The position numbers and the translations under genes are program-made. 64,000 nt of DNA from Saccopteryx bilineata (taxonomy: Eukaryota; Chordata; Mammalia; Chiroptera; Emballonuridae): NCBI RefSeq assembly GCF_036850765.1, contig NC_089490.1, positions 277,712,482 through 277,776,481 of the forward strand, read 5' to 3'. Every line of letters begins with the position of its first letter. Within the stretch, counting starts at the first letter, position 1. The notes beneath the pieces are model-generated. The model did no database searches and was not told the DNA's origin. It saw only the letters and a program-made list of their open reading frames with translations. Below, piece after piece: positions 1-64,000 of the stretch.

Positions 1-59
1 TTAATAAGCACCTATCTAAGTAAAGAATAAAGGAGAAAGACTTTACTTATGGCCCCTTA

Positions 60-185
60 CTTAATTCTCAGAAAACTCCTTAAAATTTCTATTTTACAGA
101 TTAGGAGCCATGAGGTTCAGGTTGAAGGTAAACACCTCACTAAATTGTGCCCAGCTAGAAAGTGGTCAACTCAATGTGGGACGCT
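60..185 (+). repeat. MIR SINE fragment
   Basis: The segment contains a diverged match to the MIR core and 3' half: TTTTACAGATTAGGAGCC, then a GCCCAGCTAGAAAGTGG block like the 'cacagctagtaagtgg' part of MIR. This is an ancient mammal-wide SINE relic with no target duplication left. Edges are approximate. Confidence 0.55.
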
Positions 186-1616
186 AGGTTACTAGCTCAA
201 AATTATATGATTTCTCCATAGCTCTATGTGTCCACACTACAAACATTAGGAGGAAAAAATAAATTCTCATTTCTTATATACTAAGAAGAGGTTGAGCTAG
301 GAATCTAAACATACTTCATAGGTTCTTTGATTTGGAGAGAGCCATGGGAAATCAAATCTAACTTAAACCCTCTCTACCTTCCCCTCTATATCACATTGCC
401 AAGCTGTTGTCCTCTTTGCTTGGTGAATTTAGTTGGTTGAGAACATCAATTTCTTGTAACAGTCTACTGAATCTTCAGCCCACTTGACATTACAAAGCTT
501 TTTCTTAATCTGAGCGGACATCTACCATCCCATAGCTTTTACCCATTTGTTCTGGTTCTATATCTTAGAGACACATAAATTCTTACCCTTTCTCCACATT
601 ATTGTTCCTTTTGTTTATGAACCCCTAAATCATTCTCCTGGAACTTCTCCTTTCTAAGTCACTGTGCCCAAGTTCCTTTGTTCATTTCTCCAGTAATCTG
701 GTATTGGATTGCTCTAACTCTTCTGGTCCCTTTCTTCTCTCCTCTTTCTGATGAGCTATAATTTTAAAGTCTAGAATTCAACTAAAATATTGAAAGATGA
801 TATGCCCCCTGTCTTTGATTTGCTTCACAATAACCTGATGCTCTTGTGTGCCCAAGGGAAGTAGGTAAGATAATAGGTAAAACAAGATTTGCAAGAATGT
901 TGGTAAATTTTAATCTGACTGCTGAGTCCACAGATTTTCAGAATACTCTTCTTATTACCTTTGTCTACATTTGAAGTTTTTCATAATAAAAAGGTGTTTG
1001 AAAAGTGTAACATCCAGAAACATGTACAATACTTCAGACATGGTAAGTTGAGTTAGAAAAAGCTAGGATACTATGTTTGGAATCGTAATTTTGATTAATG
1101 AAAAATATGATCACTTTTTTTAGAGTCACCTACACCTGTTAAGCTGTGTTTTCTGATACACCTATTCTAATTCCCATCTTTGATTATCTTAGGTGAGTCT
1201 TGCTGTATTTTATTGTTAGTATATTTAGTAAAAACTGTTGAGCTGATTATTTGCCCATGAAAATATTATATTGGTAGATTTGACCTGTTCAGAGCAAATG
1301 GACCCTAAAACTGTCAATCAACTTATTCACTTACAACTATCTACCAATATTTTCAGAACATTCTTTAAATCATAATCGAAATCATTAATAAAAATACTGA
1401 GGTAGTTTGAGATTAGAAACCTACAGAATGGACTTGTGAAAGATTTTCTTTGTGTGGAAATGCACACAGTTAGCAATTCAGTCTGAAGGGTGATTATTAA
1501 GCAAACAATGATAAGATCATCCATTTATTGAGAAAAACACAGAATATGAGGTCATAAAACCCTAGGAAAGAAAATGTAAAACTTATTTTTATGTCTTTAT
1601 TTTTTTGCTATTTTAA
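186..1616. other. unannotated AT-rich DNA
   Basis: I see no gene here. At about 880-1003 the text runs into TTTTTCATAATAAAAAGG, which resembles the 3' end of old LINE copies, but the match is too weak to name. The only frame of note (65 codons, minus strand, 1327-1524) has no recognisable domain. Confidence 0.5.
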
Positions 1617-1632
1617 AATTATTTTCCTTTTA

Positions 1633-1987
1633 TTTTATTTATTTATTTATTTATTTTTTACAGAGACAGAGAGCGAGTCAGAGAGAGGGATAGACAGGGA
1701 CAGACAGACAGGAACACAGAGAGATGAGAAGCATCAATCATTAGTTTTTTGTTGTGCGTTGCGACACCTTAGTTGTTCATTGATTGCTTTCTCATATGTG
1801 CCTTGACTGTGGGCCTTCAGCAGACTGAGTAATCCCTTGCTGGAGCCAGCGACCTTGGGTTCAAGCTGATGGGCTTTTGCTCAAACCAGATGAGCCCGCG
1901 CTCAAGCTGACGACCTTGGGGTCTCAAACCTGGGTCCTCTGCATCCCAGTCCAACACTCTATCCACTGCGCCACCGCCTGGTCAGGC
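1633..1987 (-). mobile_element. tRNA-derived SINE, type A
   Basis: Reverse-strand SINE. The tRNA-like head is at the right end (reverse complement begins GCCTGACCAGGCGGTGGCGC), the B-box-like GGTTTGAGAC lies inside it, and the T-rich stretch at the left is the complement of the A-tail. It is flanked by a 16-bp duplication with one mismatch, 1617-1632 and 1988-2003 (AATTATTTTMCTTTTA). The body holds short repeated 'gacctt(g)gg..caagc' units typical of this type in the window. Confidence 0.88.
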
Positions 1988-2009
1988 AATTATTTTACTT
2001 TTAAATTAC

Positions 2010-3890
2010 AGATGACTTAAATTATTTTATTAGTTTCAGGTGTATACCCTAGTGATCATACATTATATAACTTAAGTGATCATCCCAATAAATCTCACAC
2101 CCATTTGACACCATACATAGTTAATAGAATATTATTGACTATATCCTCTATGCTGTACTTTACTTCCTCAGAACTGTTCCTTAATTACCAATTTGCACTT
2201 CTTAATCCTTCACCTTTTTCACCCAATCCCCAAACCTCGTCCCATATGGCAGCCATCAAAATGCTTTCTGTATCTATCAGTCTATTTCTGCTCTGCTTGT
2301 GCATTTATTTTTTAAAAAGATTCGATTGGTGATAGATATGCATTCATTGTCATTTCTTTGTTCATATTTTTGGTCTTTTTCTCTTTCACTTCTTAAAGAA
2401 GACTCTTTAAAATTTTATATATTACTTGTTTGGAGGTGATGAACTTCTTTAGCTTTTCTGTCTGGGAAGCTCTTTATCTGTCCTTCTGTTCTAAATGATA
2501 GCTTTGCTGGGTAGAATAACTTGGTTGTAGGTCCTTGCTTTTCAATTACTTTAAACATCTATTTCTTGCAAATGTCTTCTGGCCTGCAAAGTTTCTGTTG
2601 AAAGATCAGCTGACAGTCTTACGGGAGCTCCTTTGTAAATTAACTAAGGGCTTTTCTCTTGCTGCTTTTAAGATTCTCTCTTTGTCTTTAAACTTTTGCA
2701 TTTTAACTATAATATGTCTTAGTGTAGACCTCTTTGGGTTCATCTTGTTTGGGACTTTCTGCACGTTTTGGACTTGTATGCTATTTCCTTCACCCAGTTA
2801 GGTAAGCTTTTTGTTATTAATATTTCAAATAGGTTTTCAATTTCTTGCTCTCTCTCTCTTCTCCTTGTGGCACCCCTAAGATGCAAATGTTAGTACACTT
2901 GAAGCTGTCCCAGATGTCAGCTACACTACCTTCATTTGTTTGGATTCTTTTTTCTCCTTAATGTTCTGATTAGGTGTGTTTTTGCTTGCTTATATTCTAC
3001 ATTGCTGATTTGATTCTCAGCTTCATATACCCTACTGTTGATTCCCTATAAATCATTCTTCATTTCAGCTAGTGTATCTTTCATTTCTGACTTGTCCTTT
3101 TTTAGAATGTTGAGTTTTCATTAAGTTCATTGAGAATCCTTATAACCAGTGTTTTTAACTCTGCATCTAGTAGATTGCTTGTCACCATTTTGTTTAATTC
3201 TTTTTCTGAAATTTTATTCTGTTCTTTCCTTTGGGACAGGTTTATTTGTCTCATTTTGGTAGTCTCCCTGTGTCTGTCTCTATGTGTTATGTAGAGCTGC
3301 TATGTCTTCCAAGCTCAGATGAGTGGCTTAATATAGTAGATTTCTGTAGAGTTGAGTGGCACAGTCTCCCATATCACCTAAGCTGGGGATTCATAGTGCA
3401 TTCCCAGTGTGGGCCGTGTACACACTCCTCTTGTAGTTGAGCCTCAGTTGTTGATGGCACATCAATGGGAGGGACTTACCACCAATCAATCAGCTGCAAG
3501 GACTGGCTGCAAACACCAACTACTGACCTCTAATCACCATGGAGGAGCAGCTGTGCAGGGGCCCACCCTACAAAGAAGGACTTACTTTAGTGGAGCTCTG
3601 GTGGCTGCTGAGTCCACTCCTTGAGTTTATGTTGCCTGTGGAGGCAGTTGGGTGCTGATGCTTCCATGTGCCCTGAAGCTCTCCACTGGGTGAAGTTTCC
3701 CTGCAGCTTCTCAGGAGGTATAAGCCAGCTTTACTCACTGCCTGTGCTTTGCTGGGGGTCACCTGGCATAGGCTACAAAGCAATCTGCAGAGGGCTGCTA
3801 CTTCCGTTGAGCTTGTAGGTGCACAGGCAACACCAACGTGGAAGCTAAGGCTGTCTGCTACTAGTGCCAGGGCTGGACCTCTTAGCAAGA
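2010..3890 (-). mobile_element. HAL1-like (half-L1) LINE element, minus strand
   Basis: Read on the minus strand, this is an L1-related element in the order 5' region (about 3890-3240), ORF1 remnant (about 3240-2400), 3' UTR (about 2390-2010), with no ORF2 between ORF1 and the 3' UTR. The 3' UTR part (TTTCAGGTGTATAC..., CACCATACATAGTTA...) resembles laurasiatherian L1 3' ends. The ORF1 part encodes the LSADLSTETLQARR motif, close to the equivalent motif in the young L1 at 50.3 kb. An L1 lacking ORF2 is the definition of HAL1. Boundaries are approximate. Confidence 0.7.
2400..3240 (-). pseudogene. decayed L1/HAL1 ORF1
   Basis: The minus-strand translation around 2560-2640 gives SADLSTETLQARR followed by a remnant of the 'I-F-KVL' stretch, which is the end of the RNA-binding region of L1 ORF1p. 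The intact protein is a trimeric RNA chaperone that coats L1 RNA. Here the frame is broken by many stops and shifts and no continuous protein is possible. Further upstream on the minus strand (2850-3150) the sequence keeps the A-rich, coiled-coil-like composition of ORF1. The start codon cannot be placed. Confidence 0.6.
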
Positions 3891-3899
3891 GGTATGAGG

Positions 3900-4532
3900 C
3901 ATGCTAAGGCCAGATGCTGCCTATTTGAGAGATTTTAGAAAAATATCTTATGCATTTTTGCAATAAAGTTCAGACTTTCTCAGTCAATGGTAATGTGATA
4001 ACACTGATCTAGGATTTGAAAAACCTTAATAATGATGGAACTAAAAATGCCATCTTAATAAATATTTTTGTCTGCAGGCAATAAGAGTTGATATAGAGGT
4101 AGGACACATTGATTCCAGAAGTGAGAGAAAGAGAAAAGTGGATGTTAATTCTCCTTCCACAGTGGCAAGTTTCATTTACATCACACTTTATAAATAATCA
4201 CCTTCAGCATTTTAACAGATTGTTGTAATTTATTGTGAATTTTTAAAATGTGACCTTGTATATAGATAATCAGTACCAACTGTCTGATTTGTAATTGCTT
4301 AATAATTAGGGGATAAATTATATTAAACTCTGTTTTAAACATACTAATTTATTTTTGAAGTAGGTATATTTCTATTTGTTTTAGAAATGATGACAATTTC
4401 ATGATAAACAAGCTGGCAAGGCAGACTACATTTGCATCATGCAATTATCTCCTGGGAAGCTAAACAAAAACACATTTTTTTTCCTCCAAGTTGTACGATC
4501 ATATCTTTATTCTAAAGAAATTTCCAGAAGGC
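3900..4532. other. unannotated AT-rich DNA
   Basis: I see no gene or clear repeat here. It separates the HAL1-like element from the next SINE. Confidence 0.5.
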
Positions 4533-4539
4533 ATCCCCT

Positions 4540-4871
4540 GCCTGACCAGGTGGTGGTGCAGTGGATAGAGGTTGCAGAGGACCTAGGTTTGAAACCTCAA
4601 GGTCGCCAGTTTGAGTGCGGGGTCACTGGCTTGAGCACAGGTTCATAGACATGACCCCATGGTTGCTGGCTTGAAGCCCAAGGTCACTGGTGTGAGCCCA
4701 AGGTTGCTGGCTTGAGCAAGGGATCATTCGCTCTGCTGTAGCCCCCAGTCAAAGTATATATTGTATGAGAAAGCAATCAATGAACAACTAATGTGCTGCA
4801 ACAAAGAATTGATGCTTCTCATCTCTGTCCCTTTCTGTCTGTCTGTCCCTATTTGTCTTTGTGTCTGTCGC

Positions 4872-4943
<72 letters not shown>

Positions 4944-4946
4944 AAA
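4540..4946 (+). mobile_element. tRNA-derived SINE, type A, with AAAG tail
   Basis: The head starts GCCTGACCAGGTGGTGGTGC. The body has several 'ttgagc..ggtcactgg' units and a 'gagaaagcaatcaatgaac' segment, then a pyrimidine-rich stretch and a simple-repeat tail. The short duplication ATCCCCT at 4533-4539 and 4946-4952 flanks it. The tail has expanded into a tetranucleotide microsatellite, listed separately. Confidence 0.85.
4873..4946 (+). repeat. (AAAG)n microsatellite
   Basis: About 18 uninterrupted units of AAAG/GAAA form the tail of the SINE at 4540. The long lysine/glutamate/arginine or serine/phenylalanine/leucine frames across it are artefacts of the repeat. Confidence 0.97.
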
Positions 4947-4952
4947 TCCCCT

Positions 4953-5320
4953 AGGAACATGACAAAAGGCCATATGGGGAGGGGACTGTCCATAGAGAAA
5001 AACCGTAGCATGGAAAGATCAAGACCTCTAAGCATAAGTCTCACAGTGAATCACCCGAAGTCTTCCTCTGCAACAAATTACCTAGAATAGAATCCCTACT
5101 CCCAGTCAGAGACACCTTGGTGTTAGATAGAGGAGAGGAGATAACCAGGTAGACAACATATCTCCTACAGGCATAGAAGCAATAAAAGTTGATACTAATG
5201 ATAATAAACAACCTATTGTGTTGGAGGTATGACTCTTGTGATTCAATAACAAAGCACTGGAGATGTCTGTAAAATGTACTAAAAAATACAAGAATATTAT
5301 GTATGTCTTGGTTTTGTTTT
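4953..5320. other. unannotated DNA
   Basis: No gene or repeat is recognised. The open frames here are short and lack domains. Confidence 0.5.
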
Positions 5321-5321
5321 A

Positions 5322-5470
5322 TTAACTACACAACCTTGAGCAGATTGGCTAACCTGTCAAGTCAGTTTGCTCATCTGGAAGTATGGAAAAAATAATAAGT
5401 GGCCTAATTACCAAAAAAGTGGTGCAATTGAATTTAAAGGAGATAATGTTCATGAAAATATTCTTGTTAA
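5322..5470 (+). repeat. MIR SINE fragment
   Basis: The core-like text is 'aaccttgagcagattggc..aacctg' followed by 'tttgctcatctggaa', matching the MIR pattern for loss of 'cctcagtttcctcatctgtaaa'. It is a diverged relic with approximate ends. Confidence 0.6.
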
Positions 5471-6689
5471 CACAAAAATAGAGAGAAACATTTTAATTAT
5501 AATCCTATAACAGTACCAACAAAGACAAAATACAGAATGTAAGATGTTGTATGATAAAGGATGATCTTAAGGTGTTCTATAAATATTAAAGAATTTCTCA
5601 ACTCATACTCTCTACTTCTACTAATATAGTACCAAAATATGATAAATCTACATGGGAAAAAAATAAGGACTGGTTCTAAGGGTCTTTCCTGACACAAGCA
5701 ACCAATGCTATTAAATTCAACATTATTGTAAAATGAACTCTACTCCTCTTTTAATAAATGACTGCACAGAAAAGAATCAGCGTGGCAGAGCTGATACTGT
5801 GATCCTTAGAATGGCCTACTTGCAAGGGTGGCTCTTAGCAGATATCTGAGAGCTTGGCTTTCTAGAGCGTTTCCACCATTCTTCATTCAGAATGGGTCAT
5901 CATAAGTAAACTGTGTATGTAACAACATGGATTATGCTGAAATCTGCTTACCTTCAGGGTGACTGGAATTTTAGTTCATTCCGGGCAGAGGATGCCTATG
6001 TGATCAGCCACTGAGTGCAATGGGCCTCTCTGATAGACAGCACTTCATACTCAGTCACGGCTTGTTGATAGACGAACTACACCTGTCCTCTGTGACCCCA
6101 CTGGCAGAAGATCTGAGAGGTTTGCACCTGGTTTCCTCTAACTTTCCTCATGTGCCTCTTCCTTCTGCTAATTTGGCTCCATATCTTTCACTGTAAGAAG
6201 CCCCAGCATGACTATATGTTCATGAGCTTGAATATATGCTGAGGTTTGGGAATCCTCCTAGGGAACCTTTGACCCCAGGCTGGTCTTGGAGACCTCCCCA
6301 GTAGGTCTCTCTAAAGTCTAGCCAGAAAAGAAAATGTGAGAGGTGTTACAGACTGGATGAAAGCCATGGTCAGTCAGAAGCTCAATGATCACTTTAGGAT
6401 CACCGTCTCAAGCTGGCTGGAGAGCCTGGTGTGGCTCTCAACACACCAGAGAACATCAGCCTGGACTCACTCCCGTCCGAGCCCGCGGGAGGAGGTTTCA
6501 CCAGGACAAGGTGTTGATACTTTGTTTCTCTGGAACTTCTGATTAGTAAGAAGACACTAAGAAATGTAATGTTTAAAAAGTAAATAACTGTGTGTGTATC
6601 TACACAATTTAAATATTGTATTCATTAACCTAACCTGATTCTTAGTTCATAATATTCGTTAACGTGAATGGAAAATTTCTAGGTACAGT
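5471..6689. other. unannotated DNA
   Basis: No coding region or repeat is confidently recognised. A mildly GC-richer block at 6230-6540 holds a 68-codon frame without any recognisable domain. Confidence 0.45.
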
Positions 6690-6800
6690 AAAAGCCACTT
6701 TATCATGTAATGCTAACCTGGAGGTAGGCACCATTATCATACCCACTTTATAGACAAGAAAGCTAAATGTATTAATATTGTAAATAAAGATAGGCTATCT
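6690..6800 (+). repeat. MIR SINE fragment
   Basis: 'ggtaggcaccattatcatacccactttatagacaagaaagct' parallels the MIR 3' core (…attattatccccattttacagatgaggaaact). It is old and diverged. Confidence 0.6.
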
Positions 6801-7049
6801 AAATTTAATTTCAAATATTTAATAACCTTGGTAGACCTGGTAAGTTTAAAAAATACAAAACCAATAATAGACAATGCTATAATTTGATAATGTCATATTT
6901 ATTCCTATAAGAATAAAAATTGCATTTTTCCTCTAGCACAGAACTCTTCTCTACTCATATTAAAATAGTCCTCACCTCATTCAAACACCTAATTCGATCC
7001 AACCAATTTCTCCTATTCAAAATATGTTTCCCTACCACTGTCAGATAAG

Positions 7050-7245
7050 TTTATACCAGTAGTCTCCAACTGCAGGTGACCCCTTCCTTCCCAGAGGACA
7101 TTTGGCCGTGTCCAGAGACATTTTTGTTTGTCACAACCTGGAGTGTGAGAAATGCTACTGGGTGGGGGCCAGGGATGCTGTTCAACATCCCGGAATGAAC
7201 GTTTAGGAGAGTCCCACAATGAAGAATTATCCAGTCTGAACTGTG
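7050..7245 (+). mobile_element. MER5-type hAT-Charlie relic
   Basis: Non-autonomous hAT relic. Diagnostic blocks are 'aggacatttggccgtgtcc', 'agagacatttttg', 'tgtcacaacctggag', 'gctactgggtgggggcc', 'agggatgctgttcaacatcc' and 'aagaattatccag'. It matches MER5A/B as I recall it. The 68-codon minus-strand frame across it is incidental. Confidence 0.85.
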
Positions 7246-7249
7246 ACTT

Positions 7250-7680
7250 GCACCAAAGATAAGAAATCCTAATTTATATAAAAAGTAAACCCATATCCAT
7301 ATTACTGCATTGACTCCCTAGAAAGGATTATGGAGGGATACTGAGAAATATCTGGATTCTTATAACTTCCAGATCACTAAAAAGAATAAGGCAAACAGAG
7401 CCAGGAAGCCCAAGTAAATGACACTAAGATACACTGCAGTCCCCAACAAGGGAGAAGAAAGTGGTCTGACATCTGTCCAGGTCACTTAACTTCTAAGAAA
7501 TACAGGGGTCTCTTGAATACAGTGAGAGAGGGTTTGCTCAGGTCTCCATTCCTCCCTACTCTTAACACAAGAACAGCATCAAATTTAGGTCAAATGAATT
7601 TCACTCTGGAGCAAACAGATTACTGTCCAACACACCTTTAAAAATACTAAATACAATAAAATTACAAAGACCAACAAATA
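7250..7680. other. unannotated DNA
   Basis: No gene or repeat is recognised between the MER5-type relic and the mariner-like transposon. Confidence 0.45.
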
Positions 7681-8608
7681 CAGTCATGTGCAACATACAA
7701 CATTTCAGTCAATGGACCACATATGATGATGGCCCCATAAATCTATAATAGAGCTAAAAATTCCAGTCACCTAGTGACATGCATCATTAAAAGAGAGAAA
7801 TATTCCTGGTGCTTGATCGGTTTACAAGTAAATCTATGATAAAAAACAAACAAACAAACAAAGAAGCAAGCAAACCACCATGGTCATATTTCTTAGTGAT
7901 GCCTCCTTAGGAAGAGCCTAGGCAGGTCCTTCAGGAGGTATTGCAGAAGAAGACGTTGTTATCATAGAAGATGACAGCTCCCATGCATGTTATTGCCCTT
8001 GAAAAGTGTCCAGAGGGACATGAGGTGGAGGTGGAAACGGCGACATTGGTGATCCTGACCTTATGGAGGGCTAGGCTAATGTGTATGTTTGTGTCTTAGA
8101 AAATATTTTTGTACAGCTATAAGATGATGTGTTTGTGTTTTAAACTAAGTGTTATTAAAGAGTCAAAAAGTTATAAATTTTTAAGCTTATAAAGTAAAAG
8201 AGCTATTGTAAAATATATTGAGGTTAACTTATTATTGAAGAAAAAATAATTTTCATAAATGCAGTGCAGTCTAAGAATACAGTGTTTATAAAGTGGTGTA
8301 CAGTAGTGTCCTAGGCCCTCACTCACCACTCACTCGCTCACTCACCCACCCACAACTTCCAATCCCACAAGTTGCATTCATGGCAAAGGTATTATATGGG
8401 CACACCACTTTTAAAATCTTTTATACTGTATTTTTACTGTAGACTTCTATACTTAGCTAGGTTTAAGTACACAAGTACCATTGTGTTACAACTGCCTTAC
8501 AGCCAGGAGTGTGGAAGTCCCAGGTTTGATTCCCAATCAGGGCACACAGGAGAAGTGACCATCTGCTTCTCCATTCCTTCCCCTCCCCCTTCTCTCTGTC
8601 TCTCTCTG

Positions 8609-8646
<38 letters not shown>

Positions 8647-9087
8647 CCTCCCCATCCTGCAGCATAGTTCAAATGGTGGAGCAAGTTGGCCCTGGGCACT
8701 GAGTATGGCTCCATGGCCTTGCTTCAGGCACTAAAATAGCTTGGTTGCTGAGCAACAGAGCAGCAGCCCCAGATGGGCAGAGCATCACCCAGTTGGGGGC
8801 TTGCTAAGTGTATCCTGGTCAGGGTACATGCAGGACTCTGTCTCTCTGACTCCCCACCTCTCACTTAATTTAAAAAACAAAACAAACTGCCTTACAGTAT
8901 TCAGTAAATAACATGCTGTACAGGTTAGTAGCCTTGGAGAAGTAGGCTACACCATATAGCCTAGGTATGTAGTAGGTTATATCATCTGGGTTTAAGCAAC
9001 TACATTCTATGATGTTTGCATAATGGCAAAATCACCTAATGATGCATTTCTCAGAACATATGCCCATTATTAAGCTATGCATGACTG
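7681..9087 (+). mobile_element. mariner/Tc-type DNA transposon relic, split by a SINE
   Basis: The termini are inverted: CAGTCATGTGCAACATACAA at the left and ...GCTATGCATGACTG at the right. The left end is preceded by TA, and the right flank reads TG, probably a decayed TA duplication. Inside are blocks that I remember from a non-autonomous mammalian Tc/mariner-class element, such as 'gcaggtccttcaggaggtat' and 'gctaatgtgtatgtttgtgtc', as well as 'caccactcactcgctcactc'. I do not assign a subfamily. A type B SINE at 8503-8884 interrupts it. There is no intact transposase frame. Confidence 0.78.
8503..8884 (+). mobile_element. tRNA-derived SINE, type B, 5'-truncated
   Basis: It starts inside the tRNA-like head (CCAGGAGTGTGGAAGTCCC, then the B-box-like GGTTTGATTCC) and continues with 'gggcacacaggagaagtgacc', a (TCTC) pyrimidine tract and 'gggcagagcatc', ending in an A-rich tail. 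It is flanked by the perfect 13-bp duplication AACTGCCTTACAG at 8490-8502 and 8885-8897. It lies inside the mariner-like element and is therefore younger. Confidence 0.92.
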
Positions 9088-9635
9088 TGGAGAAAAACAT
9101 TGTTTATGTTGCTAAGAAAAATAAAACAAAGAGAAAGCTAAGGTTGAAAAGAATTGAGAGCGGATACAAGCAGAGAGGCCTATGAGCATGCTGGCAGTGA
9201 GCCACGTATTTGTCCCTGGGGTTTCCAGTAATGCAAGTGAAGAGGACCCAGAATATTCTAAAGGCAGCAACTGGAAAAAGAATAACTGTTCCCACAACTT
9301 TCAATCAAAGTAATACACGTGGGCAAAATGGCACACTGCCCTCTCCTCGTGAAGTGAATGCTAAAGAAAAATCAATATTATATGATATTTATTTATAGCT
9401 AATTCCACCTAATTAAATACCATTGGTAGAATACAAAAACAGAAATAATGAAATCTCAACTGCTGTAGGCACACTGAGGTCTTACCTATTTTCTGGCAGT
9501 CTCATTTGACCAGAGGGAGAACGGGGTCCCCAGCTGACTACCTGCTCTGACATCAGAGTGCTCTTTCTACAACACACGTTCCATCCTGTCACATGTACAC
9601 CTCCCATTCCACAACATAAAATCTGAATTCCTAGT
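9088..9635. other. unannotated DNA
   Basis: No gene or repeat is recognised. The overlapping 61-66 codon frames on both strands at about 9100-9400 lack domains. Confidence 0.45.
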
Positions 9636-10058
9636 GATAAGGCAGAATAAAAGATGTCCACACACTAGTCCTTGGAACTTGTAGAATATACTGGTACGTG
9701 GCAAGGGGGCAATTGTGGTTTCAAATGAAATTAAGGTTGCCATCAGCTGACTTTGAAATGGGAGATTATCGTGAGGTATCCTGTGAGTCCAGCATAATCA
9801 CAAGCGTCCTATGATCGCTATCTTTAAAGATGGAAGTTGGCCACAATCCATGGAGTGCAGGTGGCTCTAGAAGCAAGAGACAGACTGTCCCCCCAGAGTC
9901 TCCAGAAAAATGTAACCCTGCCATCAGGTTGATTTTAGCCTAGTGAGACCGATTTTGAATGTTTGATATCCAGACCAGTTAGATAATAATTTTTCCAAAT
10001 TTACATGGTTTTAAGCCACTAAGTATGGAGTAATTTGTTACAACAGTGATAGGAAACC
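9636..10058 (+). mobile_element. MLT1-type MaLR LTR
   Basis: Old LTR with the MLT1 hallmarks: 'tggcaagggggcaattgtgg', 'ctttgaaatgggagattatc', 'gtggctctagaagc', 'gattttagcctagtgagacc' and the 3' end 'ttttaagccactaagtatgg..gtaatttgttacaacagtgataggaaacc'. It is a solitary promoter remnant of an ancient endogenous retroelement. No internal coding region is attached. Confidence 0.82.
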
Positions 10059-10061
10059 AAG

Positions 10062-10295
10062 GCACTCCTTGTTTTAGTGTTCTATTGCATTCTATGATGT
10101 TGCCATAAACACAGAGGCTCAAAGCAATACCCCCTTATTGCCTCACAGGGCTCACGGGTCAGTAGTCCAGCTGGAGTCTCTGTTTAGGATCCCACCAGCC
10201 TAAGTCAAGGTGTCACTGGAATTGAAATCTATTTGAGGCTCAGGATCTTCTTCCAAACTCACTAGTTGTGGCAAAATTCAGTTCCATGTGATTTT
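10062..10295 (-). mobile_element. MaLR-like LTR remnant, minus strand (part 1)
   Basis: This is the reverse orientation of an MLT1-like LTR: 'ttctattgcattc..', 'cctcacagggctcacgggtc', 'aatctatttgaggctcaggatc', 'caaaattcagttcc'. It is split from part 2 (10707 on) by the young SINE. A 63-bp piece of it (10100-10162) reappears perfectly at 10911-10973. Confidence 0.6.
10100..10162 (+). repeat. 63-bp direct repeat, copy 1 (source copy)
   Basis: The segment from TTGCCATAAACACAG to CTCACGGGTCAG is identical over 63 bp to 10911-10973. Here it sits in its expected LTR context, so this is probably the template. Confidence 0.95.
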
Positions 10296-10706
10296 ATTTT
10301 ATTTTTTTATTATTTTTTTTTTCCCATTTTTCTGAAGCTGGAAACAGGGAGAGACAGTCAGACAGACTCCCGCATGCGCCCGACCGGGATCCACCCGGCA
10401 CGCCCACCAGGGGCGACGCTCTGCCCACCAGGGGGCGATGCTCTGCCCATCCTGGGCATCGCCATGTTGCGACCAGAGCCACTCTAGCGCCTGGGGCAGA
10501 GGCCACAGAGCCATCCCCAGCGCCCGGGCCATCTTTGCTCCAATGGAGCCTTGGCTGCGGGAGGGGACGAGAGAGACAGAGAGGAAAGCGCGGCGGAGGG
10601 GTGGAGAAGCAAATGGGCGCTTCTCCTGTGTGCCCTGGCTGGGAATCGAACCTGGGTCCTCCGCACGCTAGGCCGACGCTCTACCGCTGAGCCAACCGGC
10701 CAGGGC
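10296..10706 (-). mobile_element. young tRNA-derived SINE, type B, full length
   Basis: Minus-strand SINE. Its head at the right end is intact on the reverse strand: GCCCTGGCCGGTTGGCTCAG, then GGTTCGATTCC as B box. It has many unmutated CpGs, a long T-run at its left end (complement of the A-tail), and a perfect 17-bp target duplication CAGTTCCATGTGATTTT at 10279-10295 and 10707-10723. The body carries a tandem 21/22-bp duplication (10402-10422 and 10423-10444). These features make it one of the youngest insertions in the window. Confidence 0.96.
10402..10444 (-). repeat. internal 21/22-bp tandem duplication in SINE
   Basis: Two near-identical units, GCCCACCAGGGGCGACGCTCT and GCCCACCAGGGGGCGATGCTCT, lie head to tail. 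The type B SINE at 33230 has only one such unit, so the duplication marks a subfamily or a copy-specific slip. Confidence 0.85.
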
Positions 10707-10900
10707 CAGTTCCATGTGATTTTAGGACTGAGACCTTCTGCTCCTAGAGGCTGTCCACCCACCCCAGCCATGGGGCACTTTCCAAAACAGGGAAGTGTGC
10801 TTCTTTAAGGTCAACAGCACAGCTTCTGCTGCTGCATGGAGTACCATTTCGGAGTTCACACTGTTAGGTCAAATACATCTCAAAGTCTCTCCTTCTGAAC
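10707..10900 (-). mobile_element. MaLR-like LTR remnant, minus strand (part 2)
   Basis: Continues the LTR of part 1 after the SINE: 'aggactgagaccttctgctcc', 'tagaggctgtccaccc', 'gccatggggcactttcc', 'caacagcacagcttctgctg'. It is a diverged relic. Confidence 0.5.
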
Positions 10901-11165
10901 TACCGTATTTTTGCCATAAACACAGAGGCTCAAAGCAATACCCCCTTATTGCCTCACAGGGCTCACGGGTCAGCCCTGTGACACACCTGACCATAAGACA
11001 CACCTAAGATTTTAAGGAGGAAAATAAGTAAAAATATTCTGAACCGAATGCTGTGTTAAAATAATTAATAAATTACTGTATTTTTCACTCTATAAGATGC
11101 ACGGGCATTTTCCCCTCCACTTTTGGGGTGAAAAAAGTATGTCTTATGGAGCGAAAAATATGGTA
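10901..11165. mobile_element. short inverted-repeat (MITE-like) DNA element
   Basis: The ends are complementary: TACCGTATTTTT at 10901 and AAAAATATGGTA ending at 11165, which can be read as CCGTATTTTT termini flanked by TA. The interior has further mirror segments such as 'ctataagatgcac' and 'gtatgtcttatggag', so the right arm can fold into a hairpin. There is no coding capacity. The left arm is interrupted by a 63-bp stretch copied from 10100-10162. I recall similar CCATAAGACGCACC-type elements in mammals but cannot name this one. Confidence 0.72.
10911..10973 (+). repeat. 63-bp direct repeat, copy 2, inside the MITE-like element
   Basis: Perfect 63-bp copy of 10100-10162. The left junction (TTTTTGCCATAA) and right junction (GTCAGCCCTGTG) fall within the left arm of the short inverted-repeat element. 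No target duplication frames it, so it looks like a templated repair insert rather than a transposition. Confidence 0.95.
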
Positions 11166-14100
11166 ACTATCACTCAACTTATTAGTGTTCTTAATTACAC
11201 CTGCAAAATCCCTTTACCTTTACCATATACAATGAGTGTGAATCCCATCACATTAGCCAGTCCTGCCTACCCTCAAGGAGAAATGATTACACAGGCATAT
11301 CTACCAGGAGCAGAGTCCTGAGAACCATATTAGAATTCTTTCTGCCATACTCCTTGGTTGGGAAAATTTGGTGCTTTTTCAGCTTGCCCCAACACACCTA
11401 ATCTTTCACCAAACCCTCCAGTAGAAGCAAGTTAGAGAGCTGTATGCACTGCCCTGAATATGGTCACTGTTACAAAGAACATACATAACTTCAGGCTGCC
11501 CCCTTCTCTCTCCAGTGACTGCTCTCAGGGTGTGTCTCCCACTGCCTCTTATCTGTCTCAAAGAAGTCAAACTTCACCTCATTTTCATGATCCCAATACC
11601 TAACACAGAACATGGGGGTGCGTGGAATTATTTACTACACACCTCAATACACAGGATCCCGAGTTTTACTAAAAAAATATGTATATAATGATTTTGTCTG
11701 TGCCCAATGTGTTTTCCTATTCTGAATGGACGCATGCCGTAATGAATATCTAGCAATGCAATAATTTTCAGTAGACTATAAAACAGTAGCTAATTTAGAA
11801 TTCTGAAACAAAGTAATAGTGACAAGGGGAAAGCAAAAGACCTTCATTTCCATAATATAAACTCAAACCTAGATTTGTTTGCCTGAAAAATATCAACGTA
11901 GACACATCCTGAATGAATTATATAGAGAAAGCGGCCATGTGGGAGTTAACAATGAGCCAGCGAATAAGGACAGAGGAGAATATAATTATTTCCATTCCTT
12001 TTTCATGACAAATTGGGCCAATTCCAATTCAACACTATTTATCAATTACTTTTAACAATCACCAGTGATGGAAATTTTTTTTCCCCCTTTATTTTCTAAT
12101 TCAAGGACTCTTTCTCAGGGTACCGTGTCTAGAAAATCACAAATGGAACGAACTCCCTGATCGTGGGCTAGTGTAGACCTACGGTGCTTTCATGTAAAAT
12201 GAGGAACAGCTTTTGTATTTGCAGGTTTCAGCTGGAAGGAGCCTGCCTACCACTCCAACATGGATATGCTTTAATAAATCGCTCTCCTTGTGCCAACACA
12301 CCACACGTTGCTTCAATTAAAGTTCTACTCCAACACGGCAGGAGGGAAGGCTCAGTGCTCACAGCCTGGCCCCAGGACAGGAAGTGTGACGGCAGCACAG
12401 GAAGAGGGCACCCCTTGGCCAGCCACATAAACTCTGCCAGTCTGGGGCAGCTGGCCCAGCAAGACAACTCACAAACCCTTCCATTCTAATAATAACTCCA
12501 AAGGAGAGGAAGGGAGAAAGAAACATCTGTAGTTATGTGCTAAATTCCTTACGCCTCCAACACTTCTCAAGTGCCCTCCCCATAATTAGAAGCATTTCCG
12601 CATCGTTGCACAGTCCCTTTCTCTGTCGGCCTAGGATGCCTTTTACCCTAGTAACAATGTCTAACATTTCTTGTTAGAAAAAGTCTCTACCCACAAAATG
12701 CTTGCATTTCTTGATGGAACTGGCCTAACTCCGCAGCAGAGTATTGGATTCTGCGATCCTTCTTAGAGCAGATCCCATGCAACCATCACTGGGCCATGAA
12801 CCAGCCAAGAGAGAGTGGTTTATGTGAGTTGACTTGAAAGACCCCAAATGCCAAGAACTCCTAGCTTCCCAAAGAAGCATGGGATTAAGAAGGGGCTGCT
12901 TACTTAGTCTCTCAACACATTCACATACAAATTAAACACATCCTTTTACTCAAACCACAGTCACCCTTTTAAAGCCATGAGTCATTATACTTGAAACCAG
13001 CCAGGCTTGGCTCTTCCCTAAGCCAAAGTTAAACATCAGCTTGCAAGTTTCCACAACAGCTGTTTCTGATGCCTGGTCCACTACTCGGTCCAAGAGTCAG
13101 CCATGGGTGGGGCATGGGCACCTCTGAAGCAGGGAAGGCCTGTTTCAGGAGCACAGTTGAAGAACGAAATCCCGTGGAGGTTTCAGAATGACCTTCTCAC
13201 CCATGAGGGGTGGTAGCCTATAATGACTCTCAACTCAGGTGCTCTGCTGGGTCTGCTTCAAAAGGAGCAGCAGAAATACTGCCAAAAGACATGCGTAGTT
13301 ACAAGAAAACCAAGGCAGGAGGTATGAGCTTTCAGGTAAATATAAAGAGCTGCACTGGATGATATTTATGTTTTTATATAAAGTTTCCAAGAATAGTAGG
13401 AGTTTGCCCCTCCATCCTGACCAAATGCAGATGATAAATTAAGGTGCTAGAATCCCATCTATAATGTAATATAAAGAAGTTAATAGATATTATATTATTA
13501 TATAGTAATGTAATATATCATGCACATAACATTTTCATATTATTATAATATATAGTATAATGAAAAAGTTTTCTTATGAAGTTGTATGTAAGAATGCACC
13601 TGTTTTACATGTACGAGGGTTACCCTCCCTCATCTGATTGTTGAAAAAGTTAAAATTTCAAATTCTTACAATGTAATTGTATGAATTTTTTTTTCCTACT
13701 ACATATTGATAGTTTCACTTTCCATACTCTCTGGTGCCCAGCCCCATTCCTAGATTTCTCAGTCCAATCTATAAGGTTAAACAATCTCAAATGCATAATT
13801 TTGAACGCTCACATACTGCTTTGGGCAGCAGAGTAGACCTCAGCTCACCATGATCACTGCCAGGGAGTGCGGGGGAGTGGCGGCATGCAAATACGTGGTC
13901 TTATTGCCATCCGCTTACATGTCTAGCAGATTGGACCAGGAATGGACAGTTAAACCCCTGCAGTCCCAATACGATATTTTTTAGTCATTTGTTTTCAGTA
14001 GAGAAAAAAAATACAAGACATGATGACAAACATGAATCTCCTGAGATCTGTCTTAGACCAGGACCCTCCTGCACCCTTGCACACAGGCTGAGTTTGGACC

Positions 14101-14690
14101 CTGAAATCTTTGAATGCATTCCCTCTTCTTTAGCTGCAGTAAAAACCATCACAACCAATGACAGCACCAGTTTTGTCCACGTGTACCCTATGCAAGGAAG
14201 GAGAGGGCACACTCTGGAGTGGCTAGCAGTGCAGAAGACAAGGAACATGCTCACACATATGTATGAAACAGATAAGGACATTCAGTTTTACATTAACTGA
14301 GACACCAGCATATCTGAAAAATATCATCTGTATCAACACTTGCTAATGTTAATTAAATATCTGTTAAGTGGCTTTAGAATCAGCAAGGGTATCAAATTCT
14401 ATTTTCAGGTATCATACTAAGTATTATTCAATTCAAATACACAAAACACTCAAGTTATTTCATACACACATACACACACACAATTCTTACAGCAAGAATT
14501 CCTTTGTACACAGTGATTATTTTTAGATGAACATAACTAGAAATTTTCCCTAAATAGAATTTATATAATGATTAAATGTCCAAAAGTTTATAATTTTATC
14601 CATTGTAAGGATTTATAATTTGTATACCTTTAAAAATTCTATACTTTTGAGAGAAATGATATACTTTTAATAATTTGTATTACTACAGCC
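11166..14690. other. unannotated DNA with AT-rich patch
   Basis: No gene is recognised. A TA-rich block (about 13455-13560) and a short CA run (about 14464-14480) are the only simple-sequence features. Frames of 98-103 codons on opposite strands at 13985-14300, and of 79-101 codons at 12184-12489, have no recognisable domain and shadow each other, so I do not call them. Confidence 0.45.
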
Positions 14691-14697
14691 CAGGAAT

Positions 14698-14912
14698 TAA
14701 ATGACCACATCAGCAGGCCAACTGGCCCACCTTCTATTGTATATACAGTTTTACTGGAATGCAGCCATCTCTACTCTACTCACTTACATATTGTTCTTGG
14801 CTGGTTTGGCACCCAGTGGCAGCTGTTTAGCTGTACCAGAGGTTATGTGGCCTGAAAAGCTTCAAAGTTTGCTATCTGATCCTTTACAGAAAAAAATTTG
14901 CCAACCCTTGCT
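14698..14912 (-). mobile_element. hAT-Charlie-type relic, minus strand
   Basis: Reverse orientation of the family also seen at 38600 and 63820. Signatures are 'gtatatacagttttactggaatgcagcc', 'agaggttatgtggcctgaaaagc' and 'aaatttgccaacccttgctct' (on the sense strand, 'ttccaataaaactttattta' and 'ggccagatagtaaat'). It is an old non-autonomous DNA transposon. The family name is uncertain. Confidence 0.7.
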
Positions 14913-16250
14913 CTTGTCAAATACGGCAAAGCACTTTTTCCCCAAACCCTAATTTTAAAAAAGATGGCTTCATATTCAACCCCATTCAAGAAAACAACAT
15001 AGATTCTTGAAATCTGCTTTTCTTCAAAGCCATTCACAAACGTAAAAGAAACACTGTGCTCAAAAACGAAGAAAGTCGTAACATACATTTATAGGATACT
15101 TTACTAATTCCTACAAGACATATATGAAGAAGATGTAATAGGAGAACTATAAACAAAGACATAGGTGGGGTGGAGAGAAACAGAAGTCCTCAGTACTAAG
15201 AGGGGGTCAAGATGGACAATGGGAGAAGACTGGGCCCATACACTGAGAGTACAGAGCTTTGTCATCCGAGTCCCGGTGCTAAGCTGACCTTTGGTCAAGG
15301 GCCACAGCCAATCCACAGTGACTCTATGGGGGCTAGTAAAGGGAATCATAACTCTGACCTCCCCTACCTCTCTACCATGGTTCCATGCAACTTCTCCAAT
15401 TGGTCCATCCAACAGAGCGTGAAGGCACAGGAATATGAAGCTGTCCATGCAGCAGGGCTCAATGGAGAAGGGGAGGTGTACAAAGACAAGCAGGAGAAGA
15501 TGCCCAGGACAGGTACAAGTGCGTTCAGGGGTGGTGGAACAGGAGAAGATAAATGTGAAACCATTCTCAGTGGTGTTTTTATTTCCAGCAGTGCAGTCTC
15601 ATGAATAAAATTCCATCTTCTAAACCCAGGATAAGACTTAGAATCATGCTTTTTATCCAACATTAAACCAAAAACAAGTTTATCAAAAACTAGCTGTATG
15701 ATGAAGAGGCTGAAACAAAAGGTAGTCTTGATAACACTCCAATTAACTTGGCAGTAGCTGATACACGAGTTGTAACTTAGACCCAATTCTTATCATGTGG
15801 CCTTTGAAAAAAGCAGAAATGAAAAAATCAAACAAATGAAGAACATTAAAACCTTTCATCATGCTCTCTAAACAAAGACCTTGTTCTGGAAAAGTAGTAA
15901 TTTTAAAGTAAATGACCTTTCTCTGAAAAAAGAATCCAAACTGCAGTACTATTTTAATCATTTGTTTAAGCTCATTAGAAACAAATATTATGGTGTTCAC
16001 AAAACATCTTCAATAGGACTCTACTGTATTTCCTAAAATATTCTGCTGAAATACACTTATCAGTATTGGCATTTACTCCTTATCAATGTATATTTCCCAT
16101 TAGATGTGTATATTTTAATTACAATGCACATATTTTTAAATGATGTAAAATAAAAAATATTTTTAAAATAAATGTTATTTTAAATTTAATTTAACAAGTG
16201 TTTTATCTTAGAGTTTAATAATTTATAATATAGTGAAGGTGCTTTCAAAC
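14913..16250. other. unannotated DNA with overlapping open frames
   Basis: The 15100-15790 stretch has unusually open frames for this window (130 codons plus strand 15212-15604; 114 and 140 codons minus strand) and is less AT-rich than its surroundings. I recognise no domain in any of them, and they overlap antisense. An old LTR or processed-gene remnant is possible but not shown. Confidence 0.4.
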
Positions 16251-16260
16251 ACTGGTTAGA

Positions 16261-16621
16261 GCCTGACCAGGCAGTGGCACAGTGGATAGAACATCGAACT
16301 GGGACACAGAGGACCCAGGTTCAAAACCCCAAAGTCACTGGAACCCAAGGGCACTGGCTTGAGCATGGGATCATAGACATAAACCCATGTTTGCTGACTT
16401 GAGCACAAAGGTCACTGGCCTGAAGCCCATGGTCACTGGCTTGAGCAAGGGGTCAACTCAAGCTGCTGTAGCCCCTGCCCCCCCATCAAGGCACATATGA
16501 AACAGCAATCAATGAACAACTAAGGTACTGCAACGAGAGACTCATCTCTCTACCTGTCTATCCCTATCTGTCTCTCTCTCTGTCTCTGTTACAAGAAAAA
16601 AAACCCCACAAAAACAAAACT
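16261..16621 (+). mobile_element. tRNA-derived SINE, type A
   Basis: The head is GCCTGACCAGGCAGTGGCAC and the B-box-like motif GGTTCAAAACC. The body has repeated 'ggtcactgg..ttgagc' units and ends with a pyrimidine tract and an A-rich tail. The 9-bp imperfect duplication CTRGTTAGA flanks it at 16252-16260 and 16622-16630. Confidence 0.87.
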
Positions 16622-16641
16622 CTAGTTAGAAAGCCTGTTTT

Positions 16642-16850
16642 GCCTGACCTGTAGGGCAGTGGATAGGGCATTCAAATTGGAATGCTGAGGTCACCAGTTC
16701 AGACCCCTGGGCTTGCCCAATCAGGGCACATATGGGAAGCAACTATTGCAAATTGATTCTTTCCACTCCTCCCCATCCCCCTTTCTCTCTCCTCTCTCCT
16801 AAGAATCAATAAGTAAAATCTTTATAAAAAAAAGAAATACATAATACGGA
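16642..16850 (+). mobile_element. tRNA-derived SINE, type C (short)
   Basis: The head starts GCCTGACCTGTAGGGCAGTG, followed by 'aatgctgaggtcaccagttc' and 'cttgcccaatcagggcacat' and an A-rich tail. The type is about 200 bp. It lies only about 12 bp after the target duplication of the preceding type A SINE. Confidence 0.8.
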
Positions 16851-16960
16851 AGGAAGGAAGGAAGGAAGGAAGGAAGGAAGGAAGGAAGGAAGGAAGGAAG
16901 GGAGGGAGGGAGGGAGGGAGGGAGGGAAGGAGGGAAAGGAAAAGAAAGGAAAAGAAAGGA
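16850..16960 (+). repeat. (GGAA)n/(GGGA)n purine microsatellite
   Basis: A run of GGAA units grades into GGGA and then AAAGG units, all purine on the plus strand. It probably grew from the tail of the type C SINE just before it. Confidence 0.93.
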
Positions 16961-17974
16961 AGGCAGGCTGTTTTTACATTCATCTTATTTTTATTTTTTT
17001 ATTTTATTTTAAATTAAAACTATTACAACTCAAGTAGATACCTCAAAGAGATCTTACCACATGCAAATCTAGCTTCATCACTGATTATTCCTCTATTTTT
17101 TTAAAAAATCTGTCTCCCAATTAGTTTCTTGTTGAAATTTGCTTAGTACATTTCCATCCTCACTGATTTTAAAATCTTGTGCTTCAAAACTCTTCAAATG
17201 AAGTTTAAAATGAACAGAAAACACATAGAAACCTTACAGTGGAAAATTTTATAACCAGGTGAAAAGTATAGGTAAAAAAAATTTTTTTTACCTTTCTAAA
17301 TTTTCAAATCTGAAGTATAGATAAGATCATTACAGTGACACGTGTACATCAATTTTAACAACAGATTCACAGATATTTAAATATATGATAAAAAAATACT
17401 TTTCCATTGCATGAGATTTTTTGAGAAGCAGATTGTCTCATTCTTAAAATAAAAAGATTATTTTTCCCTAAAGTACCTACTATTAACCATATCATTAAAA
17501 CTTACAGAAAGTTCAGCAAATTTGGATCACTTGTCCCTTTTAAGAAAGGATAAACAGGTAGGCATACTTGCATATATGTGCATGCATATATATACACCCA
17601 CATATTAAGTTTGACATACTTTAATATGTTAGATTAATATACAACTCTTTACATATGTTGCCTAGCGACACCTAGGGAGCCTCTGTGTATAACAAAATGG
17701 AATGGTACCCCCACACACACTTCATTACAGAACACTATAAAGATTCTACCATATTAAAAATCCTAATGCAAATGTCCACTTTACTAGCACTTATAAATCA
17801 GAATCCTCCTCATTTGTACACGAATCCCTCAGCATGTGCCAGAAACTGAATGACGTGTCAACAGTTTGACATACTGAGAAAGCATCAACTTGCATGTTAA
17901 TGTCAATATATTTTAGATTGCTGACTTATATAAAAATAAAAATGGAAATTGGAATATTTTTCCCATCCACTTCT
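16961..17974. other. unannotated AT-rich DNA
   Basis: No gene or confident repeat is seen. It contains short A/T runs only. Confidence 0.5.
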
Positions 17975-18750
17975 AAAAATCAATGCTTTTGACTCTAGAT
18001 GCAGTGCTTAGGACTCACATCCAGGTGTTAGACATGAAGACTTTTGGTCAGTGGGATTCGGCTGTGTGGGAGGTGGAGTCACAGAGCATAGGGCTTAAGG
18101 GAGCTGTGGGGTGTGGCGAGTGGTATGTTTCAAAGATGATTCCCACAATACCCTCTACCTTGCGCAGGCCCTTCTTCAGCATCATCAGCTGGTCTCTGTC
18201 CAGAACTGGAGTCTAGCTCGTACCTCACCTGGCAGGACTCTGACTGCTACGACCAATAGAGTAGGACAGAAGTTATGCTGGCCCTGCCAGTTACATGCTC
18301 AGACCTAACTGGCCTATAGCATAGCTTTCTGTCTCTTGAAGACAGCTGCTTCATAAGAAATGCCCTATCCAGCAAAAGAGGCCTGGAGAATAAAATGACC
18401 GAGGGAAGGAGAATGGGGTAACACGAGAAGGGTGGGAGGATGGAGGGGGGTGGATGGATGGATGGATGGATGGATGGATGGATGGATGGATGGATAAACA
18501 GATAGATACATACATATACACATAAATCCCAAGGGACAATGATGTGCAGACATGGGAGTTGACAAACCAGCTTGAATATGGAACCTCCAGTCCCAGCTGC
18601 TCCATCTCATGCCACCACAATTATAATTAAACTCCCCAGCCATGGTTTCGTTGGAATTCCTTTCTGATCCACAAAATCATGAGCAAAATAAAAGTTTTTT
18701 TGTTGTAGTCTGTTAGGCAGCAACTGATCACCAAAACAAGGAATAATTAT
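17975..18750 (+). mobile_element. MaLR-type LTR remnant with microsatellite
   Basis: The 3' part (18600-18745) has the MaLR-like ending 'aaaatcatgagcaaaataaa..ttgttgtagtctgttaggcagcaactgatcacca', and the upstream part carries scattered LTR-like blocks. It is very diverged, and a (TGGA)n microsatellite sits inside. Assignment to MLT1/MST class is tentative. Confidence 0.5.
18451..18494 (+). repeat. (TGGA)n microsatellite
   Basis: Eleven TGGA/GATG units in perfect tandem are followed by a decayed (GATA) stretch. It explains the 'SIHPSIHP' frames on the minus strand. Confidence 0.97.
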
Positions 18751-19160
18751 TTTGTCACAAGTCCAGATGTCTAGCAGAGACACTTTCTCTGCTCATAACA
18801 GGTGCCACATGCACCAAGCCCACTCTCTTACCAGCATCTGTGACTCAAGCTGCAGCACTAGAAACAGGCTGTCTTCTGTCCCCAACTCATCAGCTCACCC
18901 AGGCTCCAGTTGCCCAGCTGGGTAGAACAGAACCGTAACTGGTGTGCGGTCAATAATGGCTTTTGGAAGATGCCAAACATAACAATAATGATTTTTTTAA
19001 ACATATGCAAATGTTTAAGCCCCCTTTCTGCTTAGCAAATGCCTAGTGTCCTACATTTACAAATGGAGTCTGTGAGTCCTCCAACCCATTTATGGTCTTG
19101 ATCTTAAATTACAGTATTTGCCAGTATAAACTTCATTTGTAAACTTGACAATTGTAACAA
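18751..19160. other. unannotated DNA
   Basis: No gene or repeat is recognised. Confidence 0.45.
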
Positions 19161-19164
19161 TAAA

Positions 19165-19325
19165 ATAATAGTGACATTCATTCAGTGCTTATGATATGCC
19201 AGGCTGCACTCAGAGTGTTACCTGCATCAACTCATTTAGTCATCATAAAAACCTGAAGCAAGGGATTATGATTATTCCTGAGAGGAAACTGAGGCACAGT
19301 GAGTTTAAGTAAATTGTCAAAGACC
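19165..19325 (+). repeat. MIR SINE
   Basis: A good MIR match: 'cagtgcttatgatatgccaggc', 'catcaactcatttagtcatcataaaaacc', 'gaggaaactgaggcacagtgag' and 'aagtaaattgtcaaag'. It is the best preserved MIR core in the window along with 37125. Confidence 0.85.
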
Positions 19326-19617
19326 GGATACAATAAGCTGAGACAGTTTTTTTCCAAAATTCTCTTCCCCACTGCCTCTAGGAATACAGGAGTTGTAGAT
19401 AGAATGCCAAATAACTGAACCTTGCTGAATTTACAAAAGGATTAACGACTTTAGAATTGCTTGTAAGTTTAAACCATCAGTTTTCATGGGCTTTATTTAT
19501 GAAACAAAAACTGACCCAGAAAATGTTTGTTTAAAATCCATAAGTAATACAGAATGAAATGAACTGACTGTATCATAAGGAAATTCAAAAGGTGAAGCTA
19601 TTTCAGTTGGTGCAGAC

Positions 19618-19838
19618 CAGGAGTTCTAGGGTAATTTTGCCCTCCATAAACATAGGCAAACAAATGTCTGGGGACATCTTCAATCCTCAAAACTGGGGTT
19701 AGGGAGATGGACCACTGTCATCTAGTGGGTAGAAGTCAAGAATGCTGTTAAAAATCCTACAGTGCACAGACAGCACGCCCACGACAAAGAAGTCTCTGTC
19801 CTAAGATATCAGCAATGTTGAGGCTGAGAAACCCCGGT
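19618..19838 (+). mobile_element. MER5-type hAT-Charlie relic
   Basis: Blocks are 'aattttgccctcc', 'aaatgtctggggacatc', 'catctagtgggtagaagtc', 'aatcctacagtgcacagac', 'cgacaaagaag' and 'gttgaggctgagaaaccc'. The order and spacing match MER5A. Confidence 0.85.
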
Positions 19839-22439
19839 GTGGAAGTGATCAAAGCTGTGCCCTCTGTTCTGACTGTCCCTGTCCCTGTCCCTGTCCATCC
19901 TCTCTCCCCACACTGATCTCCTCTAACACTGTATATGTCACATCCTGGCAATTCATCACAGGTGCCTGGAACAGCACTCCCACTATCACTACTAATACTT
20001 CAGGAGCATAAATCTTATCCTGTCAACGGGAACACGAGCTGCTAGTGAGCGCTCAGGGCCTCCTCCTTCCCGGCAGAATGCAGCGCGGTCGGCACCTGAT
20101 ATCTATTTGTCAATAGGGTTTCCCTTATAATTTCTATTTCTAGAAAACTTCAAATGAAAGAATAGAAGCAATCTGGGTAAATGCTTCCTTCTGAGAACAC
20201 GTCTTCATTAAAGTTAGTCTTTTTCCTCTTAAGGATTTCCAACGCCATCCTTTCTCCTCACCCTCCAGGGCATATGAAAGGCAAACATTCTCTAATTTTA
20301 AACTGCGAGAGAAAGCTATCACAGGAGAAACACAAACTTGAATTTTTTCACATGAAGTTACGGAAATTCCAGCTGGTTTATGCTCACTGTGTGGATAATC
20401 AGTAATTGTTGCTTTTTGAGCAAGAATAATACTGAATGTAATGCATGACATTAAATTCTACACTGCTCTTGGCCTCAGCTTGTCACAATATGCATTTATA
20501 TAATTGTTCTTTCAAGTATGCTCCTCCTGTACTATCTGCTCATCTAACTTTTTTTTTTCACTTTTCTTTCCTTTCCTCCTCCAAAATTTAGATTTATTTA
20601 GATCGATTATTGATTGGCCATATGCCTGGGTTAGCCCTACTACATTTAGTATTTGGAGTTGAGAAATTATTAACCTAAATTAGTAACTGACATTCAAATA
20701 AAGGTAAAGGAAATGTATTATACTAATCGGTACCTTTCAACCTCTCTTACACCTGATAGTACCTCAACAGATATATAAGTGGTTTAAAAACATGTTGGCT
20801 TTTAGTTCATATAATGGAAGGAGGGGGTGACAGGAAAATGAAATTGGGAATAGAAGCTCAGACCACAGACAGCAGTGAATTGTTCCCACATCCCGTCTGT
20901 CTGTAAAACGTGACCAGACAGCGCTTGCGCTTCTCGCCAATGCGGGGGCCCTGTCGCAGGCCGTCACTGCCCAGCTCAGCTCCACTGCACCTGCCCAGGG
21001 TTTGAGACTTCAATGTGTCACAATTTATTGTCAGTGCTAAACCTGGGGTGTAAGACTCAGCACATGTAACTTGTTTCACTTTGAGAAGCTGCACACCCAT
21101 AAGATCTTTTTCAATGACCTCAGCAAAGTTACTGGGGCAGTAGGTCCTTTCCTGGGGCTCAAAAGTCATGATTCTGCCAGACTTCATGAGGTGAACACTG
21201 AGACTCAGTTCCACCCATTCTTTCTTGGATTCTTCCTCTGTTCTTCACATAAAGATTGACACGATGCCTCAATTCATACCAATACCTATTGATACCACAC
21301 TCTTTGCTTGGAATATCCCAATACCTGGTGCTGTCCAGATAGCTTGACAGAAAGCTTTACACATATCCACTGACCACCTTATCTGTTTGACCTCTCAGAA
21401 CTCTAAACCTCATCCCTGTCATCTGCTTTGTCCAGGGACCCTGGACTCCTACACACTTTGCCCCAAAGCAGGCAACTCATTTTTCTTTTACGTTGAGAAT
21501 GCAGAAGTGGCTTCCTAATGAGCCAACAAACTAGTCTTATTCTCAGACCTACCTGGTTCCACAGTTCAATCATCATTCACGTATTTATTCATTCTCTCCC
21601 ACTCTTTCACTTACTCTGTTTTCTTCCTCCTTCCCTCTCTTCCTTCTCTTCCACCACCAAGACTGAAAACTGACTTTTCAAATACCCACTGGACAGCCAA
21701 TTGGATGCCTCACCATCATTCAAAGTCACTAGGGTCAAACAGAACTTCCTGCCTTGCATCCCCTCAACCTACCCAAATATCCAGCTGTATACAGCCCCAC
21801 TCTCCCAGCTCCTTCCCAGCACTTCTGAGATCAAATGACTACTTTCACAACCCATGCTTGGACCTATTCCCACAGAATTTGACTATCACCAATATTTAAG
21901 TTTCCCAGGGTTCATGTTCAAAGCTGGGATCCCCATGACCCCAAACTCTTATTCAGAAGGCATGGAAAGGATTTGGGGATTTCCATCTTTAAAATTCTAT
22001 TCAAGTGAATCTGATGACCTAATATATTCTAGTGTCACTGTGTTAGGAAGTCAGTAAGCCTCTAATCTAACTATTAACTGTAACACCCATTCTCCTGAAA
22101 AAGGCAGTATACAGAAATCAACTTCCCTTTGTGAATTGGGGTTCTGGTTTGTAAACTTCTTCTATTTTTCAGAATTAAGTGAACACACAAAAAGATGAGA
22201 GACCCAATGATTCACATTGACTGTTTGGATCTTTGGCTTGGTAGAATTTTGTAATGATTCCAGTGGTATGTGCAAGTTCTGAGGGGGCAGCAAGTAACGG
22301 AGGGAGGGTGGAAGGGGGTGTATCTGTTCCCAACTATCCTGCTCTAAAATATAATTGGCAGAAGTTTAAGAGAATGGGTGTGGAAGCTTAGAGGTCTAAG
22401 ATCTAAATTGGCATCTTCCAAGGTCAGAGAAGTGTGACA
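19839..22439. other. unannotated DNA
   Basis: I recognise no gene or confident repeat in this 2.6-kb stretch. A 118-codon minus-strand frame (20858-21214) and an antisense 103-codon frame (20140-20451) have no recognisable domain. The window's lowest repeat density is from here to 24.6 kb. Confidence 0.45.
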
Positions 22440-22540
22440 CTAATAAGTTTTCATTATATGTAAAATCAAGAGATAGAAATGGTGCCTATCAAATGGTGCC
22501 CTGATAAGATTCAGTGCATGTTCAGCCCTTAATATACAGA
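22440..22540 (+). repeat. possible MIR fragment
   Basis: 'taagttttcattatatgtaaaatc' and 'ggtgcctatc...' followed by 'ataagattcagtgcatg' loosely follow the MIR 3' half. The match is weak. Confidence 0.4.
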
Positions 22541-24659
22541 TAGATATACATAATAATGTCCCAAGATTGGCTATGATCACCATGACAAGATTCAGGAAAA
22601 TTTCATGTCTTTATATTGTTAAAAATCTCCAGAGAATTACATTGCATATAGCTGATAGATCTGGTTGGCAATCATTATATTCCTCGAAACATCACTGAAT
22701 GCTGCCTTTGCTCCTAGGTAGAATGAGCAGACAATATAGTTTCTATTTTCCAAATAACAACTCTGATCAACCAGTGGAGCAAATAGATAATTGCCTACCA
22801 TTTAAAGGGTATTTTAATGTGATGAATGATAATTAAGGATGTAAAAACCTGAAATGCTACCATGTGAATTTAAAAAGGATATGGAACTGCCGCAAGAAAA
22901 CACAGACTTGCATCCCACAGGAGGGAAAGAATAGCTTCTAAACCCTCAGTTATTATAGGAGGTCAGGAGAAAGGTTATTAGTGTATAAAGTGTATAATTA
23001 ATATACTACCTTACATCCATTTATAATAGGGTTATCACGTCTAAGAAGTTGACTTAGGGATCTTTAAATATATTGGCTACATATTCTGTTTGTAACAGTT
23101 GTTACAACTGAAATTTGTCAAAAATTAGAAAAACAGTTTTGTTTTTGAAACAGCTAAACCTGATCTATTTATAGAGTCCTCCTAGAATCAGGCAGCAAGT
23201 ATATGAGATACTCTATAATTATGCAATATACATTTGCCATGAAAATAAAAGTGTCTCTGTGTTCTTTTGAAAAACAATTGTTCTCTGCTCACACATGTTT
23301 TTTTAACAATTAATGTGCCACTTCTAGCAGAATTCACTTGCACTTTGAATGCTATGGAAAAAAAACTAATAATTTGGGGTCAGAAATTTAACTTACAGAA
23401 TGGTAACAATGCTACAGGGTAAGACATTAAATAATTTCACCAGAAATTACATAATGCATATAAGCCATGGACACTAGAGGGTTTGGTTCAAATTGAATCA
23501 CGTTTTTTCCTACCTTTCCAATTTACTTCAGGTGAATACTATCTTCTCAAATTTACTGCTCCTGGTTCATACACCTTTTTTTGTAGAAATCCTTCCTGTG
23601 TCCTTGACCATGGAACACATTTAAAATTACATACATTTACCCCAAGCATGCTTCAAAATGATAAGGACCATTTTAATTATGATTTCCTTGGGGGAAATAA
23701 TAATTTATTATTAGAACTATCCTATTACTCATACATGTAAGGCTAATAAAAAAAAGGCATCAACGTTAAAATCTCTATTTACCAAGGTAAATAAATTACC
23801 AATATTTTTCTGACTCAGGGAACACATTTACATTCATGGTCATGTGTAATTCCACTTTATACTCAGTTGCCAAAATGCATCATGTTACTTTGTGCTTGGC
23901 CAGACCTTATTAACGCCTGATTTTTATTTTTATTTTATATTTTATAACTTTTATGCTCAAGGTTAATTTAGCTACTTGTTTTCCTATAATTAAAAAAGGA
24001 AATCTACATTTTATAAAGTCTAGGAACAAATAATCATGTAAAACATCATCTATAAAGTAACCTGATCCAGCTAGAATACCTTATAATTTTTGAATTTCAG
24101 GATTAGGTTATGAAAGAATCCCTCTGTACCAGTTTATGCTTTTAAACTTCAGTGTTAGTACAGTAACAATTTTGGGCAAAGAAAGGAGATAAGGGGGCGG
24201 GAGAGACAGTATTTTCTATGTGTAAGACCCATGCTCCAAAGCACCAGGCTTTCTCAAGGAGCGTGAACGGAGTTACTGCGCAGGCACCAGGACTGCCCTC
24301 GGGAAGACACCACCGGGGAAGCAATGCAGGATGGGCAAGAAGCAGCGGACTCAGCTCAAGTGCAGAGCAGACAACCAGCATCACTGATGCGCTCCATTAT
24401 GAGACTAAAGGGTCAGGGTAAAGGATGAAAATGAAGGTACATGTGGTTTACTTAGAAAAACCTAATGATAGCTGAATTTTGAAAAGTCACAAGTTCGACT
24501 TTAGAAAAACGACATACTTTTGCTATATTCCATACCATCAGCTAAAACATTCCATGAAGGGGGAAATACACCTACATGTGCATACACCCACACAAAATTA
24601 AAGAATATATAAGTATGAAGGTATGTGACTAAAATGTCATCTCTTCGTGTAAAATTATA
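22541..24659. other. unannotated AT-rich DNA
   Basis: No gene or confident repeat is seen. An 85-codon plus-strand frame at 23483-23740 has no domain I know. A short GC-richer patch at 24180-24420 has two antisense frames without support. Confidence 0.45.
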
Positions 24660-25083
24660 TTGATGGTGCCATAGGTTGAATTGTGCTCCTCAAAATAGGT
24701 ATGTTGAAGCCCTAACCCTCAATCTCTGAACGTGATCTTATTTAAAAATAAGGTCTTTACTGAGGTAATCATGTTAAAATGAGATTCCTATAGTGGGCCC
24801 TAATCCCGCGTGACGGGTGTCCTTGTCGAGTGCAGAGATCTGCACAGAGAGGGGGGTAAGCACAAAGAGAAGAAGATGTAAAGACACACAGGGTGAAGGC
24901 CACATGCGTTGGCTGACACATCTACCAGCCCAGGAAAGCCAAGAATTGTTGGCAGACACCAGAATTTGGAAGAAGCAGGAAAGGACCCTCCCCTAGAGCC
25001 TTTGGTGAGAACACAGTGTTGCCACACCTTGATTTCTGATATCTGGCCTCCAGACATGTGAGATAGACATCTGTGTGGTTTTT
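24660..25083 (+). mobile_element. MLT1-type MaLR LTR (5' part)
   Basis: Signatures are 'gttgaattgtgctcctcaaa', 'gttgaagccctaaccctc', 'gtcttactgagg'-like text, 'gtgtccttgtcgagtgcag', 'acacagggtgaaggccacatg', 'gccaagaattgttggcag' and 'ccacaccttgatttctg'. It is split by a type A SINE and resumes at 25507. Confidence 0.83.
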
Positions 25084-25506
25084 GTGCATGTTGTTTTGGG
25101 TTTTGTTGTTTTTTTTTGATAGAGACAAAGAGAGAGTCAGAGAGAGGAACAGATAAGGACAGAGAGACAGAAGGGAGAGAGATGAGAAGTATCAATTCTT
25201 CATTGCAGCTCCTTAGTTGCTCATTGATTGCTTTCTCATATGTGCCTTGATGCAGGGGTATAGCAGAGCGAGTGACCCCTTGCTCAAGCCAGAGACCTTG
25301 GGCTCAAGCCAGGGACCTTTGGGCTCAAACCAGCAACCATGGGGTCATGTCTATGATTCCATGCTCAAGCCAGCTCACAAGCTAGTGAGGCCGTGCTTAA
25401 GCCAGATGAGTCCACACTCAAGTCAGTGACCTCGGGGTTTTGAACCAGGGTCCTCCACATCCCAGTCAGATGCTCTATCCACTGTGCCACCACCTGGTCA
25501 GGCAAA
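25084..25506 (-). mobile_element. tRNA-derived SINE, type A, minus strand
   Basis: The head is at the right end (reverse complement GCCTGACCAGGTGGTGGCAC). There are multiple 'caagccagggacctt' units, and the T-run at the left is the tail complement. A 17-bp duplication with one mismatch, ACATCTGTGTKGTTTTT, lies at 25067-25083 and 25507-25523. It is inserted in an MLT1 LTR. Confidence 0.9.
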
Positions 25507-25580
25507 ACATCTGTGTTGTTTTTATCCACTCAGTTTTTGTCATTCAGTCACAGCAGTCCCAAGAAACTACCACAAATAGA
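25507..25580 (+). mobile_element. MLT1-type MaLR LTR (3' part)
   Basis: Resumes the LTR after the SINE: 'tttatccactcagtttttgtcattcagtcacagcagtcccaagaaact', equivalent to the MLT1 3' end 'agccactcagtttgtggtattttgttacagcag'. Confidence 0.78.
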
Positions 25581-27390
25581 ACAAAAGCATCACAGTGGAA
25601 TCTCTTTCAAAGTTTTTGAACAATTCTTTCTTAAATAAATAAAAATGTATAGAAAATAAATATTTCCATAGTTTAATTTTCTAACATTAGACTGATTCTA
25701 CTTTCCTAAGAATATTGAACATAAGGTCTGTTCTCTGTTCGGCACAGAATTTTGTAATAGAGGTTTCAAAGGAACATACCTGTGATGAAGGTTCTTGTCC
25801 AAGACTGACAATGGTTGACATTTTGGCAGCTTTAAATACTCAGACTGACATCTTTAGTAAAAAAGGATGGTGACATCCAATCATTATTATAATATTTTAG
25901 TAATGAACTCACAACCTTCAGCTCTGCCCACTGTTGAACGGAGGCCATTAGCCTAAGTAAACTCTTCCCTTACGGAGGTGTTAGGAGCCTGAGTCTCTCC
26001 AGTTAGTCGTTTGGACAGGCTTGATAAAGCAGTCCCACAGCAGTCAACCAGCCATTACAGACACAGAGTGAGCTAGATTTGCTGTACCCTCAATATTAAT
26101 TAAACCCTGATAGTGACCATAACTGTTCAGAAGAAGGGAACATCCACAGTAACTGGGAATGCAAATCTCAGAATCTTAAGAGTGGAACGGGGCCGTGGGA
26201 GATCCTCTGCCCATCGGGTCTAATCCTGTGGGAGAGAGGAGAGTCAACTGCAGGGCAGGAGATGAAGAAAAAAGCTTCCATGGATGGGGACAATTAAAGT
26301 GATACCTGCCAGGAGTTGCTAGGGGGGGGGGGGGGTGCAGACAGAAGGTGGCAGGATCTGAGCAGGTCTAGAAAGAGCAAGGAGAAACAAGTGGAATTTT
26401 TCAATCGGTTGGAAACAAGGCACTCAGGAAGCAGGCAACATGGGGATGACTAAATCAAGCCCATCTTGTCCTGGGGACTTTCTCAGAGCTGACCTCACAT
26501 TTTTATCAGCTTCCTATCACTGGTTGGGCACTGACTGGTGTAGTGTGTAGGACAAGACGGGTGACCCAAGTCAGCCTCAGCAGGGTGGAGCTCGGGGGCC
26601 AACTATAAGCACCCCTTTACACATACATAGCCTTAGGCAGAGTTTTGTCATTTCTAAACATTTGTCATTTGAGCAGGTTTTGGGAAGGAGGCCATAATGT
26701 GTAGCACCTTTCTCTGCTCCCCTAACTGAAACTACAAAAAGCCGAAGAATATTTACAAGAAAAACTTGGCAGTGATTACTATGAGTTGTGCAGACAAGAG
26801 CAACGTTTCCTCCTTCCTTTATGGGATTGGACCATGGCTGTCCTCACACAGCTGAAATACAACAGGAGAGCTCTTGGAACCCTCCAGGGGCCCAGATCAC
26901 AGGAGAATCCAAAGTTCCCAGTACTGTCAGCTTAAGATACTATTATAGTACTACTGAAACAACACCCAAATTTGGTGAGAAAGAAACTACAGTCCCACTG
27001 CTCACTCTCCACCTCCCTTCTAACAGTGTGCCCAGGGTCCAGGGCTGTGGAGCCCCTGGGGGCAGCAGGCCAGACCGGCCGTGACTGCCTGTGTGTCCTG
27101 CATAGAGTCATGCTGCAGGATATCACCAAAACAGGCATTGGGACAAACAAGTCTCTGACACTATCAACCTCCTCCTGCATCTAAGGTCTGCACAATTCAA
27201 GAAAGGGGCAGGTAGGCGGGTTACAACTCCTCCTTTGCACCACAGTCCATGGCAAATCCATTCCTTCCACTTCACAAATGGAAAAGGCAGAAATCACATC
27301 TCACTCTGTGCTCTCCGATTCCCTGTTTTCTTATCTCTTGGGCTTTCTGTCAGAAAACATTTATCGCCATCATAGTGTGACATAAAAACA
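25581..27390. other. unannotated DNA
   Basis: No gene is recognised. It includes a G13-14 run at about 26322-26335. The 98-, 82- and 70-codon frames at 26788-27184 overlap in different frames and strands and show no domain. Confidence 0.45.
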
Positions 27391-27391
27391 G

Positions 27392-27606
27392 AGCCATGCT
27401 TCTCAACTGGGGAAGATTTTTGCACCTCAGGGGACATTTAGCAAGGTCTAGAGACATTTTTGATGTCATAACTGAGGGTTGAGATGCTACTGGCATCCAG
27501 TGAATAGAGGTTTGACTCTAGCCTGCATTCTACAATGCCCAGTACAGCCCCCAGAACAAAGACTTCTCTGACCTAGCTGTCCAGTGCTGAGGTTAGGAAT
27601 CCCTGA
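27392..27606 (+). mobile_element. MER5-type hAT-Charlie relic
   Basis: Blocks are 'gcttctcaactgggga', 'caggggacatttagcaagg', 'tagagacatttttgatgtc', 'gctactggcatccagtg', 'attctacaatgcccagtac' and 'gctgaggttaggaatccctg'. The MER5A layout is complete. Confidence 0.88.
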
Positions 27607-27764
27607 GATAAAGGGAAAAGCTACATAGTCATTAAAAAAACCTGGCATCGTAACACTAGGAAAAGCCTCATGATACTATGAATAGATAGGAACTACTCAC
27701 AGCAAAAAATGCATAAACTCAGGAAGGTTTTGTTCCACAGAGAACGCTGACTACTACCCGCACC

Positions 27765-28186
27765 AGACTGAACGGTGGCCTGCCAAAAGATACATCTACC
27801 CAGAGGTGAACATGACTTTATTTGGGGAACAGATTTTTAAAAATCCAATCTAGAATCTCAAGATGAGATCATCCTAGGTTATCTGGTAGGCACTAAATTC
27901 AAAGATGTGTCCTTTTAACAGAAAGGTGAGAAAGATTTGAGACAGTCTGACACACATGGGAGGCCATATGGCCACACGAAGACAGAAGCAGAGGCTGGAT
28001 TTATGCACTCATAGCCAAACAAATGCCAGGAGCCACCAGATCCTCCCTAGCACCTTTGGAGAGACATTGGCATCGCCAACATTTCAGATTCAGACTCCTG
28101 GAATCCAAAACGTAAGAGAATGAAATCCTGTTGTTTTAAACCACTAAAGTTGTGGTTATTTGTTATAGCAGTCCTAGGAAACCCCA
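27765..28186 (+). mobile_element. MLT1-type MaLR LTR
   Basis: Signatures are 'gatacatctacccagaggtgaacatgactttatttgg', 'ggccatatggccacacgaagac', 'gccaggagccaccagatcc', 'attcagactcctggaatcc' and the 3' end 'gttgttttaaaccactaaag..ggttatttgttatagcagtcctaggaaacc'. It has no internal region. Confidence 0.82.
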
Positions 28187-29002
28187 TGTTACCCAATGGA
28201 TAATATGTTCAGATTTAACAGATGTCCTTTTTAATGGAAAGAACTGGTTTAAATGTGACTTCCAATAAAATTTTTGAGACCTATATTCTTAAGTCAAGTA
28301 TGTTTCTTAAGATCTAAATGTCTCCCTCAAGGAATGGTAACATTTATTTTAAACAGAAGAAAACCACACTGGTTCATGCATTGGACCCAGCGTTCTGAAG
28401 ACAGCCTCTTCTCTCAAAGGGTGAACAAACTTTAGGCAGAAAAACTATAAGTATCAGGAGTCCCAAAGTAAGTGTACTCTGGCATTTAAATGTGTTTTGA
28501 AAAGTTTTAAATGTGAGCAGCAGACAGAAGCACAATCATTTTATCCAAGCCCTTAGGACTGTTGTTGTGACAAGTGATAAAAACTCAACTCCAACTGGTT
28601 TAATTAAGCCAAAAGAAAAGTTTTAAGATATTTTGTAACTTAAAAATACATGGGGAAAAAAAAGATTGAAGCACAGACTAACCTAGAGATTCAAAGAATA
28701 CTATAAAAATTCGAGAGTGTTGATAACTAGTTATGATGGCCTCTGTTGGGCCTTGATTTTTAGCAGATACCAAATAGTGTTAAAGATGGTTGCAAATCGC
28801 CTACAGTTGATATCATCTTCTCAGTCAAAATTGCAAAGAAAAGAGATTTCCAGTTTTTCTCAGTGCATATTTCAAAGTCCTTAAAGACTACTAATTAGCT
28901 GCACATGGATCACTTACAGAACCCTGACTAAGTAGATGAGATTACCCTAATTGGGTTTCCTAGGTCACTGGACTGCCTACAAGATACAAGAAATAGAGGT
29001 CA
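28187..29002. other. unannotated AT-rich DNA
   Basis: No gene or confident repeat is recognised. Confidence 0.45.
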
Positions 29003-29522
29003 TGTGTATTAGTTTGTTGAGGCTGCTGTCATAAAATTGTCATAAACTTGGTGATTTAAATCAATAAAATTTTATTCTCTCACAGTTCTAGAGGCCAAAA
29101 GTGAGAAATCAGTATTATTGAAACAAAATCAAGGTGTGGGCAAAGACACGCTCCCTCCCGAGGCTCCAGGGGAGAGCTCTTCCTTATCTCTTGCAGCTTC
29201 TGGTGGCTGCTGCACTCCCTGGCTTGTGGTTGCATCAACCCAATTTTCAAGTTGAGATTTTTCAATTATCTCCCCGTTTCACCTTCGCATGGTTTTCTCC
29301 TCTGTGTGTATGTGTCAAAGCTGTTTCAGCCTCCCTCTTGTGAGGACATTTGTGATGGCATTTGGGGCCCACTCTTATCATCCAAGATAACGTCCCATCT
29401 CAAGATTCTTAACTCCACCATATTGTTGCTATATATGTTGATATGCACATATTCCAGGGAGTTAGGGCATGGATATCTTTGCGGAGGGAGGGGTGGAGTG
29501 CCAATCTTCAACCTATTACACC
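29003..29522 (-). mobile_element. MLT1-type MaLR LTR, minus strand
   Basis: Reverse orientation: 'gtgtattagtttgttgaggctgctgtcataaa', 'attctctcacagttctagaggcc', 'gcagcttctggtggctgctgcactccctggcttgtgg', 'tcctctgtgtgtatgtgtc', 'cttgtgaggacatttgtg' and 'ggggcccactcttatc', ending 'caacctattaca'. The two long opposed frames across it are incidental. Confidence 0.85.
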
Positions 29523-30300
29523 ATTTCACTGGTGCCAGAATCATAGAAAATAAGTTCCTGGTAGTCCTAGGGGAAGAGTAAACAGGCAAGACAGTGACAA
29601 AACCCCTTATAGGCTAAAGCTAAAGGGCCTCTCTCATTTGACCCTGCTGCTGTTGACTTTCTGGATATAATGAAGGCAAAACACATTTGAACTGCCACAT
29701 AAGCCCAACTGAATCTCCTACCTGCATTACCCTCATGGTCGGACTAAGAAACTGATATGTGGAAAGAGCACGTTTCATTTCATGCTCATGTTCATTCATC
29801 CTCAGGAATCTGGCTCATCCGTGGCTGTTTCTCAGACCAAATCTGCCGTGATCATCAAGGTGGGATCCCAGATTAGAGGCATCAAAGCTGTCATGACATT
29901 AACATCAGCCACATCTAGACAAAGCCAATGCTTTAGAAATTCAGATGGAACCCACGGCTCTAAAGTTAAGAAGTGAGAAGTTCAAATGCTAGCCTAGCAG
30001 GAAACGGGGTAAGTGGGGGAAAAGATGCTTTGTACCCATTTTTTCAGCATCTCTTCCCTGAGAAGAAAGGGACTCTTCAATAAACTCTAATTATTATATG
30101 TCACAAAGTTTTGAAACCAGGTTTTAAATTCTAGCCCGTTTTTTCCTTCATTAATCTATTTAAATCGATTAGCCTTTGTTGATACAAAAAAATAATGCAG
30201 ACAGGTTAGCATATTGTAATAAAGTATTAAAAGGAAATCCCATACCACCCACCACATGGAGATGACCACTGGTTAATTTTACTTACTTCAAATACTAGAT
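29523..30300. other. unannotated DNA, possible MER20-like patch
   Basis: No gene is seen. 'tagaaattcagatggaaccc' at about 29930 loosely recalls MER20, but the match is too weak to call. Confidence 0.4.
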
Positions 30301-30306
30301 GCAAGC

Positions 30307-30350
30307 CCTGGCCGAACAGCTCAGTTGGTTAGAGCATCATCCTGATTTAA
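30307..30350 (+). mobile_element. SINE head fragment, type D (older tRNA SINE)
   Basis: Only the tRNA-like head survives: GCCCTGGCCGAACAGCTCAG, then TTGGTTAGAGCATCATCC. The B box and body are missing and the text runs directly into A/T-rich sequence. It is the same family as 61890-62090. Confidence 0.7.
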
Positions 30351-30491
30351 CTTAACTATATATACATATATAAAAAAAGAAGAACTTGAGATCAAATTAA
30401 AGGTCTGCCTGAAATTCATTTTCCTTGATCAGACATAATGACCCCTAAAATATTACTAAATGTACACAATATTTTTTTTCCTTTTCTTTTT

Positions 30492-30661
30492 ATTTTTTAG
30501 ATTTTATTTATTCAATTTAGAGAGGAGAGATGGGTGGTGGGAGGAGGAAGTAGGAAGCATAATCTTCCACATGTGCCTTGACCAGGCAAGCCTAAGGTTT
30601 TGAACTGATGACCTCAGCATTCTTGGTCAAAACGTTATCCACTGCGCCACCACAGGTTAGG

Positions 30662-30662
<1 letters not shown>
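30492..30662 (-). mobile_element. tRNA-derived SINE, type C, minus strand
   Basis: The head is at the right (reverse complement begins GCCTAACCTGTGGTGGCGC). It contains 'atgtgccttgaccaggcaagcc' and 'gatgacctcagcattc', with a T-rich left end for the tail. It abuts a TA microsatellite, so no duplication can be read. Confidence 0.82.
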
Positions 30663-30703
<41 letters not shown>

Positions 30704-30723
30704 ATTATTATTATTATTATTTT
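30663..30723. repeat. (TA)n and (TTA)n microsatellites
   Basis: About 18 TA units are followed by about 8 TTA/ATT units. The tract is probably unstable. Confidence 0.95.
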
Positions 30724-31878
30724 AAACATGTAGAAGATGAAGTCATTAGTGTGGCCGCATATTTTTAACTACATGTTTCATTATAAAAAATGTTATATGC
30801 CCAGGTAGTAAAACTTAAGACTGGCTAATTCAGAAGAACCAGAAGAAAAATTTAAAAATAAAAAACAATCCTTGACAATTACAAAGTTTAATAAGTCTTT
30901 TACAAAATATTTTGAAAAGAATATATACCTGCTTTTAGCATGATAAACAAATACAGAAGGGAGAAGACAAGTATTAATCCAGCAAAATGTCCCATTCATT
31001 ACAAACAAATCACTTGTTAGGAGAAAACATAAACATCATTGAAAATTGATTGTATCATGAACTATAATATATCCTAAGGAACTACGCACAAATAAAGACT
31101 GTTGTCCTTATATTTCACTCAAATTTAATGCTTTCGCTTTCTTATACACAAAATTATTGTATGTGTTTATATTCAGAGCACGATTTTCTAAATGACTTTC
31201 TTCTTTCCTTTTTGATACTATTAATCTTCATATAATTACCCACTTTCCAATATTTAGCCTTGTGAGTTGGATAAAAATAGTCACTTTCTTCTTAAAGGCA
31301 TTTTTTTTAAATGAAAACTTCTGATTTCCTTTTGTATAATCTTTGCTGGATTTTATATATAGGACTTTATATTTTTATTTCCATATTTTATTTGTTTTTG
31401 TTTTTTCTTTTCCATGGCATCCTTCACAGGCTTTATGAACACAATATTAATGTTCTGTTATTTTTTAAGTTAAACATGCACTTGATTTATAAAGAAATCT
31501 ACAGGACAGCACAAAAGACTAAAGTAAGTCCCTATGTTGTGGCATACATTTTGTTTGTTCAAAGAAAGACCTTTTAACTCTTTGGTCAGTTTTGGCATTA
31601 TCTCTGAATCGCTACACAGCATGGTTTTACTGCTGTTACTTTTTTTTTTTTTCAGTTAAAAATATAATTTACTGGCTTTTTTCCAAACTATCCTTCTCCC
31701 ATATAAACACATACACACACATTCTTCCATCCTCACTTTCTCAATATTAATTTATCAAAGTCCCACTTGCAATTCAGGGTTTATGTATTTATGACTATGT
31801 CAGTGTTATTCATAAATGCGCCATGAAGTAAGATACATTTCTCAAAACAATTTTGTTTTTCTTGGAGTTAATAAGGGT
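30724..31878. other. unannotated AT-rich DNA
   Basis: No gene or confident repeat is seen. The hydrophobic 88-codon frame at 31311-31577 reflects T-rich sequence. Confidence 0.45.
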
Positions 31879-31879
31879 C

Positions 31880-32218
31880 TTGCCTTTGTATGTTCAGGCT
31901 GCTGTAACAAAACACCAGAAGCTGCATGGCTTATAAACAACAGAAATTTATTTCCTATAGTTATGGAAGCATGAAAGTCCAAGATCAAGACGCTGGCAAA
32001 TCTATTGTGTAGTGAGGGTTGGCTTCCTGGTACACAGGTCTTGATATTTCTGTTGTAATCACACATGGGAGAAGGGGCAGGGGATCTCTCTGAGGAATCT
32101 TTTATGAGAGTAATAATCCCATTCACCTCCAAAAGACATACCTCTAAACATCATCACAATGGGGTTTAAGTCCCATTATAAAAATTTGGGAATAATGCAA
32201 ACATTCCAGTCTATAGCA
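31880..32218 (-). mobile_element. MLT1/MST-type MaLR LTR, minus strand
   Basis: Reverse orientation: 'tttgtatgttcaggctgctgtaacaaaacacc', 'ggcttataaacaacagaaatttatttc', 'atggaagcatgaaagtccaagatcaag', 'cccattcacctccaaaagac' and 'cattccagtctatagca'. The 96-codon minus-strand frame is incidental. Confidence 0.82.
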
Positions 32219-33215
32219 GAGCTCTTATCTGTTTTCATGTGTATTTACTACTAACATGGCCCCCAATGCCCAACTATAAGCTTCCATTTTCTCCAAATAT
32301 ATTCAAACATCTTAGGAATTCCATTATTGTTATCTTCCTGGAAAGATATCTTCTGAAATTATTTCATCTACTCCAACTTGCTCCTGAGGCTCACAGCACA
32401 ACCATTCTACAACTATCTTCTACAGCCCTCAGCCTGGGCATGTTTTTCTCCCTTCCTCTTGTGTTGGAGCTTTTATTTCAAGCCTAGTGCATTAATAACA
32501 TTCTGTTCACATATATTCCTCCATTGTCTATCACTTAGTCTTTATTCAGGGAGACGCACACAAGCTTATTTTCTAATTTTCCATTGACTTGTCATTTTTA
32601 CAATCACATATTTTAAAAATAATCTAAGAAAGTCTTTTTTATTTATTTTTCTTGTCTCAGAAGACATTAATGGTAACTTCTTGTCTCTCTTTCCTCCAAG
32701 TTTCTTGTTCAATTTGTTTCACTGTCTATTTTTCATAACGGGAACTATAAACCAGAGCTGAGTATGTGAACTGCCGATTGCTCTGGATGTGTCTTTTTGT
32801 AGTGAAACAACTGTGAACGTCAATATTCTCAAGATTCTACGTGTGGGCATACTGGATACCCCTAAAAACGGTATTCTAAAAGCCTACATAAAACAAAGCT
32901 GAGTGTGAATAGTACACAGCCAGGGAGAGGAGTAAGGATCTCACTACACAGACTTACATTTAATTTCCCTGTTTGTTTTTTTCTTAATGAGAATTCTAAG
33001 CTATTTCTTGGTACTATAGTCGAATGTACCTCTGGTTTTTCACATTTCAAAGTAAAAGCTCTATTTTCTTTCAGGGTCACATACAAGCACCTGCACTGCA
33101 GTACAACGTGAGGAAAAAGATCTGGGTTTCTGAGCATATGTCTCTCTTCCATTGCCTCCTGGTTTCTGTAGTTGTTATTGGAAAACCAGCTGTAAATCTT
33201 ATTTTTACCACAATG
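32219..33215. other. unannotated DNA
   Basis: No gene is recognised. The T-rich text from 32240 to 32800 might be old LINE sequence, but I cannot support it. Confidence 0.4.
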
Positions 33216-33229
33216 AAGAGTCTGTGTCC

Positions 33230-33591
33230 CGGTAGAGCATTGGCCTGGCGTGCAGGAGACTCAGGTTCGATTCCCAGCCAGGGCACACAGAAGAGGCGCC
33301 CATCTGCTTCTCCACCCCTCCCCCTCTCCTTCCTCTCTGTCTTTCTCTTCCCCTCCTGCAGCCGAGGCTCCATTGGAGCAAAGATGGCCTGGGCGCTGAG
33401 GATGGCTCTATGGCCTCTGCCTCAGGCGCTAGAATGGCTCTGGATGCAACAGAGTGATGCCCCAGAGGGGCAGAGCATCGCCCCCTGGTGGACATGCCGG
33501 GTGGATCCTGGTTGGGCGCATGCGGGATTCTGTCTGACTGCCTCCCCGTTTCCAGCTTCGGAAAAATGACCAAAAAAAAAAAAAAAAAAAA
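33230..33591 (+). mobile_element. tRNA-derived SINE, type B, 5'-truncated
   Basis: It starts within the head (CGGTAGAGCATTGGCCTGGC) with a good B box GGTTCGATTCC, then 'gggcacacagaagaggcgcc', 'gcctctgcctcaggcgc' and a final A-run of about 20. The perfect 14-bp duplication AAGAGTCTGTGTCC lies at 33216-33229 and 33592-33605. Many CpGs are kept, so it is young. The 181- and 122-codon frames here are SINE-derived. Confidence 0.94.
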
Positions 33592-33605
33592 AAGAGTCTG
33601 TGTCC

Positions 33606-33715
33606 TATATTATTTGGGAGTTTTGATTAAATTCTTAATGTGATGAGTGATGTCTTTAATTGTTCTTGAAAGGTTTCAGCAATAATTACTAAGAATATAG
33701 CTACTGCTTTGTTCT
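33606..33715. other. unannotated spacer between two SINEs
   Basis: About 110 bp of AT-rich DNA separate the two SINEs. Nothing is recognised. Confidence 0.5.
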
Positions 33716-33726
33716 CTGCTTCTCCT

Positions 33727-34071
33727 GTTTTTGTTTGTTTGTTTGTTATTTTACAGAGACAGAGAGAGTGACAGATAGGGACAAAAAAAAAGAAAGGAGA
33801 GAGATGAGAAGCATCAATTCTTCATTGTGGCTTCTTAGTTATTCATTGATTGCTTTCTCTTATGTGCCTTGACTAGGGGGCTACAGCAGAGTGAGTGACC
33901 CCTTGCTCAAACCAGCAACCTTGGACTCAAGTCAGCGACCTTGGGGTCATAGCTATGATCCCATGCTCAACCAGATGAGCTCATGCTCTAGCCGGTGATC
34001 TTGGGGTTTTGAACCTGGATCCTCCACATCCCAGTACAACCCTCTATCCACTGCACTATGGCCTGGTCAGG
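33727..34071 (-). mobile_element. tRNA-derived SINE, type A, minus strand
   Basis: The head is at the right (reverse complement GCCTGACCAGGCCATAGTGC). The body has 'gaagcatcaattcttcattg' and repeated 'caagtcagcgaccttgg' units, and the left end is a (GTTT) run, the tail complement. An imperfect duplication CTGCTYCTCCT lies at 33716-33726 and 34072-34082. Confidence 0.85.
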
Positions 34072-34082
34072 CTGCTCCTCCT

Positions 34083-37000
34083 TTTGAGTCTCAAATTATA
34101 GGTGAGATACAATTTTGAATGTATCTTTTGTATCTTTTACATTTAACATTTGTTCCCCTATTCTCTCTCCATATATTAGTTTAGATATTTCCCATCAGGC
34201 TGTCTTCTGGTTTACTACGCTAACTGGATCATCCGTAGGCTTAATTTGATTGCTTATTTTTATCTAATTTATCTGCCACAAAGTCTTTGCCTTTACACAT
34301 GTCTAGACTATGTTATGCTGACAACTGTGGATAAAAGAATTTCAGAGACACTAGATTTTGCTACTTCCACCAAAAGGTCTTTCCTTCAGAAAGAGTTGCC
34401 TTATTCCTCAGTTGAGCAGAATTGGAGGTGGGGGGTGAAGGCAGGAACTGAGCTGAGCTCGGGCTGAAGTGCAGTTTGGAGAGATTCAATATAGTTCTAT
34501 TTCATCTAGGACATGTCTTCCAGGGTTCTCTATCAGAAACCTGGTGGGTATTTAGCTTACCAGTCTGTGAAGACTGTGGGAGATTGATTCTACTCTGTAT
34601 TAGCTTAGATCTTTAGCTGCATGTCCCATGCATCATTAAAGTTTGGAAAACATCTTTCAGGGGGAAGATTGGCCATGTGTTTGAAGCCCATTAAGTCTTT
34701 AATTTGTGACTAGACCTTTGTATGACTGCCAACATATCTGCTTATTTATCTCTAAGCGGCAGCCATCACTGGAGGCTCAGCCTCTAGCTAAACCCAAAGT
34801 AATTTTTCCTTTGCTCCCATTTTACTTGTTCTTGTGGGCTTATGACATTTAAAAATTGCTTTCTTGTCCTCAAAATGTGTCAGGAAAGAGCTGAGGTAAT
34901 CAGGAGTGTGTGTTCTGTCTTCCATTTGTTACTGAAAATCAACACTATTTTCTTAAATCTCATTGAATACATTATTTGGAATTTCTTTAATGTCACACTG
35001 TGCACCTTCATCTATTACTAATACTGCTTCACTTGAAGTAACTGGTTTCATTTATTATATGGCTACTTATCACCATGTTTCTGTGGGGGGGTTTTCTGTT
35101 CTTATATCTTTCCAAATTTTCAAATAAAGGGTGTTTCCTATCCTTCAAAAAAATATAAGTCTTCAAATTGGGGTATACATAAGATTCTATTTCTTCTATT
35201 GTTTCCATAGTGTTTTGCTTTTTATAAATCTTTATTGTCATTTAAATGCTATGTTTTTGATATATGGAGAATCCGTATGTGAATTCTCTTCGCTCTCTTG
35301 AACAGAAACTAATGGTTATGCTTAGAGACTACTTTTGATTTCAAACCTTCTTTATTCAAATGGTTAAAAATATTATAGCAAAAAACTGTGAGAGGTCTTT
35401 GGACTGCAACTATTAACACAATTTCATACCTAATAATTAATGCCTATTTTTTATTATATAACTTCCAATAGTGAGTATCTGAGTGGGCAACTTGCCTCTG
35501 TACCTTCTAGAAAACATATAACCAATAACTAAGTATCCCAAAAATTGAAAATAAGGTTAAACTTCAAGAATTAAACCAGTCAATCAACCTGTATAAAATC
35601 ATAGCAGAGATCATATCCCACCATTTGAAAGAGGCTAGCGCCAAGACCAGTAAGAACTAATGCAAACAGATTCAACCCTGTGACATAATGAAATAATAAG
35701 ATGTAGAGAGTTAGTTATAAGAGAATAGCAAAAGGAAAGTTTGATGGACATACACTAAATAAGGGAAAGGCCCATCACAGTTCTATCCACAGTTACTCTA
35801 TACAACTCCATTACAGTGACTAAATAAATTCAGGATAACAAATGGCTTGTATGTTTAAAAAAAAAACAACATCAAATCAAGAGTTTCAGTCCATTCATTC
35901 CAGAGAATGGTAGGCCAATATGACTCACATTTTTTCATTTCTATTTGTCCCTTGCCATTCATTTTCACTCGGCCTCAAGGTAATTGGGAGACTTCAGCTT
36001 CCAGAATATATAATCTCTTAGGCAAACAAGAAGTACATTACTTATATTTGAAACAAAGGACTTTCCTTGTACGTTGGTTTATCTATCTGTGTCAGCATTT
36101 TTGAAGAGGCACACAAATAAGGAAAATGAAAGCAGGGCAGAGAATTCTAAGCATGCCCATCATTCAACAGTTATGTCAAGTTCTGGGACCACTTCTGAAA
36201 TAGAAGTAGAAATGCATTTTAGATAAATGAAATGGGCCCCTCCATTTATCTAGCAGCCTGTGATTGTCAGACAGTGTTTCCTATTGTCTTACAGAAATTT
36301 CTTGACCTCATTTCATGAAACCATATAATACACATGACTGAGAAAAAACATTTATGCACCTGCAATTTAGTTTTTGAGGCTGCAAGTGAAGCATAAATTC
36401 AGAAATGAATAGGTAAAGTTATTAAAAATTAAGACATATACAACACAACAGAATGCATTCAATAATCAAGCATGTAATACATTTCATTTTTTCAAACACA
36501 TAAAAACATTTCACTTCTTCAGTGTTTGGGAATACCAGTGTCTCAAACATCAGGACAAACCCAAGTAAAATACTACGTAATACACACCATAATGGGTGTC
36601 CTGGTGCTCTCCCCAGCTCTCCTGACAGAATGATGCACCTTCTTCTGGTTGTTGTCATTCTTGGTTGACACCAGCTCAAAGCTGTCTCCTTCTCTGGGGA
36701 ATTGCTCTTGGCTGGTCAGGAGATTATGTCACCACCACCACCCCCCAATTCTAAAATCTTTAGCTAAAGACTAAGACATGGGAAGAGTTGGGTATAAATC
36801 ATCTCATCCCCCTGTCCTCAGTGGGGACCAACTGAGATTATATTCACACTCCAGAGTGCTCTTGTCATCAGGCTGAGGCTAGGCTTCATTTGATAGCAAG
36901 CCCTTGCTTCCTTCCTCCCTCTGCTGTACTCCTCACCGCCCACCTGCTGAGAACATGCCCTCAGTACAGCACAAACACAGGACTCCCTGTCTCAGACTTA

Positions 37001-37124
37001 CAGACAAGTTGACCTAAAACCCAGATATAATTTACATTATAGATTAAATGATATTCACTGGGAGCCGGTCGTCAACCACAGGTGGTGCGGCAGTTGGTCA
37101 CGATGAGTACAATAAAATGGCATT
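34083..37124. other. unannotated AT-rich DNA
   Basis: No gene or confident repeat is recognised in 3 kb. Parts of 34090-35020 have the T-rich look of very old LINE sequence on the minus strand, without a motif I can name. Confidence 0.4.
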
Positions 37125-37400
37125 TGGTTAGTGATTAGAGGCTCTCCTCTGGAGCCCAGCACACCCAGATCCAAAGCCTGGCTCTACCACATACCAGCTG
37201 GGTGATCTTGGGTAAATCACATAAACTACCCAAGCTTCAACTCCTCCGCCATAAAATATTAAAAATACTACCTCCCCGTTAGTGCTGCTGAGAATACAAA
37301 AATGAGATGATGCATGCGAAGAGCTGAGTACAGAGTAAGGCACAGCAAAAGCTGCCTGCTATTACTGTTGTTGAGTCATCGTTATTTTATGACAAATTAG
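37125..37400 (+). repeat. MIR SINE, near full length
   Basis: Clear MIR: 'ggagcccagcacacccagatccaaagcctggctctaccac', 'accagctgggtgatcttgggtaaatcac', 'gtgctgctgagaatac', 'gcgaagagctgagtacagagtaaggcac'. It covers the 5' part, the conserved core and the 3' part. Confidence 0.9.
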
Positions 37401-37539
37401 GTCATTAAAGTTACATCAAATAAGCATAATGACAAGTTTCCAATTATAGGGTAAGTTTTCCTTAAAGAAGGAGGAATCCAGGAGCATTTAAGCAATGACA
37501 AAAGAAAAGAGTAAATGGAAGGATGGTGCACATTAAGAT

Positions 37540-37650
37540 TTTAATGCTAAAAGAGACCTGAGGGATAATTCCCGACTCTCCTCTACAAAACGCACCATGG
37601 AGAAAATTGAGGTCCAAAGAGGTTAAGTGGTTTGTTCAAAGTACCTCGCT
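37540..37650 (+). repeat. MIR SINE fragment
   Basis: 'ctctacaaaacgcaccatggagaaaattgaggtccaaagaggttaagtgg' aligns with the MIR 3' core. It is diverged. Confidence 0.65.
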
Positions 37651-37799
37651 TTGTTATTTATAGAAATGTTAGAAACATGAATAAATCTGTTTGTGTGTGG
37701 TAGGAATTAGAATGACTGAATGGTGGGGTGTGGGGAGTCTGGAAGAAAACAGGGAAGAGTTAAGCGCATCCTTAAGGGCTAGACTTGTTTTTTCCTAGT

Positions 37800-38205
37800 G
37801 CTGTCTAGGACAAAATGTTAATACCTGTTCATATCTAAATGTCCGAGTTTTCCGCCTCTTCCTGAGTACACAGACAAACTAAACTTCCCAGCCTGCTTGC
37901 ACTTGGTTGAAGCCGTGTGACTAAGTTATGGACACTGGAACTGGGCAGAAGGAAGGTGTGCCTCCCCCTGGCATAGCCGATGTAGGTCTCTGGGTGTGAT
38001 CCTCCACCCTTTCCTCCATGCTGCCCCTAGAGGTGTGGGCTGAAGATGGGGGAACAATAAGAAACACTGAGGCCCCTGGATGACAGCATGGAACAGAAGC
38101 CCAGACCCTCTGCTCTGGATTGTCACACGAGGAGAACTAAGGCTTTTGTCTGTGTGTTTAGCCACTGAGAGTGCAGGGCTATGTTAACAGCAGTTAACTC
38201 CACTT
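37800..38205 (+). mobile_element. old MaLR/ERVL-type LTR remnant
   Basis: The sequence carries 'ttcccagcctgcttgcacttgg', 'ccgtgtgactaagttatgg', 'ggaactgggcagaagg' and '..gcccctggatgacagcatgg', and ends 'ttagccactgagagtgcagggctatgttaacagcag', the usual layout of an ancient MaLR-like LTR. The subfamily is not assigned. Confidence 0.6.
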
Positions 38206-38599
38206 GACGAATGCTCTTTGAAATTGGTAAAAATTTTAATCATCATCTATATAAAATATATGTAAGGAACTTTAAATCCTCCAGGAAATTATGTGAAAAG
38301 GAGAGTAAATGTGTTTAAATAAATGGGTTATCTTGACAGGAAATATTCACCAAGGGAGCCAATATAAGAGGTGAGAATCTGGAGATAAATTATTACACTA
38401 TTATAGGTTCCCAACCCCATGGGTCATGGTCTACCAGAGACCATGAAATAATTACATAGGGAGATAAAATGAACACATCAACCCAACTTTGGTAAAAAAG
38501 CAAACATAAAAACAAAGAATTATACTGCATCATATTGAGTTCACTCATCTATTCAGGAAACACTCATTAAGAACTTGCGGCTTGCTAGGTACCGTAACA
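38206..38599. other. unannotated AT-rich DNA
   Basis: No gene or repeat is recognised. Confidence 0.45.
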
Positions 38600-38845
38600 G
38601 GAGACGAAAGCTCCTTTGAACAGTCAAATAGTAGATATTTTAGGTTCTGTGGGTCAGATAGTTTATGTTACAATTGGTCAGCCCTGCTGATAAAGCAGCC
38701 ACAGACAACATATAAAGGAATGGATGTGCCTATATTCCAATAAAATTTATTAACTATTATTACCAGTGGGCAATAGGCACTGAAAGAATGTGGCTGTGTT
38801 GTAACTGAGACGCTTGCCTGACTGTGCAGACCCTTAAAAGTTATA
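38600..38845 (+). mobile_element. hAT-Charlie-type relic
   Basis: 'caaatagtagatattttaggttctgtgggtcagatag', 'caattggtcagccctgctgataaagcagcc', 'tattccaataaaatttattaac' are hallmarks of the same old non-autonomous DNA transposon as at 14698 and 63820. The name is uncertain. Confidence 0.72.
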
Positions 38846-39392
38846 CTAAGATTATCTCTAAGATCCCTCGATTTCTACAACACTATTGATTTTAAGACTA
38901 TATTTGATAAAGGCAGAAAGTAAATAAAATTTAGAATCATGATTTTTGAGGACTACAGTGGCAATAAGTATCCCCTTGTTCAATATAAATATAAAACTTG
39001 ACTTTAAAAGTGAATTAATATAATTATCTCATTTGAATAGTTATTCTAAATTATTAATTAATACATCATCCCTTAAATTACATAGATGAATTCCAACAGA
39101 GGGAAGTTATATCATATTGTTATGAGCCATTAGAGAGAGTACTGGTATTATAAATTGATTCCATTTATTTTAAATTTTATTTCATATTAATAAAAGGAAG
39201 CAATTTAAACTCAAGGTTCCTGGCAGCTTCTTCAGAAATAGCCACAAAGGATTTATAAATGTGTTTGGTTAAATATAGGAAGAAATCTAAAAAGCAGAAT
39301 TTCCTAAGCACATCAAAAATCCTACAGAGTTAATAAAGTAATGTTAACCTCATCAACTTCTTCAAAATATGAGGAAGCCGAGGTTGCAATTC
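38846..39392. other. unannotated AT-rich DNA
   Basis: No gene or repeat is recognised. Confidence 0.45.
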
Positions 39393-39597
39393 CCTTGCTA
39401 GGGGTTTCTGAACCGGGACATTACCGCATTCAGAGCCAGGACTTACTTAGTTGAGCACAGAGGGGCTTCCCTGTGCATTGCAAGGTTTCTATCAGCGCCG
39501 TCCGTCCCACTAGGTGCTGGCAGCATCCTTCCCCGCCAGTGGTGACAATTAGATCTTTCCAGTGGGTTAAATAGCCGCTGGTTCAGAAACACTGGTT
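39393..39597 (-). mobile_element. MER5-type hAT-Charlie relic, minus strand
   Basis: The reverse complement gives 'gtttctgaaccagcgg', 'aattgtcaccactggcgggg', 'gatgctgccagcacctagtggg' and 'ccttgcaatgcacagg', the MER5 order on the minus strand. It is more diverged than the other copies. Confidence 0.7.
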
Positions 39598-41095
39598 TAG
39601 AAACTGAAACTCAATTCCCCAAACCCAAATATACAGGAAACAAAATTAACACTTATCTTAACTTTCCTGAGACTTCTCTACTGATATTGACCAGGTAGTC
39701 AGAGATTTAACAGTTTTCAATTTAGAAGTCACAGAGAGACAGGTGGCAAATTGGAACACAGGTTTCAATTTTTCTGCTTACTCCTGCAGTTGTAAGTGAG
39801 AAAGAAGCTGTGGATTTCTTTTCCCGCAGTAACAGAACAATATAAAAATGGATTTGGGGCTATTTCGCCAAAGAACGTTATAAAGATAGCAAGGTTAAGT
39901 GGGCTGCAGTCCCTTTGTGTTCTTAGGAGGCTGTTCAAGGGGCGCGTACGATGGGCCATCCAGGATACAATCCCAGATGGGCAAACATGAATTAGTCTGG
40001 AGACCAGCTGCAGTTTTATATTTTGCAGAAAGTTTTGTTCTTGCAAAATAACTACTGTGATCAAGGCAAGAAGAAAAGTGATACTGAAGAGTTGAATCTG
40101 TTATTATGACAAATAGGAGAGGCACATCATTGTAAACTGCCACATCTTCTATCATGATGCCTGAAAATGATTGGTTTTCAAGATGTGATGGCTAAATTTC
40201 AGCACATGGTGAGCTGAGAGAGAATTTATCACAGCTTCCAAGTAGAAAGACACCTTATAAATGATATCACATTAATATTTGATTCTTCAGTTGTTGATGA
40301 AAACCAGGTTTTATTTCTTTAAATTAAAAGCAACTCTTGGTTTTCCACTTTAATGCGGTAAAGTATGGCTGTTGATAAAAATAAAAAAAAGCAAGGGAGT
40401 ACATTTTCCAAATACAGCCATTTTACCTCACAGTACATTTATGTGTGAATATTTTTGTGATGATGCCAAGAGATCTAACTCAAATGGATAATGTGCACTC
40501 AGGGTAGTAGACTAATTGTGTCCTAACTCAATCCTTGCTCAAATCTTTACAGCTTTAGAAATTCCACTGGGCATGCTTCAAAACTTTAGTAGGAAGGCAA
40601 AGGCAAGACATCTGTTTGGGTTCTGTTCACTCCAGTTCCAGACAGTTGACAACATCAGGCTTGCAGTGAGTTTTCCCATTCTGAAACCACCTCACGAAAG
40701 TCCATTTTTCTCATCAGTGGATTTCAGCCTGATTCCACATGCTAAGCCACAGGTATGACCATCTTTGGAAGAACAATGTGCTCTTCCAACACTGTCACGC
40801 CAGCAGCTCATCTCCCATCCCTCACCCCCCCCACCCATCTGACAGAAAGGAGAGCTGGAATCCTCTCTTCTGTTCTCCCAAAACAACAGACCTTGGGATC
40901 ACCAAGTCACCTTAACCCGAGGAAGGAGAAAGGGAAAAGATACATCAAGGGGTATTTGCAGTGTTTCTGCTGTGGCCAGAAGCTGTGCTGGCTGCTCTAC
41001 ATAGCGCAGCATGTTGAATTTGGGGACAACGACAAGGTGGAACATTTCCGGAATTTTGTGAAAATCACTAAATCGAGTTTTAAAAACAAAAACCA
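39598..41095. other. unannotated DNA left of the CACTG transposon
   Basis: No gene is recognised. A 118-codon plus-strand frame (40755-41111) has two cysteine pairs (CFCC and a later C) but no domain I can defend. It runs across the transposon's left edge, which argues against it being real. Confidence 0.45.
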
Positions 41096-41098
41096 TTA
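41096..41098 (+). repeat. TTA target-site duplication, left
   Basis: TTA immediately precedes the left CACTGGGGAA terminus and matches TTA immediately after the right terminus at 43414-43416. Confidence 0.7.
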
Positions 41099-41123
41099 CA
41101 CTGGGGAATAATTTTTTTTTTAT
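41099..41123 (+). repeat. left terminal inverted repeat
   Basis: CACTGGGGAA followed by T-rich sequence. It pairs with the right terminus at 43389-43413. Such ends are normally the binding and cleavage sites of the cognate transposase. Confidence 0.75.
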
Positions 41124-41424
41124 TTTCTGTTGCATGAGGTTTTAGAACTTTTTCTATATATTTCAGCATCACCGATTCCAAATCTGAAATATGTTTTTTA
41201 ATACATGCTCTAGTTTTTATGCAATTTTGATTTCTTTTTGTTACAGTTAATGGCATGCATTGGTGTTTAAATTGGAGTTAAAGGGCCAGAACTCTTGGAT
41301 TAAACATAACCACAAGGCAATTAATGTTTTATAAACATCATTTTTACATAATTGTAGTTGTTTTTAAATGTAAAAAATTAATATCTGATAAAAACACACT
41401 CTTATTTTGTTTTAAGATTGAATC

Positions 41425-43062
41425 ATGGCTTCTTTGAGTAGGCATAAATGTAAGAATAGTCAGTCCTGGCACCTTCTATTATACATGTGGCTGTTACACA
41501 CTTCAACGTCAAAAGCACAATATTTCATCATTGGTGACACGTGCATATATTGCCTATTTTCAAGTACCCCTTGGCAATCAAGACAAGAATTGGGCTTTTC
41601 ATATTGTGTGTCATAATTGTTAGAAAATGCTTTGTGACTGGACAAAAGGAAAATGCAATGGAATGCCTTTTGGTATTCCCATGGTTTGCCGTGAACCTAA
41701 GGACCAGAGCAGTGACTGTTATTTCTGTTTGATCCATACAAAGGGCATCGGCAAGAAAAAAACAGCATATGATTGCATAACCTAATATTCCTTCAGCAAT
41801 GTGACCTATCCCACACTCTGAGAAACTCCCGGTTCCAGTTTTCAATGGTTTTACTTCTTCTAAGGACGAAAAGAGTGAACATGGTGATCAAGTGTATTTT
41901 GATAAGATGCATGAGGAAACGGTTGTAGAATCTAAAGGGTCTTCTTCTGATGCCAAGCAGTCATTAACCCCTCAGCAGTTTAGCCAACCCAAATTGAATA
42001 AATTAGTAAGAGATTTGGGCCTATCAAAGAAAGCAGCTGAGTTATTAGCCTATAGGCTTCAAGAAAAGAATGTACTTCACCAGTCAGCTAAAGTATCCCA
42101 TTTCAGGAAGTGTGAACAAATTTTTGTGGGCTTTTCTTCTGAAGAAAAACATTTTGTTTACTGTCATGGTATTAGTAGTCTTCTCAGCCAGCTAGGTATT
42201 ACCACTTACAGTCCAACAGAATGGGGGCTATTTCTTGACAGCTCTAAACGGAGTCTGAATTGTGTTCTACACAACGGTAATGTTTATGCAGTGGTTCCAA
42301 TAGGTTATTCAACTCATCTGCAAGATTATAATGACATAAAAATTGTCCTTGACTTTCTGAAGTATGAAGAGCATAACTGGATCATTTGTGTGGATCTTAA
42401 AATGGTAAGTTTCCTGCTAGGACAACAGAGAGGTTTCATGAAGTATCCTTGCTTTCTGTGTTTGTGGGACAGCCGAGTTCGGGAGAAATGCTGGAGACAG
42501 AAGGAGTAGCCGAAACGTGAAGCTCTGGATGCAAAATATTGTGAATGAACCTGTAGTTAATCGAGACAGGATCATTATTCCCCCACTTCACATCAAATTT
42601 GGCTTAATGAAGCAGTTTGTTCAGGCTTTGAATGGAGAAAGTGAATGTATTCAACATATTATTTCTGCTTTCCCTGCCTTGTCTTTCAAGAAGATAAAAG
42701 CAGGTGTATTTGATGGACTTCAAATTCTAACCCTCATACGTGACGAAAAATTTGCCAGGAAGATGAATAAGGAAGAGAAAGCAGCATGGCAGTCGTCTGT
42801 GGCAATTACAAAGAATTTCCTTGGCAACAAAAAAGCAGAAAACTATGAACTTCTGGTTCAAAGGATGCTGTTGGCTTTCTGTGACATTGGATGTAACATG
42901 AGCATTAAGATTCACTTCCTGAACAGTCACCTTGATAAGTTCCCCAAAAATCTTGGAGCTGTTAGTGATGAGCAGACTACTGCTGGAGCATCAAACGAGA
43001 TTGTCCTCAACAAGTACACAAACGCAAGAGCTAGCTACAAATGCAAATTTTTGCCTGAATAG
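41425..43062 (+). pseudogene. broken transposase-like gene of an invertebrate-type repeat family
   Basis: Remnants in order: KCKNS (41425 frame); a Cys/His-rich N-terminal part with TCGCYTLQRQ, HIVCHNC, MPFGIPMVCREPKD and DCYFCL (41474-41755); PHSEKLPVPVFNGF (about 41810); then the longest open part, 205 codons (41892-42509), with LVRDLGLSKKAAELLA, LFLDSSKRSL (D at 42237), IICVDLKM (D at 42393), and CFLCLWDSR (CxxC); then 42529-42975 with IPPLHIKFGLMKQFV, ITKNFLGNK and HFLNSHLDKFP; then DYCWSIKRDCPQ and a YKCKFLPE end. The two Asp motifs plus CxxC would suit an RNase H-type DDE/D transposase (inference); a third acidic motif is not visible. I remember this motif order from uncharacterised multicopy proteins of arthropods and cnidarians. 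Lesions: frameshift near 41470, TAG 41621, A7 shift at 41756, TAA 41778, TGA 41802, TAG 42507, shift near 42525, a deletion/shift near 42975, and a 4-bp duplication near 43032. It has no introns. Confidence 0.78.
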
Positions 43063-43388
43063 AATTTAAATAAGTTTTGCACAAATTTTATGATTAAAAT
43101 AAGTGTTTTAATATGTTCTATTTCAAAATTGTAGAAAAATTCTGATGCAATCATATCTTTTAGTGTATTAGTGTATTTACTGCATTATATAAATTATTAT
43201 ATTTTCACAAAGACGATGCCCAAGAAGACATTCTACTTCATTATGTTAAACTAAATGTTGAAAATTTTACAATAAGATGAAAACCTAAAATCTTGAATTG
43301 CAAAAAAACTGCAGCTTACAGAGAAAAACGAATGTTAGATTTGAGATCAGCACACTCGAATTAGGTAAGAACAAGTGTTTTTGTAGAT

Positions 43389-43413
43389 GAAACAAAAATT
43401 TTGTTCCCCAGTG
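43389..43413 (-). repeat. right terminal inverted repeat
   Basis: Ends ...TTTTGTTCCCCAGTG, the reverse complement of the left terminus, with 10 terminal bases identical. It is followed by TTA at 43414-43416. Confidence 0.75.
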
Positions 43414-43416
43414 TTA
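43414..43416 (+). repeat. TTA target-site duplication, right
   Basis: Matches TTA at 41096-41098 on the other side of the element. Confidence 0.7.
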
Positions 43417-44489
43417 TTCAACATCTGTTTTTATAGTGCTGATCCTCAACAATGTCAAAATGGAAGAGTTTTGGGAAGAAGAAAAGTGCAGAAAGTATTG
43501 AGCAAATATTAGGAGGTAAAAAGGTATGGATCAGAGTTTGGGATGGTTCTAGAACTGTCCTTTATGGTGACAGTGCTCAGAGCTGAGCTTTAGGATGCTT
43601 ATTGCAGCAGGCATTTCTCATTGCTCTAGTCCCTGGACTGCACAGCTTTCCTTCTCCTCATTTCAGGGGAAAAAATATAAAGTTTACCCACACTCCACCA
43701 ATAGTAAGTTTAAAAATATAAAGTAAGAGTGAACATATTACTAAATATCAAGGGATGAAACTTTTGCAGATACCTGCCAGGTAACTAATCTAATGACCTG
43801 CTCTAATCTAATCCTGCAGAGATAGAGAGAAATACAATGCTCTCCATGGCGCACATTGTGGACTTCAGAGTTAGGTAATATGTTCTATTAGAAATAAAGG
43901 CTCCAAGGCTATAAAATGCATCAGAGGGTCATCAGCCCAAAGATACTCAGGTAGGGTTACAAAGAGAGGACAGCTAAAGTGAGACTCAGGATCTACTCTC
44001 TTTTTCTAAGACTGAAAGGAGAATAGGGGGAAAGTGTTTCTGGGAGGACAGCGAGAGCTAACTCTTAAAGCTAGGAAAAAGCCTCTAGTTCGGGAAGCTA
44101 TGAGCAGATAATAGACAAGGTGGCAATGTCCCAAGGTGGTTCAGATGATGGAGACAGACAGGAACAAGAAAGCTGCCACCAGAAAGTGGATTCTGCTGTT
44201 GGGCAGAGAGAGAAGAAGCAAGATCAAGTAAATTTGATGTTTAAAAAAGGGGTTATCGTTGATTCTAAATATGAAACTCTCCATTTTTCTTGCACCTTGC
44301 TTGTCCTCCCTGGACTCAGTTACCTCATTTTCCCATGTTTTAAAAAAAGGTTCTCTTTTTTGGAGAGAGAAGGAAGGAGAAAATTATTAGTCTGAGATAT
44401 CCAAATCAATCCAGATGCTTTCTGGCTGAAGATAATATTCCTATAACATAACTAAAAGCATCCAAGTCACAAACGCTTGTTACTCATGA
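43417..44489. other. unannotated DNA
   Basis: No gene is recognised. The 91-codon frame at 44120-44395 has a Gln/Asp-rich start and no domain. Confidence 0.45.
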
Positions 44490-44835
44490 TATAGAACTCC
44501 ACTGTCCAACTGGGTTGCACTTGGCCACACTGAGCTTTTGAACAGTGGCTAGTCCAAATAGGAATATGCTCCAAGAGTAACTAAGCACACACCAGAGTGT
44601 GAAGGCTGAGCACACACACCCACACACACACTCACACAAGGAATGAAACATCTCAATTTCTTATAATGCAATGGGTGCATGTTGCAACCAGGGTTTTAAT
44701 ATCTTAAGTTAGTTAAAATATATCATTAAGAATAATGTCCCCTGTATCTGTGTAATTGTTTCGATGTGACCACCAGATAACCTAAGTTACAAGTGAGGCT
44801 CACATTGTTTCCCCTGGCCAGAGCCGTTTCTGACG
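44490..44835 (-). mobile_element. hAT-Charlie (MER1-group) relic
   Basis: 'ccactgtccaactgggttgc..tggccacactgagcttttgaacagtggctagtccaaataggaatatgctccaagagtaa' follows the known pattern of a MER1-group element ('cactagccacatgtggctat..gagcacttgaaatgtggctagtcc'). A CA-rich stretch interrupts it at 44612-44640. The orientation is my reading of the usual consensus. Confidence 0.65.
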
Positions 44836-45400
44836 CCAGCACAGCCCTTTCTTCACCAGTGTACCTACTGTTTTCTGACAGCCTTGGAAGTAGTCACATA
44901 AATTACAATAAAACAGTCACAGGAATCAACAAGACAACTTGATTGGAGACATGTAAGAAAAAAAGTCTGACGGGAAGAACCGTCAGCGGTATCTGTCTCC
45001 ACAGCGAGTAAACGGGAGACTTCCAAGCAGCTCACACAACCAGAAATGTGAGTGGAGAGTTGCACGGTTTGCAGCAGTGCTGCTAGGGCTGAGCGGTCAA
45101 GGCTGTGTCATCAAGGCCACCATTCAGAAAGCTCATCTCCTTGGTTTGCTCTAACACAGACTATAATCTCTGACCGGTGGCAATGCTGATGAGCTTTCCA
45201 TACTTCAATAACAGTTCAATTCCGTCAGTAACCTAAACCTGACTTCTGCCACAGGCAGTCACAATGGGAAACAAGAAAAGAGTCGATTCCTTCTCCCCCC
45301 CCCACCCCAATAATACCACACATGGGCTAATAATGGTAAGGGCATCTCCTAATATTTTTGCAAGAAAAGTGCAATAGACTCTCATAAACTATTTACCCAA
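44836..45400. other. unannotated DNA
   Basis: No gene or repeat is recognised. There is a C-run at about 45295-45306. Confidence 0.45.
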
Positions 45401-47141
45401 ACTTTTACATTTCCCCTATTAACTTCTTTTTTTCAATTATAGTTTACATTCATTATTTTGAATCAGTCCCCTGTTAACTTTAAGTCACATTTGCTTTATT
45501 CTTTCTGCATGATTGTGTGTATTATATATATTATATATAACATACATACACACATTGTCATTTTTTAAATCATTTCAGAAAACTTTGCAGAAATTATACT
45601 CCTAACTCCTCCTTATCTTACTTAATAGTTTTCTTAAAAGAACAAGAATATTCTGTATAGCTACATTACAGGCATCAAAATCAGTAAGTCAATATTAATA
45701 TATTTCAACTATTTTATCTACAGACCTTAAAATTTTGCCAGCTGTCGCCCTGGCTGGTTGGCTCAGTGGTAGAGTGTCGACCCAATGCATGGATGTCCTG
45801 GGTTTGATTCCCAACTAGGGCACACAGAAGAAGCACCCATCTGCTTCTCTACCCTTCCCCCTCTCCTTTCTCTCTATCTCTTTCTTTTCCTCCTGCAGCC
45901 AAGGCTCCACTGGAGCAAAGTTGGCCCAGGTGCTAAGGATGGCTCCATGGCTTCCACCTTAGGTGCTAGAATGGAATGGCACAGATGGGCAGAGCATCGC
46001 CTCCTGGTGGGCTTGCCAGGTGGATCCTGGTTGGGTGCACATGAGAGTCTGCCTCTCTGTGTCCCTGCTTCTCACTTTAGGAAAAAAAAAATTGCCAGCT
46101 GTCCCAATAGTATCCTTTACAGCACAAACATTCTTTTTCTGATCCAAGATGTAATTTAGATCCAGTGTTTTATTTGGTTGTTCTATTTTTTTGTCTTTTA
46201 TGACAAAATAGGTCTTCCTTCTTTTTATGCCTTTCATGACTTGGTGGTTTTTGAAAAGTAGAAGCAAGTGTTTTGTAGAATGCTCCTCAGTTTGGGTTTG
46301 TGCGATGGCTCCTCATGGTGAAATTGGTCATAATTTTGGCTGGAATATTAGAAATCTTACTGTTTCTTTCTCAGTACATCAAATCAGGATTCCTATACTA
46401 ATTCTCTGTCCCATTACCAGTGAAGGGACGTTCAAGGAAGTGGTTATGGTGAGATTGATGAGATTTTTTCACTATCAAGTCATAGATTTTCCTCATAATT
46501 AATAAGTATTTTATAGGTAAATACTTTGAGAATATATAAATATCTTGACATCATCAAACTCTCACCCATACATTTTAGCATTCCAATTGGCATTTTACAG
46601 TAAGGGAGAGCAGTCCCTTCTGCTTCAGTTGTTTATTCATCCATTTATTTGTGCTATAATATATTCATGGATTCTTAGTTTATTCAATGTGTTATAAGCT
46701 TATACCATCATTATTTATTTTGACAATCAAATTGTCTCAGATGTCTTCAGTGAACCACCTTCAAGCTGGCTCCTTCCTCCTTTTGACATGCCCTCATCAT
46801 TCTGTGAATATTTCCTTAATTTCTGGGACAACAAAATCTTCCAGGCTTAATTGGAACTCTCATTACCTAGACCCTAGAATCAGCTACTTCTATAAGAAAC
46901 CTTGGTTTATTTAAGTGAGAATAAATTTTAGAAAGCTACTATTGTGTGTTCAGTGCTGGTTTCTAGACTTTAAACCACGGGATCTAGGAGATGAGGAAAG
47001 CAATGAATATGTGTGCATACACACATACCTACACATTCTACTTCTAAGCACACACAATCTGCCATATAATATACTAAGAGGATCACAATGAGCACAATAT
47101 GTACCAATGTTCATATCTATTGAAAGGTTTATATTTTTTAT
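45401..47141 (-). mobile_element. ancient L1 3' region, minus strand, split by SINE
   Basis: T-rich text with several blocks known from old L1 3' ends: 'ttaaaattttgccagctgt' / 'cccaatagtatcctttacagc', 'ttttggctggaatattagaaatc', 'aataagtattttataggtaaatactttgag', 'catcaaactctcacccatac', 'ttttgacatgccctcatcattc' and 'tctgggacaacaaaatcttccaggc'. It is interrupted by the SINE at 45747-46091. The young L1 begins right after its end. Strand and limits are inferred from the T-rich composition. Confidence 0.6.
45747..46091 (+). mobile_element. tRNA-derived SINE, type B, full length
   Basis: The head is GCCCTGGCTGGTTGGCTCAG with B-box-like GGTTTGATTCC, followed by 'gggcacacagaagaagcacc', 'gggcagagcatcgcctcctgg' and an A-tail. 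The 12-bp duplication TTGCCAGCTGTC lies at 45735-45746 and 46092-46103. It is inserted in the old L1 3' region. The 124-codon frame over it is SINE-derived. Confidence 0.93.
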
Positions 47142-47154
47142 AAAAAATTGTTTA
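47142..47154 (+). repeat. L1 target-site duplication, left
   Basis: AAAAAATTGTTTA is identical to 54968-54980. Its TT/AAAA-like context is the usual L1 endonuclease target. Confidence 0.9.
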
Positions 47155-49572
47155 GGATGACATCAGAGTAATGGCGGGGTAGGAAGCGATATCGATAAAT
47201 CTCCCCCAAAACTCAACAAGATCTTCAACCAGAAACAGAAAAATCTATACTTGGAGCTTCCAGATGCTTCGCAATACACCCAAAGGTATGATTGAGTGAA
47301 AAATTGGCTAAATATATAACCAAACCCCGAAGGAAATAGGGAGCAAGAAATGCTCCGCCTTCCTCACTAACCTAAACAGGGCGGCTTTCTCTGGTAACTG
47401 TGAATATAGAAACTGAGGCGGGCAAAGGGGGTGAATAGATCCAGGCTGCTGCGGCACAAACGGCCGAACCAGGCTGTGGCATGGAGATCAAAGCCGAGGA
47501 AAATCTGATCCTGTGGCAACCCGGGCAATACAAGCTAACAGTTGCGCCAAACCCAAACAAAGAAACACAAGCGGAGCGGCCATTTTACCCGGTCTCCTGG
47601 TCGGTGCGCAGTTAGTGGGCGAGAATTTCTTCCTAGGCCCCGAGAGTGGGTGCCCGTGTTGCCCCACGGAGAGGCAGGGACAGAGGCCTTTCTGTGGGCC
47701 GAGGGCAGAGTCTCTGGGCAGCCCCAGCGCCCTGGGAAAGCCACACATGGGAGGGAGTGAGAACTAATTCCAACGGTGGAGATTTTCCGTGCTGGAGGGT
47801 ATTTCACTCAGAGGGAAACGTGGCCGGCCTCATATCCTGGTTTGCGCGCGCAGATAAGGAGTGAGCAATTCCTCCGAGTGCCTCGGCAGTGCGCGCCCGT
47901 GTTATCGCACAGAGGGGCAGAGTCAGGGGCCTTTGTGTGGGCCAAAGCGGAATCTCGAGCCGCCCCAGCGCCTTGCAAAAGCCGCGCACGGGGACGGAGC
48001 GAGACTCAATTCCAACGCTACAACTTTTCCCTGCGGTTGGGGGTTTCACTCAGAGCGTGAGACTGCTGGCCGGATATCCTGGTCGCAGACAGTGAGTGAG
48101 AGTTTCCTCCAAGCGCCCCGGAAGTGGGCGCCCGCTTGTGTTACCGGACAGAGTGGCAGAGCCAGAGGTCTTTGAGTGGGCGGAAAGCCCGCCTGATTAT
48201 GCTAGCAGCTCTGACTGACTGAGCCTTACCCAGAGCCCTGTGCTGAGTGGAAATAGAGTGGGGAGTTGCCAGCTCTTTGAGCCTCTTACTATCCAGGCAG
48301 AGGCAGCAGCAACCCCATAGCTGGATTATCAGGCTACTAATTGAGGAAGGAAAGACTAGGAGAAAGGCTCCAGGAACACGGACACTCTCACTGTCGGAGC
48401 CTATAAATGCTAATGAGCTTTGACTCCAACGAGACTAAAGCACAATACATGACATTGCCATAGAGACTTATCAACTGCAAACCTCTACCTGAGCGTGCCA
48501 AAGGGGCAGAACCCGGGGTACAGAGTCACTGACCAGGAAGAGGGAGAGAAAAGAAAAAGCAAGAAGATAACCTCTCAAAATCAAGAATAATCTGCAGACT
48601 TTATAACCTATCCCATTTTATTATATTTGTTCGTTTGTTTCTCTTATCTTCATTCTTGATACTTTTTTTTCCTCCTCCAATTTGGCCGATTAACTCTCTA
48701 CCGGTCTTACTCTCTCCTCTCCTTGAACTACACTACCCATAAGTGTTACATCTCCCATTATCTTTTCGCTTCTCTTCCTTTCTCTCTATGAGGGTTGCAC
48801 TCCAAAACCCTTAACTCTCTCTCTCTCTCTCTCCTTTCTTTTTTCTTCTTTTAGTGGTTCCCTCTTTTTTTCTCTCTCTTTCTTTTCTCCCTCTATATTA
48901 GTTTCTTCCTTTCTCCTTTACATCTCCTCTCATTCAAACCTCAATAACAAACAAATTATCTTATCTGGGACTCAAACCTATGTTTGTGGCATTTTGGGGG
49001 GTTTTTACTTCACCTTTTTAACTCACTAGCAGTGCTCCCATCCCTGGCTCTCCATATTATCTAGTTCTTGTTCCACTAAATACAATAGTAATTTTTTAAT
49101 TTGTCCCCCCATTTTTCCGTTTTCCTCTTATTCCTCTCATCATAACTCTTAGACAACCAACACCTAAAAGCAAATCATTTTATTCTTGACCCAAATTTTT
49201 TCCTTATTTGCTTTTTCTGGGTCCATACGCTCTTTTTTTTCTTTTTCCTTTTTTAATTTCCTTTTTTTTTTCTTTTTTTGCCCCTTTATTACTTTTCCCC
49301 AATTCAGGCCCTCCATCACAGGCATTGTTTGTTATAATTCACAGTCCACCACAAGATTTTCTCAAGAAAGAGGGGAGAGGAGAGGATAGGAAAAAAGGAG
49401 GGGGGGGAATAATATCCTTTTTTTTTAATTTTTATTTTATTTTATTTTTCTTTATTTCATTATTAATTTTTTTTTAAAAAAACAACTCTTTTCGATTTTT
49501 AATTTTTTTTATTTTTTTAACTTTTTATTCTTTATTAAATCTCATTAATACTATCAACAAAACCACCCTCAG
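47155..49572 (+). promoter_or_regulatory. L1 5' UTR / internal promoter
   Basis: The first 30 bp hold a CRE-like TGACATCA (47158-47165) and ATGGCGG (47171-47177), similar to the YY1 site that sets the start point in other L1s. The region 47350-48190 is CpG-rich and includes tandem monomers. 48600-49560 is strongly C/T- then T-rich with long poly-pyrimidine runs. Small frames in the GC-rich part (60-104 codons, several overlapping on both strands) are incidental. Confidence 0.85.
47596..48190 (+). repeat. tandem promoter monomers in the L1 5' UTR
   Basis: Three diverged units start at CCTGGT: 47596-47835 (240 bp), 47836-48077 (242 bp) and a partial 48078-48190. Shared landmarks are 'gcccgtgtt', 'cagaggcctttgtgtggg', 'gccccagcgcc', 'aattccaacg' and 'tttcactcagag'. 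This resembles the monomeric promoter layout of rodent L1s. Confidence 0.85.
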
Positions 49573-50567
49573 ATGCCATTAAGGAAGAGAAAATCGAATA
49601 TCATGGATACAAAAGAAAGAGAGGTAACACAGCTAGATGAGGAAAAATCTATGGAGAAAAAATTTAATATATTGGAAACCTTGGAGCTAAATGACAGAGA
49701 ATTCAAGATAGAAATCCTAAAAATCCTCCGAGATATACAAGAAAACACAGAAAGGCAATTTAGGGAGCTCAGAAAACAACTCAATGAACACAAAGAATAT
49801 ATGTCCAAAGAAATTGAAACTATAAAAACAAATCAAACAGAGATGAAAAAATTAATTCACGAGCTGAAAAATGAAGTAACAAGCTTAGCTAATAGAACAG
49901 GTCAGATAGAAAGTAGGATTAGTGAAATACAAGACAAGCAACTTGAGGCACAACAGAGGAAGAAGAAAGAGACTCAAAAATTAAAAAAAATGAGATAGCC
50001 CTACAAGAATTATCTGACTCCATCAAAAAGAATAACGTAAGAATAATAGGTATATCAGAGGGAGAAGAGAGAGAAAATGGAATGGAGAACATACTCAAAC
50101 AAATAATAGATGAGAACTTCCCAAGCCTGTGGAAAGAACTAAAGCCTCAAATTCAAGAAGCAAACAGAACACCGAGTTTTCTTAACCCCAACAAACCTAC
50201 TCCAAGGCATATCATAATGAAATTGACACAAACCAACAGCAAAGAAGAAATTCTCAAGGCAGCCAGGGAAAAGAAGAAAACAACATATAAAGGAAGGCCC
50301 ATTAGATTATCATCAGATTTCTCAGCAGAAACTCTACAAGCTAGAAGAGAGTGGACCCCAATATTTAAAGTCCTGAAAGAGAGGAACTTTCAGCCATGAA
50401 TACTATACCCATCAAAGCTATCCTTCAAATATGAAGGAGAAATAAAAACATTCACAGATACAGAAAAGATGAGGGAATTTATGATCAGAAAACCCCCACT
50501 CCAGGAATTACTAAAGGGGGTTCTCCAATCAGATACAAAGAACAAAAAAAAACAGAGCCACAAGTAA
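49573..50567 (+). pseudogene. L1 ORF1: L1 ORF1 (RNA-binding chaperone), two lesions
   Basis: Starts ATGCCATTAAGG at 49573. Residues 1-140 form a Lys/Glu-rich coiled coil (heptad-like 'LRKQLNEHKEY', 'LKNEVTSLANR'). The frame shifts by one base in an A8 run at 49983-49990, then continues through NEIALQEL, VRIIGISEGEE (RRM part) and the C-terminal domain with LSSDFSAETLQARREW (about 50310-50355). A TGA at 50397 replaces an expected Arg codon (probably CGA to TGA), after which the frame stays open through LSFKYEGEIKTF and REFMIRKPPLQELL to TAA at 50565. ORF1p trimers coat L1 RNA and are needed for retrotransposition. Full length would be about 331 residues, close to the mammalian norm. Confidence 0.93.
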
Positions 50568-50893
50568 AAGCTCCAAGAAGAACACAATAAAACCAAATTT
50601 AAACTGTGACAACAACAAAAAGAAAGAGGGGGAGAAGATGGAGATTAACAGTAGCAAAGGACGATGGAGTGCAAAAGTACTCACAAAATAGTTTGCTACA
50701 ATGAACAGGGTAGGGACCCTTTCCATTACTCAAAGGTAACCACCATTGAAAAAACCACCACAGAAGCACATGAGATAAAAAAGATAGCAACAGAGGAAAG
50801 ATGTATGGAATACAACCAAACAAAAACAAAAGATAGAAAAATGAAAGAGAAGGATCAAACAAGACACAAAACTAACAGAAAGCAAGATATAAA

Positions 50894-53800
50894 ATGGCAA
50901 TAGGGAACTCACAAGTATCAATAATTACACTAAATGTAAACGGATTAAACTCACCAATAAAAAGGCACAGAGTAGCAGAATGGATTAAAAAAGAAAATCC
51001 AACTGTATGCTGCCTATAGGAAACTCATCTAAGTAACAAGGATAAAAACAAATTCAAAGTGAAAGGCTGGAAAACAATACTCCAAGCAAATAACATCCAA
51101 AAAAAAGCAGGTGTAGCAATACTCATATCGGATAATGCTGACTACAAGACAGGAAAAGTACTCAGAGACAAAAATGGCCATTTCATAATGGCTAAGGGGA
51201 CACTGAATCAAGAAGACATAACAATTCTTAATATATATGCACCAAACCAAGGAGCACCAAAATATATAAGTCAGCTACTTATCGATCTTAAAACAAAAAC
51301 TGACAAAAATACAATCATACTTGGAGACCTCAATACACCGCTGACGGCTCTAGATTGGTCATCCAAACAGAGAATCAACAAAGACATAGTGGCCTTAAAC
51401 AAAACACTAGAGCACCTGGATATGATAGACATCTACAGGACATTTCATCCCAAAGTGACTGAGTATACATTTTTCTCCAGTGTACATGGATCATTCTCAA
51501 GAATTGACCATATGTTGGGCCACAAAACAACATCAGCAAATTCAGAAAAATTGAAGTAGTGCCAAGCATATTTTCTGATCATAAAGCCTTGAAACTAGAA
51601 TTCAACTGCAAAAAAGAGGAAAAAAATCCCACAAAAATGTGGAAACTAAACAACATACTTTTAAAAAATGAATGGGTCAAAGAAGAAATAAGTGCAGAGA
51701 TCAAAAGATATATACAGACTAATGAAAATGACAATACGACATATCAGAATCTATGGGATGCAGCAAAAGCAGTATTAAGAGGAAAGTTCATATCACTTCA
51801 GGCCTATATGAACAAACAAGAGAGAGCCGAAGTAAACCACTTAACTTCACACCTTAAGGAACTAGAAAAAGAAGAACAAAGACAACCCAAAACCAGCCGA
51901 AGAAAGGAGATAATAAAAATCAGAGCAGAAATAAATGAATTAGAGAACAGAAAAAGTATAGAAAAAATTAATAGAACAAGGAGCTGGTTCTTTGAAAAGA
52001 TCAACAAAATTGACAAACCCTTGGCAAGACTTACCAAGGAAAAAAGAGAAAGAACTCATATAAACAAAATTTAAAATGAAAGAGGAGAAATCACCACGGA
52101 CACCGTAGATATACAAAGAATTATTGTAGAATACTATGAAAAACTTTATGCCACTAAATTCAACAACCTAGAAGAAATGGATAAATTCCTAGAAAAATAC
52201 AAACTTCCTAGACTGAGTCAAGAAGAAGCAGAAAGCCTAAACAGACCTATCAGTAGAGAAGAAATAGAAAAAACCATTAAAAACCTCCCCAAAAATAAAA
52301 GTCCAGGCCCTGACGGCTATACCAGCGAATTTTATCAAACATTCAAAGAACACTTGGTTCCTATTCTACTCAAAGTCTTCCAAAAAATTGAAGAAGAAGC
52401 AATACTTCCAAACACATTTTATGAGGTCAACATAACCCTCATACCAAAACCAGGCAAGGATGGCACAAAAAAAGAAAACTACAGACCAATATCTCTAATG
52501 AATACAGATGCTAAAATACTAAACAAAATACTAGCAAATCGAATACAACAACATATTAAAAAAAATACATCATGATCAAGTGGGATTCATCCCAGAATCT
52601 CAAGGATGGTTCAACATACGTAAAACGGTTAATGTAATACACCATATCAACAAAACAAAGAACAAAAACCACATATCTTATCAATAGACGCGGAAAAGGC
52701 TTTCGATAAAATACAACACAATTTTATGTTTAAGACTCTCAACAAAATGGGTATAGAAGGAAAATATCTCAACATGATAAAGGCCATATATGATAAACCA
52801 TCAGCTAACATCATATTAAATGGCACTAAACTGAAGGCTTTCCCCCTTAAATCAGGAACAAGACAGGGTTGTCCACTCTCTCCACTCTTATTTAATGTGG
52901 TACTAGAGGGTCTAGCCAGAGCAATCAGACAAGACAAAGAAATAAAAGGCATCCATATCGGAAAAGAAGAAGTAAAGGTATCACTTTTTGCAGATGATAT
53001 GATCCTATACATCGAAAACCCCAAAGAATCCACAAAAAGACTACTAGAAACAATAAGCCAATACAGTAAGGTCGCAGGATACAAAACATACAGAAGTCAA
53101 TAGCCTTTCTATATGCCAACAATGAAACAACTGAGAACGAACTCAAAAGAATAATCCCCTTCACGATTGCAACAAAAAAAATAAAATACTTAGGAATAAA
53201 CATAACAAAGAATGTAAAGGACTTATATAATGAAAACTATAAACCATTGTTAAGGGAAATCGAAAAAGATATAATGAGATGGAAGAATATACCTTGTTCT
53301 TGGCTAGGAAGAATAAATATAATCAAGATGGCTATATTACCCAAAGCAATATACAAATTTAATGCAATTCCCATCAAACTTCCAATGACATTTTTTAAAG
53401 AAATAGAGCAAAAAATCATCAGATTTATATGGAACTATAAAAAACCCCGAATAGCCAAAGCAATCCTAAAGAAAAAGAATGAAGCTGGGGGCATAACAAT
53501 ACTTGACTTCAAACTCTATTATAGGGCCACGACAATCAAAACAGCATGGTATTGGCAGAAAAATAGACACTCAGACCAATGGAACAGAATAGAAAGTCCA
53601 GAAATAAAACCACATATATATAGTCAAATAATTTTTGATAAAGGGGCCAACAACACACAATGGAGAAAAGAAAGCCTCTTCAATAAATGGTGCTGGGAAA
53701 ACTGGAAAGCCACATGCAAAAGAATGAAACTGGACTACAGTCTCTCCCCCTGTACAAAAATTAACTCAAAATGGATCAAAGATCTAAACATAAGACCTGA

Positions 53801-54713
53801 AACAATTAAGTACATAGAAGAAGACATAGGTACTAAAATCATGGACCTGGGTTTTAAAGAGCATTTTATGAATTTGACTCCAATGGCAAGAGAAGTGAAG
53901 GCAAAAATTAATGAATGGGACTACATTAGACTAAGAAGTTTTTGCTCAGCAAGAGAAACTGATAACAAAATAAACAGAAAGCCAACTAAATGGGAAATGA
54001 TATTTTCAAACAACAGCTCAGATAAGGGCCTAATATCCAAAATATACAAAGAACTCATAAAACTCAACAACAAACAAACAAACAATCCAATAAAAAAATG
54101 GGAAGAGGATATGAATAGACACTTCTCCCAGGAAGAAATACAAATGGCCAACAGATATATGAAAAGATGCTCATCTTCTTTAGCTATTAGAGAAATGCAA
54201 ATCAAAACGGCAATGAGATACCACCTCACACCTGTTCGATTACCTGTTATTAGCAAGTCAGGTAATAGCAAATGTTGGAGAGGCTGTGGAGAAAAAGGAA
54301 CCCTCATACACTGTTGGTGGGAATGTAAAGTAGTACAACCATTATGGAAGAAAGTATGGTGGTTCCTCAAAAAACTGAAAATAGAACTACCTTATGACCC
54401 AGCAATCCCTCTACTGGGTATTTATCCCAAAAACTCAGAAACATTGATACGTAAAGACACATGCAGCCCCATGTTTATTGCAGCATTGTTCACAGTGGCC
54501 AGGACATGGAAACAACCAAAAAGCCCATCAATAGATGACTGGATAAAGAAGATGTGGCACATATACACTATGGAATACTACTCAGCCATAAGAAATGATG
54601 ACATCGGAACATTTACAGCAAAATGGTGGGATCTTGATAACATGATACGAAGCGAAATAAGTAAATCAGAAAAAAACAGGAACTGTATTATTCCATACAT
54701 AGGTGGGACATAA
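50894..54713 (+). pseudogene. L1 ORF2: L1 ORF2 (endonuclease and reverse transcriptase), several lesions
   Basis: Starts ATGGCAATAGGG at 50894. The apurinic-type endonuclease domain has LNVNGLN, then CCL-stop-ETH, where a TAG (51017) replaces Gln right before the catalytic Glu; it continues with [15 protein letters not shown] and FSDH. The reverse transcriptase has [51 protein letters not shown] and FADD (52987-52998). The C-terminal Cys motif [18 protein letters not shown] (from 54273) is present. Lesions: TAG 51017, frameshift about 51525-51540, TAA 52072, frameshift about 52562 (A7), compensating shift about 52676, shift about 53088; the last 488 codons (53247-54713) are open. About 1273 codons if read through, as in human L1. 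The protein performs target-primed reverse transcription. Confidence 0.95.
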
Positions 54714-54967
54714 TAGTGAAACTAAGAGACATTGATAAGAGTGTGGTGGTTACGGGGGGGAGGGGGGAATGGGAGAGGGATAGGGGGTGGGGAGGGGCAC
54801 AAAGAAAACAAGATAGAAGGTGACAGAGGACAATCTGACTTTGGGTGGTGGGTATGCAACATAATTGAACGACAAGATAACCTGGACTTGTTATCTTTGA
54901 ATATATGTATCCTGATTTATTGATGTCACCCCATTAAAAAAATAAAATTATTAAAAAAAAAAAAGAA
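54714..54967 (+). other. L1 3' UTR with G-rich tract and poly(A)
   Basis: Holds a G-rich stretch at 54754-54798 with many G-runs (possible quadruplex), then AATAAA at 54941-54946 and an impure A-tail to 54967. G-rich 3' UTR tracts are a recurring L1 feature. Confidence 0.85.
54754..54798 (+). repeat. G-rich tract, quadruplex candidate
   Basis: Contains G7, G6, G3, G3, G5, G4 and G4 runs separated by 1-5 bases on the plus strand, more than enough for a four-run quadruplex. It lies in the L1 3' UTR. Confidence 0.85.
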
Positions 54968-54980
54968 AAAAAATTGTTTA
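54968..54980 (+). repeat. L1 target-site duplication, right
   Basis: AAAAAATTGTTTA, identical to 47142-47154. Confidence 0.9.
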
Positions 54981-55235
54981 AAAGTCAGAGTTTTAAAATG
55001 GTATTTTGTTTAAACTGCAGATCATTCTGAGTCATTAATAACACAATAAAATTTTACCAACCAATCAATTCATTTAAAGACTTTAGTCATATACTAAATT
55101 GCAGTGGATAAACATTTATTGCCCAGTGTGATGAAAAAATAGGGATAATAATGTATTATTTATTATTATTCCATTAAAAGAAAACATAAGTCATTAACAG
55201 TTGTTTAGAAAGCACTGTGCCTTATCTCTTATCCG
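54981..55235. other. unannotated AT-rich DNA
   Basis: Flank of the young L1. Nothing is recognised. Confidence 0.5.
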
Positions 55236-55237
55236 TG

Positions 55238-55340
55238 CCTTACTTTATATAATTTTAGCAATGACAGTATGGGAAAGGTAGTGTTCTGTGGCCATTTCAC
55301 AGATAGGGACACCCACCAGTGCTGGGAGTCATGGAGCTAC
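55238..55340 (+). repeat. MIR SINE fragment
   Basis: 'aaggtagtgttctgtggccatttcacagatagggacac' loosely parallels the MIR 'tattatccccattttacagatgagg' core. It is diverged. Confidence 0.45.
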
Positions 55341-57870
55341 ATCTCATATTCTTTACTGTATATAATTTTTAATATATGTATTCATATTTAATTATAAATT
55401 ATAAAGAGGAAACAATGATTTTCTAAGGGGGTTGATTTATATAAGAATTGATGGCTAAAAACATGAAACTAAATAATCAATGATTATTCTATCTGGGGCA
55501 GAAAAGAATGCTCCCAGACATTGAGGATATAACCTTTGAATTAGCTGTCATTTGACGAAGAGAAAGATGATGCCCATGAAAAAAAGAGGGGCTACAGCAG
55601 GAGAAAAGGGCCAACTGCATATTAAAGCAGGTGATGACTCACATAAGCCAGGTCAGCCAAGAGTCCTGCAGCCTGACTGCCCGATGAAATGAATTCCTGT
55701 GCAGCCTTGATTAATACCTTTACATCTGTCTGCATCCCCTCAAACAGTGAGCTAATTGGGATGGAAAATGAAAGCTTGAGAAAAATAAATTGCACCTACC
55801 TGGATCAGAGACAGATCCTCCAGCTGCAACCTGAAGAGGTAGTTTCTACAAAATAAAAAGAGGAATTTTATTTTTAATAGATAAAAAAAAGTAGAGTTCA
55901 TAAAAATCGTGGGAACAAAGGGGAAAAAAACTTAAGGATTTTTGGCTTCCAACGCATTCTCCTGCTAAGAATGTATGTAGCAGAGATTTCCTTGGACCTC
56001 AGAGTTCAAAAAGGTATCACTAATTCAACAGACACACATGTGAGATAGGCATGAGAGTTAAAGAACAAGGTGTGTGTGTGGGGGGGGTGGGTATGTGCAG
56101 GTGTGAGACTCGGGTAAGTCTATGTTAATTGCTCTCTTTCTTGATCATTGTGAAATTGACAAAAAAACATGGGCATTATATTCTGAAAATGAATTTAAGT
56201 AAAACGATATAAAAGCATTCTTTATCAGTCTTCAATTCTTACAGGTCACTTATATTCACTACATTTTATAATTAAAACATGTCCAGGTTTTGAATTCAAC
56301 CATGGCTGAGTGTTTGAGTGCTCTATCTTGTTAGATAGATTTAGTGTATAATAAGTTAGAAGCAGGAACTTGGTCTGCCATCAAGGCCTTGAAAGTCAGC
56401 CCTGTCTGCTCAAGTGTGAAACAGGAAATCAGAATGAAACAATCAGCTTTCAACAGGGAAGAGGAAGAACACTGAAATATACAATTGAGGTCAGCAGAGC
56501 ATAAGGGAGAAAAAAAGCCAAATGTATTGGTCACAATCGGCTTTGGATTCTACTGTTGTGGCTTTTAGAAAGAATGGATATGAGCCTCCTTTATCTGAGA
56601 TGTTCAGCCTCTAACTCAAGGTGTGAAAGAACTTCAGGCAGATGAGAAGCTGGAGCCAAGGAACAACACGCCAGGGATGAACAGAGGAGAAAGTCAGCCC
56701 AGGTGCAGACAATAAAGGCAGGCAGAAACTAATGGAAAGCAGACCCCAAGAATGCAGGATGGTGAGGAGTCCCCATGGAGCTGAGGTTATGTTATAAAGG
56801 GCTAGCCCAAAGTTATATCTAAAAAAATAACAAATTTTTCCAACACTAGTAAGAAACCAAAGTAGATTATTTTAACTGTATGGGGAAATAGAAGCAGACC
56901 CTTTCTCTCAGTAGAAGTAACTTGACTAACAGTCAAGTTAGGCCAAGGGCATAGCCTAGAGAGGCATGTCTCTGGAGGATAGGGATGGGAGGCCAATGCA
57001 ATAGGGAAGCTGGCTGCCGATGGCATGAGTGCGCACTCCGCTGGGGGAAGGAACGAGAATGGGATTAAGTTCCTTTAAGGGTCTTCTCATGTATTTCAGG
57101 AATCACCCTCGGACACTCAGATTTCTCACAATTTACCCCCCCCCCAATGAGGGTACTGCCATCCTGTACACAATGAAAACTGCCTCTTCGCCTTAGTCTG
57201 CATCCACAGGCAAATCTAACTCTGCTGACCATTCTTTCTCTGCCCCTCAAGTCCCAGCAGTCTGTGAAGTGACCACTCTCAACTCCCAGCCATTACCAGT
57301 GGATTTCAATTATTTATTCTACATGCACCAAACTATGGTGCCCTCACAACCATATCATCAGGAATAAATCAGTATGGTAGGGTATTAAAGAGCTGAATGA
57401 AAGGGGCAGAGAGGAGGAGCATGCTTACTAGGAAAAGTATCACAGTGATTATGAGGTACTATCACCACCACTATCATCACCATCTAAACAAAAAGAAGCA
57501 CCAAAGATTTGAACTTTTTCTTTGGTATTTTCTGGGTTACAAGATGCAAGTTGGTGACTTTTTTTTAATACACCCTTATGTTTCTGTTTTTGTTTGTTTT
57601 TTATCTAATAGGAATCATGTAACTCAAAAATTCTAGAGCTGGGTTGTCATTAAAGAGTATATACCCCTCAATTTGTAGTTGGAGAAACTTCTTCAAATTA
57701 AAATGTGCAGTGATATTTATCCAAGATTATTAGGATTCAGAATCCAGGGAAGATCCTAGGATTAGAAACAAGACCCCTACACACACGTTATTGTCCCTTG
57801 TCCTACTGTGCTACATGGCCTCATCAATCAGTCATCCAATATACCCTTCCTAATTTCACTGGCACTAAAC
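55341..57870. other. unannotated DNA
   Basis: No gene or confident repeat is recognised. There are G/T and C runs at about 56072-56090 and 57137-57146, and a (CA/CAT)-like patch at about 57455-57485. Frames of 60-80 codons have no domains. Confidence 0.45.
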
Positions 57871-57889
57871 ACACACACACACACACACA
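57869..57889 (+). repeat. (CA)n microsatellite
   Basis: About 10 CA units lie just before the left target duplication of the type A SINE. Confidence 0.93.
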
Positions 57890-57901
57890 GTAATAGTTCT
57901 T

Positions 57902-58220
57902 TTTTTTTTTTTTTTTACAGAGACAGAGAGTCAGAGAGAGGGATAGATAGGAACAGACAGAAATGGAGAGATGAGAAGCATCAATCAACAGTTTTTCATT
58001 GCAACACCTTAGTTGTTCATTGATTGCTTTCTCATATGTGCCTTGACCTCGGGCCTTCAGCAGACCGAGTAACCCCTTGCTCAAGCCAGCGACCTTGGGT
58101 CCAAGCTGGTGGACTTTGCTCAAACCAGATGAGCCCACGCTCAAGCTGGCGACCTCGGGATCTAGAACTTCCGCATCCCAGTCCAATGCTCTATCCACTG
58201 TGCCATCTCCTAGTCAGGCG
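57902..58220 (-). mobile_element. tRNA-derived SINE, type A, minus strand
   Basis: The head is at the right (reverse complement begins after GCCTGACTAGGAGATGGCAC). The body has 'gaagcatcaatcaacag', 'gttcattgattgctttctc' and 'caagccagcgaccttggg' units, and a T18 run at the left is the tail complement. The perfect 13-bp duplication AGTAATAGTTCTT lies at 57889-57901 and 58221-58233. The 124-codon minus-strand frame is SINE-derived. Confidence 0.94.
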
Positions 58221-58233
58221 AGTAATAGTTCTT

Positions 58234-58499
58234 ACAGTACAATTATTTCATGCTTTCATTGTTCAGTCACCAGTCCATTTATAAATCATTTTGAGATGAT
58301 TCAAGGTTAAGTACTGCTAATGACAAGCTTTTGATCCTCACCTTTGAGACTGTGATCTGACTGTGAGTAAGTGTCAGCCCATTAAGAGAACATGTTAATC
58401 CTACTGGTCTGGCTGATTAAATGGTGCTTCTTTCCTCCACCTATTTCTCATCAATTCTTCCTGAAACTGCTTACCCTAACTTATTTTAAGAGTGCCCAA
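58234..58499. other. unannotated spacer
   Basis: About 265 bp of unique DNA lie between two SINEs. Confidence 0.5.
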
Positions 58500-58513
58500 G
58501 TTTCTTCATTTTT

Positions 58514-58727
58514 TCTTAAATTTTTTTATTTATTAATTTTTAGAGAGGAGAGAGAAAGAGACGGAGAGAGAGAGAGAGAGGAGAGAGAGAGACAGAGAGA
58601 AGGGGGGAGGAGCTGGAAGCATCAACTCCCATATGTGCCTTGACCAGGCAAGCCCAGGGTTTTGAACCAGCGACCTCAGCATTTCCAGGTCAATGCTTTA
58701 TCCAGTGCGCCACCACAGGTCAGGCGC
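58514..58727 (-). mobile_element. tRNA-derived SINE, type C, minus strand
   Basis: The head is at the right (reverse complement GCGCCTGACCTGTGGTGGCG). It has 'atgtgccttgaccaggcaag', 'cagggttttgaaccagcgacc', a long GA tract and a T-rich left end. The 14-bp duplication GTTTCTTCATTTTT lies at 58500-58513 and 58728-58741. Confidence 0.93.
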
Positions 58728-58741
58728 GTTTCTTCATTTTT

Positions 58742-59950
58742 GAAATGAGAGACTATGCAATCTGTCTGTATAATAAAATAACACAAATTCATATAAGAAT
58801 GTGATCATTTTTAGATACATGAAATGAATAAGAGTTGGATGAACATGTGGCCATCTAATGAAAGACTTTAAAAGACTTATAGTATATTTCTATAAATTCT
58901 GAAAAATAATTTTACAAATGTTTTTATTTTTGCAAATGAGTACTGTATTTCAAAATATCCTTACATAAAATCTCAGCATATAAAAATGTAAGATAATTCA
59001 TTAATAAACATTTATTCAATAAGTATTCACTTATAACATTTGTTAATCATAAAGCGGTTGATTATGCTGATTGAAAGCTTTGAAATTGGAATTATCAAAT
59101 CTATATGCTTGCATAGCCTCAACATTTCTTTAGGATCTATTTTTATGTTGGTTGGTTACATTTTTGTTGCTTTTTTTTTGTTCTTGTTCTTTTGATTTAA
59201 AGACAAAGAACTGGTAGATATTTTCAAATATTTGTTTAATCCATGACAGTGATCTACATAAACTCCAAAGAAGCAATTTAATGCCTTGCTGGATCCTTTC
59301 CATATTAGAAATACATAATAGTACACATTGTAGTATTCATTTTATCTATCATGATTTTCAGTGATTGAAAAAATATTTTAAAAGATGAAGTAAAAACGAA
59401 ACATTTGTGGAATTCCCTAATCTCCTCCTGCAACCTAAGAATCTAACAAAACACAGTGTAGATTCTATTATTCTCAAACCTCTTTCCTCAAATTATTTGG
59501 CTCCAAGTACAACTTCAAGTGCATTTTGCTATTGGAAAAACTCCAATCCAGCTAGCAAGATGAGGGACCTGAAATCTCCCCCGACAGCTTGATCCATTAT
59601 AGTTTAGGTCAACGACCTATGAAGTTAAAGGTTACAAAAAGAAAGAAAATCTTCTAAGGGGAATAAAAAATTGATATTACCAGATGTGGGGCCATTCACA
59701 CACTAAAGTAAGATCTATGGTCCCCTGCAAGTGGCTTTTCTCCTGGGCATACAGAAGAAGCAACCTCTTTATCTTGCAACTGTGAGCTCACAGAGGAAGG
59801 AAAAACAATATATATGAGGTTCACAAGAAAGGCTACCAACCTTTCTAACATGAAGGAATAATGCTTCTGGCTCCCTGCCAACAGGGAATGCTAACCAAAT
59901 GTTTCATACAGGGTCAGTTTCTCTAGTAGGGCAATCCTTTGAGCAACCCA
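58742..59950. other. unannotated AT-rich DNA
   Basis: No gene or confident repeat is recognised. Confidence 0.45.
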
Positions 59951-59954
59951 AAGC

Positions 59955-60058
59955 ATTAAAGTGGTCTCATTAATCTTCATAACACCCTTAGATGTAAATA
60001 CATAGTAAGGAGGAATATTACCATTCTTTAGGGAGAAAGGCAGTAGTGGGCAAGGTTA
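59955..60058 (+). repeat. possible MIR fragment
   Basis: 'ctcattaatcttcataacacccttagatgtaaatacatag..attaccattctttagggagaaagg' follows the MIR pattern 'catttaatcctcacaacaaccctatgaggtag..'. It is diverged. Confidence 0.5.
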
Positions 60059-60073
60059 AAAGATTAGATTCTC

Positions 60074-60280
60074 GCCTGACCTGAGGTGGATAAAACGTTG
60101 ACCTGCAATGCTGAGGTCGCTGGTTCAACACCTCAGGCTTGCCCGGTCAAGGCATATATGGGAGTTGATGCTTTCTGCGCCTCTCCCGTTCTCTCTCTCT
60201 CTGTCTCTCTGTCTCTTTCTCTTTTTCTCTCTCTCTCTCCCTCCCTCCCTTCTCTAAAATAAATAAATTAATTAAAAAAT
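60074..60280 (+). mobile_element. tRNA-derived SINE, type C
   Basis: The head is GCCTGACCTGAGGTGGATAA, followed by 'aatgctgaggtcgctggttc', 'cttgcccggtcaaggcatat', a CT tract and an A-rich tail. The perfect 11-bp duplication ATTAGATTCTC lies at 60063-60073 and 60281-60291. Confidence 0.93.
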
Positions 60281-60291
60281 ATTAGATTCTC

Positions 60292-61880
60292 AGAGTGAGT
60301 TAGATGTACAGCTTAGGGAGCAGCTCAGTGTGTCCATTTCTCCTCTCTCATTACAGAAGTGAAAAGCAAGGGTTGACCATGCCATAAGATTCACTTTAAT
60401 GGCTGTGGTAAATAAAGTAAGAGCTTTACTTCCCTTGGTATGGACCTACTTTTTTTCAAAATCCTGGAATAAAATTCCACATTGCCCATTCAAATGTAAT
60501 AACCATATTACTTTTAGGATTGATAATATATGAGTAATACAGAGATCCAATAGACTGAATAATTCAAGTCACAATGCCATTACATTTGACAGACACAAAC
60601 TGACAGGTCTGAAGCCCCTGCATCCCTTACCCACTAGACATCTGAGTGCATTTCTTCCCTGTTCACTGGAGCTTATTTCTTATTGACTGTAGGTCTGAAT
60701 AACTCATTTCCACGTTCAATCACATCCCCCAGTGGCCTATTAGCAACAAATCACTAAGCACAACAACATATTCTCTGAGGGAGCAGTATGGTCCTTAATA
60801 GACAAAGTTCATTTATATCCTCATGTCAAGTAGTAAAATTCAGCTAGCATTAAAGAAAAGGTTGAGCCATCATGAGCATATTAAATAAATGACTCATTTT
60901 ATCTAGAGACACCATAAAACTTCACTTTGACCTCCATTAATTATGAAAGACACAGGTGTTTTAAAATGACATTCTCTTAGAATAACTCAATTGGCCTCTG
61001 ATGAATATAGCTCTAAAATCAAAGAAAAAAATTCCAAGTTCATATTGAACAGGTAGGTTAGAGGCTTTATTAAGGAAAATGAGCAGAAGACCAAATAATT
61101 AAGACAGATATGAAAAAATGGAGTCAGAAAGCAAGTACATAAATCTATAAGAAAAATGTTTTAGACAATGATAATGGAAATTCAAGACAAAGTTTAGACC
61201 ACAGTTGATCATGACACAATCTGAAGACAAAACACATACTGTATAAAAGCTGTGACCACTGTGATAAGTCTGAGAGCTGACACTAACTGAACAGCTCACC
61301 TCACCTGTACCTGTGCCAGCCTCATTCTCGCCATAATTTCTTTATTTCCGGGTTCCATTTTAACTGTCACGGATATCCAACTGGCACAGAGCTTAAAATA
61401 GTAACATCTTGCATAATACCCAAATTTTCACTGGCACTGACAGACTTGAAGATTAAAATCTAAGTATGTGACTTTGCAGCGAAGGAAAAAGGAGTAACTA
61501 TATCCTTTAAAGTACAAAATGTTTCCATAAAAATTGTTAAAACATAAATATTTAATATATCAATCCCATCCATAGCTTTAGAAAACAGAAAGATTTAATT
61601 TCATCACATAACCAGTTTACATAGTTTACCCACCTATCTGTAATTACTACTACTAATACTCTCATGCTGGTTCATCCAAACAACTTCCAGAAGCCTTTAT
61701 ATTTTTCTGTGCTTATAACATTTCCAAATTTATAGTTTCTCTTTCATGTACATTTCCACAAGTTTTGGGGGAGCTTAATTAAATTTTAAAATTACCAAAC
61801 TATTCCTAATCTGTAGCACAGTGTTTAAATAGTTGGATCCCACTGAGATCAAGGCTTTGAAAGCTGATTTTTTTTTCCTT
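60292..61880. other. unannotated AT-rich DNA
   Basis: No gene or confident repeat is recognised. Confidence 0.45.
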
Positions 61881-61889
61881 CACTAATAT

Positions 61890-62090
61890 TATATATTCGC
61901 TTTTTAAAATTTTTATTTTATTTTTATTTCTTTTAGAGAGAGAGGAAGGGAGAGAGAAAGAAACATCAATTTGTTGTTCTACTTATTTATGCATTCATTG
62001 GCTGGCTCTTGTATGTTCCCTGATGGGATCAAATCTGCAACCTTGGTGTATGGAGATGATGCTCTACCAACTGAGCTAACCATCCGGGGT
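61890..62090 (-). mobile_element. tRNA-derived SINE, type D (older), minus strand
   Basis: The head is at the right; its reverse complement contains GGTTAGCTCAGTTGGTAGAG and 'aaggttgcagatttgatcc', and the body 'ccaatgaatgcataaataag'. The 9-bp duplication CACTAATAT lies at 61881-61889 and 62091-62099. This type resembles SINEs described across bats, including fruit bats. Confidence 0.88.
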
Positions 62091-62099
62091 CACTAATAT

Positions 62100-63319
62100 A
62101 CTTTTAAATATGGAGCCAAATGTACAATATGGCTATGTAATCAGCTATCTCTTCAGTCCGACTTTGTCTTAGCCTCCTCAAAAATAATAAAAAGTGTATG
62201 TACTTTGGATTATATATATTTTTTAATTTTGATTTTATTATTGTTGTTGTTAACACGTGTATTCTGTAATCACTCTCCCAGAATTGTACTGCCTTATTTC
62301 ATTCTTGATTTCATTCCTAAAACTCATTTTACATTCTTTATAAATCCTGGTTATTAGAAATAAGTTTCAAAGAATACATCAAAACCAAGATCAAAGAGTC
62401 TTAATAGCATTCTGCTACATTTCAATATCAAGATTAAAAGTCACAGAAGTACATGGATAGCCTCTTGGTATTTGGCAATGAGAATGAAATAACAAGGATG
62501 AATTTTTATTGGCATATTACAATTAAGACTAATGCTGTTAGCAAATTCCAGAGATATAAATTCAGAAAAACCTTCTCCCATAAGTATATTTAAAGGTAAA
62601 GTTATTAATCAATATTGTTAACTACACTGATAATTTAAATTTTACTATGCTCTAAATGTTAACTTGCAAATATCTAAGTGCTTTGAGGTTAACAGATGAT
62701 GACTTATAGCTCTAAATTAAACTAGTGACTTTTGCTTTTTGTATGTCCATTGTGTATTTGATTTGTTCCTTTCCATTTTTGAGTTAATAGACATCATTCT
62801 TCATTTAAAAAATGCCAAGTGAATTATCTTATGATTCTTTTAACTTGTTTTTCTAGAAATATTCATTGCTCAAATTATCCCCATATACAATTATTTTTTT
62901 GAGTTATCTTCAGATTTAGCAAAATTTAAGACTTATTTTTATGTTTCTTCAAATAATCAATGATTTTTAGGCCATTCTCCATGTGTCCAACTCTAGCTAA
63001 CGCCATCACAAGCCACATTGCCAAATCTTGCTCCCAAATCTTACCTTTGGCCCTTGCCCTCAGCCACCCCATTCCATTTGACATTAATCACTGTCAAACC
63101 CAGCTCTGAAATAAATCTCAAATATGTCTTCTCCTCTCCGTTTCCATTATCACTAACTAAATTTAAGTTTTCTCTACTATCACCTGATCCATAGCCCCCA
63201 ACTGTTGTCCCTACTTCCAAACTCTCCAATCTTCAGCAAATTTTGCACACAAAACAGTAAAAGCATCTTTCTAATGTAAATCTGAGCAACCAATGACTCT
63301 GGGAGAGGTTTCCACATTT
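62100..63319. other. unannotated AT-rich DNA
   Basis: No gene or confident repeat is recognised. Confidence 0.45.
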
Positions 63320-63460
63320 GCCAGGCAAGCAGATCATCAAGAGCTTGCTAAACCAGAGATTCCAACATTAGTTCCAGAAAGTCTAATTTGAATGATCTGA
63401 AGAGAGGATTGGGCATCTGCTTTCTTAAAAGGCCTCTCAGATAACTCTCATGACTACTGG
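63320..63460 (-). mobile_element. possible MER20-type hAT relic, minus strand
   Basis: 'agagcttgctaaaccagagattcc' and 'gttccagaaagtctaatttg..gggcatctgctttcttaaaaggcctctcag' parallel the MER20 minus-strand order ('agagcttgttaaaacacagattgc', '..gaatttgcatttctaacaag..'). It is weak but ordered. Confidence 0.5.
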
Positions 63461-63814
63461 ACTTGGAATCATGGATCTAGAGGTGTGAGTCCAAGCTCCT
63501 TCATAATCTGACCTCACCTAAAGCTCTGGCCTCACCGACAATGAGGTCCCTTCTCAGCCAGCAACAGGTCTAGTCAAGCCTCATCACAACATGGGACTTT
63601 CCCTGTGGTGTGTTCCTTCTGGCAGGAAGAGTCTATCCTACCACTAGACTCCAAATGCATCTCCAAAGCCCAATCTGTAGACACCTTCACAGTGCACCCT
63701 TGGCACCCCCAAGGACCACCATGCTTCTTTACACTTGATGTGTCCAGGGTCCTTAACTCAAGCCTCCCTGGAAGAACTTAGTTGCTGTGTTGACCCACTC
63801 CCTAGTTCAGGAGT
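63461..63814. other. unannotated DNA
   Basis: Somewhat GC-richer than its surroundings. No gene or repeat is recognised. Confidence 0.45.
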
Positions 63815-63990
63815 CAGCAAAGACTCTGGGTCTAAGAACAAAGACTTCACCTTTGTGATGTTAGCTGTAATTACTCACCTCTGCAGCCAAAGCTATAAAG
63901 CACACAGGTAATATACAAATAAATGGGTGTGGCTGTGTTCTAATAAAACTGTATTTACAATAATAGGAGACCAACTTGGGCCTTAGCTAG
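63815..63990 (+). mobile_element. hAT-Charlie-type relic
   Basis: 'caggagtcagcaaagactc', 'aaatgggtgtggctgtgttctaataaaactgtatttac' and 'aggagaccaacttgggcc' match the old non-autonomous family also seen at 14698 and 38600. Confidence 0.75.
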
Positions 63991-64000
63991 CCAATTCTTA

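What the first reader, a model, noticed from the sequence alone, without database searches (positions are those of the whole stretch)
41099..43413. A 2.3-kb DNA transposon with CACTG termini and an invertebrate-type transposase-like gene in a mammalian genome
Seen: inverted CACTGGGGAA ends at 41099 and 43413, TTA on both sides, and one intronless gene remnant between them with ordered Cys and Asp motifs (DCYFCL, LFLDSSKR, VDLK, CFLCLWDSR, PPLHIKFGLMKQF). Known from memory: this motif order belongs to uncharacterised, multicopy proteins in arthropod and cnidarian genomes. Inference: those proteins are transposases of a family whose termini this copy reveals, and the element entered the bat lineage from outside. 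I know of no named mammalian repeat family with these ends and this protein. CACTG plus 3-bp duplication suggests CACTA/EnSpm-like (CMC); the TTA target would also fit PIF/Harbinger.
Basis: partly seen in the sequence, partly recalled or inferred. Interest (0 to 1): 0.85.

Follow-up and report, generated by a model that had tools for sequence, protein, structure and literature searches.

The report
Dead Chapaev3 DNA transposon in bats
This is a dead copy of a known kind of jumping gene (a Chapaev3 DNA transposon) that entered the sac-winged bat lineage, most likely from an invertebrate; one sister copy appears to have become joined to a duplicated piece of a host cell-division gene.

Summary
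Window 41099-43413 is a 2,315-bp DNA transposon with CACTGGGGAA/TTCCCCAGTG ends and TTA on both sides. I found 45 copies in the host genome (inferred Saccopteryx bilineata). Of 39 fetched, 30 have both ends; 14 of those have matching 3-bp flanks, all TAA or TTA. These flanks, CAC/GTG ends, size, and transposase motifs C(2)C, LH and H(4)H are the published marks of Chapaev3 (CMC superfamily): named, and not Harbinger. A related transposase is predicted to fold like RAG1 and Transib. The bat proteins nest beside a stick-insect protein (73% identity), so horizontal transfer is the best reading. Copies form a star with tips of 0.044: one old burst. This copy is dead. Forty of 44 copies, this one included, share a 76-bp deletion removing a conserved stretch with a candidate third catalytic acid; they probably moved in trans, though the copy tree does not show a single origin. 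Lead: a 45th copy beside a partial DLGAP5 duplicate alone has a GT splice donor and matches an annotated S. leptura transposase-DLGAP5 protein. It has few amino-acid changes (p 0.025) but one stop in this genome.

The parts
41099..43413 (+). Chapaev3-type DNA transposon copy, 2,315 bp, internally deleted and dead
   Evidence: Ends and flanks; other genomic copies; ends and duplications of copies
41096..41098 (.). 5' target-site duplication TTA, preceded by A at 41095
   Evidence: same pattern in other copies
43414..43416 (.). 3' target-site duplication TTA, followed by T at 43417
   Evidence: same pattern in other copies
41099..41108 (+). 5' terminal inverted repeat CACTGGGGAA
43404..43413 (-). 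3' terminal inverted repeat (TTCCCCAGTG on the + strand)
41425..43062 (+). transposase gene remnant, intronless, with frame changes and four in-frame stops
   Evidence: tblastn of S. leptura protein P0001: pieces 41425-41460, 41462-41761, 41742-42533, 42529-42975, 42972-43028 at 81-95% identity; end at 43062
42237..42239 (+). codon of the presumed first catalytic Asp (LFLDSSKR)
   Evidence: sequence placed by the alignment; conserved
42393..42395 (+). codon of the presumed second catalytic Asp (CVDLK)
   Evidence: sequence placed by the alignment; conserved
42450..42461 (+). C(2)C motif CFLC
   Evidence: motif count in relatives
42586..42591 (+). LH motif in PPLHIK
   Evidence: motif count in relatives
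42913..42930 (+). H(4)H motif HFLNSH
   Evidence: motif count in relatives
42970..42978 (+). junction of the 76-bp deletion after SDEQ, which removes the conserved G-E-R stretch and puts the C-terminus out of frame
   Evidence: same junction in 40 of 44 copies; L041, L043, L044 and L055 keep the 76 bp

Best explanation
The feature is one dead copy of a Chapaev3 (CMC superfamily) cut-and-paste DNA transposon family in an emballonurid bat, most likely Saccopteryx bilineata. A full-length element coded for a single-exon transposase of about 565 aa with a RAG1/Transib-like DDE nuclease core and a cysteine-rich, perhaps zinc-finger, N-terminus. The enzyme would bind the CACTGGGGAA ends, cut the element out and join it into A-TWA-T sites, duplicating TWA. 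The element entered the bat lineage horizontally, probably from an invertebrate, and made one burst of copies roughly 16-21 million years ago (recalled substitution rates). Most copies, this one included, carry the same 76-bp deletion that removes a conserved stretch with a candidate third catalytic acid, so they were probably moved by enzyme from full-length copies. Shown here: ends, duplications, motifs, fold match of a relative, copies, star-like divergence, shared deletion, neutral decay of this copy. Inferred: the chemistry, trans-mobilisation, donor, host species name and date.
Against: No Repbase Chapaev3 sequence could be compared, so membership rests on published marks, and RAG1 shares C(2)C/LH/H(4)H (recalled). 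16 of the 30 two-ended copies do not have matching flanks. On the copy tree the deletion needs 4 changes and its starred branches force at least 3, which is against a simple single origin, although one clade of deleted copies is not rejected (p-AU 0.276; the bootstrap had not settled). The nearest non-bat relative, P0026, and most others are metagenome proteins of unknown host. The host name rests on one matching contig length. The protein searches list only 120 of 1,253 and 120 of 2,274 hits, so other mammalian hosts could be hidden.
Confidence: 0.88

Rival explanations
1. It belongs to a separate, still unnamed CMC-like or RAG1/Transib-like superfamily that happens to share the TWA duplication and motifs with Chapaev3.
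For: No Pfam model matches above its cut-off, none of six motif strings is printed in a held paper, and no named Chapaev3 protein could be aligned.
Against: Every published Chapaev3 mark that could be tested is met, including the unusual A-TWA-T rule and the size. Transib makes 5-bp duplications (recalled); these are 3 bp.
Confidence: 0.08
2. It is a PIF/Harbinger or CACTA/EnSpm element.
For: TWA 3-bp duplications also occur in PIF/Harbinger, and 3-bp duplications with CACT ends in CACTA (recalled).
Against: No Pfam transposase family matches above its cut-off, and the best fold matches are RAG1 and Transib. The motifs C(2)C, LH and H(4)H are those listed for Chapaev.
Confidence: 0.03
3. The family was inherited vertically in mammals and lost in most lineages, rather than transferred.
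For: Relatives are named in animals from glass sponge to frog and reptile.
Against: The bat pair nests in a clade with a stick insect at 73% protein identity, the frog and worm lizard relatives lie far away in the tree, and the copies form a star of modest depth. No other mammal is named in the rows listed (capped lists).
Confidence: 0.04

Closest known systems
Chapaev3 transposons Merrow, Garfield and Conan (PMC4079192; abstract, passages, and sections 14 and 16 seen)
   Same: CAC/GTG ends, TWA duplication between A and T, about 2.3 kb, transposase of about 556-570 aa, C(2)C, LH and H(4)H motifs, mostly single exon, horizontal transfer into vertebrates including a mammal (tenrec)
   Different: New host (sac-winged bats); most copies share a 76-bp deletion; direct sequence relation to the three named families not tested
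RAG1, Transib and ProtoRAG
   Different: 9-15% sequence identity in those alignments; Transib makes 5-bp duplications (recalled), this makes 3-bp TWA; no RAG2-like gene in the element
DNA transposons shared by invertebrates and bats in PMC4298943 (abstract and first part of Results seen)
   Same: Horizontal transfer between invertebrates and bats
   Different: Those are hAT (Buster1, Buster2), CACTA with 2-bp duplication (Spongebob, not found in bats) and piggyBac (Kenshin)

Membership tests
Chapaev3 | 3-bp TWA target-site duplication | tested here: met
   Window TTA/TTA; 14 of 30 two-ended copies have matching flanks and all 14 are TWA
Chapaev3 | A before and T after the duplication | tested here: met
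   Window yes; A in 25 of 30 and T in 20 of 30 two-ended copies; not universal in these decayed copies
Chapaev3 | termini 5'-CAC and GTG-3' | tested here: met
Chapaev3 | C(2)C, LH and H(4)H motifs in the transposase | tested here: met
   Present in the window; in order in 116 of 120 relatives
Chapaev3 | DDE catalytic triad | tested here: inconclusive
   Two Asp and an acidic [DE]EQGER motif are conserved and a relative's fold matches RAG1; which Glu is the third residue was not established, and one candidate is deleted in the window copy
Chapaev3 | groups with Repbase Chapaev3 transposases in a tree | not testable with these tools
   No Repbase sequences on hand
Transib | 5-bp target-site duplication (recalled) | tested here: not met
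   The matching flanks are 3-bp TWA
CACTA/EnSpm | transposase matching known CACTA domains | tested here: inconclusive
   No Pfam match above cut-off; not every CACTA transposase need be in Pfam
PIF/Harbinger | Harbinger-type transposase with a second Myb-like protein (recalled) | tested here: inconclusive
   No Pfam match above cut-off, one gene remnant seen in the element; fold list led by RAG1

The most novel reading that the evidence does not exclude
A Chapaev3 transposase has been recruited by its host. One full-length copy in Saccopteryx lies beside a partial duplicate of the cell-division gene DLGAP5, gained a splice donor by one base change, and is read together with DLGAP5 exons as a fusion protein kept by selection, at least in S. 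leptura.
Probability: 0.25. Interest if true: 0.75.

Novelty: new member of a known kind. Interest (0 to 1): 0.5.

Why it matters
It adds a bat lineage to the mammals with Chapaev3 (the tenrec was the one named in PMC4079192; later reports are not excluded) and one more probable horizontal transfer into bats. It ties a large set of nameless animal proteins to transposases with a predicted RAG1/Transib-like fold. It shows a set of copies that share a deletion in the catalytic region, a natural case of probable trans-mobilisation. Through a sister copy it offers a testable candidate for a transposase-host gene fusion.

Tried and rejected
PIF/Harbinger, CACTA and Transib were considered and set aside (see rivals and membership rows). 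Pfam gave no match above cut-off, only a weak zf-AD hint at the N-terminus (9 of 24 members, best E 0.0029). PDB sequence searches gave nothing convincing (none up to E 1; one at E 0.49). A viral structure library gave no match at E 0.001 or better. Scans of bacterial/archaeal and viral contig collections confirmed no relative. No further copy or end fragment stood out in the rest of the window (best E 0.010). A text search for six motif strings found no paper. In four literature searches no listed title or abstract start reports this family in bats; I saw the listings only, apart from PMC4298943. A paper on DNA transposon transfer into bats that I recall (10.1093/molbev/msad092) is not held, so an earlier listing of this family there is not excluded. 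The window holds no DLGAP5 exon, and none was found within about 9.5-10 kb of three chromosome C4 copies. SINE insertions at the same place in L042 and L045 are 81% identical, so they look independent. A search for shorter derivatives with the 3' end alone did not complete, nor was a search of the host genome with P0001.

Full report
Observation. The sequence at 41099-43413 is as described: perfect 10-bp inverted ends CACTGGGGAA/TTCCCCAGTG, TTA on both sides, and next to the TTA an A at 41095 and a T at 43417. In 3,000 dinucleotide shuffles of the 700-bp flanks of the coding remnant, 0 gave a CAC-type 10-bp inverted pair with matching 3-bp flanks; 114 gave any 10-bp pair with matching flanks.

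Host. The window lies in a 2.61-Gb assembly, contig C1. Contig C4 of that assembly is 300,074,216 bases long, the same as the longest contig given for Saccopteryx bilineata DLGAP5 (P0121), and DLGAP5 exons do lie on C4. I infer that the window is S. bilineata (Emballonuridae).

Protein. tblastn with the S. leptura protein P0001 finds five pieces in three frames at 81-95% identity, with four in-frame stops. A read-through search found 1,253 relatives at E 0.001 or better among 6,021 candidates (120 listed); a search with P0026 found 2,274 among 2,626 (120 listed). Hosts named in the listed rows are S. leptura, a stick insect, beetles, moths, a psyllid, a sea louse, a horseshoe crab, a tunicate, a glass sponge, a frog and a worm lizard; one row is labelled as a bacterial MAG. 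No other mammal is named in those rows. Most rows are metagenome proteins of unknown host.

Family. Chapaev3 is described as having a TWA duplication always between A and T, CAC/GTG ends, motifs C(2)C, LH and H(4)H, an example of 2,289 bp and 556 aa, and mostly one exon (PMC4079192). The element meets each of these that could be tested. Of 39 fetched copies, 30 have both ends recognisable (9 dropped); 14 of the 30 have identical 3-bp flanks and all 14 are TWA; 13 of those 14 have A before and 12 of 14 have T after (read from the table). Over all 30, A precedes in 25 and T follows in 20. Of four copies fetched later, three have both ends and two of the three have matching TWA flanks. The three motifs occur in order in 116 of 120 relatives.

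Copies. Two searches (scoring 40 of 3,499 and 40 of 3,317 first-look candidates, so lower bounds) gave 44 places with long matches, the window included. Mean pairwise K2P of 40 copies is 0.092. The tree of 44 copies is star-like, with median tip 0.044 and 3 of 41 inner branches starred; its bootstrap had not settled. With recalled mammalian rates of 2.2-2.7e-9 per site per year this is about 16-21 million years. Each of 40 copies shows at least one frame change and at least two stops against P0002, some of the stops where an alignment runs on out of frame (the four later copies were not tested). Five carry long inserts: four match SINE copies in the window and one matches the window's L1 3' end.

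Shared deletion. Forty of 44 copies, the window included, have the same 76-bp deletion after SDEQ; four (L041, L043, L044, L055) keep the 76 bp. The first query carried the deletion and could bias the list; the second did not span it and added three deleted and one undeleted copy. The deletion removes the conserved G-E-R stretch, including one candidate for the third catalytic acid, and shifts the frame. The simplest reading is that deleted elements were moved in trans by full-length ones. Against a simple single origin, the best tree needs 4 changes of state and its starred branches force at least 3; one clade of deleted copies is nevertheless not rejected (p-AU 0.276). Repeated deletion or exchange between copies is not excluded.

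Decay. Changes private to the window copy fall equally on variable, intermediate and invariant columns (26 of 210, 13 of 106, 19 of 157; p 0.997), as expected of a dead copy.

Horizontal transfer. In a tree of 34 proteins the window and S. leptura copies pair (100/97), join P0026 (unknown host, 100/99) and then P0056 and the stick insect (100/99); frog and worm lizard relatives lie far off. P0001 is 87% identical to P0026 over 307 aa and 73% identical to the stick insect protein over 410 aa. Transfer from outside mammals is the best reading; the donor is unknown.

DLGAP5 fusion lead. P0001 (S. leptura, 'uncharacterized protein isoform X4') continues from residue 564 as DLGAP5, 98 of 103 residues identical to S. 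bilineata DLGAP5. In the host genome DLGAP5 lies at C4:44.98-45.02 Mb, and a partial inverted duplicate of its 3' exons at 45.17-45.18 Mb. Next to that duplicate and upstream on the same strand, L058 holds a Chapaev3 copy that matches P0001 residues 1-564 without gaps, 551 of 564 identical (97.7%), followed by DLGAP5-like exons. It keeps the 76 bp, has extra sequence in its 5' part (span 3,104 bp), and its ends have no matching 3-bp flanks. Its frame has no frame change but one stop, at codon 105, absent in P0001. At its end a G makes a GT splice donor where 43 of 44 other copies have C and one has T; the exon borders that follow look canonical. Against the site majority it has 27 non-synonymous, 18 synonymous and 1 stop change; the 44 other copies pooled have 2,174, 760 and 196 (Fisher, stops counted as non-synonymous, p 0.025), and its ratio of 1.5 is below that of every other copy (lowest 1.86). 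By synonymous changes it looks as old as the others (18 against a mean of 17), but it has about half the non-synonymous ones (27 against a mean of 49). Against recruitment: the stop in this genome, the modest p value, a locus chosen because its relative was annotated as a gene, and P0001's own changes, which are not significantly kept off conserved columns (13 of 197 variable against 4 of 142 invariant, p 0.14), although fewer at invariant columns than in the window copy (4 of 142 against 19 of 157, p 0.004). That the S. leptura gene lies at the same locus is inferred from the shared exon order. No expression data were available.

Verdict. A confirmed, well-bounded transposon of a known group in a new host, with a shared catalytic-region deletion and an unexpected fusion-gene candidate at a sister copy.

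Noticed in passing
L058 (C4:45175600-45185500 of the host genome), positions 4190-179, minus strand: Chapaev3 copy with a frame broken only by one stop (codon 105), with a GT donor seen in no other copy, followed by exons of a partial DLGAP5 duplicate; matches S. leptura fusion protein P0001.
   Followed up: partly
host genome C4:45167570-45176029: Partial inverted duplicate of the 3' exons of DLGAP5, about 146 kb from the gene itself, 87-91% identical in protein.
   Followed up: partly
window 49549-54713: Decayed L1 element with ORF1 (Transposase_22) and ORF2 (endonuclease, RVT_1) pieces.
   Followed up: no
window 8516-8886, 10297-10727, 33231-33598, 45729-46091: Copies of a SINE (bat VES type by recall) that also inserted into four other copies of the transposon.
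   Followed up: no
window 10100-10162 and 10911-10973: Two identical 63-bp stretches 811 bp apart, unexplained.
   Followed up: no
L042 and L045, about positions 1809-1823 of the element: Two SINEs, 81% identical to each other, inserted at the same site of two transposon copies, apparently independently.
   Followed up: partly
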